From the IMG/VR virus record IMGVR_UViG_3300043448_000296, positions 1 through 58,398 of that record: 58,398 nucleotides of DNA; one strand, given 5' to 3'. The notes below the pieces were generated by a model. It searched no databases. It saw nothing but the letters and a program-made list of their open reading frames with translations, and was not told the origin of the DNA. The position numbers were made by a program, and so were the translations under genes. The DNA is from a virus. Positions 1-58,398 of the stretch are shown here, in pieces. The stretch's first letter is position 1; every line of letters starts with the position of its first letter.

Positions 1-324
1 ACTACCACCTTCACAAATATTAGGCACGAACATAGATTCCTGCTTAATATTGCCCAGGATAGTAGCAAGGGCGTTTCTGTCTTTAATTCCTTGCTCTTGG
101 AAATAATCCACAGCAAGTTGTTCATGTTCCGAACACCCTTTACAAATTAGCCTTTTCTCTTTTGGCTTTTCAGGAGCAACCTCTTTGGTCGCTGTCGTTT
201 CAAACTCCTTAATAATAGAAAACGGCGCTGGGGGCGTCGTCAAAGGAGGAAAGATCGGCATCGTTGCCACGTTGGTTGTAACCGATGCCAGAAGGGGCAG
301 GGCTACAGTAAAGAATTGTTGCAT
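1..324 (-). CDS. Tail-associated lysozyme-like protein, N-terminal part (runs off left edge)
   Basis: An open frame of 108 codons starts with ATG at 324 and continues through base 1, so only the N-terminus is visible. Residues 1-35 are hydrophobic and Pro-rich, then a charged linker with a CxxC pair (C61, C64) follows. Residues 86-107 (ALATILGNIKQES, then NICEGG) resemble the start of the phage tail lysozyme domain (Phage_lysozyme2 type), in which the Glu of the NIKQES segment is the likely catalytic acid. Inferred role: local peptidoglycan cleavage during infection. The assignment rests on one motif, since most of the domain lies outside the window. A late-promoter-like CATAAATA lies 120 bases upstream. 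Confidence 0.65.
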   Translation of the reverse strand, partial: MQQFFTVALPLLASVTTNVATMPIFPPLTTPPAPFSIIKEFETTATKEVAPEKPKEKRLICKGCSEHEQLAVDYFQEQGIKDRNALATILGNIKQESMFVPNICEGGS

Positions 325-353
325 TAATTTTAATAGAACTCTACATCCGTATA

Positions 354-383
354 GAGAAAGCGCACTTCCCCTTTCTCAAGGGG
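354..383. repeat. Overlapping inverted repeats in the divergent intergenic region
   Basis: GAGAAAG (354-360) pairs with CTTTCTC (371-377), and CCCCTT (368-373) pairs with AAGGGG (378-383) around a TCTC loop. The two hairpins are mutually exclusive. They lie between the minus-strand lysozyme-like gene and the plus-strand operon. Neither has a T-tract, so a terminator role is not supported. Confidence 0.4.
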
Positions 384-444
384 CAATCTCCACGGCTCTA
401 ATTGTCACATCACCGTCTCATGACAAAGACCATAACATAGCACA

Positions 445-452
445 TATTTATG
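445..452 (-). promoter_or_regulatory. Late promoter candidate (CATAAATA)
   Basis: On the minus strand this reads CATAAATA, matching the T4-type late element NATAAATA. It faces the tail-lysozyme-like gene but is about 120 bases from its start, farther than the 20-45 bases usual elsewhere in this window. Confidence 0.35.
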
Positions 453-467
453 GAGATGTCAACCCCC

Positions 468-474
468 CTAAATA
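468..474 (+). promoter_or_regulatory. Late-promoter variant CTAAATA for the plus-strand operon
   Basis: CTAAATA lies 30 bases before the ATG at 505, the spacing seen for the NATAAATA sites in this window. If it is used, transcription would start around 480-486. That argues against the earlier in-frame ATG at 478 as the start of the first gene. Confidence 0.35.
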
Positions 475-504
475 AAGATGGTCGTTTTTAATACCAAAAG
501 AACA

Positions 505-966
505 ATGAAAAGATTACTTCTAATCTCTTCGTTATTCTTAATTACTCCTGTAAGTGCTGCTGAAATTACATCAAGAATTACTGATTCCGTTCAATTGGGT
601 GTACAGGGCGCAGCGGTTCAATCAACAAGAATTGGGGCTTCATATTCTGCCTCAGGAACAAATATTCAAGCAACATCATTTGGCGGTGTAAATGGTGCTG
701 GAACTTATGATATCAATACAGCAGGTCAAGCATTTACTTTCTCAGAAAGTTTCAATGCTGCTGATACACCAGTCACCACTCAGTCGGTCAGTGCTGGAGT
801 TATTGCTTCTCCCAACCTTTATGGGGATAGTGTTACTCAGTTAGCAGGAGACAAAGGTTCTCTCGCTGGTACATTATCACCTACAGGTGTTCCTACTATA
901 ACTGCTGGTGGTCCTGGCACTACAGCAACCGCACAACGTAGTATTGAATTGAGCGTATTCAAATGA
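505..966 (+). CDS. Secreted/virion protein with signal peptide, paralog of the next gene
   Basis: A 153-residue protein. The chosen ATG at 505 gives a classic signal peptide (MKRLLLISSLFLITPVSAAE, cleavage likely after VSA). The ATG at 478 would bury it behind nine extra residues. The mature part is rich in Ser, Thr, Gly and Ala with no catalytic motif, and probably beta-structured. Its SGTNIQ, AGQAFTFSES and SIELSVF segments match the downstream protein, so the two are duplicates. The stop overlaps the next start by 4 bases (ATGA), implying translational coupling. Inferred to be an exported or virion-surface protein; the precise role is unknown. Confidence 0.7.
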   Translation: MKRLLLISSLFLITPVSAAEITSRITDSVQLGVQGAAVQSTRIGASYSASGTNIQATSFGGVNGAGTYDINTAGQAFTFSESFNAADTPVTTQSVSAGVIASPNLYGDSVTQLAGDKGSLAGTLSPTGVPTITAGGPGTTATAQRSIELSVFK

Positions 967-1322
967 GACATATCCTAGCAGGGTTGCTCCTGCTAGGGAT
1001 TTCTTGTCCTGCCCTAGCTGAAAGTGTTGTGCCTAATTTTACAAGGGGCACAATCAATGCAACCACAGAATCAACTACAAAAATAATAGAATCAATTCGT
1101 CAAGTTGAATATACAACTGGCACATCATATACTGTAACTGGAACTAATATTAACATTCCTGGCACTCCTCAACAGGGAGCAAACTATAGTATCATGACTC
1201 AAGGTGCTCCGTTCCAGTTCAGCGAAACCTACCTCGGTCCTGGAGTGGCTAAAGAAACATGGATAGACAGAACAACAGAAACTCAATCAACCACTACATC
1301 AATCTCTGTCTTTACGCAGTAA
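963..1322 (+). CDS. Secreted/virion protein with signal peptide, paralog of upstream gene
   Basis: A 119-residue protein starting inside the previous stop codon. Residues 1-19 form a signal peptide (MRHILAGLLLLGISCPALA, cleavage likely after ALA). The Cys is not in a lipobox context. The remainder is Thr-rich and shares the pattern SGT..N, GAPFQFSE and SISVF with the preceding protein, so it is a shorter copy. No enzymatic motif is visible. Export across the host inner membrane is inferred from the signal sequence only. Confidence 0.7.
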   Translation: MRHILAGLLLLGISCPALAESVVPNFTRGTINATTESTTKIIESIRQVEYTTGTSYTVTGTNINIPGTPQQGANYSIMTQGAPFQFSETYLGPGVAKETWIDRTTETQSTTTSISVFTQ

Positions 1323-1858
1323 TATCACTAGGAGGAGCAGCTTATGGACAATCTGCTCCAGCGCCTAGCAATACTAACATTGCTGGCCCTAGTGCTAGTG
1401 CTACTGGAAACGTCACTAACCAAGCGGTTCAGGTATTGCAAGGTCCATACGCAGTTAATACCTACGGAGCAGGGGTTAGTTGCCAGGGAGCAACGTTCTC
1501 AGTGTCTCCGTTTGCTCTGAAGAGTGGTAACGAAAGTGATGACCCAGAAACATTTGCTTCTCGCAATAGTAACTGGGGTATCTCTGCTGGGTTAAATGTT
1601 CCCTTAGATGGTGGGTTAATGGAGTTATGCAAAGCAAGAGCAAAAATTGAGATTGAAAGACAAAAAGCAGAAGCAGACAAGGCACGTTTAGATTTTGAAC
1701 TTGTAAGATTATTGAAGTGTGGAGAAGCAATTAAATCTGGTGTTACATTTCATCACGAATCTCCTTACGCTAAGATATGTTCTGATGTAGTTGTAAGGTA
1801 TCCACAGATAAATAATGTGTTACCTGCGCCACAGAATAATGGCCAAGTCAAAAAATAA
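1259..1858 (+). CDS. Third secreted protein of the operon, coiled-coil C-terminal half (start uncertain)
   Basis: This frame gives 199 residues from the only ATG available, at 1259, inside the previous gene. Residues 14-31 (INLCLYAVISLGGAAYGQ) look like a weak signal peptide or membrane segment. Residues 60-115 contain paired Cys and Gly-rich stretches, and about 115-150 (KARAKIEIERQKAEADKARL) is a helical, probably coiled-coil region, followed by two more Cys. The family resembles small cyanophage proteins of unknown role. The 64-base overlap and poor Shine-Dalgarno leave the true start unclear; a strong AGGAGG at 1330-1335 precedes an ATG in another frame. Confidence 0.65.
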   Translation: MDRQNNRNSINHYINLCLYAVISLGGAAYGQSAPAPSNTNIAGPSASATGNVTNQAVQVLQGPYAVNTYGAGVSCQGATFSVSPFALKSGNESDDPETFASRNSNWGISAGLNVPLDGGLMELCKARAKIEIERQKAEADKARLDFELVRLLKCGEAIKSGVTFHHESPYAKICSDVVVRYPQINNVLPAPQNNGQVKK

Positions 1859-1946
1859 AGGCAGCGATAAAGCAGCCAAAAAACCAAAACAAAATCAAGG
1901 TAATGCTACAGCGAAGAAAGCAAAGAACGGCGGCAAAAAGAAATGA
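1839..1946 (+). CDS. Very small Lys-rich protein (35 aa)
   Basis: A 35-codon frame beginning with ATG at 1839 within the end of the previous gene and ending TGA at 1944-1946, which overlaps the next ATG. Thirteen of 35 residues are Lys, with Ala, Gly and Asn making up most of the rest and no aromatic residues. Such a peptide would be disordered and strongly positive, so nucleic-acid or capsid binding is conceivable. Support comes from start/stop overlaps on both sides; no homolog can be named from sequence alone. Confidence 0.5.
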   Translation: MAKSKNKGSDKAAKKPKQNQGNATAKKAKNGGKKK

Positions 1947-2122
1947 TGGAATTTATTGCTTTCATGATTGTTGGTTATGTTGAGATTAGCCCTGGGCAAT
2001 GTCAACTTGAATATTTTCGCTATAATGATATAAACTCACTTGTTATCCCATGCCAAGAGAATGGAACACCCCTAAGAGGGAATGTTGGAATGCTCCAATC
2101 CACCAAATACTCAAAGCCATAG
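1943..2122 (+). CDS. Small hypothetical protein (59 aa), Cys-containing
   Basis: This starts at the ATG overlapping the previous TGA and runs to TAG at 2120. Residues 3-13 are hydrophobic (EFIAFMIVGYV), followed by SPGQCQLEYF and an IPCQE segment, giving two Cys that could pair. The first 35-40 residues look protein-like. The last 24 overlap the next frame (2050-2250) and look less constrained. Function unknown. Confidence 0.45.
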   Translation: MMEFIAFMIVGYVEISPGQCQLEYFRYNDINSLVIPCQENGTPLRGNVGMLQSTKYSKP

Positions 2123-2250
2123 ACAATCACACACGCCTTCGTATGGAGACAGGTGATATGTGGCATGAGGAACAAGCACAAATATTAAGAAAGTATGTAA
2201 AAGATTTGAAGGTTTTTATACATAAAGAAGAAGGATGGTGGAACGAATGA
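2050..2250 (+). CDS. Small hypothetical protein (66 aa), Trp-rich helical
   Basis: A 66-residue protein with several Trp and a charged helical middle (EEQAQILRKYVKDLKVFIHK). It overlaps the previous small frame by 73 bases and couples to the next gene through an ATGA overlap at 2247-2250. It has no recognisable domain. Composition and its tight place in the operon support it being real. Confidence 0.6.
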   Translation: MPREWNTPKRECWNAPIHQILKAIDNHTRLRMETGDMWHEEQAQILRKYVKDLKVFIHKEEGWWNE

Positions 2251-2438
2251 AATTCATAGCAGCAAGAGAAACATTTGACGGTCACATTTATTTTCAAGAT
2301 AATATTAATGACTCACCTAAGTGGACTGGAGAATTTTCAGAAGCAAAACGTTTCGATAGCGAAGAAGAAGCATTATCTAAATCAGATAGAACTGGTTTAT
2401 ATTCAGGGTCAATCATAGCAATGGAGATATCAGAATGA
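2247..2438 (+). CDS. Small hypothetical protein (63 aa)
   Basis: The start at ATG 2247 is preferred over the in-frame start four codons earlier: it overlaps the upstream stop (ATGA) and is preceded by AAGGATGG as ribosome binding site. The protein is acidic and mixed alpha/beta by eye (KFIAARETFDGHIYFQ, later SEEEALSKSDR). No function is recognised. It ends in an ATGA overlap with the following membrane-protein gene. Confidence 0.6.
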   Translation: MKFIAARETFDGHIYFQDNINDSPKWTGEFSEAKRFDSEEEALSKSDRTGLYSGSIIAMEISE

Positions 2439-2644
2439 AATACTTATCACTAGCATTATCAGTTACAAGTTTAGCAGTCAGTGCTGCTATTGGAGTTGGT
2501 GCTTACATGACATACCAGAAAGCACAGAAGATTCTAGACAATCCAGAAGCATTTGTCGGTGCTGTTGTAGAGAAGCAAGTCAGTAAGGCATTTGAAAAAC
2601 TTCCAATTCCTAAACTAAATACTGAGAAGTTTAAACTTTTCTAA
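2435..2644 (+). CDS. Small membrane-anchored protein (69 aa)
   Basis: Residues 2-26 form one transmembrane segment (LSLALSVTSLAVSAAIGVGA core). The rest is a charged amphipathic tail ending in Lys-rich sequence, so an N-in anchor with a soluble C-terminal part is likely. It starts within the previous stop and lies 2 bases before the nuclease gene. No known domain. Confidence 0.6.
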   Translation: MKYLSLALSVTSLAVSAAIGVGAYMTYQKAQKILDNPEAFVGAVVEKQVSKAFEKLPIPKLNTEKFKLF

Positions 2645-2646
2645 AC

Positions 2647-3063
2647 ATGGCTGACAAAGACCCATACATCTATAGAATACGTTCAGTACACAAGGTAGTA
2701 GATGGCGACACTATTGACGCTGACATTGATTTGGGTTTTGATATCTCCCTTACTAAGCGAATTCGTCTTGCTGGTATCGATACCCCAGAGAGCAGGACAA
2801 CTGATGCGTATGAAAAGAAACTTGGTCTCGAAGTTAAAGCATGGCTCAAAGATAGATTAGAGTTTGCTAAAGATATTCTGATTAAAACAGAACTACCCGA
2901 TAGCACCGAGAAGTATGGTCGCATCATCGGTCATCTGTATGTCAATGGCGAGACCACATCCATCAACAATCAAATGATTGCTGAAGGATATGCTTGGGAA
3001 TATGATGGTGGTACAAAGAAAAAAGATTTCGCATTACTAGAATCAAAAAGAAAGGCGAGCTGA
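2647..3063 (+). CDS. Thermonuclease (staphylococcal nuclease-like, SNase family)
   Basis: A 138-residue single-domain protein with the SNase signature: VVDGDTI (residues 17-23), RIRLAGIDTPE (about 39-49, with the first catalytic Arg and the Glu), and EKYGRIIGHLYV (about 88-99, with the second Arg), then the final helix (NNQMIAEGYAWEY). The family is a Ca-dependent phosphodiesterase that cuts DNA and RNA. It lacks a signal peptide, so it probably acts inside the infected cell. It ends the plus-strand operon and overlaps the convergent structural gene by 21 bases. Confidence 0.85.
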   Translation: MADKDPYIYRIRSVHKVVDGDTIDADIDLGFDISLTKRIRLAGIDTPESRTTDAYEKKLGLEVKAWLKDRLEFAKDILIKTELPDSTEKYGRIIGHLYVNGETTSINNQMIAEGYAWEYDGGTKKKDFALLESKRKAS

Positions 3064-3918
3064 TAACTTCTTAGCAATCTTTTTAGGTGGGGCAAAGAGA
3101 CCTTTAAATCTTTCCCTACCTTCTTTTGTGAACTTATCGCTCATCACATCATCAATAATAACTTTGTTCTCTATTTCGTAGAGAGTATTGGTATCTATTT
3201 GGTCACGGATATATTGCTCCACATTATCTGTCTGTGCCACCAAACGAGTTCCTTCTGACGAGTATTCAAATATGTCAACATGACCACCTTCTGCCATGAC
3301 ATAATGCAGAACTGGTTTGACTTGTTTGATTTTAATTTTAAACTTGTTCTTTGTTGCCTCTCGTATCATTGGCTCAGCAGCGTTCTTAAGCACGTTGAGC
3401 ACCGCTGTTGATGCCATAGTAGCAGCGGTAGTCACAACTGCTACAGCGCCCGCTGTGGCGACGAGAGAAGGGTCTGGTAAGTCGATGTTTAATCCAGCAA
3501 TAGTAACACTAGGTTTGTCTGCTGGTATTTCTGCTATTGGAGCAGGTGGTTGTATAGCCTGCTGAACTGCTGGTGGCAAATCAGGTGGTTTAGTATCAGG
3601 CAATCCACGACTCTTTGATGTCTCTTCTTGTTGTTTTTGTTGCTCTGCTTTTACAGCCGCATCAAATTCTTCCTGTGTTGGTACATTAATCACAGGATAT
3701 TTAATTGATGGGTCTGGCATCCTGAAAACAGGAAGTGCCAGACCTTGTGTTACTGGAGGAGCCTCAAACTTCGGGGCGGGCAGCCGCTCTACTGTAGTCG
3801 GGGGTATCCCCTGGATCACAGTTTGGGCAACCTGCGCTGGCAATATCTGCTGGAGGTTCTGGCTCTGGAGTTGGTTCAACTGAGGTGAACTCAGGTTGCC
3901 TATTTGGTTTATCTCCAT
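3043..3918 (-). CDS. Virion structural protein, Pro/Gln-rich (291 aa)
   Basis: A 291-residue protein. The first 140 residues are rich in Pro, Gln and Leu and probably extended. Residues 145-180 contain an Ala/Val/Thr-rich hydrophobic stretch (GAVAVVTTAATMASTAVL) that could insert in a membrane. The C-terminal 120 residues are charged and mixed alpha/beta, ending in a basic tail. It overlaps the thermonuclease 3' end on the opposite strand and its first 155 bases overlap the next upstream gene in another frame. Function inferred only from composition and neighbourhood. Confidence 0.6.
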   Translation of the reverse strand: MEINQIGNLSSPQLNQLQSQNLQQILPAQVAQTVIQGIPPTTVERLPAPKFEAPPVTQGLALPVFRMPDPSIKYPVINVPTQEEFDAAVKAEQQKQQEETSKSRGLPDTKPPDLPPAVQQAIQPPAPIAEIPADKPSVTIAGLNIDLPDPSLVATAGAVAVVTTAATMASTAVLNVLKNAAEPMIREATKNKFKIKIKQVKPVLHYVMAEGGHVDIFEYSSEGTRLVAQTDNVEQYIRDQIDTNTLYEIENKVIIDDVMSDKFTKEGRERFKGLFAPPKKIAKKLSARLSF

Positions 3919-4117
3919 CGTCGTCTTTATCTCCTTTCTTTAGAGTGTCAACCCCAAAGGTAGCAGCAGCGGCTGTAAATACAGTAGCAATAAATGTTGG
4001 ATCCATCTTAGCGAGTAGACCTGCATATGATGCTGTAAGTAGAGCGGCACTCCAACTCAGTACAGTAATTCTAACAATAGTGCTCATACATTTTTCCTTT
4101 TTCTGTGGTTCTGCCAT
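3764..4117 (-). CDS. Small membrane protein with acidic Pro-rich tail (117 aa)
   Basis: A start at 4117 gives 117 residues; a second ATG at 4087 (MSTIVRITVLSW), with AAGGAA just upstream, is an equally good start. A hydrophobic region spanning about 14-58 could hold one or two membrane segments (LSWSAALLTASYAGLL; FIATVFTAAAATFG), followed by an acidic, Pro/Glu-rich tail. The arrangement suits a holin-like or spanin-like membrane protein near lysis enzymes, but that is inference. The last 50 codons overlap the start of the 291-aa gene in a different frame. Confidence 0.5.
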   Translation of the reverse strand: MAEPQKKEKCMSTIVRITVLSWSAALLTASYAGLLAKMDPTFIATVFTAAAATFGVDTLKKGDKDDDGDKPNRQPEFTSVEPTPEPEPPADIASAGCPNCDPGDTPDYSRAAARPEV

Positions 4118-4135
4118 TGTTCCTGTTGAATGTGA

Positions 4136-4807
4136 TTAACCTTTTTTCCAAGCCTCACCTTCTGCTTTTCTTCTACGTGCTAACCCCGCTTCTACATTTG
4201 AACCAGGATTTCTGTAGAGGTAAAGCGCATCGGGCACCTTATCCCATTCTTTATTTTTTAGAACACGAGTGATAGTATTAAAATTATCACCACCATAAAA
4301 ACCAGCGCCAAGATTATAGGCGAAAGATAATAGAGCACCTCTTTTACCATCAGACATTTCATTCCAGTGTGGAATCTTACGAAGTGCTGGAAGGAAGTGA
4401 TGCTTTGCTTCTTCAATCAGTAGATCATCTGCTTCTGCTTGAGTGATGCTATCACCCATCTGGAATGGTTTGCCATTCTTATCTCTGGTCGAACCCCAAC
4501 CAATAGTGATTGGTAGTCCACCAGAAAGAGGGTCAGGATAAGCATTTAATCTACATCCTTCAAACTCTTTGACTAGTTTGATTCCCATTTGTGGAACATC
4601 ATCACCACCCGCTACAGGAGCAGAAGCTGCAGCAGCAGGGGCCGATGCAGCATTACCCTTTTTTCCTCTATAAATCTCCGCCCAATCTACGTTATCTTCT
4701 AGATACTTGACTGGTAGATTGTCTTCTAACCACTGAACTGCTTTAACGTGGTTAGGGTTCTTCTCGTCATAGAACTTGAAGAAGTTGTGTAGGTCAATCC
4801 TTGCCAT
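4136..4807 (-). CDS. T4-type lysozyme (GH24 muramidase) with N-terminal targeting module
   Basis: 223 residues. Residues 1-47 form a small module (DLHNFFKFYD, AVQWLEDNLP) also found at the start of the C39 peptidase two genes upstream. An Ala/Pro-rich linker (about 50-66) leads to a GH24 muramidase domain: KEFEGCRLNAYPD (80-92, catalytic Glu in this stretch), TIGWGST (101-107) and a C-terminal SFAYNLGAGF segment. It hydrolyses the MurNAc-GlcNAc bond of peptidoglycan. The absence of a signal peptide means it needs a holin or is carried in the virion. It overlaps the 48-aa gene by 14 bases. Confidence 0.85.
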   Translation of the reverse strand: MARIDLHNFFKFYDEKNPNHVKAVQWLEDNLPVKYLEDNVDWAEIYRGKKGNAASAPAAAASAPVAGGDDVPQMGIKLVKEFEGCRLNAYPDPLSGGLPITIGWGSTRDKNGKPFQMGDSITQAEADDLLIEEAKHHFLPALRKIPHWNEMSDGKRGALLSFAYNLGAGFYGGDNFNTITRVLKNKEWDKVPDALYLYRNPGSNVEAGLARRRKAEGEAWKKG

Positions 4808-4940
4808 TTGTTCCTCCTATATTTGGAAAGTATATGTTAAACAATTCGCTTGCTTCTTTATGTTTACCGTGATTTGTGAGTTTTTTCACTTCTTCCAGAA
4901 TCTTTTTTTTAAACTCAGTCGAAGATCCTTCCCCACCCAT
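4794..4940 (-). CDS. Small hypothetical protein (48 aa) between the two wall hydrolases
   Basis: The start at ATG 4940 is chosen because AGGAGGTAAC sits directly upstream; longer readings lack a ribosome binding site and overlap the peptidase more. The protein is mostly helical and basic (FKKKILEEVKKLTNHGKHKE). It overlaps the peptidase stop by 26 bases and the lysozyme start by 14, so all three are coupled. Function unknown. Confidence 0.6.
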   Translation of the reverse strand: MGGEGSSTEFKKKILEEVKKLTNHGKHKEASELFNIYFPNIGGTNGKD

Positions 4941-5586
4941 CGTTACCTCCTGGACACCATCTGTGCTTAAGAACTGCTTTAGTATAAATGGTCTTTTTAC
5001 CATTTGTAACTGGACCAGTATAGTTATCGTTTAGAGAACCATATGGATCGTTAATGTAATATCCTTTGCCATCTGGTGTCTTGCCGATGACTACACACAT
5101 GTGCCCACCAGTAGGAGCAGATAAAGAACCCCTGTGGAGAATACCAATAACAACGGGTTTGCCTCTATCAAGGCTCTTATCAATGTCAGCGAAAGAAAGA
5201 TTATAGCTAAAGTGTGACTTAATACCATAACCTGCGAGAACCTTTGTCTGTACCGCATGGTCAGTCGTGTCACCAATTGCAAATACTTTCTTGACATATT
5301 CATCGTCGCCCTTGATACTGCCAGGCTTGAGGAAAGCAAGGCACATAGCGCACGATGAACTGTTACAAGTTCTATGTGCATCTCTGTAGTTATCTACTTG
5401 GTTAAAGTATGGAACATCGAGTACCGCTGGAGTTGGTGGTTTGGTTCTGAAGACACCAATCCAATCGGTCTCTGAGTCGTCTAAGAATTGAGCAGGCAGG
5501 TTATCTTCTAACCATTGAACTGCTGCAACATGATTCGCATTACCATCATCATAATACTTGAAAAAGTTATGAAGATCTAGAGTCAT
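4915..5586 (-). CDS. C39-like cysteine peptidase with the same N-terminal module
   Basis: 223 residues. Residues 1-48 match the N-terminal module of the lysozyme (LHNFFKYYDD, AVQWLEDNLP, DW). From about residue 56 the sequence follows the papain-like C39_2 pattern: VPYFNQ, Cys at 74 within CNSSSCAM, a later GGHMCVVIG with the His, and INDPYG with the Asp. It is thus a predicted cysteine peptidase, likely cleaving peptide cross-links of the wall or processing a virion protein. Pairing with a muramidase that carries the same module favours a wall role. It overlaps the upstream nuclease gene by 20 bases. Confidence 0.7.
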   Translation of the reverse strand: MTLDLHNFFKYYDDGNANHVAAVQWLEDNLPAQFLDDSETDWIGVFRTKPPTPAVLDVPYFNQVDNYRDAHRTCNSSSCAMCLAFLKPGSIKGDDEYVKKVFAIGDTTDHAVQTKVLAGYGIKSHFSYNLSFADIDKSLDRGKPVVIGILHRGSLSAPTGGHMCVVIGKTPDGKGYYINDPYGSLNDNYTGPVTNGKKTIYTKAVLKHRWCPGGNDGWGRIFD

Positions 5587-5920
5587 TTTTCTCTCCGAAT
5601 AAACTAATGAAATACTCTGCGTCTACCACTGCTAGTGGTTTCTTTCCATTCTTTTTAATTACAACGAGAGGTTCATAGTCACCAGAGTTGGCCGATGCCT
5701 GCTCATAGGCATCCCATATATTTAGCTTCTCCACATTTTTACATTCAATACTATGAGGAAACTTTAACCTGGCAGCACGAGCCATAATAAGGTCTTCGCC
5801 ACCAGCACCCATGCTACGAGATTCAATATCTTCTGGGTGAACCTCAAGCATCTCAATGAGTTTATCTCTTACCCACTGTTGCAGACGGCGACCTTTCGCT
5901 TTTGCTGAACTTGGATTCAT
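5567..5920 (-). CDS. Small PD-(D/E)XK-like nuclease (Holliday-junction-resolvase type fold)
   Basis: 117 residues. The pattern AKGRRLQQWVRDKLIE, then SMGAGGEDLIM and SIECKN fits the small Hjc-type nucleases: conserved Glu/Arg helix, Asp of GGED, and Glu-x-Lys in ECK as metal-binding and catalytic residues. It probably acts on branched or damaged phage DNA. The start ATG at 5920 is preceded by GGAGG, which is also the 3' arm of a terminator hairpin, and by a late promoter at 5945-5952. Confidence 0.65.
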   Translation of the reverse strand: MNPSSAKAKGRRLQQWVRDKLIEMLEVHPEDIESRSMGAGGEDLIMARAARLKFPHSIECKNVEKLNIWDAYEQASANSGDYEPLVVIKKNGKKPLAVVDAEYFISLFGEKNDSRSS

Positions 5921-5924
5921 AATA

Positions 5925-5944
5925 AAAAACCTCCATGATGGAGG
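5925..5944 (-). terminator. Intrinsic terminator fused to a ribosome binding site
   Basis: On the minus strand CCTCC-ATCAT-GGAGG (outer pairs continue into AT) is followed by TTTTTT. It would end transcripts coming from nrdA/nrdB. The GGAGG arm is also the ribosome binding site of the nuclease gene nine bases downstream, so folding would hide it. Confidence 0.7.
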
Positions 5945-5952
5945 TATTTATC
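5945..5952 (-). promoter_or_regulatory. Late promoter GATAAATA
   Basis: Minus-strand GATAAATA 25 bases before the nuclease start. The expected transcription start, 5-6 bases downstream, falls inside the terminator's 5' arm. Late transcripts would therefore lack that arm and escape both termination and masking of the ribosome binding site. Confidence 0.7.
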
Positions 5953-6074
5953 TATTCAGTTGTACCAGGGGTCTGGAATTTTCGTTTGAGGGCGGCGAGT
6001 ATCCACGCTTGAGATAGGCTCTTTGGTCCTTCCTTCAACAGTTTTTCCAGTTTTTCTATCTCTCTTTTTCTCAC
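5952..6074 (-). CDS. Small basic helical protein after nrdB (40 aa)
   Basis: Starts with GTG at 6074 overlapping the nrdB stop (GTGA) and ends TAG at 5952-5954. It encodes 40 residues of Lys/Glu-rich helix followed by SLSQAWILAALKRKF. Translation coupling to nrdB and a sensible composition support it; the longer ATG-started frame over the same bases is mostly nrdB read out of frame. Function unknown. Confidence 0.6.
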   Translation of the reverse strand: MRKREIEKLEKLLKEGPKSLSQAWILAALKRKFQTPGTTE

Positions 6075-7201
6075 AGTTTAAAACCAGCGAAAGTATCTTT
6101 CTTAACATCTTGTTTAATACCGCCAATGACATAACTCTCAACCTCTGTTTCTTGCGGAGCAACTTGCAGACCTTTAGAAGACAACCAGTGCTGTGTCCAA
6201 GGAAGTGGATTATTTGACATAGGAGTATCAAACACAGGCTTCAATCCAATCGCTCTCATGCGACGGTTTGCAATATACTCAACATAAGAGTTGAGTAGTT
6301 TATCATTCAATCCAATGATGCTACCATCCTTGAACAGATACTGCGCCCATGCTTTTTCTTCATCGACCGTTTTCTTGAACTGCTCTACAGTCCACGCTTC
6401 TTCTTCTTTAGCAATCTGAAGCATGTCTGGGTCATCTCCATTAAGCCAGTTCTTGATAATGTTCTGTGTAAGAACAAGATGTTGGCTTTCGTCTCTTGCG
6501 ATGAGAGAGATAATTTTAGCGGATCCCTCCATAAGTTTAAGTTCGCCAAAAGCGAACGAACATGCGAACGAAACATAGAATCTAATCCCCTCTAGAATGT
6601 TTACATTAACTACAGCGCGATAGAGTTTACGCTTTAAATCATAGAGAGTTTCTTTGGCAGCAGGAACACCTTCAAGTTGATGTTGCCATTGATTACCAGA
6701 TGAGTAATCTTGTGCTGCACGAATGAAGTCATCATATGCTTCGGTTACACTCTTCGCCCTTTCAAGGATATTCTGGTCATCAAGGATAGTATCAAATACT
6801 TCTGATGGGTCAGAATAGATATTCTTAATAATATATGTATACGAACGAGAATGAATCATCTCCATCGTCTCCCATATAGTCATCGCTGACTCTAGTTCTG
6901 GGAGAGAACAATAGGGAATGAATGCCATACCAGGACCACGACCCTGTACAGAGTCAAGCATAATCTGATACTTCAGATTAGAAGTATAGATATGCTTTTG
7001 CTCTGGACGGAGGTGTGCATAATCTGCACGGTCCTTTTGAAGAGAGACCTCCTCAGGTCTCCAGAAGTATCCAAGTTGTTGTTGAGTTAGCTTATCGAAA
7101 ATAGGATACTTATAGGTATCATATCTTTGAATGCCTAGTGGAGCACCGAAGAACATCGGTTGCTTCTTTACATCTACATGTTTTGTATTAAAAACAGTCA
7201 T
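6071..7201 (-). CDS. nrdB: Ribonucleotide reductase class Ia, beta subunit
   Basis: 376 residues from ATG 7201, which aligns with the T4 NrdB N-terminus (TVFNT..VDV then PMFFG); an upstream in-frame GTG at 7252 lies within the end of nrdA. The di-iron ligands are visible as E114xxH117 (ETMEMIHSRSY) and E238xxH241 (RDESQH), and Y121 is the expected tyrosyl radical site. The subunit generates the radical used by NrdA to turn ribonucleotides into deoxyribonucleotides, feeding phage replication. It sits directly downstream of nrdA. Confidence 0.95.
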   Translation of the reverse strand: MTVFNTKHVDVKKQPMFFGAPLGIQRYDTYKYPIFDKLTQQQLGYFWRPEEVSLQKDRADYAHLRPEQKHIYTSNLKYQIMLDSVQGRGPGMAFIPYCSLPELESAMTIWETMEMIHSRSYTYIIKNIYSDPSEVFDTILDDQNILERAKSVTEAYDDFIRAAQDYSSGNQWQHQLEGVPAAKETLYDLKRKLYRAVVNVNILEGIRFYVSFACSFAFGELKLMEGSAKIISLIARDESQHLVLTQNIIKNWLNGDDPDMLQIAKEEEAWTVEQFKKTVDEEKAWAQYLFKDGSIIGLNDKLLNSYVEYIANRRMRAIGLKPVFDTPMSNNPLPWTQHWLSSKGLQVAPQETEVESYVIGGIKQDVKKDTFAGFKL

Positions 7202-7232
7202 CCCGTCAACTGATGGGGTGGTCTCGGTTAGT

Positions 7233-9545
7233 TTAAATTTTGCAACTGTCACAATCTTCCTCCTCTTGTGCTCCTTCTAAGATTGAATTAAGTAAACTTT
7301 CTAGAGATTTCTTTTTATCTTCGTCGTCTTCCTCCTTTTTAATATCATATGTATTCTGATAATAAGATGTCTTCCAACCATACTTGTATGTGTTGAGAAG
7401 ATCTTGAGCCATCACCGACACAGGAACTTCATTATCGGCATAATTTTCTGGATTATACGACCAGTTTCCAGATATCGCTTGATCGAAGAACTTTTGCATA
7501 ACAGCAACAATATTAATATAACCAGTATTGCTAGGCATATCCCAAAGGAGCGTATAATAATTCTTAAGGCTCGTGTACTGCGGTACAATCTGCTTGAGAA
7601 CGCCCTTCTTCGACTTCTTAACGGACAGGAAGGCACGGGGAGGTTCGATTCCGTTTGTCTCATTTGACACAACGGAACTGCTCTCCGAAGGCATCTGTGC
7701 GGACAGTGTTGAGTTCCTAAGACCGTGCTGTTTAATAGATTCCCTGAGGTTATCCCAATCATAATGGAGGACATTAGGTACGATTTCGTCTACATCTTTC
7801 TTGTATGTGTCAATAGGAAGAATCCCATCGGCATATTTAGTACGGTCAAAGTATCCACACTTGCCCTTCTCAATTGCAAGTTGATTAGAAGCCTTCAGCA
7901 GATAATACTGGAATGCTTCTGTCAGACCATGCACAAGATGAGCAGCAGCACCATCAGAATACTTAACCTGATGACGAGCTAACCAGTGTGCCAGTCCAAT
8001 GTAACCAATGCCCAGCGAGCGGCGGTTACGGGTGGATGCTTCAGCAGCAACCACAGGATACTCTTGGTAGTCAATCAACTCGTCCAGCGCCCTCACAGAG
8101 AGGTCACAGAGTTCTTCTAGGTCATCTAGGTGCTTAATCTTACCTACGTTGACAGCAGACAGAATGCACAGGGCAATCTCGCCATTGATATCATCAATGT
8201 GCTGTAGAGGATTAGTGGGCAGGGTAATCTCTTGGCAGAGGTTACTCATCCAAACTTTATCTTTGAATGAAGAGTGGTCATTGCAGTGGTCAATATTCAT
8301 AATGTAGATACGACCAGTTTCTGCTCTCTCCTTCAAGAGTGAAAGAAATAGTTCTTGAGCGCCAATAGTTTTTCTTGGAATAGAAGTATCTCGTTCGTAA
8401 ACATTGTATAACTCATCAAATCCAGCAAGACCAAAAGCATCAGACAGACCTGGAACGTCGTGTGGAGAGAAGAGTGTGATGTCTTCGTTTCGAATGAATC
8501 GCTCATAAAAGAGTTTAGAGATTTGAATGCTGTAATCTAACTTACGAACGCGGTTATCTTCGGTTCCTTTGTTGTTTTTTAATACTAAAATGTCTTCGAT
8601 TTCCTTGTGCCAGATTGGGAAGTGGACTGTCGCGCTTCCTCCTCGTATACCATTCTGCGTACAGCAACGGACAGTTGCTTCAAACTTTTTGAGAAACGGT
8701 ATAACTCCAGTGTGGCTGACTTCGCCACCTCGAATTTTAGAGTTGAGAGCGCGGATTCTACCTGCGTTGATACCGATGCCCGCCCTTTGAGCAACATAGC
8801 GACCAATAGCCATGTCGCTACTGAAGATGCTATCAAGGGTGTCATCAGAATCAACCAGCACACAACTAGCGAATTGTCTAAGTGGCGTCCTAACTCCTGC
8901 AAGGATGGGAGTTGGCACGTTGATTTTGTGCTTGCTGATTGCGTCGTAGTATCGCTTGACATATGATAGACGATTTACTTGAGGATACTCTGCAAAGATA
9001 GTTGCTGCAACCAGCATGTATGCATACTGTGGTGTCTCGAAGACACTTCCACTGCTTCTATCCTGCACCAGATATTTATCTACTACCTGGCGAAGACCAG
9101 CATATGTGAAGAGATAGTCACGGTCATGGTCAATGAAACTATTAATCTTATCCCACTCCTCATCAGTATACTTACCAGCAAGTTGCTTGTCGTAGATACC
9201 TTTATAGATTCCTTTGGTGAGATGCTCTCCTACCGTGGGGAACCCGTGCTTCCAAGTAGGTCCAAAGACCTGCTTATATAGAGAGAACAAAAGGAGACGA
9301 GCAGCAACAAACTGATAGTTTGGAGAGTCAAGATCAATGAGGTCACTAGCTGACCTGATAAGAATTTCTTGAATTTCGTTTGTGGTAATGCCATCATAGA
9401 ATTGAATACCAGATTGAATTTCTACTTGTGATGGCGATACTCCTGCGAGACCACCACAGGCACATTCTACCATCGTGTGAATCTTATCAAGGTTAAGAGA
9501 TTCTGTAGACCCGTCACGCTTTTTAACTTTGATGCCGTTGCTCAT
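7233..9545 (-). CDS. nrdA: Ribonucleotide reductase class Ia, alpha subunit
   Basis: 770 residues. The N-terminal ATP-cone (IKVKKRDGSTESLNLDKIH) is followed by the catalytic barrel with C228 and C460 as the redox pair, N435/C437/E439 in SNLCQEI as the active-site trio, a YY pair near the C-terminus (KTSYYQNTYD) for radical transfer, and a C-terminal CDSCKI tail that shuttles disulphides. These are the complete features of an active class Ia large subunit. The start overlaps the primase stop by four bases, tying nucleotide supply to replication genes. Confidence 0.95.
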   Translation of the reverse strand: MSNGIKVKKRDGSTESLNLDKIHTMVECACGGLAGVSPSQVEIQSGIQFYDGITTNEIQEILIRSASDLIDLDSPNYQFVAARLLLFSLYKQVFGPTWKHGFPTVGEHLTKGIYKGIYDKQLAGKYTDEEWDKINSFIDHDRDYLFTYAGLRQVVDKYLVQDRSSGSVFETPQYAYMLVAATIFAEYPQVNRLSYVKRYYDAISKHKINVPTPILAGVRTPLRQFASCVLVDSDDTLDSIFSSDMAIGRYVAQRAGIGINAGRIRALNSKIRGGEVSHTGVIPFLKKFEATVRCCTQNGIRGGSATVHFPIWHKEIEDILVLKNNKGTEDNRVRKLDYSIQISKLFYERFIRNEDITLFSPHDVPGLSDAFGLAGFDELYNVYERDTSIPRKTIGAQELFLSLLKERAETGRIYIMNIDHCNDHSSFKDKVWMSNLCQEITLPTNPLQHIDDINGEIALCILSAVNVGKIKHLDDLEELCDLSVRALDELIDYQEYPVVAAEASTRNRRSLGIGYIGLAHWLARHQVKYSDGAAAHLVHGLTEAFQYYLLKASNQLAIEKGKCGYFDRTKYADGILPIDTYKKDVDEIVPNVLHYDWDNLRESIKQHGLRNSTLSAQMPSESSSVVSNETNGIEPPRAFLSVKKSKKGVLKQIVPQYTSLKNYYTLLWDMPSNTGYINIVAVMQKFFDQAISGNWSYNPENYADNEVPVSVMAQDLLNTYKYGWKTSYYQNTYDIKKEEDDEDKKKSLESLLNSILEGAQEEEDCDSCKI

Positions 9546-10528
9546 ATTTTCTTCCAGAGGTTAAATTTTACTTGTGCTTCTAAACCAGAATAGGTATTAC
9601 ATTCTACCACAGATTGCACGTTATGACCAGCCAGAAACATATCATTGATGTCTTTTTCTTTAATAGTATCTGGCCAAATAACTACTTGATTTCCGTGCTG
9701 TATGGTTTTGTTAATACGCTCAACGATTTGTTTGTTCCTTGGCTCGTTATCATATATCCAAACAGGATTGTGAATATCCCGCTCACTAAGATTAACATCA
9801 GCTCCGCACATAGCAAGCGAGTTGCGAATGAAGAGTGAGTCAATCGGTCCTTCAGTAATGTAGATGGTTTCATGTTTGTTTATACGATCAAGTCCAAATA
9901 GTTTAGGATATTGCTTATCCAAGATGGTAGTGATATAGCGAAGGCTTGCATTCTTGTTAAGAGACCTTGCTTGATATCCGAATACGTTTCCATCTTCCGA
10001 GATTAGTGGGAGTATAATTCTTGCTTCTTTAATTGTATTTTTATTATTCTCCCAAGCGTTGAAATCCTCTGCGTAATAGAAGTTTGAGTAAAATGACTCT
10101 GGTATCTTTCGGTTGAGCAGATATTGTTTTGCTGGGTGTGTAGTATTTAGGGAATCGATGCTTGACAGTTCACTGAAAATGTTCTTCTTGAACACTGGTT
10201 TAGTTGTAAATGGTTTGAAGTCAGGCGTCTTCACCTGATAATTCTTACCTGTCATACCTTCCTTATAACGCTCCAACACATACTCATCGTGGAGCATAGT
10301 GTTCTGGTCCTTCAGAAACTGTGAGAAGTTACGAGTGACGCCACAATTATGGCACTTGAAAACAAAGCTATCTCTCATACCAAAGAGATAACCTCTCGCT
10401 TTATTCTGTTTCTTTGCTGAGTCGCCACAATAGGGGCAACGGAAGTTATAAGTTCCTTTCTTTTTTTCAGTAAACTTGAGGAGTTGTGAAGAGACCAAAC
10501 CAATATACTTGGTGTCAATATAGTTCAT
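9542..10528 (-). CDS. gp61: DNA primase subunit gp61 (T4-like)
   Basis: 328 residues. The N-terminal zinc-binding domain has CPYCGDS (31-37) and CHNCG (59-63). A Toprim-like core follows, with YITEGPIDSLFI (Glu of the metal site) and IWPDTIKEKDINDM (Asp-rich motif). It makes RNA primers for lagging-strand synthesis with the gp41 helicase encoded 8 kb away on the same strand. ATGA overlaps join it to the coiled-coil protein upstream and nrdA downstream. Confidence 0.9.
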   Translation of the reverse strand: MNYIDTKYIGLVSSQLLKFTEKKKGTYNFRCPYCGDSAKKQNKARGYLFGMRDSFVFKCHNCGVTRNFSQFLKDQNTMLHDEYVLERYKEGMTGKNYQVKTPDFKPFTTKPVFKKNIFSELSSIDSLNTTHPAKQYLLNRKIPESFYSNFYYAEDFNAWENNKNTIKEARIILPLISEDGNVFGYQARSLNKNASLRYITTILDKQYPKLFGLDRINKHETIYITEGPIDSLFIRNSLAMCGADVNLSERDIHNPVWIYDNEPRNKQIVERINKTIQHGNQVVIWPDTIKEKDINDMFLAGHNVQSVVECNTYSGLEAQVKFNLWKKI

Positions 10529-10920
10529 TTTGTATGGGTGGTCGTTGCTCCTCCCATAGTAGCACCGTTGTTTCCGACTGTCAAGAGGTTGCCAAAGAAG
10601 CTAGCAGACCCAATAATTACAAGTGCTGCTGTTCCAATGCCAACACTAATCCACCTGAACGTAGCAAGATCATTTACTCTGCCTTCAAGTTTTTCAATAC
10701 GTTCTTTGACATCTTTAATTAATTCCAAAATAGCATTATCATTCCTGTCATTTTGTTCTAATCTATTTTCGTGGCGTTCTAAAATGAGAGCAACATTCTG
10801 GTTGCTCTCACTAATTTTATCTACTGCTCTCTCAAGTTTGTCAAGCATCTCTTTGGAGAGATCTTCGTATATTTGAAATTTCGCTTCTAATACTTCTAGG
10901 TCTCTACCAAATCCAAACAT
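10525..10920 (-). CDS. Coiled-coil protein with C-terminal membrane segment (131 aa)
   Basis: Residues 8-85 are a long charged helix with heptad-like Leu/Ile spacing, followed by one transmembrane segment at about 90-113 (ISVGIGTAALVIIGSASFFG) and a short Gly/Thr-rich tail. This architecture fits a tail-anchored coiled-coil protein. The role is unknown; some phage proteins of this shape are membrane tethers. It overlaps the primase start by 4 bases. Confidence 0.65.
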   Translation of the reverse strand: MFGFGRDLEVLEAKFQIYEDLSKEMLDKLERAVDKISESNQNVALILERHENRLEQNDRNDNAILELIKDVKERIEKLEGRVNDLATFRWISVGIGTAALVIIGSASFFGNLLTVGNNGATMGGATTTHTK

Positions 10921-10931
10921 AACTCCCCTTA

Positions 10932-11678
10932 TCAGACGTTGCGAACTGCGAAGTCAAGTGCTTTCTGATAAGATGAAGCACTCATGTTAAGCATGACACG
11001 GAACTTATCTCTGTTCTCTGGTGATAGACCTTCGTAGGTTGCTAGGATTCTCTTAGCATCAAAGACACCGATTCTTCCACCAGTGCCATCTTGGAATACA
11101 AGATTTGCAAATGATGTCTCGGGGTCTCTTCCCCATGCTCCACCTTCTTCAGCAACTTTCATTGCCGTAGTGAATACATCTACGCCACCAGCAGAACCAG
11201 TTCTAGGTTGAGAAATCATTTCAACTTCCTCTTTCTTCATGATTTGTTTCGATGCTCTCTGTTGCTTCTGTGCAGATTTCTTTTTGAAATCGGACATACG
11301 AGCACGAAGCAGAGTATTCATTTCATCTGACTTGTCTTGTGCTTGCTGTTTCGCTTGAGTACGCTTCGTTTGAAGTTCTCTCTTCGCTCTCATTTGCTTA
11401 GAAGCTTTGATTTGCTTCTGTGCCTTTTCAGTTTCGGTTACTCCTTCCGAAATAATTTCCATATTCTCTTCAGACATTTTAGTTTTCCTCCTTGACATAA
11501 CTCTTTGGATTAGTTTTTTAGCACTCTTCTTGCGACCATCAATCTTTTCGTCTTTGGTCTTTTTCAAGTTTTTCTTTTTCTTTGCTGTGTTAACAAAGAC
11601 AAAGGCAGGAGGAAGTGCTAGTGACGATCCATCACCTGCCATCATTTCATTCACAGTAGTTTTAGAAGTTTCAGACAT
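10932..11678 (-). CDS. Lys/Gln-rich coiled-coil protein, probably virion-associated (248 aa)
   Basis: 248 residues. An N-terminal low-complexity region includes Lys-rich runs (TAKKKKNLKKTKDEK), then a long charged helix from about 60 to 155. A more globular C-terminal part (VFTTAMKVAEEGGAWGRDP, LATYEGLSPENRDKFRVML) follows. No catalytic motif is seen. The combination resembles scaffold or internal head proteins. It overlaps the next upstream gene by 28 bases. Confidence 0.6.
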   Translation of the reverse strand: MSETSKTTVNEMMAGDGSSLALPPAFVFVNTAKKKKNLKKTKDEKIDGRKKSAKKLIQRVMSRRKTKMSEENMEIISEGVTETEKAQKQIKASKQMRAKRELQTKRTQAKQQAQDKSDEMNTLLRARMSDFKKKSAQKQQRASKQIMKKEEVEMISQPRTGSAGGVDVFTTAMKVAEEGGAWGRDPETSFANLVFQDGTGGRIGVFDAKRILATYEGLSPENRDKFRVMLNMSASSYQKALDFAVRNV

Positions 11679-12010
11679 TGTTCGTCTACATCTGTTGTAT
11701 CTACATTCTCTGGCAATCTATCTAAAAACACCATAAATGCTTTTATAATTGGCCAGTATTGCGATTCTATTTTATAGAATAGCAGCAGCGTTGCTGCATC
11801 ATTGAATACATTATATAGTGTTATGATATGGTTGAGAATCAAATGATGTTTCAACTCACCAGTAGTTTCATAACGTCTCAATAATCTTTTTATATATTTG
11901 AACTTTTGAAGGTCTTCTTCAAAGTCATCGTATGTAACAGATAACGGGTTGTCGTAGTTTTTAATTGCAAACAATAACCAGTTATCTGGATTCAACTCAT
12001 GAAAAATCAT
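11651..12010 (-). CDS. Conserved hypothetical helical protein (119 aa)
   Basis: A 119-residue, mostly helical protein (FEEDLQKFKYIKRLLRRYE; LILNHIITLYNVFNDAATLL). Small proteins of this kind occur in T4-like phages near neck and head genes; the exact family cannot be confirmed here. It sits 6 bases after the Ig-domain gene, presumably in one late transcript from the promoter at 12892. Confidence 0.6.
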   Translation of the reverse strand: MIFHELNPDNWLLFAIKNYDNPLSVTYDDFEEDLQKFKYIKRLLRRYETTGELKHHLILNHIITLYNVFNDAATLLLFYKIESQYWPIIKAFMVFLDRLPENVDTTDVDEQCLKLLKLL

Positions 12011-12016
12011 ATCTCA

Positions 12017-12856
12017 TCATGCATATGTAAGTGAAGCGGCATTCGAGATAATCTCTTCAGTTCCACCAGCAGAAGTAATCTTCACACGGAACTTGTAACC
12101 ATCATAGGTTGCCTTAGCAGCAGCAGTAAGTGTAAGAGTTGCTGTTGTAGAACCAGAGTATACTCCAGTATCTGTGAGGTTAGTCCACTTAGCAGTTTGA
12201 GTAGCAGTTTGATACTGCCACTGATAGATGAGAGTTCCAGGTGTGCCAGTTGTCGAAGTTGTAACTGTGAATGTTCCAGTGTAAGGAGTAGCAGCACCAG
12301 TTACTGCAGCAGGTTGACCAGTGATAGTAACTGCAGACACTACATCAGCAGCAGGGTTATCGTTATCGAAATCACCAGCGGCAACTGCAGTTGCATTAGC
12401 AAACGCGATGCACTCTGCCTTGTGGCGAGTATTGCCATCACCATCGGTGAAAGTTCTATATGCCCACCAACCAGACCACTTAAGACCGCGAACTTTATTC
12501 TCATCTAGAGCAGCTTCTGCATCATCAACAAAGATGATTTGTGTACCTGCAGGATACTTGCCTTCATGTAGAAGACCAGCAGCAAACTCTTTAGGAGCAG
12601 TTCTGCGAATTGCGTTAGCAGCAGTAACAGTTCCTGTTGAACCTGCATATGCTACTTTTAGTTTTAGTGTCGTTGCTGAAACTACTGACTCAACAGTATA
12701 CTGAACACCACCGAGAGAAAGAACATCTCCGTTCTGAACAAAATCAGCAGTTGCTCTATTTGTAAAGTCACCAGTTGTAGTAACAGTTGTGCTACCGTTG
12801 GTAACACTTAAATTTGTTGCCAACGCCTTCGCGTCGATTGTTCCGAAAATTGCCAT
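12017..12856 (-). CDS. Ig-domain virion protein (head-decoration type)
   Basis: 279 residues. The N-terminal 80 residues carry a beta unit (SVTNGSTTVTTTGDF, then GDVLSLGGVQYTVESV) that recurs in the 1237-aa structural protein near the right end. The C-terminal 100 residues form an Ig-like domain (GTLIYQWQYQ, WTNLTDTGVYSGSTTATLTL, YDGYKFRVKITSA). Ig-like domains on T4-like virions decorate capsid or tail surfaces and can bind sugars. It follows its own late promoter TATAAATA 36 bases upstream. Confidence 0.7.
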   Translation of the reverse strand: MAIFGTIDAKALATNLSVTNGSTTVTTTGDFTNRATADFVQNGDVLSLGGVQYTVESVVSATTLKLKVAYAGSTGTVTAANAIRRTAPKEFAAGLLHEGKYPAGTQIIFVDDAEAALDENKVRGLKWSGWWAYRTFTDGDGNTRHKAECIAFANATAVAAGDFDNDNPAADVVSAVTITGQPAAVTGAATPYTGTFTVTTSTTGTPGTLIYQWQYQTATQTAKWTNLTDTGVYSGSTTATLTLTAAAKATYDGYKFRVKITSAGGTEEIISNAASLTYA

Positions 12857-12891
12857 CGGTTTCCTCTATAAAATATTCGTATTCTAAAAAG

Positions 12892-12899
12892 TATTTATA
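12892..12899 (-). promoter_or_regulatory. Late promoter TATAAATA for the Ig-domain gene
   Basis: Exact T4 late consensus on the minus strand, 36 bases before the start at 12856. It directly abuts the T-tract of the terminator at 12899-12928. Confidence 0.8.
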
Positions 12900-12928
12900 A
12901 AAAAGGGAGACCTTACTTCTGGTCTCCC
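12899..12928 (-). terminator. Intrinsic terminator after the two tiny genes
   Basis: Stem GGGAGACC (12905-12912) with GGTCTCCC (12921-12928), 8-base loop and six T residues on the minus strand. The stop codon of the 54-aa gene (12913-12915) is inside the loop, so the gene and terminator are fused. Confidence 0.85.
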
Positions 12929-13077
12929 TTGCGTAAAACAGTTCTCAGAAACAACTGCATGAAATCTAAGATACCGTTTGCTTGAGTTCTTTTTGTTTTT
13001 GATAACCACTCAGACAATGATAAAAGAAAACCAAGAACTATTGTGACACCCCAGTTCGTCAGAAAACAGGTAATCAT
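12913..13077 (-). CDS. Tiny membrane-associated protein (54 aa)
   Basis: 54 codons from ATG 13077 to TAA 12913-12915. Residues 9-25 (WGVTIVLGFLLSLSEWL) can span or lie on a membrane; the C-terminus is basic (FLRTVLRKGDQK). The start overlaps the upstream stop (ATGA), showing coupling. Size and one hydrophobic helix followed by positive charges resemble small holins, but nothing diagnostic is present. Confidence 0.65.
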   Translation of the reverse strand: MITCFLTNWGVTIVLGFLLSLSEWLSKTKRTQANGILDFMQLFLRTVLRKGDQK

Positions 13078-13247
13078 GCTTGTGGTGTAAAGAGCTTATC
13101 TTTAACCAACTCAAGGACAACATCATCAATGCTATTATCTGTTGACTTCACATACTTTGTTAGAAGTTCAATAACAAGATTTTTGACCGCTGGGTGAGTC
13201 GCAATTGAAATAAGTAGTGGTTTAACTACTGCTACTACTGCGCCCAT
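13074..13247 (-). CDS. Tiny hydrophobic-start protein (57 aa)
   Basis: 57 codons from ATG 13247, preceded by GGAGGT. The first 27 residues are hydrophobic (GAVVAVVKPLLISIAT), the rest amphipathic and acidic (TDNSIDDVVLELVKDKL). It forms a two-gene unit with the 54-aa protein, ended by the terminator at 12899. A CTAAATA element lies 28 bases upstream. Possible lysis or virion component; unproven. Confidence 0.65.
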   Translation of the reverse strand: MGAVVAVVKPLLISIATHPAVKNLVIELLTKYVKSTDNSIDDVVLELVKDKLFTPQA

Positions 13248-13274
13248 GATGACCTCCGAAAATGGATGACGGCT

Positions 13275-13281
13275 TATTTAG
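13275..13281 (-). promoter_or_regulatory. Late-promoter variant CTAAATA
   Basis: Minus-strand CTAAATA 28 bases before the 57-aa gene start, at the same distance as the NATAAATA sites. It overlaps the stop codon of the upstream 251-aa gene. Confidence 0.35.
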
Positions 13282-14033
13282 GCTGCTTTCTTTGCCATGT
13301 TGGTAGCGGCACCAAACATCACCGACTGTGCCTTGTTACCATACTTTGATTTCATCTTGCCGAACTTCTTCTTCATACCTTTAACGAACTTTTCTTTCTT
13401 TGCTTTTTCTTTAGCAGAAAGACGCTTCTCTTGAAGTTCTTCGCCACCTTCCATTTCGTATCCTGCCTTCACACACTTGTCTTTACCATTCTCTGTGCCA
13501 GCATACTTATAACCTTTCCAGCAAGCTTTGCCATCGGCACCTTGCTCCTTGCCTTCCTTGTTCTTACCTTCAGCAGCAAACTCTTCTTTCTTAACTTCTT
13601 TCTTTGCTTTCTTTCCTGTAGGTGGTTCTGGGTCGTTGGGAGTATCAACGTCAGGCATGATTTCAATTTCTACTTTCTTGCCTTCATCTACGGCTTTTTT
13701 TTTACTCTTGCCGTATCCTTCTTGAACTTCTGCTGCTTTCTCCCACATTTCTTTGACCGACTTCTTACCTTTTTTGGCACGAAGTAAAGCAAAGTCATGA
13801 GCGTCAACCTTACCATTTTTGTTGGCATCAATCTTCTCTTGATTGCCAGGCATGTCTTTTCTTTCTTCGATGTGCTCTACTTCTTCTGCGCGATTCTGCT
13901 TCGAAGAGTTGCAATCTGCATCACCATGGCGAGGGCATGATGTACCAGCGCCAGTGTGGTTGCACTCACTTTTTTCGTCTAACTGAACAAGTGCCTTTTC
14001 AATCAGTTGTTTAGAAAACTCATCAAGGTTCAT
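13278..14033 (-). CDS. Lys/Glu-rich protein with EF-hand-like loop and CWKGY motif (251 aa)
   Basis: 251 residues. N-terminal region has Cys/His (SECNHTGAGTSCPRHGDADC), which could bind metal. DANKNGKVDAHDFALL is a dockerin/EF-hand-type calcium loop (Asp, Asn, Asn, Lys, Asp spacing). CWKGYKYAGTENGKDKCV is a Cys-bounded motif seen in phage head-associated proteins. The C-terminal 60 residues are very Lys-rich. Likely an internal head or prohead protein; enzymatic function is not suggested. Late promoter TATAAATA lies 29 bases upstream. Confidence 0.6.
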   Translation of the reverse strand: MNLDEFSKQLIEKALVQLDEKSECNHTGAGTSCPRHGDADCNSSKQNRAEEVEHIEERKDMPGNQEKIDANKNGKVDAHDFALLRAKKGKKSVKEMWEKAAEVQEGYGKSKKKAVDEGKKVEIEIMPDVDTPNDPEPPTGKKAKKEVKKEEFAAEGKNKEGKEQGADGKACWKGYKYAGTENGKDKCVKAGYEMEGGEELQEKRLSAKEKAKKEKFVKGMKKKFGKMKSKYGNKAQSVMFGAATNMAKKAA

Positions 14034-14038
14034 TTTTC

Positions 14039-14344
14039 TTATGCGGATTTCTTCTTATACTTATTTATAAATTCCTTTGCCCTTTCAATATTATCCGAAC
14101 CATCACGCATCTTTAGTGGCTCGTCATCAGTAAGATAACAACCACAATGTTCTTTGATGTCCTTCACCCAAGCACGAAACATCTTACCTTCAGTGGTGAC
14201 AGCTATGACATAGTTGACACCACGACGATGAATCTTTCCAACTTCACCTAGATTATTTTCTACCCAATCACCCTCAGCAAACATGTTGCCAAGCATATAA
14301 GATTTTTGTTTTGATTGTAGTAGTAATTCTTTTAGTGATTTCAT
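14039..14344 (-). CDS. KOW/SH3-like small protein (101 aa)
   Basis: 101 residues. The core FAEGDWVENNLGEVGKIHRR, then GVNYVIAVT and GKMFRAWVKDI resembles the small beta-barrel domain often found at the C-terminus of phage head or scaffold proteins. The first 15 residues and last 20 are helical. It lies 5 bases before the 251-aa gene and its coding end contains that gene's late promoter. Confidence 0.55.
   Translation of the reverse strand: MKSLKELLLQSKQKSYMLGNMFAEGDWVENNLGEVGKIHRRGVNYVIAVTTEGKMFRAWVKDIKEHCGCYLTDDEPLKMRDGSDNIERAKEFINKYKKKSA
14062..14069 (-). promoter_or_regulatory. Late promoter TATAAATA for the 251-aa gene
   Basis: Exact late consensus on the minus strand, 29 bases before the start at 14033, inside the last codons of the 101-aa gene. 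Confidence 0.65.
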
Positions 14345-14357
14345 ATTGTTTTATTAG

Positions 14358-14364
14358 TATTTAG
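14358..14364 (-). promoter_or_regulatory. Late-promoter variant CTAAATA
   Basis: Minus-strand CTAAATA only 14 bases before the ATG at 14344, which would leave a leader of a few bases. Weak candidate. Confidence 0.25.
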
Positions 14365-16190
14365 TCCCTAACTTTAACATAGGATGAATTATAAAAATAA
14401 CTTTTATCAAGCATACCCGAGTCACCAAATATTTGAAGACCTTGTGATGAAGCATAAAGATACAATGATTTTAGAATATTATTTTTTAATGTCGGTACAA
14501 TTTTTTTGCTTGTCATCATCCATCCCAATTCAACAGCAGCAATTTTAGATTTGAAATAATTTTTCATATCGTTTTCTGTCTTAGGAATTTTATATCCATC
14601 TTGCTTAGATAGAAAAGAAATATAACTTCCCAATACACCAGGCCAACCAGAATTTCCAGTAACAGAATTGATATCATCATTAGTGGTAAACAATTCTGTT
14701 TTACCTTTATTAATTATATTAGATTCAAAACTATCCAAAACTTTTGCTTGAGGAGCAGCATTCAAATCTGGAAATATTTTACCTCTTTTTCCTGGTGTTT
14801 TTAAAATAGTTAAAAAGTTTTTTCTAGTTTGTTTTAACATGTTCCCAAACACAGAACTAGTTAAATCAATAATCATAGAAGCAGGTCCAACAGAAATCTT
14901 ACCATGTTTAGCAGAAGAACCATTGATACCTAATTCAAATTGAACGTTAGTACCAGTTCCAAAATTTCGACAATCAAAAAAGTATGAAGTTGTATGCTTT
15001 TCTACTTCTTGCTTTTCTCCAACTACAAATGTATAGGTCACATCAAAATTAATATAAATTTTTTGTGCTGTTTTTGCCCAATCTACTTTAATATTACTGA
15101 CATCAATATCATATTGTTCAAGAGAAGGATTTGAAATCAATTGAATCTTTGGTGTCTTTAAAGTTTTTTTAAGTGAAATTGGAATAAACTCTCCACTCAT
15201 AATATTTTGATGAATCCAATTATTATAACGAGTTAATTCTGCCATCATTTCTTGAACTTTTTCGGATGATGCTATCAATCCACTCTTTCCTCTTTTAAAT
15301 TTAGAAAACTCTTTAATAGTTCCTTTAAAAAATCCTCTTGTCGTAGTTTCTCTATCTACCTTTTGTTCATTGGTTTGTTTAGCAACTGCAAACATATCAG
15401 CAGGGTTCCACTTATCTTCTCCAGAATCTCCAGAAGCATATCCTTCTTGTCTCAGAGCATTTGCCAAAACTTGATTAAATTTATTTTTAAATTTGCTTTT
15501 GAACCATTCAATTTCTTTTGCGCCAGCATGATAAAAATTATATTTAATGCCAGATTTAAAATACTTGGATTTATATAAAGCATTTGATACATTAACGCAA
15601 GATGTAATCCACTCTGGATTTTCTAAACCATACTGTATCAACTTGACAATTGGTTTCTCAGTGAAAACATTTTCCCTAACAGTCCTCAATACAGTAGCAT
15701 CTTCATTCCTTCCCTTGATTAAGAATTCTTTAAATCCATTTTCAGTAATATCAGATCCTTCATCCTGACGATAAGCAAGTGCTACACACTGCAATGATTC
15801 TGTATAATCAGATTCTTTACCAGGAAAACTATCTTTCTTGCCTCCACGACCAGAAATAATTTGCTTGCCAATCTTACTAAGAATAAGAGTTTCAATCTCT
15901 CTATCATTAGTAATACTTTGGAATTCTATTTTTCTATATGGATGTTGACCAGATTCTTCACGAAAAATATCGTAAAGAATCGTAGAATCATAAACATCAA
16001 TTCCACTTTCCACTAGGTCATCATAAACAGAAAGAATTTTTTTAACTCTTTCTCCATCCTTATAAATCCTGCGACTAGCAACTTGCTCATCAGTAAATGG
16101 CACTTCAGCACCTTCACGCATTAACTGAATAAACTTATCCAGATACTGATATGGTTTTGCAATAACGCTAGCAATAGCTGGTGCGGTCAT
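14361..16190 (-). CDS. Unrecognised 609-aa protein, A/T-rich gene
   Basis: 609 residues with no confidently recognised family. Visible landmarks: a helical N-terminus; SGRGGKKDSFPGKESDYTES near 115-135; EDKWNPADMFAVAK near 265-280; FIPISLKKTLKTP near 345-357; a Gly-rich FELGINGSSAKHGKISVG near 425; and a C-terminal helical region. The order Asp-containing WNPAD then S-x-K is loosely reminiscent of PD-(D/E)XK nucleases, a low-confidence reading. The gene is visibly richer in A/T than its neighbours. It overlaps the NMNAT-like gene by 4 bases, so the two are co-translated and may act together. Confidence 0.75.
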   Translation of the reverse strand: MTAPAIASVIAKPYQYLDKFIQLMREGAEVPFTDEQVASRRIYKDGERVKKILSVYDDLVESGIDVYDSTILYDIFREESGQHPYRKIEFQSITNDREIETLILSKIGKQIISGRGGKKDSFPGKESDYTESLQCVALAYRQDEGSDITENGFKEFLIKGRNEDATVLRTVRENVFTEKPIVKLIQYGLENPEWITSCVNVSNALYKSKYFKSGIKYNFYHAGAKEIEWFKSKFKNKFNQVLANALRQEGYASGDSGEDKWNPADMFAVAKQTNEQKVDRETTTRGFFKGTIKEFSKFKRGKSGLIASSEKVQEMMAELTRYNNWIHQNIMSGEFIPISLKKTLKTPKIQLISNPSLEQYDIDVSNIKVDWAKTAQKIYINFDVTYTFVVGEKQEVEKHTTSYFFDCRNFGTGTNVQFELGINGSSAKHGKISVGPASMIIDLTSSVFGNMLKQTRKNFLTILKTPGKRGKIFPDLNAAPQAKVLDSFESNIINKGKTELFTTNDDINSVTGNSGWPGVLGSYISFLSKQDGYKIPKTENDMKNYFKSKIAAVELGWMMTSKKIVPTLKNNILKSLYLYASSQGLQIFGDSGMLDKSYFYNSSYVKVRD

Positions 16191-16741
16191 GGTAAATTCT
16201 CCCTTACTGCTTTGAATAAACGGTTTTTAAAATCTTTGTCTTTTTTTACTGCACTTGGAATACCTGAATTGAAGGTTTTCATATCCAATTCAGCAATCGC
16301 TTTCCTCATCTTACTTGCTGACATACCAGAGACATCATCTGCATCTGGATCTCTTTCTCCTGCTGATACAGTTTCCAACTTCCTGAAAGTATATTCTTTC
16401 TCATTATACTTCTGTATCAGTAAATCCATTTCTTGTACACGGTCACTACCGACAACCAGTGTAACATCAGCATATTCACCTTGCAAGCTCTGCAGCACAT
16501 GTATAATGGTCTTCAACTTATTATCATACATGATGTTTCTTTTGTGGGTAGGAAACATTTCTTTCATAAACTCTACCTTCGCATCAGAAGGTAGAGGGTT
16601 TTTTCCTTTCTTATCTTGCGAATGACTGGTATAGATTTTATAGTCATCCGTGCCTGCTGCTCTTTTTACCGCATCTAGAAGTTTTTCGTGCCCCGTTGTT
16701 GGTGGATTAAATCTACCGAATGTGATGACTACTCGTTTCAT
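16187..16741 (-). CDS. Nucleotidyltransferase, NMN-adenylyltransferase/cytidylyltransferase-like
   Basis: 184 residues. The N-terminus ITFGRFNPPTTGHEKL has the family pattern G-x-(F/Y)-x-P-x-(T/H)-x-G-H that grips ATP phosphates. VTLVVGSDRV near residue 95-104 is the second Rossmann element, and GMSASKMRKAI near 140-150 matches the C-terminal (I/M)SxxxxR motif. Such enzymes join NMN or another phosphorylated substrate to an AMP or CMP. The substrate is unknown. It sits between the unrecognised 609-aa protein and a ligase-like protein with essentially no spacing. Confidence 0.75.
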   Translation of the reverse strand: MKRVVITFGRFNPPTTGHEKLLDAVKRAAGTDDYKIYTSHSQDKKGKNPLPSDAKVEFMKEMFPTHKRNIMYDNKLKTIIHVLQSLQGEYADVTLVVGSDRVQEMDLLIQKYNEKEYTFRKLETVSAGERDPDADDVSGMSASKMRKAIAELDMKTFNSGIPSAVKKDKDFKNRLFKAVRENLP

Positions 16742-17949
16742 TAATCTCCTTTAACCCAGTTTTTGTCTATCGTAAAGTTAGCAACACTAAACTCTAAACG
16801 GTCAACCAGTTTGGTGGCGGCACCATCTTTGATTGCTACGAATCCTTCTGGTGCGGTAACTTTAAATCCATGCTCAGTGCGAAGGAAAGTGCGAGTAGCA
16901 TCATTTGATTCCAACTTTTTAACAAAGAAGAGTTTGGCATTACTGATAGTATTATATAGAATCACTAATTTCTTAAACGCTTCCATGTTGTTGTCAATCA
17001 ACTCCATGCCATCATAAAGCTTCTTGAGTTTTGCTGCTTTGGTCTTTGCCATCTTTGCTTTATCAACTTCCTTCATTACCACACCTTCAAAATATTTTTT
17101 GAAGTTATTAATGAATCCAGGTACATTACTAACCTTCTTTCCTTCACGCACATAAGTGTTGAAGTAAGTTTTGAGTCGAGGACCAACCGAAAGATTATCT
17201 TTTGCTTCAATAAGCGCAGCAATTTCATTCAGAAGTTTTTTGCAACCAGGCAAAGTGCGTTGTGCAACTTTTTTCATGTTAGTGAGAGTGCGCTTCTCCT
17301 GTGCATTTAACAATACATTAGAACCAAGCGTTCCGACTTCGGCACTGATAACAAAGATGTCATCATCTTCAGCAAATTTAGAAATGTCAACCCCAAAAGT
17401 AGCGCGTGATTCTGCAATACTATTACCTACATAACGAGTATGAAACACTACACCAATCTTTGCTCGCTTAGCTTTTTCGTATGCAGGAGTGCCTTTGGGA
17501 ATAGCATAAGTGATAGTATTAGGAGTAAAGGTAAAGTAATCTTTGCCATCAATCTTAGCATCTTTGCCATCGTCAGTAAAAAGCAAATCACCTTGAATGA
17601 TTCCTTTAATTTTTAATTTAGGAAAATGCTCAAGTGCTACTTTCAGTTTCTCAACCAGACCAGGAGCGTGACCATGATTCTCTTGAATGTCATCTTCCGT
17701 ATAATTAATTTTACCATCTTTATTGAACACTGATTTGGTGCCCACAAAGAAACGTTTAAACTCTGGATCAATACCACAGATTACAGCAGGAGCACCATCC
17801 CACTTAGTAGTGATTTTAAAATTTTTATTTTGAGTGCCACTAAAAGTTTTAGTAAGCTCATCAAGAAATGCAAAGGCATCCACAGCACCCTGCTCTCCGT
17901 CAAACAGGATGCTGTCTTCCAGGTGCTCTAGGTGGGTGTTCTTGCTCAT
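16741..17949 (-). CDS. Covalent nucleotidyltransferase/ligase-superfamily protein
   Basis: 402 residues from ATG 17949 (MSKNTHLEHLED); a GTG six codons earlier lies in a hairpin. KWDGAPAV near residue 46-53 matches ligase motif I (KxDG, Lys as adenylation site). Downstream, RFFVGTKS, a GIIQGDLLF stretch (motif III-like), IGVVFHTRYV (motif IIIa/IV-like) and EGVVMKEVDKAKM (motif IV/V, EGxVxK) appear in the right order. It probably forms an enzyme-AMP intermediate and seals nucleic acid, or acts on a related substrate. The last base is shared with the nucleotidyltransferase start. Confidence 0.65.
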   Translation of the reverse strand: MSKNTHLEHLEDSILFDGEQGAVDAFAFLDELTKTFSGTQNKNFKITTKWDGAPAVICGIDPEFKRFFVGTKSVFNKDGKINYTEDDIQENHGHAPGLVEKLKVALEHFPKLKIKGIIQGDLLFTDDGKDAKIDGKDYFTFTPNTITYAIPKGTPAYEKAKRAKIGVVFHTRYVGNSIAESRATFGVDISKFAEDDDIFVISAEVGTLGSNVLLNAQEKRTLTNMKKVAQRTLPGCKKLLNEIAALIEAKDNLSVGPRLKTYFNTYVREGKKVSNVPGFINNFKKYFEGVVMKEVDKAKMAKTKAAKLKKLYDGMELIDNNMEAFKKLVILYNTISNAKLFFVKKLESNDATRTFLRTEHGFKVTAPEGFVAIKDGAATKLVDRLEFSVANFTIDKNWVKGD

Positions 17950-17957
17950 ACTAGAAA

Positions 17958-17987
17958 GGGGGGTCACCCTTATTTAGGTGTCCCCCC
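17958..17987 (-). terminator. GC-rich hairpin between mazG and the ligase-like gene
   Basis: GGGGGG-T-CACC (17958-17968) pairs with GGTG-T-CCCCCC (17977-17987) apart from one T/T mismatch; the 8-base loop holds TATTTA (minus strand TAAATA). On the minus strand only a short CTTTCT follows, so termination would be weak. The loop's CTAAATA (17971-17977) may be a late-promoter variant 22 bases before the ATG at 17949. Confidence 0.4.
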
Positions 17988-18006
17988 CATCATAGCACAG
18001 GTTTGG

Positions 18007-18417
18007 TCAGATGTCGCCTTCTACGCGGTTCTCGGAACGGTAAACATCGAAAGCACCCTCTGGGTATCGGGCGGTGAGTTTCATAACGTTCGTCACCACC
18101 ACTTCATTCAAGTCAACTCCCAGTCCGATAAGTGCTTGAGTGAAATACCAATACACATCCCCAAGTTCTTTGATAAGATGGGTGCGATTATCTTCAGTCA
18201 GTTCTTTACCTTGAAATGCAATCTTCTTTACAATCTCAGTGAACTCACCAGCCTCAGCAGTCAATCCAACAGCAGCAGTCATTAGACGAGCAATCGGAAC
18301 ATCACGCTCAGACAGTTGTTGAATGCGAGCAACAAACTCTTCATTACTCTTAGAGGGATAACTGGTGGTGCTATCCACAAACTGAGTATATTTAATTAGG
18401 TCAACTTGTTTTGTCAT
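18007..18417 (-). CDS. mazG: MazG-like nucleoside triphosphate pyrophosphohydrolase
   Basis: 136 residues. GLTAEAGEFTEIVKKI (EAGE, first metal-binding Glu pair) and ELGDVYWYF (ExxD, second pair) make up the MazG active site. The enzyme hydrolyses NTPs or dNTPs to monophosphates; in cyanophages it has been proposed to lower (p)ppGpp or clear unwanted nucleotides. It overlaps the helicase stop by 4 bases and so belongs to the replication operon. Confidence 0.85.
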   Translation of the reverse strand: MTKQVDLIKYTQFVDSTTSYPSKSNEEFVARIQQLSERDVPIARLMTAAVGLTAEAGEFTEIVKKIAFQGKELTEDNRTHLIKELGDVYWYFTQALIGLGVDLNEVVVTNVMKLTARYPEGAFDVYRSENRVEGDI

Positions 18418-19796
18418 AAAATAAAACTAGTAAATTTACTTTGCGTGTTTCTGCTTTGTTCTGCTGCCATCTCTTCAAAGTCGTATTCTTCTTCTTTATC
18501 AGAAGATAGGTCAACAGCGTTATCAACATTATAGAGCTTCATTCGTGCTCTGTCAACCCCAACCAAGAATCTCTTATATGCAGTAGGGTCATTATATCGA
18601 TTCTTTAATTGCTTGACCATAATCTTACCATCCTTCTCCAAATCTTCTGTCGATATAAGAGCAAACATGAAATCAGCAGTAGCAGGTAAACCAAAGGATT
18701 CCGAAGTATCAGTAAGATCCACGTCGCTATTGCCAAAACCACTACGGGTTGTTTGCGTCGCTGAGACAACAGGAACATTGTGTTCCACAGCAAGACCGCG
18801 TAACTCTTCAGCAATCGCTTTAACGTAAGTATAAGAATTGACGATAGCACCCTTGTACCTTGCGCTAGCACAGATGTTAAGGTAATCGATAAAGATGATA
18901 TCTGGTTTAAACGTCTTCTTGAGTTGAAGTTCGTTAAGAAGAGATTTGAAGTGACCGACATGTGCTGATGCTGTAGGATATTCTTTGATAATAAGACGAC
19001 CCTGAGTTTTACGCTTCAGTTCATTGATGCGACTTTGGAAGATTGTCTCAGGCAAATCCACAAGGTCTTTGATATTGACGTTAAACAGATTAGCATCAAT
19101 ACGTTCAGCAATCTTTTCTTCTGCCATTTCCATAGTGATGTAGAGAACGTTGCGACCCATCGACAAACAATGAGCAGCAAGGTCACACATAAAGAGTGAC
19201 TTACCTACACCAGTGCCAGCAAGAGCAACATTGAGTGTCTTGTTTGGCAGACCACCCTTGGTAATCTTATTAAAGTATTCAAGATGGAATGGAATCTTAT
19301 CTTCTTCACGATGGTAGAACTCATATCGCTCTACACTATTCTCTAGATAATCGTGACCTACATGTTCGTCGAACGATACTGCCAGGGCCTCTTGAAGGAT
19401 TGCTGGAATCGCATCCTTTGATACTTTCGGATTGCCTCCATCCGCGACCTTGATTGACTCAAGGAGGGCGAGGTAAATTGCTCTGTCCTTACACCACTTC
19501 TCTGTGGTGTCGAGCAACCAGTTGTATTCGATTGGGTCGGTAGATAACTCAGCAATCGTTTTAACCGCGTTTTGATATACTTCCTCATTTAAATCTTTCC
19601 TACTTTCAAGGTTAATTGTCAATACTTCTTTGGTGGGAACCAGTTCATAATTGCTAGCAAAATTCCAGACCTCTTCATAGATTACACGTTCGTGAATCTC
19701 ATTGAAGTAATCTGGTTTTACAAAAGGAACAACCTTCCTGTAGAACTGTTCGTTACACAGAAGGTTGCGTAAGATTGTTGTTTCAATTCTCTCCAT
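18414..19796 (-). CDS. gp41: Replicative DNA helicase gp41 (DnaB family)
   Basis: 460 residues. N-terminal helical domain, then the RecA-like core with Walker A GTGVGKS (194-200), [17 protein letters not shown], Walker [10 protein letters not shown] and [12 protein letters not shown] (DnaB motif 4 type). It is the 5'-3' helicase moving on the lagging strand with gp61. It overlaps uvsX by 14 bases and mazG by 4. The acidic C-terminus ([17 protein letters not shown]) may be the primase/clamp contact. Confidence 0.92.
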
Positions 19797-20811
19797 CCAC
19801 TACTCCATATAGAAATTCTTTGCGGGCACATTCATCAAGGGCTTGCATCACTTCGGGCGTGAAATACTTCTGAGGATCGGCAAGAATAACAGAAGGATAA
19901 ACGGAAGATTCCCCAACAACCACGCGATTCCCCTTACGTTGGAATACTCCATACTTCTCACCCAACTCCAGTAGTCCATAATACTTATCCAGTCCCCGTG
20001 CGTCATAGAATAACCTCGTCTCTATTTCTGAGTTTTCTTTGGTGAAGCGCGACTTCTGTGCCTTCACTTTAATAATGTTACCTACGACTTCAGTACCATC
20101 CTTCTCTTTCTTCTTAGACAGGAAGAGAATAGTTGACGCGGCATACTTCAGACCAGTGCCACCACCCATTTCTTTGGTGGGCACATAGGCACCAACCACT
20201 TCATATGTATGGTTGGTAACGATAAGAGGAATACCTGCCTGCCCCAGCTTGAGTGAAAGAATACGGAAGATGGATTTGATAACCTGAGCGCGAGTCATGT
20301 CGCGTGTCTCTTTACCATCTGTAGCATCTTGAATCTCTTTTGATGTTGACAACATGCCAAGAGAATCCAGCACAAACAGAAGAGGTGGACGGTCTTCTTT
20401 CTTCAGTTTCGTATACTCATCCACCACCTTGATAGATTGGGTACGAAACTCTTGAACGGTAGTGACAGGAACTAGACCCACACGCTTGACATCAATACCA
20501 CGCGAAACCATCATGTCTTTAGAGACAGCAGATTCAGTTTCAAAATAGATTACCTGTGCTTCAGGATTACTATTCAGGAAATGTTTGACGATAGAGAGGG
20601 CGAAGAATGTCTTACCAGTAGAGGACTCCCCAGCGAGGGCCGTGATTTTGTTGGATGGTAATCCCCCATAGATGCTCCCGCTAATGAGAGCATTGAGAAT
20701 ATAGCTCCCTGTATCAACAAAGCCGTCGCAATCGCCCGTTGCGATTCCGTCATCCGCCACAGTTGCAAACTCATTATCTAACTCCTTAATAACTGATTGT
20801 AAGAAACTCAT
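19783..20811 (-). CDS. uvsX: UvsX RecA-like recombinase
   Basis: 342 residues. RecA core with Walker A GESSTGKT (61-68), [18 protein letters not shown], Walker [11 protein letters not shown] and a [10 protein letters not shown] loop-2 region. It forms filaments on single-stranded DNA and drives strand invasion for recombination-dependent replication with UvsY and gp46/47, all encoded in this window. It lies 6 bases after gene 43. Confidence 0.92.
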
Positions 20812-20817
20812 AATACC

Positions 20818-23310
20818 TCAACTAAAAAAACTGGTTAAACTGCCTTTACGTTCCGCTTGCCATCCAATGCATTCTAGCACGTTCTTGAGCGGTTCAAAGA
20901 AACTCTTCTCAAATTGTAGCGTGTAGTCGATGTATTTGTCAAGGTTCAATTCTTTCGGCAGTTGTTGAAAGAACGAAATGACATTCTCACGGATAGGATT
21001 TGGTGTCTTCAGATAGATGAACTTAATCTTTTCGCCTTCCTGAATGATTGGATACTTGTGCTCCAGATTGTTTTTACGAATGTAATAGTTATAGAGTAAT
21101 GCGCCCCTTACTTGAATAGGAGTGCCCTTCTGGTAAATATCAGCAGCACTACGATACTTCTTCAGACCATTACAACCACGAGGGAATGCAATGTTTAGAT
21201 AGTTCTGCTTCTTAGTGTCCTCTTTGATTTCATTAATGAAGTCAAGAACATCTTCATTCGTTTTGGTTACAATGATACGATATGCCTGCTCCAATTTGTC
21301 ACGATAATAAGCTGGTGTTGATGAACGAGCAGTTTCCATGCCACAGATTTTCATCTTTGGTTTGGCATAACGCACACCTTCACTATCCCACACGTTAAGA
21401 ACATAGCGTTTCTTGGCAGTCCAGAAACCACGCTCAGCAATGTTCTCACGCTTCATCTTCATTTTCTGGTCATACGCTTTGAGGTAGTCGGCCAGTTCTT
21501 GGTAAGAACTTTCAATAAACTTTTCAAGTTCCATGCTACAGACCTTATCAAGGAACGTAACAATGCTCTCATTAGTTTTCTCTCGTCCTGCGAATATCTT
21601 GTCAACAAGAGGACCAAGGTTGAGATACATAGAATCGGTATCAGAAGCAATAACATAATCAGCACCATCAGTTTTAAGAATCTTATTTAGATAAGCATTC
21701 ATCCTGTCACCAATCCAGCGAATAGAAAGCTGACCAGAAAGAGTGATTGCCTCAGCGATTTCAAGTTTGTAATAACGGAAGTGCTCATTACCGATAGCAC
21801 CATAGGCAGAGTTGAGTTGAATCTTACGCGCCATCTGAATGTTATTGCAGCGAGAGATTTCTTTCTTCAACTCAATCGTTGGAGTTTTCTCATACTGTTG
21901 TTTGGCAGCAAGCATCTTCTTTTTGTAGATGGTTCGGTCTTCGTAAATCTTCTCCATCAGTTTGGGCAGGAACCCCTGCTGCTTGGTGGTGTAGTGCGTC
22001 CCATTGGCACACAGGGTCTCCCCTACGAGGTCGCTGGTATCAAACGCCTTGTCCAGCAGCATGTCCACGTTGACGCTGCTACGGCGCGGTAAAAGGGTCT
22101 CAGGGGACAGGTTGTACTGCATGATGAGGTGAGGGTACAGGGAGTTCAAGTCGAACGACACTACCCAATCATACATGCCAGGCACAGGTTCCTTAACATA
22201 AGCACCAGCATACTTGGCATCCTTCACACTATCTTTTTTAGGAGGAATGACAATACCCATCTTCGCCAGATAGATAAAGATGATGTTATCCCACATACGC
22301 ACCTGAGAATAAACATCTTCGTAGTTTACTTTGGCGTCGTATGCCATAGTGAATGCAAGTTCCAGTAGCTTCATCTTGTCTTCCAGTTGGTCAACAAGGC
22401 GAACGTCATGGATGTTGTACTTTACAAACTTGTCCCAGTCCTTAGTGTAGAACTCTTTGAAAGTATCAAACTCAGAGTGGTCAAGTTTCTTGGCATCAAG
22501 TTCTACAGATGCAATGTGGTCGAGGCGATAAGATTCTTGATTGGTGTATGTGAACTTCTTATAGAGTTCAAGGTAATCCAACGTGGCAATGCCAGGAATA
22601 TCATATGCAATCTGTTTGCGACCTTTGATAAAAATCTCACGCGATGAGATTAATTTCCAAGGCGACAGAAGTTTAGTATGGTCTTCACCAAGCACTCGAT
22701 CCATACGGCGGCAAATGTATGGCATATCGAATAGTTGAACATTCCAACCAGTGATTACATCAGGGGTATTCTCCTGCCACCATTTGAGGAAGCACGAAAG
22801 GAGTTTCGTCTCATCGTTACAATGGATGTAATCAACCTGTCGGTCTTCATTCTTGAAACTCTTTGATCCCCAGACAGTGATGCGGTTTGTAAAAGAATCA
22901 CGGAGAGAAATAAGCAGAATCTCTTGGTCTGCTGATTCAATATCAGGGAAACCGTTTTCTGCTCCAGTTTCAATATCCAGAGTAAATGTGCGAATGAGAG
23001 AAGAGTCGAAGCGAATTTCGTCATCGGGATATGCTTCGTTGATATACTGATACAAGTATCTAGTATTTCCATGAATTTCAAATCCTTCCACACCTTCATA
23101 CTGATTGATGAATTGCCTACAATCATTAATAGAGCCTGGACGGACTTCCTTGAGGAAACGCCCATCCAGGCTCTTGTGGTCTGTCTGCTTGTTAGCAACA
23201 ACATACAAACTAGGATTGTAGTTTACACGATACTGAACTCTATCACCATTTTCATAACCACGAACGAGGATGCGATTCCCCGCCTGCTCAATGTTCGTAT
23301 AAAACTTCAT
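20818..23310 (-). CDS. gp43: DNA polymerase gp43 (family B)
   Basis: 830 residues. Exonuclease motifs: LDIETG (111-116), NVQLFDMPYI, and YNIHDVRLVD. Polymerase motifs: SFDLNSLYPHLI (A), KIQLNSAYGAIGN (B), SDTDSMYLN (C) and a C-terminal KKRYVLNVWD. The C-terminal SLTSFFS is the clamp-binding tip. A complete polymerase with proofreading activity. It starts 3 bases downstream of the second Sm-like gene, so the two Sm-like genes form its leader genes. Confidence 0.95.
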   Translation of the reverse strand: MKFYTNIEQAGNRILVRGYENGDRVQYRVNYNPSLYVVANKQTDHKSLDGRFLKEVRPGSINDCRQFINQYEGVEGFEIHGNTRYLYQYINEAYPDDEIRFDSSLIRTFTLDIETGAENGFPDIESADQEILLISLRDSFTNRITVWGSKSFKNEDRQVDYIHCNDETKLLSCFLKWWQENTPDVITGWNVQLFDMPYICRRMDRVLGEDHTKLLSPWKLISSREIFIKGRKQIAYDIPGIATLDYLELYKKFTYTNQESYRLDHIASVELDAKKLDHSEFDTFKEFYTKDWDKFVKYNIHDVRLVDQLEDKMKLLELAFTMAYDAKVNYEDVYSQVRMWDNIIFIYLAKMGIVIPPKKDSVKDAKYAGAYVKEPVPGMYDWVVSFDLNSLYPHLIMQYNLSPETLLPRRSSVNVDMLLDKAFDTSDLVGETLCANGTHYTTKQQGFLPKLMEKIYEDRTIYKKKMLAAKQQYEKTPTIELKKEISRCNNIQMARKIQLNSAYGAIGNEHFRYYKLEIAEAITLSGQLSIRWIGDRMNAYLNKILKTDGADYVIASDTDSMYLNLGPLVDKIFAGREKTNESIVTFLDKVCSMELEKFIESSYQELADYLKAYDQKMKMKRENIAERGFWTAKKRYVLNVWDSEGVRYAKPKMKICGMETARSSTPAYYRDKLEQAYRIIVTKTNEDVLDFINEIKEDTKKQNYLNIAFPRGCNGLKKYRSAADIYQKGTPIQVRGALLYNYYIRKNNLEHKYPIIQEGEKIKFIYLKTPNPIRENVISFFQQLPKELNLDKYIDYTLQFEKSFFEPLKNVLECIGWQAERKGSLTSFFS

Positions 23311-23313
23311 GCG

Positions 23314-23727
23314 TCAACCCACGGTCTTCTGGTAGCATTCTAGCACAAGATACGACGGATCGCAAATGGTCAGAATGTCTTCTGCTCGTAGGTAGATCTG
23401 AGTTTGATTGGTGTAATTAGGAAACTTTTCAAGAATAATATAATCTGTTTGGGTAGTGATTACATGCTCGCCAGTTTCTTCGTTCAGTTCTTTCTCTTCA
23501 CTTTGTTTAACAAACACTGCTCCTTCTGAAGGAATGTGTTTTGTATCTCGATTAGAATAATCCCAGTAAGAAAGATCTAAGATACGATATGGATTAGTGA
23601 GAAGGCACTCAGGACTCTCCTCCCTCTCCTCTATCTCCGCTATCAGATAATCCCGATCCTTCAGAACTATCACTTGAATCACTGGACTGTACGGTGTCGT
23701 TGTCATCTGCTGTAATTGTTCCGTCAT
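23314..23727 (-). CDS. Sm-like small protein, copy C (137 aa)
   Basis: 137 residues. The pattern VIQVIVLKDRDYLIAEIEE, LLTNPYRIL, then TDYIILEKF, QIYLRAEDILTI, CDPSYLVLECYQ follows the short five-strand layout of Sm/Lsm folds, as do the two other copies in this window (23609-24031 and 35946-36365). RNA binding is inferred, not shown. Its first 40 codons overlap the Ser/Asp-rich tail of the neighbouring copy in another frame. It lies directly before gene 43. Confidence 0.6.
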   Translation of the reverse strand: MTEQLQQMTTTPYSPVIQVIVLKDRDYLIAEIEEREESPECLLTNPYRILDLSYWDYSNRDTKHIPSEGAVFVKQSEEKELNEETGEHVITTQTDYIILEKFPNYTNQTQIYLRAEDILTICDPSYLVLECYQKTVG

Positions 23728-24031
23728 TGATTATTTCTCCAAAACGTTGTACATAATTTGATATAACTTGTTCTTCAGGATCTGAAACACAAGCAACATA
23801 ATCATATGCAACTCTAAATTCAGTATCCTTCGAACACGGCATCCATTTTTTATAATTAATAGTAAACTCATATGGATTATCAGTACTAGCAGATTCTCCT
23901 GTAGGAATTAAATTTACTACAAATGGATTTTTAAAAAGAAATCCAACTGGTGTTTCCGTTTCTTTATCAATATATTGATCTAACACAGTAATAATTTCTT
24001 GACCTGTTTTTGTAAGTACTAGTTTAATCAT
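23609..24031 (-). CDS. Sm-like small protein, copy B, with acidic Ser/Asp-rich tail (140 aa)
   Basis: 140 residues from ATG 24031 (an upstream TTG would lie at the promoter start). Residues 1-100: KLVLTKTGQEIIT, GFLFKNPFVVNLI, KWMPCSKDTEFRVAY, DYVACVSDPEEQVISNYVQRF, matching the Sm-like layout of the other two copies. Residues 105-140 are a Ser/Asp/Gly low-complexity tail created where the next gene overlaps in another frame (119 bases). It is first in the unit driven by the sigma-70 promoter at 24050-24078. Confidence 0.6.
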   Translation of the reverse strand: MIKLVLTKTGQEIITVLDQYIDKETETPVGFLFKNPFVVNLIPTGESASTDNPYEFTINYKKWMPCSKDTEFRVAYDYVACVSDPEEQVISNYVQRFGEIINDGTITADDNDTVQSSDSSDSSEGSGLSDSGDRGEGGES

Positions 24032-24049
24032 AGCAAAAACCAAAAAAAT

Positions 24050-24078
24050 ATTTTAACACAAAAAAGAAAAGGAGTCAA
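24050..24078 (-). promoter_or_regulatory. Sigma-70 promoter for the Sm-like/polymerase operon
   Basis: Minus strand TTGACT (24078-24073), 17-base spacer, TAAAAT (24055-24050) with TGT just before it (extended -10). The -35 lies in the loop and 3' arm of the hsp20 terminator and the spacer is that terminator's T-tract. Expected start about 24043, 12 bases before the ATG. Confidence 0.75.
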
Positions 24079-24086
24079 GTGACTCC
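24059..24086 (-). terminator. Intrinsic terminator after hsp20
   Basis: GGAGTC (24071-24076) pairs with GACTCC (24081-24086) around a 4-base loop; minus-strand tail TTTTCTTTTTT. It ends the hsp20 transcript and overlaps the next promoter. Confidence 0.85.
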
Positions 24087-24091
24087 CTCGA

Positions 24092-24099
24092 TATTTATC
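24092..24099 (-). promoter_or_regulatory. Late promoter candidate GATAAATA at the hsp20 stop
   Basis: Minus-strand GATAAATA overlapping the hsp20 stop codon. Its start point would fall at the beginning of the terminator's 5' arm, so late transcripts may read into the Sm-like/polymerase genes. Confidence 0.5.
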
Positions 24100-24541
24100 A
24101 TTCTGTCAGCAGTTCTCGTTTGATGCGAGTGCCAATATTATAAGTCGTTCTTTTCTGATGTTCGGGAATGATTTTCTCCAATGAGATTGTTAATAGACCA
24201 TCCGCAAAATCTACAGAGGATACTCTGACATCTTCTGATAGTTGCCATGAGTGATTGAAGGAACGTTTGGAGAGACCTTTGTGGAGGTATGTTCTTTCAG
24301 AATCTCGTTTCTCAACTTTAGAGGTAACTCTGAGAATGCTTTGTTCTGTAGAGACCTCAATCTCTTCTGGTCGAAATCCTGCAAGAGCGACTTCAATCTC
24401 ATAGTTAGAGCTGTCATTTTTGATGATGTTATAAGGTGGATAGTTAGTATTGTGCCCAGACATTGCATCTAGCCTGTTAAAAATGCTTTCTAATCCAACT
24501 CCAAATGGGGAATAGATATCCCAAGTGTATGTGTTTGTCAT
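24098..24541 (-). CDS. hsp20: Hsp20-family small heat shock protein
   Basis: 147 residues with an alpha-crystallin domain: YPPYNIIKNDSSNYEIEVAL, AGFRPEEIEVS, LRVTSKVEKRDSERTYLHKG, then FNHSWQLSEDVRVSS and ADGLLTISLEKIIPE. An ATP-independent chaperone holding unfolded proteins; common in cyanophages and possibly used in virion assembly or host stress. It is monocistronic, bounded by terminators at 24617 and 24059. AAGGAG precedes the start. Confidence 0.9.
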   Translation of the reverse strand: MTNTYTWDIYSPFGVGLESIFNRLDAMSGHNTNYPPYNIIKNDSSNYEIEVALAGFRPEEIEVSTEQSILRVTSKVEKRDSERTYLHKGLSKRSFNHSWQLSEDVRVSSVDFADGLLTISLEKIIPEHQKRTTYNIGTRIKRELLTE

Positions 24542-24573
24542 TATAGTTCTCCTTAATAAGCGAGAGTTTGTAT

Positions 24574-24592
24574 AAGACCCCGAAGGCGTCTT
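24574..24592 (-). other. Hairpin in the hsp20 leader
   Basis: Minus-strand AAGAC-G-CC-TTCG-GG-G-GTCTT, one mismatch, TTCG-type loop, no T-tract. It lies 50-30 bases before the hsp20 start and resembles the gp23 terminator stem (38867-38886). TATAAT at 24602-24597 just upstream could be a -10 element without a clear -35. Confidence 0.45.
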
Positions 24593-24616
24593 CGTTATTA
24601 TATATCAGAAAGCAAT

Positions 24617-24639
24617 AAAAAAGGGAGTGTGGTACTCCC
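24617..24639 (-). terminator. Intrinsic terminator after regA
   Basis: GGGAGT (24623-24628) pairs with ACTCCC (24634-24639), 5-base loop, six T residues on the minus strand. It closes the clamp/clamp-loader/regA operon that starts at the promoter at 28753. Confidence 0.85.
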
Positions 24640-24647
24640 TACAAATA

Positions 24648-25076
24648 TTATTCGGTTATCTCGGTCTTCTTACGACCAATGTTGTATTTACTCTCCAGAG
24701 TCCATTCGTCTTTCTCTTTGAAAGCAAGAACTTTAATCTGGTTTAGAGGAGCAACATCAGCAATTGCTTCTGCTTTGACAACAGAAATCAATCCCCAATC
24801 GGATAACAGTTGAATGATTCTGTTTCTACGTTGCACATCATTCACTGAAAGATTTGTATTCTTCCCATCAAGGGCAAACAGCTCCTTGAAGTGAACGATG
24901 TAATACTTGCCTTGCTTGTGCAGAATATGGCAAGATTGATAAATCTTTTTTTCTTTGCGGGATGCTACACCGATACGAGTTAGGGTCTCACGAACTTTGA
25001 GGAAATCATCAGGTTCATTGAGAGTAACCTCAACCATATCAGCTTGCTTCCATTCTACTTCGATATCAGGAGTCAT
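24648..25076 (-). CDS. regA: RegA translational repressor
   Basis: 142 residues, somewhat longer than T4 RegA. EVEWKQADMVEVTLNEPDDFLKVRETLTRIGV matches the T4 family N-terminus, and YIVHFKELFALDGK is the central conserved stretch. RegA binds the start regions of early phage mRNAs (in T4 including genes 44 and 45, which are in this same operon) and shuts off translation. It overlaps the gp62 stop by 4 bases. Confidence 0.85.
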   Translation of the reverse strand: MTPDIEVEWKQADMVEVTLNEPDDFLKVRETLTRIGVASRKEKKIYQSCHILHKQGKYYIVHFKELFALDGKNTNLSVNDVQRRNRIIQLLSDWGLISVVKAEAIADVAPLNQIKVLAFKEKDEWTLESKYNIGRKKTEITE

Positions 25077-25459
25077 CGTTTTCCACCTTTGTCTACAAGT
25101 TTTTTAATGTGTTCAAGTTGAGTTTTAGATAAGATTCTCAATGCTTGTAGAGCTTTATCGTCGTTATAACCATAATACTCCTTAATCGCATCAAGGTATT
25201 CTACTTGGGTTCTTTTCGCCCAAGGCGAAAACCGCTTACGCGGGTTGATACTATTTATAAAAAAGTCATACTGCAACTTCTTATCCAGATGGGGATACAT
25301 GTTCATCTCATTGGCAAAGAGAACTGTATCGTGGAAGGCAGCAAGACACTTGTTAACAATGAAAGGTGGATATGCTTTTTCAGATTCCTCGTCAATAACT
25401 ACCGACTTCTTGTTTTGATTTATTGAGTTCAAATATTCCGTTAGAGATGGTTTCGTCAT
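25073..25459 (-). CDS. gp62: Clamp loader small subunit gp62
   Basis: 128 residues; shorter than T4 gp62. Helical (FIVNKCLAAFHDTVLFANEM; YDFFINSINPRKRFSPWAK; LSKTQLEHIKKL). Identity rests on synteny with gp44, gp45 and regA plus the characteristic N-terminal LTEYLNSIN. With gp44 it loads the sliding clamp. Its start overlaps the end of the Dam gene by 68 bases. A perfect 8-bp hairpin (TTTTCGCC/GGCGAAAA, 25213-25231) and a TATAAATA (25252-25259) lie inside the gene. Confidence 0.75.
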   Translation of the reverse strand: MTKPSLTEYLNSINQNKKSVVIDEESEKAYPPFIVNKCLAAFHDTVLFANEMNMYPHLDKKLQYDFFINSINPRKRFSPWAKRTQVEYLDAIKEYYGYNDDKALQALRILSKTQLEHIKKLVDKGGKR

Positions 25460-26282
25460 AGTTAGTAATCAATAGTTCAGCACGGTCTTTTTGCTCATTC
25501 ATGTAGTCACCTACTGAACGCATAGTATAAGTCAAATCCCATTTGGTTTGATAGTAACCATCATACCACTCCATAAGAGTTGGGTTGGTATTATAAGTAA
25601 TCATCCAACGGTCTTTCACATTCCCCTGAGTAATCCAAGCATGAAACTCTTCATGGTTGAATCCTTTGTGCAGTTCTCCTTTCTTACCATAGAGATTATC
25701 TTTGATGTCGTAAGGGGGGTCAAAAAACCAGAATGTTCCTACAGGAGCAGATGTCATCATCATATCCCAGTAAGGACCACAAGTAATCTTCCAGTTTTGA
25801 ATCAGTTCTGAGTATTTGGGAAGATTCTCGATACCACGCATCGAGAAGTTGGAGACACTTGCTTGAGGAGAGAAAGAAGATGATTCAGTCAGACCAGAGA
25901 AACTACACTTGTTGACAACGTAGAAGGCAGCAGCTCTACAAAGTTCTGGTTTCTCCTCATCATTCAAATCTTGTTTACAATAGTTGAATAGTTCTCTAGC
26001 AGAATCTGGTGTAGAATATTCTTTCTTGTATGCCTCTAGGAGAACAAACAATCCATCAGGTCTAGTTTGTAACATCTGCCAGAAGTTTACCAAAGGAGCA
26101 TAAAGGTCATTCACCCACACAGGAATGTCTGGATATTCTTTAGTGAATGCAATTGCTACACTACCACCACCAATAAAAGGTTCACGGTATTCAGTAGCAT
26201 TCTTAGGCATCTTCGGAATAAGATACTTGACGGCACGAGATTTGCCACCAGGATAACGAAGAGGGGTCTTTAGTGATTTCAT
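25392..26282 (-). CDS. dam: Dam-like DNA adenine-N6 methyltransferase (D12 class)
   Basis: 296 residues. LRYPGGKS (8-15) is the N-terminal AdoMet motif, EPFIGGGSV (34-42) the second AdoMet motif, and FDPPYD (187-192) the catalytic DPPY motif. The usual D12-class target is GATC, but that is not established here. Methylation would protect phage DNA from host restriction or mark it. It is placed between the two clamp-loader subunit genes, overlapping gp62 by 68 bases and gp44 by 4, an unusual position compared with T4 where 44 and 62 adjoin. Confidence 0.88.
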   Translation of the reverse strand: MKSLKTPLRYPGGKSRAVKYLIPKMPKNATEYREPFIGGGSVAIAFTKEYPDIPVWVNDLYAPLVNFWQMLQTRPDGLFVLLEAYKKEYSTPDSARELFNYCKQDLNDEEKPELCRAAAFYVVNKCSFSGLTESSSFSPQASVSNFSMRGIENLPKYSELIQNWKITCGPYWDMMMTSAPVGTFWFFDPPYDIKDNLYGKKGELHKGFNHEEFHAWITQGNVKDRWMITYNTNPTLMEWYDGYYQTKWDLTYTMRSVGDYMNEQKDRAELLITNYDETISNGIFELNKSKQEVGSY

Positions 26283-27220
26283 TTAAACTTACACTCCACC
26301 ATGATTTCAGTTAGACAAGCGAGAAGATTAATCTCTTGATCTGCCACAAAGGCAATCTGATATTGATACTTAGCAAGCACCAACACAGCAGGAGGAATAG
26401 AAGATCCTTCAAGCACTTCATTCAACGCATTGTAGATTTTACGAATGATAGTGTTAGGATCACTATCCATATTATCCACAACCCACTGACGCACAATCTT
26501 GTATTCTTTTGCTTTCATTGCTCGCATCAACTGATCGAGATTAACATCAGCAATATCACAGAGCACAGCAGAATCAAGTGACCCACTAGCAGAGTGACGC
26601 TGTGCCTCATTCAGCAGGCGTCGCCAGTCGGGGTAGTAACGCTGAATCAGTTTGACCAGCACCTTGTCCTCATACGCCACGCCAGAGGCGTCTAGGATGC
26701 CCTGTAAGCGCCCGAAGAATGCTGCCTGCAGTTTCTTCTGCTCCTCGGGTTTGATGCGGAAATCAACGACCGTGCAGCGAGAGTGCAGAGGGTCAACGAT
26801 TTTGTTAATAAAGTTGCAGGTAAAAATGAAACGGCAGTTGCTATGAAACTCCTCAACAAAGGCGCGAAGAGATAATTGAACATCGTGTGTGGTATTATCT
26901 GCTTCGTCAATGATGACGACTTTATGCTTACCCCCACCAGTTAAACTGACAGAACTGGCGAACTGTTTGACGCGAGTTCGGATAGTATCAAGGAAGCGAC
27001 CTTCATCCGAACCGTTGATAACAATGTATGAAGCACCAATCTCTTCACACAGGGCTTTGGCAACTGTAGTTTTACCAACACCAGGAGGACCAGACAGAAG
27101 GAGATTAGCAATCTCCCCCTGCTCTACAAATCCAGTGAATACTTTCTTTAACGAATCAGGGAGGATACAATCTTCGATTTTACGAGGACGATACTCCTCC
27201 ACCCACAGAAAATTTTTCAT
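26279..27220 (-). CDS. gp44: Clamp loader large subunit gp44 (AAA+ ATPase)
   Basis: 313 residues. WVEEYRPRKIEDCILP start typical of RFC subunits; Walker A GPPGVGKTT (44-52), Walker B VVIIDEAD (101-108), sensor 1 FIFTCNF, SRC (147-149) arginine finger. Four gp44 with one gp62 open and load the gp45 clamp using ATP. Adjacent to the Cys-rich gene with 1-base overlap. Confidence 0.95.
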   Translation of the reverse strand: MKNFLWVEEYRPRKIEDCILPDSLKKVFTGFVEQGEIANLLLSGPPGVGKTTVAKALCEEIGASYIVINGSDEGRFLDTIRTRVKQFASSVSLTGGGKHKVVIIDEADNTTHDVQLSLRAFVEEFHSNCRFIFTCNFINKIVDPLHSRCTVVDFRIKPEEQKKLQAAFFGRLQGILDASGVAYEDKVLVKLIQRYYPDWRRLLNEAQRHSASGSLDSAVLCDIADVNLDQLMRAMKAKEYKIVRQWVVDNMDSDPNTIIRKIYNALNEVLEGSSIPPAVLVLAKYQYQIAFVADQEINLLACLTEIMVECKFK

Positions 27221-27753
27221 TAATTAGAGTCACTCCATTTCATATACATTTTACCATGTTGTTCCAACTCTTTCAAGTGAACTTCCTGCATTTTTTCCAT
27301 AGTTAAATGAGACAATTCCATATAACCATGATTAAAATTAATGATGCCATTTACATAACTAAACTCTGGTTGTCTACCATCAAAAATAAATTTTAGAGTC
27401 CAGTCATTTCTATAGGCATAATAAACAACAGACATAACTATAGCTGCTGTTGCTTTAGATCCTTCTACTACATGAGCATGTAATAATCCTTTATCCGCAG
27501 TCGGATCTGGCGTTGGTCTATAAATTAGTAAGATACCAGAATTAGAAGGTTTCATCCATTCTGGAATATCGTCTTGTATTAACCAAAGACATCTAAATTG
27601 TTTACAAACTTCTGGGCGATCATTGTAAATAGAACAGTTTAATTTTTCACAAGAGATATGTGGACATGGACTCCCTCGATAAACTTCATGATCTCCTATC
27701 ATTGCAGATAAAGTACCGTTACAGCAAGCAACACAACCATCGCAATTTCTCAT
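27220..27753 (-). CDS. Cys-rich metal-binding protein, YkgJ/zinc-iron cluster type (177 aa)
   Basis: 177 residues. NCDGCVACCNGT (3-14), PCPHISCEKLNCSIYNDRPE and VCKQFRCLW give eight or more Cys in the pattern CxxCxxCC...C...C...C..RPxxCxxFxC of the YkgJ-like family, whose members are thought to hold a zinc or iron-sulphur cluster. The C-terminal half is a mixed fold without Cys. Function in phage replication is unknown. The gene lies between clamp and clamp loader and is visibly A/T-rich compared with its neighbours, suggesting later acquisition. Confidence 0.7.
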   Translation of the reverse strand: MRNCDGCVACCNGTLSAMIGDHEVYRGSPCPHISCEKLNCSIYNDRPEVCKQFRCLWLIQDDIPEWMKPSNSGILLIYRPTPDPTADKGLLHAHVVEGSKATAAIVMSVVYYAYRNDWTLKFIFDGRQPEFSYVNGIINFNHGYMELSHLTMEKMQEVHLKELEQHGKMYMKWSDSN

Positions 27754-28412
27754 GGTTCCAAAGCAACGTAATATGTAACATCAAGGTTTAGATGCTTCCA
27801 CTCAGAAATATAATGCTTGGAAACACCAACAGTATAGTCACCTTGAAGAAGTCGAATGTTCTCAACCTTTAAGTCAAGCGAATGCGTTCCTTCAAACGTG
27901 CCTGGTACAATGATATCATACGTGTTGGAAGTTGCAGATTCATTGTCACGCACTGAGAGAACAATCTCTTCATCAGAGCTGATGTTCAGGTCAGGCAGTT
28001 TGTAGATACCAGTTGCCTTTTGAATAGCAGCGATATCAGAAGCAGACAGAGTGAACTGAATATCAGAACCAGGATACTTCACGGACTTATCTGGAGCAGT
28101 TTTAAGTGTAATCTCAGGGTCGCTAAAATAATATTTGACGCGACTGCGCCCATCTTTGATAGTAACGAAATCATTATTATCAAAGACCAGAGAAGGATTG
28201 TCGAACAATGATAGACCAGCCAGAAACTGATTAAGGTCATATATCGCAAAAGTTTGTGGAAAGGACTCTTCGACATTCGCTGCCGCGAGTATGTTCTCAG
28301 CATTTGAAATCGTTCTGAGAGTATTGCCTTTCTTAATGATAATACCATTGTTAATGGTGGCGAAGTTCTTAAGAATATTCAGAGTAGTTTGGGAAAGTGC
28401 GACTGTGCTCAT
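27750..28412 (-). CDS. gp45: Sliding clamp gp45
   Basis: 220 residues, the usual length of T4-like clamps. LSQTTLNILKNFATINNGII at the N-terminus and SVRDNESATSNTYDI/LLQGDYTVGVSK toward the C-terminus fit the beta-clamp fold of T4 gp45. It forms a trimer around DNA to tether gp43 and, in late transcription, activates gp55-directed polymerase. Overlaps both neighbours by 4 bases. Confidence 0.92.
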   Translation of the reverse strand: MSTVALSQTTLNILKNFATINNGIIIKKGNTLRTISNAENILAAANVEESFPQTFAIYDLNQFLAGLSLFDNPSLVFDNNDFVTIKDGRSRVKYYFSDPEITLKTAPDKSVKYPGSDIQFTLSASDIAAIQKATGIYKLPDLNISSDEEIVLSVRDNESATSNTYDIIVPGTFEGTHSLDLKVENIRLLQGDYTVGVSKHYISEWKHLNLDVTYYVALEP

Positions 28413-28717
28413 TTAAACTCCTGTAGACCGTTCTGTGTGCGAGTGTAGTGACCATCAAAATTAAGAAGAAGCATTGCATAGTGAATCACTTTTAAAAGGT
28501 CTCGTTTGTTACGACCTTCCTTATCACCATAACGACTTCCATACTTAAGGATATTCGCTTGACAGAAAGGAGCAGCAAGTTTCTTAGCTGCCATCAAATC
28601 AATCGTTTGGATATCATCATATCCTTCTTCATCACCACAGTAATGACCGTGATATGTGCTCACTACATAATCCTCAACGTCTTTGAGGATTTTGTCTTCA
28701 TTGTATTTCCATTGCAT
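28409..28717 (-). CDS. DUF3310-like small protein (102 aa)
   Basis: 102 residues. The segment FCQANILKYGSRYGDKEGRN, then KRDLLKVIHYAMLLL matches the DUF3310 pattern (GN-x-KY-x-R-x-G-K...DL-K), found in many phages and sometimes described as nucleotide-kinase-like. Biochemical role uncertain. First gene of the clamp operon, 29 bases downstream of the expected start of the 28753 promoter. Confidence 0.7.
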   Translation of the reverse strand: MQWKYNEDKILKDVEDYVVSTYHGHYCGDEEGYDDIQTIDLMAAKKLAAPFCQANILKYGSRYGDKEGRNKRDLLKVIHYAMLLLNFDGHYTRTQNGLQEFK

Positions 28718-28719
28718 AG

Positions 28720-28917
28720 TTAAATTTCCTTGATAACGGAATCTATTTGGTTAGTATAGCACCTTGTCACGATGTAGTCAACCTCTGTAATGTAACGGCG
28801 ACCAAGATAACAAGGAATGTGGTTGCCACTGTGAAGTTCCATCACTAGGCACTTGATTAAAAAAACACCCCCATCCGTCAGGCGAATGAGGGTGTGGCGA
28901 GGGAGATTATCAAACAT
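28720..28917 (-). CDS. Doubtful small ORF (65 aa) spanning terminator and promoter
   Basis: The frame starts at an ATG sharing its A with the stop of the CobS-like gene (TGATG), which supports coupling. However, codons 8-20 are a terminator hairpin with T-tract and codons 46-55 are an excellent sigma-70 promoter. It could be a real gene carrying both signals or simply an intergenic region that stays open. Sequence: hydrophobic VFLIKCLVMEL then YLGRRYITEVDYIVTRCY. Confidence 0.35.
   Translation of the reverse strand: MFDNLPRHTLIRLTDGGVFLIKCLVMELHSGNHIPCYLGRRYITEVDYIVTRCYTNQIDSVIKEI
28753..28781 (-). promoter_or_regulatory. Sigma-70 promoter for the clamp/clamp-loader operon
   Basis: Minus strand TTGACT (28781-28776), 17-base spacer ending in TGC (extended -10), TATACT (28758-28753). 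Expected start about 28746. It would drive DUF3310, gp45, the Cys-rich gene, gp44, Dam, gp62 and regA up to the terminator at 24617. Confidence 0.85.
28859..28895 (-). terminator. Intrinsic terminator after the CobS-like gene
   Basis: Minus strand ACACCCTCAT pairs with ATGGGGGTGT (one T-G wobble) around an 11-base loop, followed by seven T residues. It lies 22 bases past the CobS-like stop codon. Confidence 0.85.
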
Positions 28918-30014
28918 CAGAGAGTTTCAACAGTCAGTTCAGGTTGAGTGGTTTCGGTAGGTTGAGCATCAATGGAAGCATCAATCTTGGAATACAATTC
29001 CATGAAGGATTGTTTGGTCTCATCATCGAAACGAGCAATACACACTTCGATTGCTTTCTTGCGCTTGCCGAAGATGCTGAAGGCGCGGATAACATGAACA
29101 AGGCGGCGAGTGGAAATGATTTCGTCAACACCACCATCGTAGAAGGTCTTACGAATAATCTCTGCCCATGCAACCAGACGACCCACAAACTCTTCATCGT
29201 AGCAATTCAGCGACTCAGAAGCTTTCTTGAGAATAGCAGTTTCTACTTTAACAGTAGGATATGCTTGCTCGAAAGTCACAGGGAAACGCTCAAGGAATGC
29301 TTCGTTGAGAACGTTAGTGCCGATGAAGCGACCGTCATCGCTACCCTTACCTTTGGTGTTGGCAGTAGCAACAACGTTGAAACCAGCAGCGGGTTTGACA
29401 TACTTGCCGATCTTCTTCAGGAAGACACCCTTACCCTCAAGCACAGATTGCAGGCAAAGGATTTTGTTAGAGGCAAGGTCAATCTCATCCAGCAGCAGAA
29501 TAGCACCGCGATTCAGTGCCTGCACCACAGGACCATCGTGCCACACGGTCTCACCGTTGACGAGACGGAAACCACCAATCAGGTCATCCTCGTCGGTCTC
29601 AATAGTGATGTTGACACGAATCAGTTCACGCTTCAATTGAGCACAAGCTTGCTCCACACCGAAAGTTTTACCGTTACCAGAGAGACCAGTGATGAAGATA
29701 GGATAATACTGGCGAGAAGAAAGAATCTTTTTAATATCACTAAAGTTACCAAAGCTGACGAAGGAAGCATCTTTCGCAGGAATAAAGTTTTCGGGATTTT
29801 CGACCACAGATTCTACAGCAGGTTGATTATAAGTTTGCTCCAGTTGCTCGATAGCAGTGAGGTGCCACATACCGCGATGCACTTTAAACTGATCCAGTTT
29901 TTTAGTGAGAGTTTGGTAGGACATACCAATCTCATCAGCATAAGTGCGAAGGTCGGCGGCAGTAACAACAGAACCAAAGCGGTCAATCAGTGGGGCGACT
30001 TCAAAGTTTTTCAT
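28917..30014 (-). CDS. cobS: CobS-like / MoxR-type AAA+ ATPase
   Basis: 365 residues from ATG 30014; an upstream in-frame start would lie inside the promoter. Residues 10-60 are a small helical DNA-binding-like domain (ADLRTYADEIGMSYQTLTKK). AAA+ core: Walker A GLSGNGKT (110-117), Walker B ILLLDEID (172-179), VVATANTKGKG sensor 1. Named for cobaltochelatase CobS, but the partner gene is a VWA/metallopeptidase, so a MoxR-like chaperone role is more likely. Own promoter at 30040. Confidence 0.88.
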   Translation of the reverse strand: MKNFEVAPLIDRFGSVVTAADLRTYADEIGMSYQTLTKKLDQFKVHRGMWHLTAIEQLEQTYNQPAVESVVENPENFIPAKDASFVSFGNFSDIKKILSSRQYYPIFITGLSGNGKTFGVEQACAQLKRELIRVNITIETDEDDLIGGFRLVNGETVWHDGPVVQALNRGAILLLDEIDLASNKILCLQSVLEGKGVFLKKIGKYVKPAAGFNVVATANTKGKGSDDGRFIGTNVLNEAFLERFPVTFEQAYPTVKVETAILKKASESLNCYDEEFVGRLVAWAEIIRKTFYDGGVDEIISTRRLVHVIRAFSIFGKRKKAIEVCIARFDDETKQSFMELYSKIDASIDAQPTETTQPELTVETL

Positions 30015-30039
30015 GGTGTGGGTCGTTTGGTATGTAGAT

Positions 30040-30068
30040 ATTATAGGGCAAAAGGGGTGGGGGCGCAA
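30040..30068 (-). promoter_or_regulatory. Sigma-70-like promoter for the CobS-like gene
   Basis: TTGCGC (30068-30063, loop of the hairpin below), 17-base spacer, consensus TATAAT (30045-30040). The -35 matches only the TTG. Start expected near 30033, 19 bases before the ATG. Confidence 0.6.
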
Positions 30069-30075
30069 GCCCCCA
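30058..30075 (-). terminator. GC-rich hairpin after the VWA gene
   Basis: Minus strand TGGGGGC-TTGC-GCCCCCA, perfect 7-bp stem; four T residues follow only after CCCC, so it is a weak terminator or a transcript-end stabiliser. It lies 9 bases past the stop of the VWA gene. Confidence 0.55.
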
Positions 30076-30084
30076 TTGATCAGA

Positions 30085-32229
30085 TCAGCTGATGAGTGTG
30101 GCGAAGGAGGTCAGCATCTTCTTATTGACGCCTTTCTTGGCAAGTGCTTTTTTAAATGCAGTGCCAATCTCTTTGCTGGTAGCATCCTCATCCACATCAA
30201 ATTCGCTATTCGCAGATAGCGAATCAGTGCCCATCAGGTAGAGTGCCTGATAACCAAGATGCTCAACAAGTTCAGCGGACTTGTTTTTCTTCCACTGCTT
30301 TTGAACCTCGTCATAAGGAATCTTACACTCATCAGCACGATAAGTATCATTCAGACCGCGACCATTCACAAGACGAATACCGATAAGGTTTACATCAGGA
30401 AAACGGTCACGCACATTCTGAAGAAACACTTTGGTGATTTTATCAGAATTACCATAGTAACCACCATCATCAAAGCGAGGATACACACGACCAGTTTTAC
30501 GGTCGCGCAGAACACAATCGCTACTCACATAGCTAGTGCCAAGGCGAGAACCATAACTACGGTCAGTGTAATAGTTGATGCTGGCAGATTCACCGTCAGT
30601 CAGAATAATAACGTTGGTCTTTTGAACCTTGTTACGCTTCTGAAAGGCAGGGATAAGTGCGGTCAGAGAGATTGCTGCCTCGTGCAGAGGAGTACCAGAC
30701 AGACCATAACCAGCAGGAATAGAGTAACCAGAATAACTACCGTTCCCAACCACAAGACGCCAGAAGTTTTTAAGTTGTGCTTCAAGGTCTTTGCCGTTAC
30801 GACCGTTGCTGCTGACAAGATTCAGCATGTTGAAGTGATCGCACAGTTTGACTTGACCCACCGTAGGAGTTTGAATGCGAGGAGATTTTGTACGAGTTTG
30901 AGTAACGTAATCGTAGGTTCGGTGATACCAATAGTCATTGGTGAAAGCATAGATGTCAAAAGGAATCTGCACTTTTTTACAGAACCATGCAAGGTTCAGC
31001 AGTTGCTTAGCAGTATCCTCAAGGATACCACCCATAGAACCAGACCAGTCAAGGATAAAAATCAAACCGTGATTCTTACCATCAGGCACCACATTGATTT
31101 TCTTGAATACATCTTCATTCCACTTGTAGGTATGAAGCAGTGCAGTATCAAGGATGCCAGTTTTAGCAGTAGATGCACGGGCATACTGGTCTGCCGACTT
31201 ACGCATCTCAAACTCTTTGACAAGGTAGTTAACCTCACGTTGAGCTTCCGAACGAAAAGTCAGATACTGTTTGTCAACCTCAGCAAACACACGGGAGGTT
31301 TGCTCATTGAAACAAGTATTGCAATCTTCCTGCACTTGCTTGTTAGAGACAACAATGTTATCTACTTTGAGGTCAGGCAGCTCAATATAGTTGAGGTGTT
31401 GAGAGCGAGGATACTGACTAATCAGTTGTTTCTGATTCTCAGTGAATGCCTTGTCAGTTTCAGATTCAAGCGTATTGGTTTGACCAGCACCATTGGATGC
31501 ACCTTCGCCTTGCTCATCTGGTTGATCGGAATCAGCACCCTTAGTTTGGTTGCCGTCACCAGAAGTTTGCTGAGGTTGCTCACCCTCACCATCGGTAGAG
31601 TCACCCTCACCTTGAGTAGAATCACCCCCACCTTGAGTAGATTGCTGAAGATCGCCTTGCGCCTCAACAACCTGCTGTTGCTCCTGTTGCTCAGTGTAAG
31701 CAAGAATCTTGCGAGCAACATCTACAACTTGCTCAAAGGTTTCAGCGTTGGCAAGTTCATCTACGATATCTTTCTCTTCAGCACTCCAAGCGAACACTTC
31801 ACCAGCATGAATGCCAATCTTAAAATAAAGATTTACGCGGTCAATCAGAGCGTAACTATCCAGCTCACGGCCGCCAATGCAGAAGAAATCATCATCCTGC
31901 AGTTCTTTGTAACCAGCATAGAAGTTACGGGCAAGACCAGGAAACTTACGCTTCATCAGTTTCTCAATACGAGCATCCTCACAGACATTCAGATACGACT
32001 GAGGAATGCCATAGTCATCACCCCACTTGTCGGGGGTATACAGAGCGTGACCAACTTCATGCCCCACGAGCATATCGTATACGTTGGCGGATGCTTTCTC
32101 CCACATCGGCAGGGTCAGCACACGGTCTTTCACGTTGAACATCGCCGTCTCTACAGGGCGATGCTCGATAATAAGGTTCTCAGTGGCGAGAAGGCGAGCA
32201 AGATTGCCCTTGACTTCGGCGTTGAACAT
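30085..32229 (-). CDS. VWA-domain protein with N-terminal zinc-metallopeptidase domain (CobT-like)
   Basis: 714 residues from ATG 32229. HEVGHALY (57-64) is a zinc HExxH site, with NVCEDARIE (82-90) a likely third ligand Glu. Residues 180-260 are a Gln/Gly/Asp/Glu-rich linker. A VWA domain starts around 388 with the MIDAS DWSGSMGG (394-401) and a later IILTDGES. CobT proteins also pair VWA with a CobS ATPase, but here the front domain looks like a protease. Inferred: ATP-driven remodelling or cleavage of a virion or host protein. Confidence 0.85.
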   Translation of the reverse strand: MFNAEVKGNLARLLATENLIIEHRPVETAMFNVKDRVLTLPMWEKASANVYDMLVGHEVGHALYTPDKWGDDYGIPQSYLNVCEDARIEKLMKRKFPGLARNFYAGYKELQDDDFFCIGGRELDSYALIDRVNLYFKIGIHAGEVFAWSAEEKDIVDELANAETFEQVVDVARKILAYTEQQEQQQVVEAQGDLQQSTQGGGDSTQGEGDSTDGEGEQPQQTSGDGNQTKGADSDQPDEQGEGASNGAGQTNTLESETDKAFTENQKQLISQYPRSQHLNYIELPDLKVDNIVVSNKQVQEDCNTCFNEQTSRVFAEVDKQYLTFRSEAQREVNYLVKEFEMRKSADQYARASTAKTGILDTALLHTYKWNEDVFKKINVVPDGKNHGLIFILDWSGSMGGILEDTAKQLLNLAWFCKKVQIPFDIYAFTNDYWYHRTYDYVTQTRTKSPRIQTPTVGQVKLCDHFNMLNLVSSNGRNGKDLEAQLKNFWRLVVGNGSYSGYSIPAGYGLSGTPLHEAAISLTALIPAFQKRNKVQKTNVIILTDGESASINYYTDRSYGSRLGTSYVSSDCVLRDRKTGRVYPRFDDGGYYGNSDKITKVFLQNVRDRFPDVNLIGIRLVNGRGLNDTYRADECKIPYDEVQKQWKKNKSAELVEHLGYQALYLMGTDSLSANSEFDVDEDATSKEIGTAFKKALAKKGVNKKMLTSFATLIS

Positions 32230-32252
32230 CGGTCTCTTTCGTTGATGAATCA

Positions 32253-32281
32253 ACTATACAGCAAAGGGGTCGCCGCAGCAA
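32253..32281 (-). promoter_or_regulatory. Sigma-70-like promoter for the VWA gene
   Basis: TTGCTG (32281-32276), 17-base spacer, TATAGT (32258-32253). The -35 lies in the hairpin at 32265-32286. Start expected near 32246. Confidence 0.5.
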
Positions 32282-32286
32282 CCCCT
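32265..32286 (-). terminator. Hairpin after gp46
   Basis: Minus strand AGGGGTTGC-TGCG-GCGACCCCT, nine pairs with one wobble, followed by TTTGC; weak T-tract. It lies 7 bases past the gp46 stop. Confidence 0.6.
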
Positions 32287-32292
32287 GTTAAG

Positions 32293-34017
32293 CTATTCTG
32301 ATGTTTCGTCTGTGACGTATGAGAAGTTCTTATGCTTCTCAAATCGTAGGCAGCGGTCAAACTTGTCTGCCATATTGTCACGGTGAGAGATAACAAATAC
32401 ATTTGTTTTGTCATCAAAGGTTTTGAGAATCCATCCGAGGTCGCTGTTACCAGATTGGTCTAGCGACCCGTCAAAGATTTCATCTAGAATCAGAAGATTA
32501 GTATCCACGCTATTCTTAAGTTTAGCAACGCTACGCCAAGTAAGCAGCAGAGCAATATCGATTCTAGCTTTTTCTCCTTCAGAAAAAGATTCATAACTAA
32601 ACTCATCCCGATAACGTGATTTGATTACCTCTTCAAAACTTTCATTGAGCATGAACGATGCTGGAAATTCCATCTTATCAAGGTAGTCATTGATAAGCTT
32701 GTTCATCGTCGGGAGGTATTTTTTGATGATGCGCGTTTTGATGCCCGAGTCCTTGAGAAGTTGTGCTGCCGTGAGTAAGCAATCTTTTTCTTCTTTTGTT
32801 TCTGAAATTGTTTCTTGGATTTGCTTTCCATCCTCACTGAGGGATTTAAGTATTGAAAACTGTTCGCGTTGATTGACATCTGAATCCCGCAGTTTTCGGA
32901 TGTCGTCGTCCAGTTCTTCAATTCGTCTATGAAGTGACTTAATTTCATTATTGAGTTGTCGATTCTTTAGATTGAGTTCGTTTATTTCATCAATCAAAAG
33001 AATAAAGGTATTCTCTTTACTTTGAAGATCGGAAAGTTGTTGTCCCAAATCAGACATAGCTTTTTCCACCTCAACAAGTTTATCCGAGAGAACTTGGATC
33101 TTCTCTTGTTTAAAATGCTCCTCAATGTTTTGTCCACAGGTCGGACACGTATCGTTCTGCTCAAAGAATACTTTTTCTTTATTATGTGACTTTTGTTTGG
33201 ACGATATTTTGTTTCGTAACGAATCGACCTTAGCAATCGTTGCTTTAATTTTCTGCGTGTCTGAAACGGCAGTGGTCTTAGTGTCGATTTCCTTGTCGTT
33301 ATCGATGATTTGTGATTCATAATCTAGAGCTTCTTTTAATAGAGATTCTTTTCTATTCTCTTTTTCTTGAATGTCTTCTTTATTCTTCTTTTCAATGTCA
33401 AGCATAAACTGCTTCTGCATGTCAATCTTCTCTTTGACTAGAGACAGTTTATATTCGTGATCTTTAAGTTCGTCGTTGATTACTTTAATTTTTTCTTTCA
33501 GATTGACATTCATTGTTGAGAAGATTTGGATGTCAAGAATGTCTTCAATAATTTCTCTGCGAGCAGCAAGAGGAAGACGCATGAATGGCACAAAGGTCGA
33601 TGACCCTAGCACAACAATTTGAGTAAACGATTTATAATTCATCTTCAGAATCGTTTGCTCAAAATGTTTCTGCTGGTCTACAGCAGAAGAATCTTGGTTA
33701 AGTAGAGCACCATTCTGATAGATTTCAAACTTCGCTGGTTTGATACCACGAATCACTTTGTATTTATTATTACCAATATCAAAGTTAACTTCCACAACAC
33801 AATCACTCTGATTGATTGAGTTGAGAAGTTGTGGTTTGTTAATCTTTCTAAATGGTTTGCCAAACAAAGAGAAAGTGAGAGCATCCAGAATGGTTGACTT
33901 TCCAGCACCATTAGTTCCCACAATCAAACTACTTTTCGCATCAGTAAGAGATACTTCAGTAAACTGAGCACCAGTAGAAAGAAAATTTTTCCATTTAATC
34001 GTCTTGAAAATTATCAT
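32293..34017 (-). CDS. gp46: Recombination endonuclease subunit gp46 (SbcC/Rad50-like)
   Basis: 574 residues from ATG 34017. Walker A GTNGAGKS (34-41), a long coiled-coil region broken by a zinc hook CPTCGQ (about 290), an SFSEGEKARIDIALLL signature motif and Walker B NLLILDEIF. With gp47 it resects DNA ends and feeds UvsX recombination and replication restart. It overlaps the DUF3110-like gene by 23 bases. Confidence 0.93.
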   Translation of the reverse strand: MIIFKTIKWKNFLSTGAQFTEVSLTDAKSSLIVGTNGAGKSTILDALTFSLFGKPFRKINKPQLLNSINQSDCVVEVNFDIGNNKYKVIRGIKPAKFEIYQNGALLNQDSSAVDQQKHFEQTILKMNYKSFTQIVVLGSSTFVPFMRLPLAARREIIEDILDIQIFSTMNVNLKEKIKVINDELKDHEYKLSLVKEKIDMQKQFMLDIEKKNKEDIQEKENRKESLLKEALDYESQIIDNDKEIDTKTTAVSDTQKIKATIAKVDSLRNKISSKQKSHNKEKVFFEQNDTCPTCGQNIEEHFKQEKIQVLSDKLVEVEKAMSDLGQQLSDLQSKENTFILLIDEINELNLKNRQLNNEIKSLHRRIEELDDDIRKLRDSDVNQREQFSILKSLSEDGKQIQETISETKEEKDCLLTAAQLLKDSGIKTRIIKKYLPTMNKLINDYLDKMEFPASFMLNESFEEVIKSRYRDEFSYESFSEGEKARIDIALLLTWRSVAKLKNSVDTNLLILDEIFDGSLDQSGNSDLGWILKTFDDKTNVFVISHRDNMADKFDRCLRFEKHKNFSYVTDETSE

Positions 34018-34282
34018 AAGATCTAGGGGGAACAATAATGTCGTCAGGTTCAACGATAACGTATTTCATACCTCGCAACTCACACATCCCAACACCAGCC
34101 CGTAGGTCTATTTCGTGAGTAGTGAGAGGAGGTAACGAATCACTTTCGTCATTTGCTTCCAGTAATCCGAGATACCTTTCGGCATCGTCTTCGTCTCTAA
34201 AGAAGTATATCACATGGTCACCCTCACCGTCAACGACTGAGTACACACCATCAGTATGTTCAGCAAGAGTGATTAGAAACAT
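33995..34282 (-). CDS. DUF3110-like small protein (95 aa)
   Basis: 95 residues. YFFRDEDDAERYLGLLEAND matches the core of DUF3110, a family otherwise known mainly from cyanobacteria, which supports a cyanobacterial host. The C-terminus (VEPDDIIVPPRSYDNF) also fits. Function unknown. It lies between genes 46 and 47 with no gap to gp47. Confidence 0.7.
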   Translation of the reverse strand: MFLITLAEHTDGVYSVVDGEGDHVIYFFRDEDDAERYLGLLEANDESDSLPPLTTHEIDLRAGVGMCELRGMKYVIVEPDDIIVPPRSYDNFQDD

Positions 34283-35332
34283 TTACACTACCTCACAACT
34301 CTCAATATATAGTGACTTCATTACACTCTTCAACTTTGCTTTGTCTACGGCAATCTCTACCTCATCAATATATTCATTAAGAAGTGTAAGAGTATCTTTA
34401 ATTTCTGCATTCTCATCATCTTCAACAAACGCATCGTTGACAAGAGTTTCAATAATCTTTACATCATGTGGTTGAGTTGCAAAGACAGAATCAACAAACT
34501 TTTCAAACTCAGTATAATCTTTTTTATCTTCTACGATAATCTTGACAAAAGAATTTGCACACTCACTGGTATTGAAGCTGAGATGAGAACCAGTAGAATC
34601 ATTATAATAGATTTTCTGGAAAATCTCATAAGGGTTCTTGACCCGCTTGAGTTTATTTGTTGTCGGTTCATAGAGATGAAATCCTCGCTCGTCTTTATAA
34701 TCGTTCCAGAACATCTGGTAAGGGTTGCCCAGGTAAGTGATGTTACCTCTGGATGATTTGTGATGATAGTGACCAGAGAATACTTGTTTAAACTTTTTGA
34801 ATATGGAAGGGTCCATTCCATGCTCCTGTTTATTGCCAGGAGTTACTTCAAAACCAGATAGTTCAAGATGACCCATAGCAATCTCAGCACTGGTATCATT
34901 AATCCAACGCATTGTCTCTTCGTAGTTAGAAGAGTTAATCCAAGGCAACATCAGAATCTTAGCACCATCAATCATTACTGTCTCTGGGCGAGAGTAGATT
35001 TCGATGTTGCTAAAGTCCTTGAGTAGAAGTTCGGGTGAGTTAATCTCGTTCGTATTCTTATAGTAGGTGCAGTGATTGCCAAGAATCATGTGAACGAAGA
35101 TACCCATATCTTCAAGGCGTTGAAAATAATAACTACGCACACGGTTCCAAACATTGAAATCAATCCCCTTACGATTATCAAACGTATCACCGAGGTCAAT
35201 AACAGTTTTGATTCCATGTCTCTCCAGTGTTGGGAAAAAGATGTCGTCGTAGAATTTTTTGAAGTATTCCCAGAACGCAACACTACCTTTTCTCCCGTCT
35301 AAATGCTGGTCGGTAATAAGAGCTACTGTCAT
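34283..35332 (-). CDS. gp47: Recombination nuclease subunit gp47 (SbcD/Mre11-like)
   Basis: 349 residues. Metallophosphoesterase motifs: TDQHLD (7-12), LGDTFDNR, ILGNHCTYY (GNH), GHLELSGFE and SGHYHHKS (GHxH). The set is complete, so the nuclease should be active with manganese. Partner of gp46. The start overlaps the gp55 stop by 4 bases. Confidence 0.93.
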   Translation of the reverse strand: MTVALITDQHLDGRKGSVAFWEYFKKFYDDIFFPTLERHGIKTVIDLGDTFDNRKGIDFNVWNRVRSYYFQRLEDMGIFVHMILGNHCTYYKNTNEINSPELLLKDFSNIEIYSRPETVMIDGAKILMLPWINSSNYEETMRWINDTSAEIAMGHLELSGFEVTPGNKQEHGMDPSIFKKFKQVFSGHYHHKSSRGNITYLGNPYQMFWNDYKDERGFHLYEPTTNKLKRVKNPYEIFQKIYYNDSTGSHLSFNTSECANSFVKIIVEDKKDYTEFEKFVDSVFATQPHDVKIIETLVNDAFVEDDENAEIKDTLTLLNEYIDEVEIAVDKAKLKSVMKSLYIESCEVV

Positions 35333-35844
35333 CGCTTGCTTCGCATTTCAAGGTTTTCTTTGATGCTGTTCATGTCAGCACTGCTGCTATTATATCCTAT
35401 CATGTCACCACTGTAACTATCTGTATGCAAAACTTCATCATATCCTGACCGTTCAAGAATCTTGGATTTGATTTCTAGTTGTTTTTTCTCACGTTGAATC
35501 CTACGCAAGAAAGCATAATAGATAATCTGAGTGAAGTAAGCAAATGGATTGGTTGATTTCTCTGGATTAAAGTTATCAATATACTGCAGACAATTTTCAA
35601 TACCATCACAAATCATATCTTCCCTAAACATGTAGTTGACAAAGTTAGGTTTGTATGATAGGTGTGTAGCAATTTTAAGAAAACACTCTCCAATATAATT
35701 AGGAACTTTAGGTTTGGATAGACCTGCTTCTTTAGCAGCAGCAACCTGCTGTCGATACACCATCAGGGCATCGAGGAACTCTCGGTTGTTGACGTAATTT
35801 TCTTTTGTAGTTCGTCTACCCATCGGCTTTTCGACTGTTAACAT
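35329..35844 (-). CDS. gp55: Late sigma factor gp55
   Basis: 171 residues. Sigma region-2-like segment with EDMICDGIENCLQYIDNFNP and NPFAYFTQIIYYAFLRRIQRE is the recognisable core that reads the TATAAATA late element. It directs host RNA polymerase to late promoters together with gp45, consistent with the many NATAAATA elements in this window. Expressed from the minus-strand promoter at 35868-35896. Confidence 0.92.
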   Translation of the reverse strand: MLTVEKPMGRRTTKENYVNNREFLDALMVYRQQVAAAKEAGLSKPKVPNYIGECFLKIATHLSYKPNFVNYMFREDMICDGIENCLQYIDNFNPEKSTNPFAYFTQIIYYAFLRRIQREKKQLEIKSKILERSGYDEVLHTDSYSGDMIGYNSSSADMNSIKENLEMRSKR

Positions 35845-35867
35845 GGTTTATATCCGTTGGTGTTTGT

Positions 35868-35896
35868 ATTGTAACATACCCAACGAGAATTGTAAA
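35868..35896 (-). promoter_or_regulatory. Sigma-70 promoter for the gp55 operon
   Basis: Minus strand TTTACA (35896-35891), 17-base spacer, TACAAT (35873-35868). Expected start about 35861, 17 bases before the gp55 ATG. Its -35 is 5 bases from the -35 of the opposing promoter. Confidence 0.75.
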
Positions 35897-35901
35897 GGGG
35901 C

Positions 35902-35930
35902 TTGACACAACTCTTAAATCCGTATATAAT
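35902..35930 (+). promoter_or_regulatory. Consensus sigma-70 promoter on the plus strand, facing against the genes
   Basis: TTGACA (35902-35907), 17-base spacer, TATAAT (35925-35930): both hexamers and spacing are exactly consensus. There is no plus-strand gene downstream; it points into the 3' end of the Sm-like gene at 35946-36365. Confidence 0.85.
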
Positions 35931-35936
35931 AGCAAT

Positions 35937-36035
35937 GTTGCGCCTTCAAGATTTATTATATATCTCTTCTAATAACTTCTTAGCTTCTTTAATAGACCCT
36001 AGATAACCTTCATGGCTTCTAGGGTTTTGTCTTTT
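35937..36035 (+). ncRNA. Candidate small antisense RNA
   Basis: Starting about 7 bases after the plus-strand TATAAT, a roughly 99-base transcript is predicted. It is A/U-rich in its first 55 bases, then forms a hairpin ACCCTAGA (35996-36003) with TCTAGGGT (36018-36025) and ends in TTTTGTCTTTT. Promoter, A/U-rich body and hairpin plus U-tail match Hfq-type bacterial small RNAs. It is antisense to the last about 30 codons of the Sm-like protein gene. Expression is inferred from signals only. Confidence 0.6.
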
Positions 36036-36365
36036 ATTATTTGATTTAGGTTTAGGGGAATTTCTTTTTTTATATTTTGATTTGTCTTCTAGATGTTCTT
36101 CATAACAAGATGCAATCTTAGAATCAAGTTCCGTCATAGTAATAATTTGACAACGAGGAATAATAAACATATCTTCATACGTTGCATTAATCCAATCATC
36201 AAATACAATACCTTCATAGATTAAATTATTTTTTCTTTCCTCAACCTTTTCAACTAAACGAGGTTCTAAAACTACAATAACATCATCATTTGGATCGTAA
36301 CTAACTTTAGCTACAATCTCTTCGCCAGAAGTTAATTTAATAGTTGCATAAAATTCTTCTTCCAT
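35946..36365 (-). CDS. Sm-like small protein, copy A, with basic tail (139 aa)
   Basis: 139 residues. YATIKLTSGEEIVAKVSYD, VVLEPRLVEKVE, DMFIIPRCQIITMTELD, KIASCYEEHLE resembles the short-strand pattern of the two copies upstream of gene 43, consistent with an Sm/Lsm fold. The C-terminus (KKRNSPKPKSNNKRQNPRS) is basic and likely binds RNA or DNA. It lies 1 base from uvsW; the 3' end is crossed by the candidate antisense RNA. Confidence 0.6.
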   Translation of the reverse strand: MEEEFYATIKLTSGEEIVAKVSYDPNDDVIVVLEPRLVEKVEERKNNLIYEGIVFDDWINATYEDMFIIPRCQIITMTELDSKIASCYEEHLEDKSKYKKRNSPKPKSNNKRQNPRSHEGYLGSIKEAKKLLEEIYNKS

Positions 36366-36366
36366 A

Positions 36367-37845
36367 TTATTTTAAATCGAGTTTGATGATTTCTACATTA
36401 AACTTTTCTTCTTCATATATTTTCAAACGCTCATCTAAATGTTTCAGCGTATAATTTTTCTGTGGTGTTCTGCAATACTCATCGGCAATGTCATAAAGAG
36501 TAGCGTAAGTTTTATTATTGCCCTTACGCAATACACGACCGATAGATTGTAAGTTTCTTACTCTTGATTTTGATGGTGAAGCAAATACAACATTGTGTAG
36601 ATTACGAATGTTGATGCCAGTGCTGAATGTTCCGTATGAAGCAACAATCACTGCGTTGTTTTCAGTTTCAGTGATGCGTCTAATCTCTTCGCGTTCCTCT
36701 GTATCTACACCACCATAGACCAGAAAAACTTTACGACCTTCTTCGACAATACTATTTATTGCCTCGTAAAGTGGCACTCCATGACGCTCCACATAGTTGA
36801 ATAAAACTAGGGAGTTTCCTTCTAAGTCACGCACAAGATTTTTAATTAGACGATTACGTTTTGGATTGTCAACAATTGCATCAATCTCTCCTTGATAATC
36901 AAAGAACTCCATTCTCTCATGCTTCAGCAAAAGAACTTTGATTCTGAAATCAGATAGATGACCTTCCTTAATAAGCTTCTCTGTCTTGGTAACATGCTTA
37001 CACTCACCAAACAATCCTTCTAGCACCCACTTGTGAGTAGCAGAACCATCCAGTGTTCCAGTGAAACCAAACCTATACTTAGCTTCATGTAGTTTAGTCA
37101 TGATGCCAGTGAGTGATTTGGATTTGAATAGGTGTGCTTCATCACCGATGACACAGGAAAAGTCATCAAACCAACGTTTAGGAAACTTGTAGATAGATTG
37201 CCAAGTGGAAATGATAACTGCTTTCTCTACGTTTTTATCTTTTCCACCATATATTCTATGACAGTAGCTATCAGTATCCCAACCATAGTCGGCAAAATCA
37301 TTATACATTTGCTCAACAAGCGAAGTGGTAGGAACAATAATGAGCGTTTTCTTACCCGTCTTTTTGTATTCTGAGGCATAGTAATACCTAACCAAAGAGT
37401 AGATCATCAGGGATTTACCTGATGCAGTAGGCGACAAAAGTAACCTGCGGTTATTTAGAAGTGCTTCGTATACTGCTTGCACTTGATAATCTCTTGGGTT
37501 ATGATTCGGACACACAGCCGCCATGAATCCTTTGACACCTTCTAAGGTAATCTGGTCGTTCTTTTCTTCTACATCTCCGTAGAACTTATTGGGTTCGTAT
37601 GAAATAGAATAGTTTTTGATATCACACCATTCTTTCAGGTGTGAGATTAAACCACAATATAGTTCACCTGTTCCTGGTGAATACAATCTAATCTTGCCAT
37701 CCCACATACCACTTCTATACTGTGGCATAAACTTGGCATTAGGAATGTCGAACGTAAAGTAATCTGCTAATTCGTAATGAACATGAGGTTCTGCTTTGAT
37801 AGTCAGATAAATGTTGTTCTTTTTTGCAACTGCCAGATTTGTCAT
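36367..37845 (-). CDS. uvsW: UvsW recombination helicase
   Basis: 492 residues. SF2 helicase with N-terminal substrate-recognition domain, Walker A SPTASGKS (138-145), DEAH box in VIGDEAHLFK, GFTGTLDGS and C-terminal motifs ATYGT-like SYGTFSTGINI and QSIGRVLRKG. In T4 it unwinds branched DNA and R-loops and shifts replication from origin to recombination mode. Shares one base with the uvsY stop. Confidence 0.92.
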   Translation of the reverse strand: MTNLAVAKKNNIYLTIKAEPHVHYELADYFTFDIPNAKFMPQYRSGMWDGKIRLYSPGTGELYCGLISHLKEWCDIKNYSISYEPNKFYGDVEEKNDQITLEGVKGFMAAVCPNHNPRDYQVQAVYEALLNNRRLLLSPTASGKSLMIYSLVRYYYASEYKKTGKKTLIIVPTTSLVEQMYNDFADYGWDTDSYCHRIYGGKDKNVEKAVIISTWQSIYKFPKRWFDDFSCVIGDEAHLFKSKSLTGIMTKLHEAKYRFGFTGTLDGSATHKWVLEGLFGECKHVTKTEKLIKEGHLSDFRIKVLLLKHERMEFFDYQGEIDAIVDNPKRNRLIKNLVRDLEGNSLVLFNYVERHGVPLYEAINSIVEEGRKVFLVYGGVDTEEREEIRRITETENNAVIVASYGTFSTGINIRNLHNVVFASPSKSRVRNLQSIGRVLRKGNNKTYATLYDIADEYCRTPQKNYTLKHLDERLKIYEEEKFNVEIIKLDLK

Positions 37846-38321
37846 TAGGTGCTACCGTTAATAAATTTCTCCCACTCGATAGCGTTTTTAATTTGGAAAC
37901 TTCTATTGGAAATCATTTTAAGAACATTATCCAAAAAGAAAAGTGCCTTATTAATAAACTCTATTTTCATCTCAATGTTAATCAAATCCTCATCCGCTTC
38001 TAGATATACTTTCATCTTCTCGGATGTTTTTATGGATTGCCCAAAAGGTTTTTCTTTGTAAACTTCAGGATCGGCTTCGCCTTGATAATATTCTCTTTTT
38101 TCTTTTAACTTCATACGATACTGAAATTCCAGTGCTGTCTTCTCCGTAGAGAAATCGTTGTAGAAGTTTAAATATTTATTGTGCTGGTAAGGGATGTCTA
38201 GCGAGATTTGTGCTAGGTCTGCTGAGTATTGTTTGTTTTTAAACTGGAAGTCGATATGTGAATCTTCTTGCCATTCTGATTTAACATGATTAAAGAGTGT
38301 TCTCAAGTCATCAAATTTCAT
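37845..38321 (-). CDS. uvsY: UvsY recombination mediator
   Basis: 158 residues; T4 UvsY is 137. Helical with conserved REYYQGEADPEVY and KTSEKMKVYLEADEDLINIE, which align with T4 DYYSGRGD and SEMKTVLSADKDVL. It loads UvsX onto gp32-covered single strands. Located next to uvsW and the tail-tube-like gene. Confidence 0.88.
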   Translation of the reverse strand: MKFDDLRTLFNHVKSEWQEDSHIDFQFKNKQYSADLAQISLDIPYQHNKYLNFYNDFSTEKTALEFQYRMKLKEKREYYQGEADPEVYKEKPFGQSIKTSEKMKVYLEADEDLINIEMKIEFINKALFFLDNVLKMISNRSFQIKNAIEWEKFINGST

Positions 38322-38830
38322 AGTTTCTTCATTCGTTTGTTATTAAAAGTATAGCGCACAAATTTAAATGTTACGTCCGCTGTTAAATATTCAACTTCGG
38401 TATCTCCAACATCAAAAGATACTTCAGTTAAATCTACTGGAAATAATTGTTCAAAATTAACAATAATGTTTTCTTTAAAATTACTATTTAAAATTAATAA
38501 TCTGCCATCTGAATATTGTGGTTCCGAATCATCAAATCCTTCTCCCAAATTATTTTTTTGAATCCAATTCCAAACATTAATATAATTGGTCATGTCTTCA
38601 TCAATAATAAATGTAACTCTCAAATCACCATAAGACAAACCACCAGAAGATACGATTGGAATAGGTCTAAAAGGAGTTGGAACAATTGCATTTGGAACAT
38701 TAATATCTGGAATAGATGCTCTCTGGCAATAAAAATCTATGCCAGCAAATATATCTAAATCAAGTTTAAAACCGTTAGGTGCCAAAAAATTTCTATTCTT
38801 TGGTTGGTCATCATACCATTTTGCTGCCAT
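38318..38830 (-). CDS. Tail-tube-family protein, paralog of gp19 (170 aa)
   Basis: 170 residues. FYCQRASIPDINVPNAIVP, then TPFRPIPIVSSGGLSYGDLR and VTFIIDEDMTNYINVWNWIQ line up with the gp19 segments LLCKSAALPASNLGVIEVP, FRGRTVKIAGDRTFDTWTAT and FINDKDFKIRGVMERWMR. It is thus a second tail-tube-fold protein, possibly a baseplate hub or tube-initiator component. It lies between gp23 and uvsY and has its own late promoter. Confidence 0.7.
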   Translation of the reverse strand: MAAKWYDDQPKNRNFLAPNGFKLDLDIFAGIDFYCQRASIPDINVPNAIVPTPFRPIPIVSSGGLSYGDLRVTFIIDEDMTNYINVWNWIQKNNLGEGFDDSEPQYSDGRLLILNSNFKENIIVNFEQLFPVDLTEVSFDVGDTEVEYLTADVTFKFVRYTFNNKRMKKL

Positions 38831-38848
38831 GACTGTATCCTTTTTCTC

Positions 38849-38856
38849 TATTTATT
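38849..38856 (-). promoter_or_regulatory. Late promoter AATAAATA
   Basis: Minus-strand AATAAATA 19 bases before the start of the tail-tube-like gene and just after the gp23 terminator. Confidence 0.7.
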
Positions 38857-38861
38857 TGCAT

Positions 38862-38886
38862 AAAAAAAGACCCCCGAAGGGGTCTT
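38862..38886 (-). terminator. Intrinsic terminator after gp23
   Basis: Minus strand AGACCCC-TTCG-GGGGTCT, extended by one A-T pair, with seven T residues. Strong; limits the gp23 transcript. Confidence 0.92.
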
Positions 38887-38903
38887 GAGAAATGACCTGA
38901 GAA

Positions 38904-40319
38904 TCAGGTGAGGTTGATAACCTTAACTCTTCTGTAATACTGGTTAGTATTAGGAGTAAGAGCTGAACCGTCTGGAGTAGCACCAGCGATACCATTAACG
39001 TTCGTTGTCGAAACGAATGGGTTGCTGACCATGCCGTAACGGGTCTTGAATCCAATCTTAGGTTGGAAGGTATCAGGGTTGATACTACGAACCATTTGGA
39101 GAGGAACGTATGGGCAATAGAAGAGACCAGCATCATAAGGTGATGTGCCCTTATAACCCATGACGTAGTAGTGCTTAGCAGCTTGTGACTGACTATAGAT
39201 AGGAGCACCGAATGGATCGATGTAAACACGGATACCACCCTGGAGAACACCAGCAAATACGTTACCAGTGTCATCAACGTTGAGTGAAGTGTTGAGAGCA
39301 GGAGCGTAGTCAAGCATACCAGCCATTGACATAGCGGAAGCAACGTCTGCAGAGCAGATCATGAAGTTGCCCTTACCTCTACGGGTTAGTTGACCGATTG
39401 CGTTGGCATCACGCTGAATCTGGAATAGGAGACCCTTGAACTTCTCTGCCATCCAACGACCGTTTGAATCAATGTCAAGGTCGAAAGTGCCCTGAGTTGC
39501 AACGTCGTTCTGAGCACCAGGAAGTGCAACAGTGTAAACGGTACGGATGATTTCACGGTTAATCTCAGCGAGGATTTCGCTTGAGAGTAGGTTGGCGAGC
39601 TCTTGCTCAGCATCAAGACCATGGATTGCCTTGAGGTCTTGTGCTAGTTCTAGGGTGTATTCTGCCTTGAGAGCGCGTGTCTTAGCAGTCACCGAGGTCT
39701 TCTCGATGCTGAATGACATCTCGCGGAAGAGTGTACCAGCTTCGCCTAGAATTTCAGAAGTTTCACGAGACATGCCGCGAGCAACTTCATAAGTGCCAGG
39801 TGAACCGTCGTTAAGAACTGCAGGGTTGTTGCCTTCTGCATCACCACCAACACCAGAAGCGTTGCGAACGCTGTAAGCGCCTTGTGAAGCATCTGAACCA
39901 GCAGAGAATGCTTCGTCTGGCTCATAGTATAGTGCCTCAGCACCGTTCTGAGCTTCGTAACGAGCACGCATTGCGAAGATAAGACCAGTAGGACCGCTCA
40001 TTGGTTGAACGCCAGCGATGTCATAAGCGACAAGGTTAGGCATTGAACGGCGGATTAGGCTGATTAGGATAGGATCGAAACCAGCAAGACCAGCAGTGTT
40101 GGTCGATGATAGAGCTGAACCAGCAGGTGAGATGGTTCCAGCGCCGAGTGAGTTGACGGCAACTTCGTTGAGCATTCCATGCTCTTCGCGGATTGCACGC
40201 TCTTGGTTTTCTAGCAGGGTAGCAACAACCTGTCTGCGATATGCGTCCTTAATTTCAGGAAGGTCTTTATGACCGAGAACAGGTGCCCACTTTTCCTGCA
40301 AAAGTCGTGTACTTGACAT
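38904..40319 (-). CDS. gp23: Major capsid protein gp23
   Basis: 471 residues. AVNSLGAGTISPAGSALSST, LIRRSMPNLVAYDIAGVQP, MSGPTGLIFAMRARY and FKTRYGMVSNPF are the hallmark gp23 segments. LNE at 50-52 fits the prohead protease gp21 cleavage rule (hydrophobic-x-Glu), so the first 52 residues are likely removed on maturation. Own late promoter 36 bases upstream and own strong terminator suit its high expression. Confidence 0.96.
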   Translation of the reverse strand: MSSTRLLQEKWAPVLGHKDLPEIKDAYRRQVVATLLENQERAIREEHGMLNEVAVNSLGAGTISPAGSALSSTNTAGLAGFDPILISLIRRSMPNLVAYDIAGVQPMSGPTGLIFAMRARYEAQNGAEALYYEPDEAFSAGSDASQGAYSVRNASGVGGDAEGNNPAVLNDGSPGTYEVARGMSRETSEILGEAGTLFREMSFSIEKTSVTAKTRALKAEYTLELAQDLKAIHGLDAEQELANLLSSEILAEINREIIRTVYTVALPGAQNDVATQGTFDLDIDSNGRWMAEKFKGLLFQIQRDANAIGQLTRRGKGNFMICSADVASAMSMAGMLDYAPALNTSLNVDDTGNVFAGVLQGGIRVYIDPFGAPIYSQSQAAKHYYVMGYKGTSPYDAGLFYCPYVPLQMVRSINPDTFQPKIGFKTRYGMVSNPFVSTTNVNGIAGATPDGSALTPNTNQYYRRVKVINLT

Positions 40320-40354
40320 TTGCTTTTACTCCGTTGAGTGATTGGGGTTAAAAT

Positions 40355-40362
40355 TATTTATT
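40355..40362 (-). promoter_or_regulatory. Late promoter AATAAATA for gp23
   Basis: Minus-strand late element 36 bases before the gp23 ATG. Confidence 0.8.
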
Positions 40363-40366
40363 ATAA

Positions 40367-41497
40367 TCAGTTGCTCCAGCGGGAAATCGCCTGAAGGTAT
40401 GCAGCCATTACTGGTGATACTTCTTCCGATGATTGCTCGCCCGAGACCTCAGGTGTTACTTGCTCGTTAACTACATGCTTAGGGAAATAACTTCCGATGA
40501 GTGTTGAAACTTTATTGCGGAAATCTTCTTCCGAAACAAACTCAACTCCTTCTGCAAGAGAAGCAAGTTTTTCTCTTTGGGTATCAACAAGACCCTCGCT
40601 CATTTGAGAAAGGATAACTTGCTTTTGATAACCAGCGAGTTTATTATTAAGATCAATGTTACGCTCAACCTGTTCGTTGAGACGACCTTCCATTTCACAA
40701 AGCTCCTCGGTCATGGTTGCCACAACATCTACCTTCTCAGATGGAAGGTCGAGGTAGTTTTCTTCAAAAACTTTTTTGAGACCACCCATGAACTCTTCAG
40801 CGATCTCAAGCTTGAGACCTGCATCGAGTGCAACTTGGTTCTCTTCTACCCAAGTGGTGATTGCATAGTTGAGTGTTTCATCAACTTTCTCTGCAAGTGC
40901 AGCAATCTCCTCTTGGAGTTTGACAGAGAATTGCTCTTGAAGTTGACCAGCAATAGCATTTACTTGCTCTTCGATACGTGACTTAACAGCCGCTTCAAAA
41001 ATTGTAGTTGCCTTTGCTTTGAAATCTTCAGAGAACTCTTCGCCTTCGGTAAGGGCAGCAACATCTTCCGCAGCGGAATAGTTGATTGCTTCCATACCAA
41101 ATACTTTTGTATTGTTAGGACCATTCTCAACGCCATACCCAGATGACTTAACCGAGAAACCTGAATCTTGGTGCTTGCCGCGAGTTTGCTCATCGCTAAC
41201 TTTGCTATTATGCTTAGCAGCCTTTGCTCCAGGATTATCCTCACCTTCTGGTGATTCAAAATCTGAACCACCATTATCTTCCTCTGACTGCCCAGGAGCA
41301 AGAGAGGTAGGTAGTTCAAAACCTGAATCTTTATGACCGCCGCGAGTTTGCGCGTCACTTACTTGACCAGTTACTGGATGCATGTATTGACCGATACCAG
41401 ATGATTGTCCAGGAACAATAGCGGGAGAGAGCGCACTCGTCATTACATCTGACTCAGTTACAAGCTCCTCAAACTTTTCGTTTAAGTTATCTGACAT
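40367..41497 (-). CDS. gp22: Prohead core/scaffold protein gp22
   Basis: 376 residues. The N-terminal half contains a duplicated element (SDAQTRGGHKDSGF and SDEQTRGKHQDSGF). The C-terminal half is acidic and coiled-coil (EEQVNAIAGQLQEQF; EEIAALAEKVDETL), as expected of the scaffold that is later cut out by gp21. Placed between gp21 and gp23 as in T4. Late promoter at 41540. Confidence 0.85.
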   Translation of the reverse strand: MSDNLNEKFEELVTESDVMTSALSPAIVPGQSSGIGQYMHPVTGQVSDAQTRGGHKDSGFELPTSLAPGQSEEDNGGSDFESPEGEDNPGAKAAKHNSKVSDEQTRGKHQDSGFSVKSSGYGVENGPNNTKVFGMEAINYSAAEDVAALTEGEEFSEDFKAKATTIFEAAVKSRIEEQVNAIAGQLQEQFSVKLQEEIAALAEKVDETLNYAITTWVEENQVALDAGLKLEIAEEFMGGLKKVFEENYLDLPSEKVDVVATMTEELCEMEGRLNEQVERNIDLNNKLAGYQKQVILSQMSEGLVDTQREKLASLAEGVEFVSEEDFRNKVSTLIGSYFPKHVVNEQVTPEVSGEQSSEEVSPVMAAYLQAISRWSN

Positions 41498-41539
41498 TTG
41501 AGATTCCTCGTAATACTTACTATATGTTTATTCTATGAT

Positions 41540-41547
41540 TATTTATT
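41540..41547 (-). promoter_or_regulatory. Late promoter AATAAATA for gp22
   Basis: Minus-strand late element 43 bases before the gp22 start. Confidence 0.75.
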
Positions 41548-41550
41548 AAA

Positions 41551-42195
41551 TTACAAACTTTGTAAGAAATGGTTGAAAGCTTTCAACGACCTCTCCTCAA
41601 GATTTTTTCTGGTGGATTCAGAAATATATCTTTGGTATTTAGCAATATTAACTTCCTTAATAATGCCATTTTCCCATACCCACTCTTTTCCTTCCATGAT
41701 TCCATTCACAAATGCGTCAGGTGCGGAGGGATCTGCTACAATGTCAGCAGCAGTTGCGAGCATAAAATCATCACGAACATAATTGGCACCGTTCTTCTCT
41801 TCGATAGAACCCATGCCTCTAGAAGAAACACCAAGCTTAACTCCTGACTCCAGAAGTGACTTAGCAATGTTTCCCATAGGTGTATTTAGAATCTGTGCTT
41901 TACCAATAAAATTAGAACCCTCTGCTTTGAGAGAAACAATTTTATGCGACACACGATCTAAGTTAACAGTAGGACCATCAGGATGACCTAGTTCACCGAG
42001 AGCACGACCAACATTTACATACTGCTCAGTGTATCTACCAACTTCACGTTCTAGAACGCCAAATGGATATACACGACCGTTGCGGTTTTTAATATCACCC
42101 TGAAGGAATACACCTTCAATGTAAAGATTTTTTTTACCGTTGGTTTCTTCTTCGAGGATTTGAATATCCTCAATTGCTTCGGTGATTAGTTTCAT
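41551..42195 (-). CDS. gp21: Prohead protease gp21
   Basis: 214 residues. GELGHPDGPTV contains the catalytic His and GVSSRGMGS the catalytic Ser of the U9/herpesvirus-type assembly protease fold; GVFLQGDIKNRNGRVYP is the conserved N-terminal strand pair. It cleaves gp22, gp23 and other head proteins during maturation. It overlaps the 66-aa gene by 4 bases. Confidence 0.92.
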   Translation of the reverse strand: MKLITEAIEDIQILEEETNGKKNLYIEGVFLQGDIKNRNGRVYPFGVLEREVGRYTEQYVNVGRALGELGHPDGPTVNLDRVSHKIVSLKAEGSNFIGKAQILNTPMGNIAKSLLESGVKLGVSSRGMGSIEEKNGANYVRDDFMLATAADIVADPSAPDAFVNGIMEGKEWVWENGIIKEVNIAKYQRYISESTRKNLEERSLKAFNHFLQSL

Positions 42196-42392
42196 TGTTC
42201 TGGTTCCTCTGCTGGGGTTTCTTCTACCTCCTGTTCAGGAGTTTCTGGTTCATCGAAAAAAGATTGTGCAACAACCTGCTTGTAATCTTTCATTGCTTCT
42301 GCTGCTTTTCCATAGAGGAGGTCAGCAATTTTGTCGAGTGCTTGAACTCTATTGCCGTCACGAACGGCATTGACAACTTCAATAGTATCCAT
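42192..42392 (-). CDS. Small prohead core protein, gp67/gp68-like (66 aa)
   Basis: 66 residues with helical N-terminal part (VVNAVRDGNRVQALDKIADL) and a very acidic C-terminus (PETPEQEVEETPAEEPEQ). Position between portal and protease genes is where T4 encodes gp67/gp68 core proteins. Sequence alone does not settle which. Confidence 0.65.
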   Translation of the reverse strand: MDTIEVVNAVRDGNRVQALDKIADLLYGKAAEAMKDYKQVVAQSFFDEPETPEQEVEETPAEEPEQ

Positions 42393-42412
42393 TTGATTTA
42401 CCTATAATAAAT

Positions 42413-42420
42413 TATTTATT
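42413..42420 (-). promoter_or_regulatory. Late promoter AATAAATA upstream of the core/protease genes
   Basis: Minus-strand late element 21 bases before the 66-aa gene, overlapping the gp20 stop. Confidence 0.65.
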
Positions 42421-44044
42421 TTTCTGATGTTTTAGGTTTAGGTGCAGCAGCAGGTGCTGGTGGTGGTGGAGGCATTGCTCCTACTTCCAGAGTTGCTGCA
42501 TTCATTAGGTTGGTATGAACAGGATCAGGAATCTTACCTTCCGCAATCTCATTCTCCATTTGCATAGAGATTTCTTCATACTCAGCATCGTTCTGCATAA
42601 GAACTTGCTTTCTAACATACTCAATTGAATAATACTTTCCGAGGAAAGGGTCAAGTGCAGTTGCAACTTGTAGGCGATTGCCCATTAGTTCTGCTTGCTT
42701 AAGTTCTTCAAAATGATTATCAAATTGATAGTCGTATTGAATATGCTCTTGCATCTCTTCCCAATCTTCAGGTGCAATAACACCTTTTAAAATGAGTTGA
42801 GTTTTGAGAATGTCGTGGAATAGTGCGCTAAATTTTTTGCGAAGACGACCAATCCATTTAGCAAATTTAAGTTCATCACGAAGGATTTCGGATGAACGAC
42901 CAAGTGAGAATCCTTGGTTTGCATCATCTAGACGTGAAGGTGGAAGGTTGAGAGAGTTGTATAGTTTCTTTTTAAAGTATTCGACATCTTTGAGTTCACC
43001 CAGATTTTGACCACCAGGCAGAGTTGTGATTTCAGTTCCTCTGCCACCTTCACGACGAGGGAGCCAGAAATCTTCAAGCATACTCATATGCTTTTTGTCG
43101 TCGCGGATTTCACCAGTTTGTGCATCGTACACAAGTTTGTTACGATAGCGAGCCATAACTTCACGAAGGTATTGCTCTGCTTTTACCTTAGGAAGATTAC
43201 CTACGTCGATGTAGAAAATTCTTCTTTCTGGTGCGCGTGACAAACGATAGATAACCAGTGCATCTTCAATCATGCGAAGCTGGTTAAGTGATTTGATTGC
43301 TTTGTGTAGAAAACTCAAGACCATCTTTTTGTTAAGATCTTGAATACTGGAGGTTACATATGTGATAGCATCGTTCGCAATCTTGACGCCACTCGTTGCG
43401 TTGTTGACATCGAAGGTTGAACTGATGAATCCCTTTGGATTATACATGTAGTACTCTACATAATTTCCAAAGTCATATGCTAAAGCATTTGAGGGGTCTG
43501 CAGTATTCGCAGATAATACTTGTGATAATCTTGGGTCTTTATTTTGAACTCTGACCTTCTTAATTTTCAGTGGGTCGATGTATCTGAGTTCAGTAATACC
43601 TGCTTTAGGATTAGCAAGATTGATAACTTTATGGTAGTATATGCGACCATCAATATACCAAGTTCTAAAAATTTCATGTGCTCTAGTATCAAATTTAAGA
43701 AGACGAAGTATGTATTGAAACTCTTCACGAATTTTCTTTTTGATTGATTCGCTTACTTCTAAATTTGATAATTCAATTTGAACTGGAGTATCATCTAAAC
43801 TAGAGTTAATTGCTTCGTTAACAATTTCATCAATAGCAGAATCAACCTCTGGATGCATAGACATATCACGGTAGCGTTTGATGAGGTCAAACTCATTTCT
43901 TGCTACGCCATCGATATCTACATATGAACCAAAATAACCACCAGCTACGGTGGTTACTGCGTCATCCGCTGAAGGAGGAATTGGGGATTGCCCCTTCAAT
44001 TCCTCCTGTTTAGATTTAATTGAGAATCCAAATAATTGACTCAT
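42416..44044 (-). CDS. gp20: Portal vertex protein gp20
   Basis: 542 residues, similar to T4 gp20 (524). YRDMSMHPEVDSAIDEIVNE, YYHKVINLANPKAGITELRY, APERRIFYIDVGNLPKVKAE and TLPGGQNLGELKDVEYFKKK are classic portal signatures used as a cyanophage marker. Dodecameric ring at the packaging vertex. Pro/Ala-rich C-terminus. Late promoter 28 bases upstream. Confidence 0.95.
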   Translation of the reverse strand: MSQLFGFSIKSKQEELKGQSPIPPSADDAVTTVAGGYFGSYVDIDGVARNEFDLIKRYRDMSMHPEVDSAIDEIVNEAINSSLDDTPVQIELSNLEVSESIKKKIREEFQYILRLLKFDTRAHEIFRTWYIDGRIYYHKVINLANPKAGITELRYIDPLKIKKVRVQNKDPRLSQVLSANTADPSNALAYDFGNYVEYYMYNPKGFISSTFDVNNATSGVKIANDAITYVTSSIQDLNKKMVLSFLHKAIKSLNQLRMIEDALVIYRLSRAPERRIFYIDVGNLPKVKAEQYLREVMARYRNKLVYDAQTGEIRDDKKHMSMLEDFWLPRREGGRGTEITTLPGGQNLGELKDVEYFKKKLYNSLNLPPSRLDDANQGFSLGRSSEILRDELKFAKWIGRLRKKFSALFHDILKTQLILKGVIAPEDWEEMQEHIQYDYQFDNHFEELKQAELMGNRLQVATALDPFLGKYYSIEYVRKQVLMQNDAEYEEISMQMENEIAEGKIPDPVHTNLMNAATLEVGAMPPPPPAPAAAPKPKTSEK

Positions 44045-44071
44045 GTTTAAAGTGTCTCACTGACTATGATA

Positions 44072-44079
44072 TATTTATC
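44072..44079 (-). promoter_or_regulatory. Late promoter GATAAATA for gp20
   Basis: Minus-strand late element 28 bases before the gp20 start, overlapping the gp19 stop codon. Confidence 0.75.
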
Positions 44080-44674
44080 AAGCAATAAGATTGTTGTAAT
44101 CAGGTGCGTTATTTCCTGCTGTCCAATATTGAAGTTGGAACTCAACTGTGAAGTCCTCAATCTGATCGTTGCTATCATAAGCAAGATCAATCTGAGAAAC
44201 GTTAGTTGGGAAACATTGTACAAATTTATAAGATCTCATGATATGACCACCTGGATCATCAGTAATATCTCTTCTCTCTAATTGATGGACGACAATATCA
44301 GCAGTGTAACCATCACTTGTTTGTGGGGTCCATTGTTCTGCAGTGTTGGCTTCATGAGCATTAATTGCTCTCATCCAACGCTCCATAACACCACGAATTT
44401 TAAAATCTTTATCATTGATAAAGGTTGCTGTCCATGTATCAAATGTTCTGTCTCCAGCAATTTTTACCGTTCTTCCTCTAAAAGGAACTTCAATAACACC
44501 TAAGTTAGATGCTGGAAGTGCTGCTGATTTGCATAGAAGATTTGTTAATTCGATATCATCACCTACTAACTTATCTTCTAATTGATCTGGGAATTGAATA
44601 TTAACATAAAATAGATTAGGTCTCACTCCTTGATTAACTTTACCTAAGAAATCTCTAACGTTGCTGTTTGCCAT
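44078..44674 (-). CDS. gp19: Tail tube protein gp19
   Basis: 198 residues. VRDFLGKVNQGVRPNLFYVN, LLCKSAALPASNLG, FRGRTVKIAGDRTF and MRSYKFVQCFPTNVSQIDL fit the T4 gp19 family. It polymerises as the inner tube inside the gp18 sheath. Located between sheath and portal genes as in T4. A paralog is encoded at 38318-38830. Confidence 0.93.
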   Translation of the reverse strand: MANSNVRDFLGKVNQGVRPNLFYVNIQFPDQLEDKLVGDDIELTNLLCKSAALPASNLGVIEVPFRGRTVKIAGDRTFDTWTATFINDKDFKIRGVMERWMRAINAHEANTAEQWTPQTSDGYTADIVVHQLERRDITDDPGGHIMRSYKFVQCFPTNVSQIDLAYDSNDQIEDFTVEFQLQYWTAGNNAPDYNNLIA

Positions 44675-44707
44675 TTTGGGTACTCTCCTGTTTTATTTTT
44701 AAAAAAA

Positions 44708-46924
44708 TCAACGACCAGTTACTTCATTGAAGCTAACACCAGATCTTGTGGCAACAAACGTAATAGTGACGTAATTAATTGATCTAGCAGGCTTAAGATA
44801 AATTTCTGCGACAAATTCATTTCTATCAATAACATCAGCGGTATTATTTGTTTCGTCGCAAACAACCAAATAATCCGTAACACCTCTTTTTGCTTTTACC
44901 TCAGCAAGATAAGAAGCAGCTGAAGCAGCAAAAGATGATCTTGTGGTTACATCATTTAATTCAAATAAAACACTCTTTGCTAATGAAGCAATTCTTTTCT
45001 CCACAGTTAGGAAAAGACGACGAACATTAATTCTGTCGAATGCACTTGGAGTTGAGAGAGCTGTTTTATCACCAAAAAGAACTACTCCAGAACCAGGGAA
45101 TGAAGTGATTGGATTGATTCTCTTTAAATAGAGTTTATCTCTATCTGTCTTAGATGGAACGTATGCTAATTTAACTACGTTCTTTAAATTTCCTCTACTT
45201 AGTCCAGCTGGAGAGAACCAATCTTCCAAATTGGAAGATGTTTGTACACATAGTCCAGCAACGTCAGCATTGCAAGGAACATAACGATATACATCATTAA
45301 ATCTATCGTAGATATATTTGTAACCACTATCTAAAACAGCGTATGAAGTTGAAGCAATAGCATCAAAGAAAGAAACAATTTCATCTCTTTGTGCAGATGG
45401 AGAAGACAGTGCAATAAATCCTTTATGTGGAGAAACAAAAGCAACGCAATCTTTTCTGCTAGAAGCAAGACCTACTGCTTTTTGTGCTTTAGAAATTTGA
45501 TCAGTTTTATCAGATAAACTTCCACCAACTAAGACAAAATCAATTTCAATCTCTTCGGTATCAGCAAACAGATCATATGAATTGTTAATGTTTGCAACAT
45601 TAGTTGTCCAAGCGTTTGATCCTGCAGACAAAGTAAGAATACCATTACCACCAGTTAACCCAGCAGCTCCAGCATAAATGTAAGAAGAACGAGCGTTAAT
45701 AACATTAACATAATAATTTGAAGATCCTTGCTCATCAGTTGAAGAAGCAAGTGAAGAAACGTATAAGAAAGTTTCTACAATATTTCCAGAATTATCTAGA
45801 ACAACAATGTGCAAATCAGATGCTCCATTTGGTTTTGCTGCGATTGTACTCCACTGAGTAGTTCCAGCGACACCAGTGATAGTTAAAGTCGAATAAGCAT
45901 TTGATGATGTAGAACCGTCTACCCAAGCTACTTGGTAATTATTTGCCCATTCACCTGCAGTTCTTGCAGCAAATTTCCAAGTATAACTAGAATAATTTGA
46001 TTCAAAATTATCTTTATTTTTAATCAATGGAGCAATAATTCCTGTTACTGTTACTACTGGATATGCAGCAGATAGTGCTGAAGATACAGCAGGAGTTGCA
46101 GTTGCAAAATCCAACTGTCTCAATTCTAGAGTTGGAACTCCTAATTCGCCAGAACCAGCATCTTGATCATCATCAAAAGCAATAGCGGTTGAACCTAGTT
46201 GACCTCTTTCTACCGTAATAACTTTTGATTCCGAATCAATAGAAACAATTTTTACTGTTTCTGAAGTTACTCCAGTAGTTCCACCAGATGGACTTCTCTT
46301 GATAACTGCGTATGAGTTGACAGTAAATCCAGCAATCGTATCAACTGAAATTGTTGTTTCTACTGCAGTTAATTCTGGTGATGCATTTTGCTCGATAATT
46401 GCAGATACTGTAGCACTTTCTGCTTTGGTCCATTTAGTAACAGCAGCACCACTAGCATAGTTGCCAGCTGCTGAACCTAGTTGTTGTCTAGTTACTGTTA
46501 AACTTTTTTCTCCAGCGGTATTTGTAACAGCAGTTACTAGAAAATATTCTGAACCAACTTTTACCAAATCATTCACAGCAAATGAGGATGATGAAACAAC
46601 ATATAATTTTGTTGCATTTGAAGATGAAGATCCAGCATCAGTAACTGCATTTTTTAAAGCAGCATCTTCAATTCTCACAACTTGAAGTTGTCCACCATAT
46701 GAAAGGAATGTTGATGCACTAAACCAATCTTCATAATTATTATTTGTTGGAGCACCAAAATATTCATATAATTCTTTTTCTGTTGTTACGCTAGTAATTG
46801 TTCCTACTGGACCTTTTGCAAAACTACCTACTAAAGCTGCTGTATTTGCTTGGGTATTTACAATAGTTTGAGTAGTTAGATCACGTTCTCTTAGAACAAT
46901 TCCAGGTGATACTTGACCTGCCAT
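44708..46924 (-). CDS. gp18: Tail sheath protein gp18
   Basis: 738 residues, longer than T4 gp18 (659). N-terminus SPGIVLRERDLTTQTIVNTQ and C-terminal segments NVRRLFLTVEKRIASLAKSV and SINYVTITFVATRSGVSF are sheath hallmarks. The middle (about 110-300) holds beta repeats such as AVNDLVKVGSEYFLVTAV and NSYAVIKRS, probably the exposed domains that differ from T4. It contracts to drive the tube into the host. Late promoter 42 bases upstream. Confidence 0.95.
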   Translation of the reverse strand: MAGQVSPGIVLRERDLTTQTIVNTQANTAALVGSFAKGPVGTITSVTTEKELYEYFGAPTNNNYEDWFSASTFLSYGGQLQVVRIEDAALKNAVTDAGSSSSNATKLYVVSSSSFAVNDLVKVGSEYFLVTAVTNTAGEKSLTVTRQQLGSAAGNYASGAAVTKWTKAESATVSAIIEQNASPELTAVETTISVDTIAGFTVNSYAVIKRSPSGGTTGVTSETVKIVSIDSESKVITVERGQLGSTAIAFDDDQDAGSGELGVPTLELRQLDFATATPAVSSALSAAYPVVTVTGIIAPLIKNKDNFESNYSSYTWKFAARTAGEWANNYQVAWVDGSTSSNAYSTLTITGVAGTTQWSTIAAKPNGASDLHIVVLDNSGNIVETFLYVSSLASSTDEQGSSNYYVNVINARSSYIYAGAAGLTGGNGILTLSAGSNAWTTNVANINNSYDLFADTEEIEIDFVLVGGSLSDKTDQISKAQKAVGLASSRKDCVAFVSPHKGFIALSSPSAQRDEIVSFFDAIASTSYAVLDSGYKYIYDRFNDVYRYVPCNADVAGLCVQTSSNLEDWFSPAGLSRGNLKNVVKLAYVPSKTDRDKLYLKRINPITSFPGSGVVLFGDKTALSTPSAFDRINVRRLFLTVEKRIASLAKSVLFELNDVTTRSSFAASAASYLAEVKAKRGVTDYLVVCDETNNTADVIDRNEFVAEIYLKPARSINYVTITFVATRSGVSFNEVTGR

Positions 46925-46965
46925 GTTTGTTTCCTCGTGAAAGATAGTTCATTTTTAACTACAAA

Positions 46966-46973
46966 TATTTATG
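46966..46973 (-). promoter_or_regulatory. Late promoter CATAAATA for gp18
   Basis: Minus-strand late element 42 bases before the gp18 start. Confidence 0.75.
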
Positions 46974-47013
46974 AAAATGATTACTTCAAATGGGGAAACA
47001 ATGCATGAACACA

Positions 47014-47241
47014 TTACCAGTCAGGATACTGCCACACATCAGAATTTTTTAGTGTTCTATTTGACTGAATTCTTTTTACTGTGCATTGTTTGCACTCGTA
47101 TGAATATGAAGATGCTAAGTATTTTTTATGTTTACGAACCACATAGAAATCTGTCATGAGGTCTTTGGTTTCTCCACAAACCCTACATTGTCTTTCTTTG
47201 AAAAGTAAGTGGTCTAAAGAAAACTCATCTTCGATATCCAT
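47014..47241 (-). CDS. Zinc-finger small protein (75 aa), HNH/endonuclease VII-like finger
   Basis: 75 residues from ATG 47241, which shares its A with the gp17 stop (TAATG). CRVCGETKDLMTDFYVV and YECKQCTVKRI give two CxxC pairs spaced as in the zinc-ribbon part of phage HNH or endonuclease VII proteins, but the catalytic part is absent. Could be a packaging accessory, since it is coupled to the terminase. Confidence 0.6.
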   Translation of the reverse strand: MDIEDEFSLDHLLFKERQCRVCGETKDLMTDFYVVRKHKKYLASSYSYECKQCTVKRIQSNRTLKNSDVWQYPDW

Positions 47242-48902
47242 TAGAAACCTAACATGTATTCTACGTCTGCATAAGGATTTCCATAACCATCCATATACCA
47301 AACATTTCCATCTTCATCAATAATTCTTTCTTCTTCATCTAATCCATCTGATATAAATCCAAATGGTGCCATGTCTTGTTCAATTTGATTTTTTTGTTCT
47401 TCGTAGATACGCTTGCGAACATCATTATCAGTCATCTCCCTGAAATAGGGTTGAACCGCCAACCACGAGAATAGAACTAGACACATCACAAGGTCATCGT
47501 TATATCCATCGTCAGCTTCAAACGATTGATTTTTCTGAATGAATGTAGTGAGTTCACTGATAATTTCGTAATCAGAGATTAGAAGTTTGTCATCCTCAAT
47601 CAGTGTTTTTAAATTAGAGCATCCAACCTTCTTAGTCACCTTTGACATCTTTAGACCAAGTTGAGATTTGGTGCCAGAGAATCCCTGACCTACAATCTGA
47701 CCAGCGCGACCTCTCATAGCACACATAAGAATGTTTGGATACTCCAAATCATAGTGAAGAATATTAGTAACCTGTTCTCCAATGTCATTGACTTCTGCTA
47801 GGATATATGCTTTGTTGTAGTTCTTGCCGACCTGTTCAATAATGTTGGGGAATAGGATTGGTTTGATTTCGTTGTTTCGATACTTAGCAACTATCTTCCA
47901 AGGTAGTGTAGTAATATCAAATACGACAAAAGCGGAGTAATCATTGTTGGTTCCACGGGATACGTCAACCGTCATGATATAGTCGCGGTCTGGTTTTGCT
48001 TCCTCGTATACTTTCAATCCTTTACCATTATCTTGAATGGGGTCTTCAAAAACCATTGAACGCAACTTAGCCGCAGAGATAAGAGTATCAACCGAACCTA
48101 GGAATTCACACTCAAATTCCTGAGTGAACTGCCTCTCAGAGGTGTTCCTGATGGTCTCTTCTTTCCACTTCTCATCTCTGCCAGGAACTTGACTCCAATG
48201 TACTTCCAGAGGCACATAACCGTTTCTACCACGCTCTGCATCATGCCAGAGCTTGTAGAACATATTCATACCCTGTGGGGTAGAGATAATAATAACTTTG
48301 GTTGTCTTACCAGATGAGATAGTAGGATACACAGAGCTGAAAAACTGCTCTGCCATGTGGTTAGGAACGAACGCAAACTCGTCAAGGAAGATGATGTTAA
48401 AAGAGTTTCCTCGCACGGCGGATGATGAGGTGGAAGCAGCGATAATCTTGGAACCGTTATCTAGTTCAAGTGAACCTTTGTTCCATCCTATGACGCCTTG
48501 CTGCATCCACTTAGGTAAGTTTTCATATGCCAGCTGCAAACGAGACAGAAGTTCTCTTGACGTTTCTGCTTTGTTTGCTAGAATAGCAATTTTGATGTTG
48601 TCGTTGAAGACAGCATAATGCAACAGATAGGAAATAACTGTTGTAGATTTTCCTGTCTGTCTGGGAAGTTTAGCAATATTAAATCTATTTTCGTGGAAGT
48701 TAGTAATGAGTTTCTCTTGGAAATCATACATCTCAAAAGGAACAAGACCTTCATCAAGAGAAATAATCTTCACATAGTTTCTTGCAAAGTAAACGGGGTC
48801 ATCTTTGCATTTGATAAATTCTTCAACTTGTTCCTTTGTAAAACTAATAGCGGTATTAGCTTTCTTTAAATTGGGATTACCAAGATATACTGCATCACTC
48901 AT
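47241..48902 (-). CDS. gp17: Terminase large subunit gp17
   Basis: 553 residues. ATPase: Walker A LPRQTGKST (79-87), Walker B NIIFLDEFAF (169-178), coupling motif IISTPQG. Nuclease: TVDVSRGTNNDYSAFVVFD and NDDLVMCLVLF supply the acidic residues of the RNase H-like site. It packages and cuts DNA into heads at gp20. Its start overlaps the 77-aa gene by 8 bases. Confidence 0.95.
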   Translation of the reverse strand: MSDAVYLGNPNLKKANTAISFTKEQVEEFIKCKDDPVYFARNYVKIISLDEGLVPFEMYDFQEKLITNFHENRFNIAKLPRQTGKSTTVISYLLHYAVFNDNIKIAILANKAETSRELLSRLQLAYENLPKWMQQGVIGWNKGSLELDNGSKIIAASTSSSAVRGNSFNIIFLDEFAFVPNHMAEQFFSSVYPTISSGKTTKVIIISTPQGMNMFYKLWHDAERGRNGYVPLEVHWSQVPGRDEKWKEETIRNTSERQFTQEFECEFLGSVDTLISAAKLRSMVFEDPIQDNGKGLKVYEEAKPDRDYIMTVDVSRGTNNDYSAFVVFDITTLPWKIVAKYRNNEIKPILFPNIIEQVGKNYNKAYILAEVNDIGEQVTNILHYDLEYPNILMCAMRGRAGQIVGQGFSGTKSQLGLKMSKVTKKVGCSNLKTLIEDDKLLISDYEIISELTTFIQKNQSFEADDGYNDDLVMCLVLFSWLAVQPYFREMTDNDVRKRIYEEQKNQIEQDMAPFGFISDGLDEEERIIDEDGNVWYMDGYGNPYADVEYMLGF

Positions 48903-49128
48903 TTGCTCTTCTAATATCCTTTTCTATATCGTCCATACTATTTAATCTTTTTTCCCACCCATCGCCTTTGGTGGTTCCTTGTGCTGGATTGATACAGGTG
49001 TCATCTCCAAACTTGTCACAAACTAAAGAAGCGAGTTCAGTTTCATTACCCTTTTTATTTGTGCCAACCCAATAGTGCTGTCCACCAATCCAGCAAGCCC
49101 CACACTTAGGGCAGGTTTTAGTATCCAT
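48895..49128 (-). CDS. Small zinc-binding protein upstream of terminase (77 aa)
   Basis: 77 residues. CPKCGACW near the N-terminus and later VCDKFGDDTCINPA provide two Cys pairs. The C-terminus is charged and overlaps the gp17 start. A sigma-70 promoter stands 34 bases before the ATG (-10 element), so this small protein and perhaps gp17 can be made early. Function unknown. Confidence 0.6.
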   Translation of the reverse strand: MDTKTCPKCGACWIGGQHYWVGTNKKGNETELASLVCDKFGDDTCINPAQGTTKGDGWEKRLNSMDDIEKDIRRANE

Positions 49129-49154
49129 GTGTCTTACCTTGAGACGGTAATGCT

Positions 49155-49182
49155 ATTATATAGGTAAATGTTGTATCGTCAA
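49155..49182 (-). promoter_or_regulatory. Sigma-70 promoter before the 77-aa gene and gp17
   Basis: Minus strand TTGACG (49182-49177), 16-base spacer, TATAAT (49160-49155), in a 72-base intergenic gap. Expected start about 49148. Confidence 0.7.
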
Positions 49183-49200
49183 GTTACAATTTACACACAA

Positions 49201-49671
49201 TTACTCTGTCTTACTTGTCATGTAGTCAGCAGCAGTGTCAATATAATCAGCGGCAAGTGTTACTTTAGATTGAACCCATCCAGGTAGTTGCATCTTTGGA
49301 TTTCTAACAACTAAGCGAAGACGGTTGACTGCATCTTCGATAGTATCTAGTTGACTCATAATCATTCCGCCTTCATCATCAATCTCTCTACCCATAGCAA
49401 CTGCAACATGATTCTCACAGATTGCCCACATTTCTTTGACGGTTTTCTTTTTCTTCCACTCTTTTTTTAGCTTGTCTTCCATGGGTAGTAAATGCTTATA
49501 GTAATCTGGAAACTCCATAATATGTTGAAGAGCAATATTGTATGCCTCTTCGTGTGTAGTTACATGTTCGCGTTCAATAGTAGAACCAATCTCTGCCTGT
49601 CTGATAACATAATCGACTGACACACCATGCTCTTTGGCGATTTCTTTCTCTGTAGGAACTTTCTTTTTCAT
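49201..49671 (-). CDS. DUF5661-like protein (156 aa)
   Basis: 156 residues. EEAYNIALQHIMEFPDYYKH, followed by LLPMEDKLKKEWKK, matches the DUF5661 pattern (A..HL.E.PDYY..L..ME). The C-terminal part (LPGWVQSKVTLAADYIDTAA) is a helix seen in other cyanophage virion proteins. Function unknown. It overlaps the 89-aa gene by 4 bases. Confidence 0.6.
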   Translation of the reverse strand: MKKKVPTEKEIAKEHGVSVDYVIRQAEIGSTIEREHVTTHEEAYNIALQHIMEFPDYYKHLLPMEDKLKKEWKKKKTVKEMWAICENHVAVAMGREIDDEGGMIMSQLDTIEDAVNRLRLVVRNPKMQLPGWVQSKVTLAADYIDTAADYMTSKTE

Positions 49672-49937
49672 GAGAAATAACCAATCGGCGTAGCCCTTAC
49701 ATCAGTTCCAGTATCAACTGATAATTTTTGATTTGCTTTTTTATGAATAACAATCTCTGTGCCAGGATTGGAGTAGAAAGAACCAACTACAGTAGTTCCA
49801 TCATTTTCATAAAGCGTGATTGTTCTTCCAGTATTACCACCAGCATCGTGAACAAGTAGAATATCAACAGCAGTTGAACCAACTACGTTTGGTGTAGTTG
49901 AGAGGGTTACAGCAGTTCCTAATAGTTTAATTCTCAT
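49668..49937 (-). CDS. Small beta-rich virion protein (89 aa)
   Basis: 89 residues; alternating hydrophobic strands (VDILLVHDAGGNTGRTITLY; TEIVIHKKANQKLSVDTGTD). No catalytic motif. The own late promoter 21 bases upstream supports a structural role. Confidence 0.6.
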   Translation of the reverse strand: MRIKLLGTAVTLSTTPNVVGSTAVDILLVHDAGGNTGRTITLYENDGTTVVGSFYSNPGTEIVIHKKANQKLSVDTGTDVRATPIGYFS

Positions 49938-49956
49938 TGTCTTTTCCGTTTATTTT

Positions 49957-50370
49957 CTATTTATTCTTAGCGGCGTCTTTAATCATCTTCTGTAAATCAG
50001 CAGTGGTGCCAATAAACATTGTGTTGTTTACAGTCGTTGGTGATGACTTCTTATCTTCCTTGCCGAGATTCTTCATCTTCTGCTGCAAGTCAATCAGTTT
50101 ATCGGTCATGTCTGAGACCTGCTTCATAGCGTTCACAGCGACTTCATATGCTCTAGGGTGCCCTGACTCCTGAGCAACCTCTAAGGCACCTTGCACCGCC
50201 TCCTGACCCTGTGAGATGAGCCTGTATAACTCCCCTCTGGTATATTCATAATCTTTGTTGGCATCAACCGTGATTTCGTTATTCTCTTGCGTAATCATTT
50301 CAGTTTGTTTTTCAATTGGTTCTATACTGATATCAAAGATATCTTCCATGTTCTTTTCAAATTCACTCAT
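49957..50370 (-). CDS. gp16: Terminase small subunit gp16
   Basis: 137 residues. SGHPRAYEVAVNAMKQVSDM, then TDKLIDLQQKMKNLGKE and NNTMFIGTTADLQKMI match T4 gp16 (DSPRHMEVFATLMGQM, NATVFMGSPTELMDEI). It recognises the packaging substrate and stimulates gp17. Overlaps gp15 by 4 bases. Confidence 0.85.
   Translation of the reverse strand: MSEFEKNMEDIFDISIEPIEKQTEMITQENNEITVDANKDYEYTRGELYRLISQGQEAVQGALEVAQESGHPRAYEVAVNAMKQVSDMTDKLIDLQQKMKNLGKEDKKSSPTTVNNTMFIGTTADLQKMIKDAAKNK
49958..49965 (-). promoter_or_regulatory. Late promoter AATAAATA for the 89-aa gene
   Basis: Minus-strand late element 21 bases before the start at 49937, inside the last codons of gp16. Confidence 0.65.
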
Positions 50371-51164
50371 AGTAATGTAATACCCTCATTGAATCCAAAG
50401 TCATCATCTGGCATCAGTAATGAATTATCCGTGCTATCGATATCTCCATCATTATCCATATCTTCAAGCGCCTGTGCGGATACGTCATAACGTAAAACTC
50501 TTCTGCTTTGTTGTAGGTCACCAAGCCTTTCGTAAACAGTTGCCTTACGAATAATCTCGCTCTGAGTTACAGGACCGTAGAGATATGTCTTTGCTGTAAA
50601 CGTCAAAGTATATGTGATACTTCTGCGGCGAAGCATGTCATCTTCATAATCATCTTCATAATCAATACCATTTAATACAAATGGAATATCTTTTTTCTCA
50701 TCCATGTCTGGAATGAGTTCCATTGTGATGTTGAAATTTGGTTGGAAGTATGGTATGATTTGCTCAAGAATCTGTAGGGCGTCGTCTTGAGAGATTGCAA
50801 GAATACCTAATTCAAAATTAATATTATATGGAACTGGCATGTATTGAGTTTTTACACTCTCTCCACTATCAGTTTTCATATACTTCTGAATGGGGCTTCC
50901 CTTTCTTGAAGGGTCGTAAGTTAGATTAGTCATCTCAAATGAGAGACGAGGCATCGTGATACTTACTTTCTTTTCTGTGGATGGGTCTTGTTCTAGACGA
51001 GCAAGAAACTTTGACTTTGGCCCATACGCAATGGGAACTTTTTCTTTGCGAATAACTGCTCCAGTTTCTGGGTCTTTTGTTACAATTTGAATATTGTTAA
51101 ATAAAGTTCCAAACCCAATCACAGTTTTTCTTATAATACCGTGATAAAAATGATTACCTAACAT
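50367..51164 (-). CDS. gp15: Tail sheath stabiliser/completion protein gp15
   Basis: 265 residues. HFYHGIIRKTVIGFGTLFNN and MPRLSFEMTNLTYDPSRK match T4 gp15 (SSFRRYATLMGDLFSNI; LPRINLHLVDFSY). It caps the tail end where it joins the neck. It shares one base with gp14. Confidence 0.9.
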   Translation of the reverse strand: MLGNHFYHGIIRKTVIGFGTLFNNIQIVTKDPETGAVIRKEKVPIAYGPKSKFLARLEQDPSTEKKVSITMPRLSFEMTNLTYDPSRKGSPIQKYMKTDSGESVKTQYMPVPYNINFELGILAISQDDALQILEQIIPYFQPNFNITMELIPDMDEKKDIPFVLNGIDYEDDYEDDMLRRRSITYTLTFTAKTYLYGPVTQSEIIRKATVYERLGDLQQSRRVLRYDVSAQALEDMDNDGDIDSTDNSLLMPDDDFGFNEGITLL

Positions 51165-52078
51165 TAGAATTCATCTCCCATATTTCCAAATTCGCCAAAT
51201 GGATTGCCTTCTGTAAAGTCAATTATATCATCGGCATTATCTTCAAAGTATTTATTTTGATTGTTTTCATTATTTTTAATATCTATATCAAGTGTAGAGA
51301 AAGTATCAGGAATCCAACTTGCTCCACTATCTTCACCAATCAAAGGAATACCAGATTGAATATCTCCAGCACCATTCAAATAAACTAATTTTACTTTTCT
51401 GTCTAATGGATGCCAGTCAGCAACAGTAGCATTAATAGTAACAGGAGCACTGACGTTGTTTGGTGTATACGTTTGAGATACTTGTTCTCCTTCTATGTAT
51501 GACCCAGTTCCTCCTTCTGCAAGAGTAATCCAGAATCCATATGATTCTTGATCGAGATTATCAAGCTCACTAATTCCAGTATCAAATTCAGTGTTTGCAT
51601 GTTGCATGAGTTCGCAGTTCATAGAGTAAATATAATTTTTACCTAATTGATAAAATGGAACTTCTCTTTCTACAAACTTAATTTCGTAAGTGTTCTTTGT
51701 CATTGGAACATAAATTAAATCACCTTCATTCGGTCTAGTGGGAACTTTCAATTGTATCTTTGTAGAAACAAATGATTGCCATCTTCTTTTGGAAACAGCA
51801 AGAGTCATTTCATCTGTCAATGCTAAACCAAACTTAGACATTGCAACAGCACTAGCACCACCAAATCCTTCAGTATTAATCAACATCATTTCAATCATAT
51901 AATGCTGTTTAAATCTTGATAGCACAATATCATTTAAAGTTCTATCTATCAAAAGTTGTCTTGGTAGATAGAATACATCCATACCAAACAATTTGATTTG
52001 TTCGTCAACCAAATCTTGAACTAATCCTTGCTCTGTATTGACTCCACCGTATTGTGGAAAGTGTACGCTTTTTGCCAT
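51164..52078 (-). CDS. gp14: Neck protein gp14
   Basis: 304 residues from ATG 52078, one base past the gp13 stop. Conserved start FPQYGGVNTEQGLVQDLVDE, then IKLFGMDVFYLPRQLLIDRT and MLINTEGFGGASAVAMSKFG identify gp14, which with gp13 closes the filled head. The NATAAATA-like match at 51249 is coding sequence only. Confidence 0.9.
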   Translation of the reverse strand: MAKSVHFPQYGGVNTEQGLVQDLVDEQIKLFGMDVFYLPRQLLIDRTLNDIVLSRFKQHYMIEMMLINTEGFGGASAVAMSKFGLALTDEMTLAVSKRRWQSFVSTKIQLKVPTRPNEGDLIYVPMTKNTYEIKFVEREVPFYQLGKNYIYSMNCELMQHANTEFDTGISELDNLDQESYGFWITLAEGGTGSYIEGEQVSQTYTPNNVSAPVTINATVADWHPLDRKVKLVYLNGAGDIQSGIPLIGEDSGASWIPDTFSTLDIDIKNNENNQNKYFEDNADDIIDFTEGNPFGEFGNMGDEF

Positions 52079-52079
52079 A

Positions 52080-52886
52080 TCAACCAATCATGTCTAGTGG
52101 TGGGAGTTCGTAATCCGAGATAATCTTAGATTCAATATCATCAATTTCTCTAATTGCATCCTCATAAATTTGACGCCCGTTGATTTGAACGCCACCAGGC
52201 AACTGAACGTTATTAAATTTGATTAGATTCTGACCCCACTGCTTTTTGATAGCAGCGGTAGCATAACGCTTTACCCAGAAGTCATTATAAATTTTTGGAA
52301 GGTCTTGTGGATTGAGAGCGCGGTAGCACTCAATAATTAGAATCTTATTCTTTGTTAACATCGCTGGGTCGTAGTCAATGTAGAGTTTACCATTACGCTT
52401 GGTAAATCTAAATTGAATGAGTGAACCAGTATTCAGAACCATGTCAAGAGTTTCGATATAACTCTTAACCATGTAGTAGTTTAGAATGTCAATTGAACCA
52501 AAAGCATAGAGGTCGTTGAGGAAAATTTGATATTCAATACCAAATAGGTCTCCACGAATGCTGCTTGACGTTACACCAAAGATTTTTTCCACACCAATAA
52601 TGTGGTCGGGAAGTTCGATGTAGTTACCACGCTCTGTCCACACGTCACCGTTGGGAGCTGTATGTGTGATATTGTTTGTTTTGAACCTGTTGACTTCTGC
52701 CTCAGTTAATACATGCTTGAGGTGCATCTTTTCCATGCCATCGAAATGACGTTCTTGGAAAAATTGAAATGTATCGTCTAGAGCATCTTCAATCTGGTCG
52801 TCATCTACGTTAATTTCTAGAACGGGAGCACCCAATTTTCTGAGACAGTATTCTTTTAGTTCTTCCCTCGTAGCGGGTTTAGCCAT
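52080..52886 (-). CDS. gp13: Neck protein gp13
   Basis: 268 residues. REELKEYCLRKLGAPVLEIN, DDTFQFFQERHFDGMEK and GNYIELPDHIIGVEKIFGVT are typical gp13 segments. The ribosome binding site AGGGGT is in the 3' arm of the terminator upstream. Confidence 0.92.
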   Translation of the reverse strand: MAKPATREELKEYCLRKLGAPVLEINVDDDQIEDALDDTFQFFQERHFDGMEKMHLKHVLTEAEVNRFKTNNITHTAPNGDVWTERGNYIELPDHIIGVEKIFGVTSSSIRGDLFGIEYQIFLNDLYAFGSIDILNYYMVKSYIETLDMVLNTGSLIQFRFTKRNGKLYIDYDPAMLTKNKILIIECYRALNPQDLPKIYNDFWVKRYATAAIKKQWGQNLIKFNNVQLPGGVQINGRQIYEDAIREIDDIESKIISDYELPPLDMIG

Positions 52887-52917
52887 AAAAAAATACCCCT
52901 AGTTTCCTAGAGGTATT
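52887..52917 (-). terminator. Intrinsic terminator before gp13, carrying its ribosome binding site
   Basis: Minus strand AATACCTCTAG-GAAA-CTAGGGGTATT, eleven pairs with one wobble, then a seven-T run (shared with the last pairs) directly before ATG. It ends the transcript of the 1237-aa gene and masks the AGGGGT binding site when folded. Confidence 0.85.
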
Positions 52918-52921
52918 TATA
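52914..52921 (-). promoter_or_regulatory. Late promoter TATAAATA overlapping the gp13 terminator
   Basis: Exact late consensus 28 bases before gp13. Its start point lies inside the terminator's 5' arm. Confidence 0.8.
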
Positions 52922-52930
52922 ATTAGGTTG

Positions 52931-52938
52931 TATTTATA
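52931..52938 (-). promoter_or_regulatory. Second late element TATAAATA before gp13
   Basis: Exact consensus 45 bases before gp13. RNA from here would contain the full terminator, unlike RNA from the nearer element. Confidence 0.55.
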
Positions 52939-52942
52939 AAGA

Positions 52943-55900
52943 TTATGCCTGTGCCTCAGTCCAAGAAATACGAGCGTTGATGGACTTAGAACCAGAATCA
53001 ATGTTTCTAGCAACGATTGTAATCATATCAGGACCGTCTGGGAATAGTGTTTGTGCTACGTTTGAAGATGTTCCGCCACCTAAAATACAGTTGCCCAAAT
53101 CTCTTGCTTTTGCGAGGTCTGCTGTGGTAACAGTAAACTGCGCTCCACCCGTGCTATTGCTGAAGAATGAGTAAATAGATTCTCCACCAGAAATTGAAGT
53201 ACCAGTAGCGTGGAAGCACACTTGTGCAAGTGATGATCCACCAAAGTTCTGCCATGTTCCGCCAGAAACTTGACCATTCAATCTAACATCAATTAGGAAT
53301 CTTCCGTCAGCAGAACAACCAACAGAAGCGAGAGTTAATTGCATTCTGTTAATAAGTTCCTTGAGACCTAAAAGACCAACGTTTCCAGAATCTACCGATG
53401 GAGCAACACGAATGCTAACCAGAGCATTAGTGTTACCAGATGTAATTGCCAAAGCTGTCTGCATACCAGCGGTAAAGATGAGCGATTTATCATCGTCATA
53501 TCTACCATCCATGATTACAGATGAACCCCAGTGACTGATGTTTGGAGCAAAGGTTGGACCGTATGAATAAACTGCAATTGGGGTACTTGCCGAGAAAGTA
53601 AACGTTTGTGCGGCAGTAGCACCTGCTGCTTTGAAGACAAGAGTTGCAGTTCCTGATGCGGATGCGGTAGCATTATTACTTAAATAAACAGTTGTTCCAC
53701 TAATTCCAACTACATATGTTCCTACTGGAATACCAGGACCATGAACATGCATGTAAAGCCCAATGGCAGCACTAGATGAAACAGTTACCGCGTTACTACC
53801 AGCAGTAGTCGTTGAACTTGCTAGAGAAGCACCAGCAAGAGTTCGTGATGCAATTGTTAATGATGTTGCTGTTTTACTGCTATATGAAATTAATTCAGGA
53901 AGACCAGTAGGTGGAACAATCCAAGCATAACCAGATGATGGGAATCCAGTGGTATCTTGAACAGAAATTGTTCCTCCAGTGGTAGTTGCCGAAGAAAGTG
54001 TTGCTGACAGAATAGTTCCGTATGGAATCGTATCTGTCTGATAACGAGCTGGCATGTTACCAGATCTCATGTATGCTTCTGTTCTGGTATTAGCGTGAGT
54101 AATTCTATGGCAGTAAATTACTTCGCCACGCTGGTCTTTGAAACCAAAACGAATAGCACCAGCACCATACCATGAATAGTCGATGTAGAACATCTGCATT
54201 CTGGTTAGGTCTAAGTTGAAACCAGAAGGACCATTGCCATCACATGTATCAATATTCCAATCAGTTGAAGGAACTTCATAATCAATTGTCTTACTGATAA
54301 ACGCAGATGATGGCGAAGCAATAGTTGTTCCTCTGTATTCTGGTGCAATTGTCATTGCGGTATCTGATGTGATACCAGTTATGAAGTACGTCTGTCCGCG
54401 AATAACAACATTATTTCCTGGTTTTAGTTGAGAAGTAAAACGAGTATTTAATCCAGTAACAGTTCCACTTCCGTTGGTAACTCGAACAGTTCCTGCCAAT
54501 TGATCGATAGAAGAACGACGGCAAGTATATAGTGTAGAACCATCAAAACGGAAGTAGAAACCGTTTTGATTGTCAAACATACCAAGACGAGTGTTAGCAT
54601 TTGTCCAGTTAGTGACAGCAATGTTAATTGGGAATCCACCAGCAGTTTGAGATGTTGGAGCAGAGGTTGGTGTATAACGGAATGTAGTATTTGATAGACC
54701 TTCAGCAAGAACTGCAAAAGTTCCGTTAAAACTACCGCTAGTTGAAGTAGCACCAGAAACTGACACTTGAGCGCCAGGATATAGGAAGTGAGGTTCTTTG
54801 CAAGTGACTAGAACTGTAGTTCCGTTAGAAACTAAACTATCTACAGATAGCGAAGGTCTTAGAATCGTACCTGTGCTAAACTGCATACCCTTACCAGATT
54901 GGTAACGGAAGTATCTTCTTGACTGTCTAATTAATGCTGCGAAAGGTGAGTTTGTTCCAGTAGAAATCTTTAGACCACCATCAAATGGTCTGTGTAGTGT
55001 TCCTCCAACAGGTCTGGTATATACTTGACCTCCAGTTGGTGCAGTTCCAACTGTTGCTTGAGTTACATATTCAAATGCAGTTGGTGAAGTAACTCTTGCA
55101 ACATACCAGTTACCATTTGCTGCAGTTGTGTTTGTATTTACAACAAAGATTGGGCATCCAGGTTGTAGACCATGTGGTGCTCCAGTAGTTACAGTGATAG
55201 TTGAGTTAGTTGCAGCAGCATCTGTAGCAAATGTTACTTGTGTCGATCCACCGATTTGTTGACCACTATAGAAGTAACCAGGATAGATGTATGAGTTTGG
55301 TGAATCTAAAATGTTTCCAGTGGATGTTGCTGCTGCTTCCATATCATATGTGAAATCAACAGATTGTGCTAGCGTTGGAGTAGCAGAACCAGAGTTTGTT
55401 CCGTTGATTAGGAAAGAACCATTTGCATCACTATTAGTTAAATACTGACTAAAAATTGGGTTTCCAGGAGTATACTGTGATAGATAAAATATAGTATTTG
55501 CCGATACAGCGTTAGAAGCAGCAGTGATTGATAGAGAGCTATCGGAAGCGATAGCAGTAACAGTGCCAATAAATGCTCCAGTTTCATTGTATAATCTATC
55601 TCCAACTCTTACTTCAGATAAAAATCTTGTTGCTGAGTTACCAGCAGTTACAGTAGTAGCTCCTCCAGTTACAGCAGCAAGGTTTCCTGTTGGGCTGAAA
55701 ATTCCTGATCCAGGAGCGCCATTATCAAAGAAACGCTGACCAGACACAAAACCATTTCCGTTTGTTGTTGCAGTTACACCATTTCTCTTTAAAGTTAATG
55801 ATGTGTCATTGGTGATAGAAGCAACTGCACCAATTAATGCTCCTGTGTTATCGTAAAGAATACTACCAACTTTTGTTTGTGAAGTAAATAACGTTCCAGT

Positions 55901-56656
55901 ACCAGTTACTGCAGTTCCAGCAGTTGTGGAAGTAATTGTTCCTGTAATTTGAGTTCTTGCTCTTACTGTAACAGTACGTGATGTGTTAACAGTGTTTGCT
56001 TCAAAAAATACAACTGGAGTAGTTGCGTTTGTGAAGAAAGAAGGTCTGTTTGCAATCGTCTGAAGTGATTCCCACTTAGTTGGTTGGAGACCATATTCAA
56101 AGTCAGTATCGATAAGAGCCTGTGGAGTAGAAACTCTCATCTTCGATACTGGGTCCATTAAAACCTCTGCAGGTCTAATGGTCTCTTCATACTCATCTAC
56201 AAAAATCTGAAGTTTATCAGATGCATTCATTCCAGCGGTATTGTAATTTAGAACAATAATAGTTCCAAAAATTGTTGCTGGTGTATGAGCATTTAAATAT
56301 GGATCAGCTGTCGTTGCTGCACTTAATGTTAGTGTAGTTCCTGATACAGCAGTAATATATGTATTTGCTGGGATACCATAACCAGTAATTCTTTGACCAA
56401 CAACTGGGGTAACCTGTGGCCATAGGTTGGTTACCGAAGTTGAACCTGGAGTTCCAGTAACAGCAATTTGAGTATCTCTTGTTCTTGTATAAGAAGCAAC
56501 CCTTAGGTTAGGATCAGAGAAATTGAAAACTACCGTATTTGTGTTTAGGTTTGTGATTAATAAAAGCTTTTCACGGGGAATGGCCTTATCAATAGTAATT
56601 CTGTTCGCTGATGGAACAAAGATATAACCAGTGTCTAAATGAACTTTTCTTGCCAT
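52943..56656 (-). CDS. Large beta-rich structural protein, tail-fibre or virion-surface type (1237 aa)
   Basis: 1237 residues dominated by Thr, Ser, Gly and Val. The N-terminal part (KVHLDTGYIFVPSANRITID) is conserved-looking. A beta unit (V-x-GSGTVTG-x-x-TxFTSQ...VG...IG.V..I.SDTxxTI) recurs at about 235-300, 325-390 and 720-780. The C-terminal part (GSSVIMDGRYDDDKSLIFTA; QTALAITSG) is less repetitive, followed by a Cys-containing region. Late promoter TATAAATA 37 bases upstream. Likely a long fibre or whisker/neck-associated protein; attachment site and receptor cannot be read. Confidence 0.75.
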   Translation of the reverse strand: MARKVHLDTGYIFVPSANRITIDKAIPREKLLLITNLNTNTVVFNFSDPNLRVASYTRTRDTQIAVTGTPGSTSVTNLWPQVTPVVGQRITGYGIPANTYITAVSGTTLTLSAATTADPYLNAHTPATIFGTIIVLNYNTAGMNASDKLQIFVDEYEETIRPAEVLMDPVSKMRVSTPQALIDTDFEYGLQPTKWESLQTIANRPSFFTNATTPVVFFEANTVNTSRTVTVRARTQITGTITSTTAGTAVTGTGTLFTSQTKVGSILYDNTGALIGAVASITNDTSLTLKRNGVTATTNGNGFVSGQRFFDNGAPGSGIFSPTGNLAAVTGGATTVTAGNSATRFLSEVRVGDRLYNETGAFIGTVTAIASDSSLSITAASNAVSANTIFYLSQYTPGNPIFSQYLTNSDANGSFLINGTNSGSATPTLAQSVDFTYDMEAAATSTGNILDSPNSYIYPGYFYSGQQIGGSTQVTFATDAAATNSTITVTTGAPHGLQPGCPIFVVNTNTTAANGNWYVARVTSPTAFEYVTQATVGTAPTGGQVYTRPVGGTLHRPFDGGLKISTGTNSPFAALIRQSRRYFRYQSGKGMQFSTGTILRPSLSVDSLVSNGTTVLVTCKEPHFLYPGAQVSVSGATSTSGSFNGTFAVLAEGLSNTTFRYTPTSAPTSQTAGGFPINIAVTNWTNANTRLGMFDNQNGFYFRFDGSTLYTCRRSSIDQLAGTVRVTNGSGTVTGLNTRFTSQLKPGNNVVIRGQTYFITGITSDTAMTIAPEYRGTTIASPSSAFISKTIDYEVPSTDWNIDTCDGNGPSGFNLDLTRMQMFYIDYSWYGAGAIRFGFKDQRGEVIYCHRITHANTRTEAYMRSGNMPARYQTDTIPYGTILSATLSSATTTGGTISVQDTTGFPSSGYAWIVPPTGLPELISYSSKTATSLTIASRTLAGASLASSTTTAGSNAVTVSSSAAIGLYMHVHGPGIPVGTYVVGISGTTVYLSNNATASASGTATLVFKAAGATAAQTFTFSASTPIAVYSYGPTFAPNISHWGSSVIMDGRYDDDKSLIFTAGMQTALAITSGNTNALVSIRVAPSVDSGNVGLLGLKELINRMQLTLASVGCSADGRFLIDVRLNGQVSGGTWQNFGGSSLAQVCFHATGTSISGGESIYSFFSNSTGGAQFTVTTADLAKARDLGNCILGGGTSSNVAQTLFPDGPDMITIVARNIDSGSKSINARISWTEAQA

Positions 56657-56692
56657 TGAGAAATTTCCTCTAAATTACATTCTTGCTTCTTA

Positions 56693-56700
56693 TATTTATA
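56693..56700 (-). promoter_or_regulatory. Late promoter TATAAATA for the 1237-aa gene
   Basis: Exact consensus 37 bases before the ATG at 56656 and 4 bases past the upstream stop. Confidence 0.8.
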
Positions 56701-56703
56701 GAA

Positions 56704-58398
56704 TTAGATAATTGTCACAAATACTCTTTCTGGGAGCTCGGTGCCAATAACTCCAGTTCCTGATGTATTTATTACAATAGTATTATCTGATGTAATTGAA
56801 CGTTTAATTCTTGAGGAACCATGAACAAAGAATAAGAATTCTCTATCAGGAACTCCTGTCTCTCCTTCAACATAAGTGTCTTGTGGAGGAACATTTGTTG
56901 TAGTTTCTGCAGCACCAGAGAATCCATATAGAGAACCAGAACCCTGTGCTCTGAAAAGTTTTTCCCACTTGTCAACAGAATCTCCCTCAACAAATATTTC
57001 TCCACTACCTTGCTGAGGAACAAGTGCTCTAGCGAAGATTGAATCACCCGAACCGATGATAACCATTTCACCGCCATAATATAGTAATGCCGATTTTTCG
57101 GTAGCATTTCCAGAAATACCAAATAGAGCAGTATCTTCTGGAGGGTTGACCGTTGTGCTTTCAGTTGCTTCTGATAATGTGAAGAGAGTTCCAGAACCAT
57201 CAATTGATTTGTATGTTGTGCTTTCTGTAGCAGTGTTGCCAACATCAAACAATCCAACTCCAATTTCACTGATGGTTGCAACAACAACTGCACCCGATAG
57301 AGCAGAGAATTCGCCAGAACCAACGTAACTCTTGACTACCTTGAAGTCACTATATGTGACATCAACTGCAAATAGTGCAGTATCTTCGGGTGGATTAACG
57401 CCGAATGCTTCGGCGGAACCAGATGCAGTGAATAGAGAACCAGAACCAGGAAGTGCAGTATCTGTCTGAGATTCTGTTGCAGTTCCTGATAGAGTAGTTG
57501 TTCCTGAACCAGATGCAACATCAGTATGCTTCTCAATTGCAGTTCCAGAAATTGTGGTGTTTCCAGATGCAATTTCTCTAACAACAAATGCGAAGTTGCT
57601 ATAAGCACCAGCGACACTGAAGAGTTGTGTATCTTCTGGTGGATTAAAGGTAACTCTTTCTGCTCCACCAGATAGAGTTCCGATAGAACCAGAGCCTGGT
57701 AGAGCAATATTTGTTTGAGATTCTGTTGCAGTTCCAGCAATATCAAATAAAGTTGTAATATCTGGTGGGTTGAACGAAACACTTGAAGCAGAACCAGAAA
57801 TAGCAAATATGTCACCAGAACCTTCGTAATCCTTAACTGCTTTGAGATTGCTGTAAGTTCCAGATGCAACAAATAGAGTTGTGTTGTCTGGTGGGTTGAC
57901 TCCAGTAGATTCTGATGAACCACCAAATCCAAACAGAGAACCAGTGCCTGGTAGAGCAATATTGGTTTGAGATTCTGTCGTTGATGTAGAAATTTCTAAC
58001 GTTGCTAGACCAACGTAGTCATTTGTAATCTTCTGAATTGCTGTTCCAGTAACAGTGATTGTTCCTGAACCAGATTCAACTGCAGTGAACTTGAGGTTGC
58101 TATAAGTTCCAGATGCAACAAATAAAGTTGTATTGTCTGGTGGGTTGACACCAATCGATTCGGCGGAACCGCCAAATCCGAATAGAGAACCAGTGCCTGG
58201 TAGAGCAATATCTGTCTGTGATTCAATTGCTGTTCCAGTAACAGTGATTGTTCCAGAACCAGATTCATCTGCGGTAAATTTAAGGTTGCTGTAGGTTCCA
58301 GTAATATCAAATAGAGATGTGAGGTCTTCTGGATTGAATACCACCTTGAGGTTACTATAAAATCCATCTGAAGTGATTGAACCAGAACCAGAAGTAAT
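56704..58398 (-). CDS. Repeat-containing structural protein (C-terminal part, start beyond right edge)
   Basis: 564 residues are visible and the frame continues past 58398 without a stop, so the GTG at 58344 is not the true start. The sequence is built of repeats with NPPDNTTLFVASGTYSNLKF, SGSGTITVTGTAI and LPGTGSLFGFGGSAES elements. The last 70 residues (PDREFLFFVHGSSRIKRSIT) form a non-repeat end. No enzymatic motif. Tail-fibre or adhesion role is inferred from repeats and position next to the 1237-aa protein. Confidence 0.7.
   Translation of the reverse strand: MTSGSGSITSDGFYSNLKVVFNPEDLTSLFDITGTYSNLKFTADESGSGTITVTGTAIESQTDIALPGTGSLFGFGGSAESIGVNPPDNTTLFVASGTYSNLKFTAVESGSGTITVTGTAIQKITNDYVGLATLEISTSTTESQTNIALPGTGSLFGFGGSSESTGVNPPDNTTLFVASGTYSNLKAVKDYEGSGDIFAISGSASSVSFNPPDITTLFDIAGTATESQTNIALPGSGSIGTLSGGAERVTFNPPEDTQLFSVAGAYSNFAFVVREIASGNTTISGTAIEKHTDVASGSGTTTLSGTATESQTDTALPGSGSLFTASGSAEAFGVNPPEDTALFAVDVTYSDFKVVKSYVGSGEFSALSGAVVVATISEIGVGLFDVGNTATESTTYKSIDGSGTLFTLSEATESTTVNPPEDTALFGISGNATEKSALLYYGGEMVIIGSGDSIFARALVPQQGSGEIFVEGDSVDKWEKLFRAQGSGSLYGFSGAAETTTNVPPQDTYVEGETGVPDREFLFFVHGSSRIKRSITSDNTIVINTSGTGVIGTELPERVFVTII
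57840..58320 (-). repeat. Tandem DNA repeats, about 240 bases per unit
   Basis: The stretch around 58100-58210 (TTCCAGATGCAACAAATA... to CCAGTGCCTGGTAGAGCAAT) recurs almost base for base about 240 bases away at 57860-57960; shorter copies continue left to about 57100. Units keep the reading frame (80 codons), allowing copy-number change by recombination. Confidence 0.7.

Follow-up and report, generated by a model that had tools for sequence, protein, structure and literature searches.

The stretch of DNA analyzed here (the window, 58,398 nucleotides) is part of the genome of a T4-like cyanophage (Kyanoviridae), whose nearest named relatives at the gp55 locus are Syn1 and S-RIM44, with about 71% DNA identity. 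Three genes lie at this locus on the minus strand. The late transcription sigma factor gp55 is encoded at 35329..35844 (PHROG 234, E = 6e-69), an Sm-like protein at 35946..36365 (PF16243 Sm_like above the curated cut-off; PHROG 471), and, upstream and in the same direction, the uvsW helicase at 36367..37845 (PF21241 UvsW_N together with helicase domains). All of the annotated cyanophage records examined, except the distant B23, have uvsW, Sm-like, and gp55 in that order on one strand. The Sm-like protein is called 'methylamine utilization' in many cyanophage annotations, but it actually has a PF16243 Sm_like domain, and its C-terminus has a conserved GYLGS-KEAKK-LE motif. Judging from this domain, an RNA-binding role is possible for a protein encoded beside an antisense RNA. 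The earlier note on this DNA had placed all genes from about 3 kb rightwards on the minus strand, and this is so, overlapping shadow ORFs excepted. Two pairs of long antiparallel ORFs are found at 28917-32301, one combining 28917-30068 (minus) with 28944-30092 (plus) and the other 30085-32253 (minus) with 30259-32301 (plus). From synteny with Syn9, the minus-strand ORFs are probably the genes, and the plus-strand ORFs look like shadow ORFs.

The gap between the Sm-like and gp55 genes is 101 bp long and contains an antisense promoter and the gp55 promoter facing it. The antisense promoter, on the plus strand at 35902..35930, consists of a -35 box, TTGACA (35902-35907), a 17-bp spacer, and a -10 box, TATAAT (35925-35930). 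It had been described in the earlier note as an exact consensus, and 12 of 12 positions do match. The exact TTGACA-17-TATAAT occurs twice in the whole 58-kb window, and the antisense promoter is one of the two matches. The other, at 18528-18556 (minus strand), is inside a 460-residue ORF (18414-19796) which is helicase-like and precedes a MazG-like gene; the spacer of this match is also kept in contigs of class A (the window's own lineage), which may reflect coding conservation.

Homologous loci were fetched by similarity of gp55 and the Sm-like protein, and the DNA element played no part in the selection. A promoter with at least 10 of 12 matches at a spacing of exactly 17 bp was present at all 119 distinct loci obtained in this way, compared with 1.9% of shuffled gaps; in this and the other locus counts and conservation tests, the loci are related, not independent, and kinship was left in the statistics. 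The mean pairwise identity over the 119 loci is 99.7% for the -35 box, 82% for the -10 box, and 49% for the spacer; the 20 bases following the -10 box have 61%, and the DNA further downstream has 38%. When the set was enlarged to 174 loci, some of them found by pattern, the -35 box is TTGACA in 173 and the spacing is 17 in 174. The promoter is present in named isolates including S-PM2, P-SSM2, Syn1, and Syn9, with the predicted antisense start at NC_008296.2:123698 (minus) in Syn9 and AJ630128.1:84439 (minus) in S-PM2; the version in ACG-2014f is TTGCCA-17-TATAAT, and MA10, with a gp55 that is 45% identical, has a weak version only. Thus, the hexamers, whose loss in relatives the earlier note had suggested looking for, are retained family-wide. 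When the window's own 91-bp element was searched as DNA against phage records, only chance-level matches were obtained, because class A has no close isolate. As judged by its conservation, the antisense promoter is a real element with a predicted function, near-universal in the T4-like phages of Synechococcus and Prochlorococcus.

The gp55 promoter, TTTACA-17-TACAAT with an extended TG, was identified by sequence on the minus strand at 35868..35896, back to back with the antisense promoter. The -35 boxes are separated by exactly 5 bp, as had been noticed earlier. Among the 174 loci, the separation is 2-10 bp in 144 and 16-28 bp in 14, the boxes overlap by 7 bp in 10, and the sense promoter is uncertain in 6. 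Seven named phages have an overlap of the two promoters of 7 or 16 bp: the gp55 -35 box shares most of its bases with the antisense -35 box in P-SSM2, P-TIM68, and S-ShM2, and the promoters interlock by 16 bp in Syn9, S-RIM2, S-RIM12, and S-SCSM1. Scores for the gp55 promoter are only 6.5-8.5 in about 10 of the 174 loci, where it is weaker or doubtful. Its -35 box is TTTACA in 70 of the 174 loci, and at many loci, it makes up an inverted repeat with the antisense -35 box, TGTCAA...TTGACA. The gap between the boxes appears to be stepwise (-16, -7, about 5, about 16, and 21-28 bp), with approximately one helical turn per step. This may mean that both promoters keep to a fixed face of the DNA.

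The predicted antisense RNA extends on the plus strand over 35937..36035, from a start 7 nt past the -10 box to the end at a U-tract, and is about 95-100 nt in length. It spans the last 29 codons and the stop codon of the Sm-like gene, consistent with the earlier description of it as antisense to the last codons. The terminator hairpin (plus strand, 35994..36027) has a 10-bp stem, 35994-36003 with 36018-36027, and a 14-nt loop, and behind it is a U-rich tract, TTTTGTCTTTT (plus strand, 36025..36035). Although a terminator had been correctly proposed here, the stem is not of 8 bp and about 65 bases past the start, but of 10 bp, including one G.U pair, and 57 nt past the start.

The hairpin is supported by covariation and by codon-constrained tests. 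A terminator is seen in 63% of class A loci, compared with 12% of shuffles. Nine or ten of the 10 stem pairs are present in 16 of 19 close loci, and in 18 distinct aligned class A rows, 94.4% of the stem cells are paired, with 16 double-change cells, compared with 5.0 in shuffles. When codons were redealt within columns with each protein kept, 0.05% of trials reached the observed stem pairing and none of 2000 reached the observed Watson-Crick pairing, kinship being left in this and the other stem tests. The stem suits the antisense RNA better than the sense RNA: 33 stem cells are G.U in the antisense RNA and 4 are A.C. The U-rich tract in class A also contains more T than synonymous codons predict. 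Thus, the stem is kept in class A with compensating changes above the codon null, beyond the needs of the protein code, which was the comparison suggested in the earlier note. One locus, L084, has lost the standard 5' arm and has a shifted 5' arm, and the branch of L109 and L110 has a different terminator, slightly further downstream. No other strong terminator was found on the plus strand within 8 kb. On the evidence of these tests, the class A terminator is under selection.

The 100-nt RNA as a whole folds with an energy only slightly below that expected (z = -1.75), and Rfam gave no family at the gathering score in the window, with one chance-level match. A coding role of the plus-strand RNA was rejected, since no conserved ORF with a start site was found in it. 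The absence of a protein product is part of the anatomy of an OOP-like RNA, as is a promoter of its own on the strand opposite a gene, which is also found here. An intrinsic terminator of its own is found in the window and at most class A loci, but not in class B or five named phages. Hence, the complete small-RNA gene that had been proposed, with a promoter, a body of about 57 nt, and a terminator, is supported for class A but is not a general feature.

What, then, is common to the family? The terminator frequency in class B is that of shuffles (11.7% for both), and no terminator was found within 1.5 kb in S-PM2, P-SSM2, Syn1, S-ShM2, and S-RIM12, so that a family-wide terminator was rejected. 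Cyanobacteria are not known to have Rho, and so the transcript outside class A may be long or may be ended otherwise. With no terminator above chance outside class A, the family-wide feature is the antisense promoter together with the first 13 or so transcribed bases, which are conserved. From this distribution, the small RNA is a lineage-specific addition, and the promoter is family-wide. The pattern points first to control of the initiation or timing of gp55, and only after that to action of the RNA on the Sm-like mRNA.

The conserved start region, AGCAATGTTGCGCCTTCAAG (plus strand, 35931..35950), contains the predicted start, G35937, and in class A genomes the block is repeated at another early promoter. 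This block, which follows the -10 box, is approximately AACnCTGTnnnGGnTTCAAG in most lineages and AGCAATGTnGCGCnTTCAAG in class A. Among the 80 matches listed for the exact pattern TAACTCTGTCAAGGGTT, 77 are at the gp55 site and three are before another gene. The exact pattern is found in L210, L217, and L223 behind TTGACA-17-TAAACT, on the coding strand, before a gene starting MAAIPVNIVVDR. Whole-record scans of eight phages gave one antisense copy at gp55 in seven of them, and six of these seven have one or two further copies on the coding strand; P-SSM2 has the gp55 copy only. The whole record of P-TIM68 contains no copy within 3 mismatches, and its antisense promoter hexamers are present. 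Each of the five class A contigs examined has exactly two copies. The second copies are located at G001:46239, G002:168161, and G003:149460 (L354, L356, and L357, respectively), and at AJ630128.1:162737, GU071105.1:16507, NC_008296.2:52741, and NC_070962.1:208836. The extra copies examined precede small early-type genes, nblA, or a small-gene/tRNA operon (a 62-residue gene, then tRNA-like genes). The variants of the start block are alike within one genome and different between genomes.

By sequence comparison, such a distribution is that of a working promoter module. Given the pattern of copies, initiation is the best-supported common function. Both hexamers and the 17-bp spacing of a host-sigma-type early promoter are present, and the matching copies before early-type genes suggest that the antisense promoter is used early. 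A role of the start region as a trans-acting seed is disfavored, since coding early transcripts share the start block. Strong promoters also occur elsewhere in cyanophage genomes. A consensus promoter is found on the minority strand around 1460-1720 in L359 (G003) and around 1590-1850 in L360 (G002), where its target is a local small gene on the reverse strand (MTHYKPYSAEWHRKRY...) that is similar to the Syn1 gene Syn1_017. The candidate second reverse-strand promoter in contigs G002-G004 turned out to serve this local gene, and the Syn1_017-like early gene seems to have changed strand in the G002 and G003 phages.

The sequences thus contain a conserved promoter, interlocked with that of gp55, and in class A a selected terminator. 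From these, we infer transcription, its timing, promoter competition, and RNA pairing. The best explanation, to which we give a probability of about one half, is that an early antisense promoter delays gp55 by competition, with the addition of an OOP-like RNA in class A. The plus-strand site would be a real host-sigma-type early promoter, firing antisense in the gap between the Sm-like and gp55 genes. Polymerase on the stronger antisense promoter would keep a second polymerase off the gp55 promoter, and the antisense traffic would run into transcription reading through from uvsW and the Sm-like gene; both the timing and the relative strength of the promoters are predicted from the consensus match only. 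Since the -35 boxes abut or overlap, the two promoters should exclude each other, and from the size of the polymerase footprint, two polymerases would hardly fit together there. The late sigma factor would then be held back early in infection and released as host-type initiation fades. In class A, the transcript would stop at the selected terminator to give the 95-100-nt RNA, whose pairing partner could be the 3' end of the Sm-like mRNA, by analogy with lambda OOP and cII. That the promoter and first bases, but not the RNA body, are conserved family-wide favors initiation as the common function. However, the conserved start region exceeds the needs of pure promoter competition, which is a point against this explanation, as are the weaker or uncertain gp55 promoter at some loci, the relatedness of the loci, and the strong promoters elsewhere in the genomes. 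We put forward tentatively, as a possibility with the odds against it, a promoter-exclusion switch that times the late sigma factor, in which the early antisense promoter, one of a few in each genome that share a start sequence peculiar to that genome, would keep the gp55 promoter shut off as long as host-type initiation lasts, and to which one lineage added a terminator to give a small antisense RNA.

Alternatively, the RNA itself could be what is selected, a cis-antisense RNA whose pairing to the 3' end of either the Sm-like mRNA or an Sm-like/gp55 read-through mRNA directs cleavage or decay, with the closeness to the gp55 promoter being incidental. The strand bias of the selected class A terminator, the different terminator in the L109/L110 branch, and the conservation of the first bases are in accord with this, and both OOP and aQ provide precedents (PMC12197685). 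However, terminators are not above chance outside class A, with none within 1.5 kb in the five named phages, the RNA body is only 38% identical, and the same 5' end is found on protein-coding early transcripts and so is not specific to the antisense RNA. This makes selection on the RNA somewhat unlikely. T4 has R-loop replication origins, with a promoter-made primer RNA, and UvsW removes such R-loops. The antisense promoter, which is strong, is followed by A/T-rich DNA, and adjoins uvsW, might make the primer for an origin of this kind, and there is, besides the T4 precedent, a prediction of a single theta origin for Syn9 (PMC2984593). Nevertheless, a terminator only 57 nt beyond the start is ill-suited to a long primer, and matching promoter copies precede ordinary early genes. 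The GC skew of Syn9 is monotonic, with no turn at 123.7 kb, although it is uninformative, as skew there follows the strand of the genes. We consider an origin improbable.

The inverted repeat could also be mainly an operator for a dimeric regulator, rather than two promoters. This would account for its formation by the -35 boxes in many loci and for a start region conserved beyond promoter needs, but the gap between its halves varies (-16, -7, about 5, or 16-28 bp), the gp55 side is TTTACA in 70 of 174 loci, and the antisense box retains its own -10 partner at exactly 17 bp. We therefore disfavor an operator in place of two promoters and give it little weight. In favor of a chance consensus match without function, weak promoter matches are plentiful in A/T-rich phage DNA (46 found, compared with 27 expected). 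The occurrence at 119 of 119 loci, compared with 1.9% expected, and the stem covariation above codon shuffles speak against it; for the promoter, the conservation already refutes a chance origin, whose probability we consider negligible.

The T4-like cyanophages do not have the motA, asi, alt, and modA/B genes of T4 (PMC2984593), which bears on how they order early, middle, and late transcription. No RNA at the gp55 locus was found in the literature searched, which took in neither Doron et al. 2016 nor Millard et al. 2010. The antisense promoter, near-invariant and interlocked with that of the late-sigma gene across the family, is a concrete candidate for a timing device. The locus further suggests that selection can act far more strongly on an antisense promoter than on its RNA product. 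In their abstract on the transcriptome of Syn9 infection, Doron et al. reportedly describe a new early regulatory element, along with middle promoters like those of the host; thus, the antisense start site or the conserved block may already be in their tables. If host-like promoters are middle, not early, the timing half of our model would shift with them.

Lambda OOP RNA starts in the gap between two codirectional genes. It is made from the promoter pO, is 77 nt long, and is antisense to cII (PMC12197685). The predicted RNA is like OOP in being a short antisense RNA from an intergenic gap, running over the 3' end of the upstream gene, with its own terminator. It is unlike OOP in that the phage is lytic, no sequence is shared, and the promoter is interlocked with that of the downstream gene and is kept without a terminator in most relatives. 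The RNA half of the class A system would work like OOP, and we do not claim membership of an RNA family. Another lambda antisense RNA, aQ, lowers the late activator Q (PMC12197685). The antisense promoter is similarly proposed to restrain a late-gene activator; however, aQ starts inside Q and is CII-dependent, whereas the start here is upstream of gp55, running away from it. In T4-like cyanophages, an antisense RNA of about 225 nt, CfrI, was shown experimentally at the psbA/homing endonuclease locus of S-PM2 (Millard 2010 via PMC2984593), and the reviews consulted name it as the antisense RNA of a T4-like cyanophage. The RNA considered here would likewise be an antisense RNA of a T4-like cyanophage, but it is predicted from sequence and lies at the Sm-like/gp55 locus, and so it does not correspond to CfrI as described there. 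Finally, the conjugation switch of plasmid pLS20 has overlapping divergent promoters (PMC4207663). Although no regulator protein or DNA loop is identified here and one of the promoters makes no protein, the gp55 locus resembles that switch in having two opposite promoters with overlapping or abutting sites.
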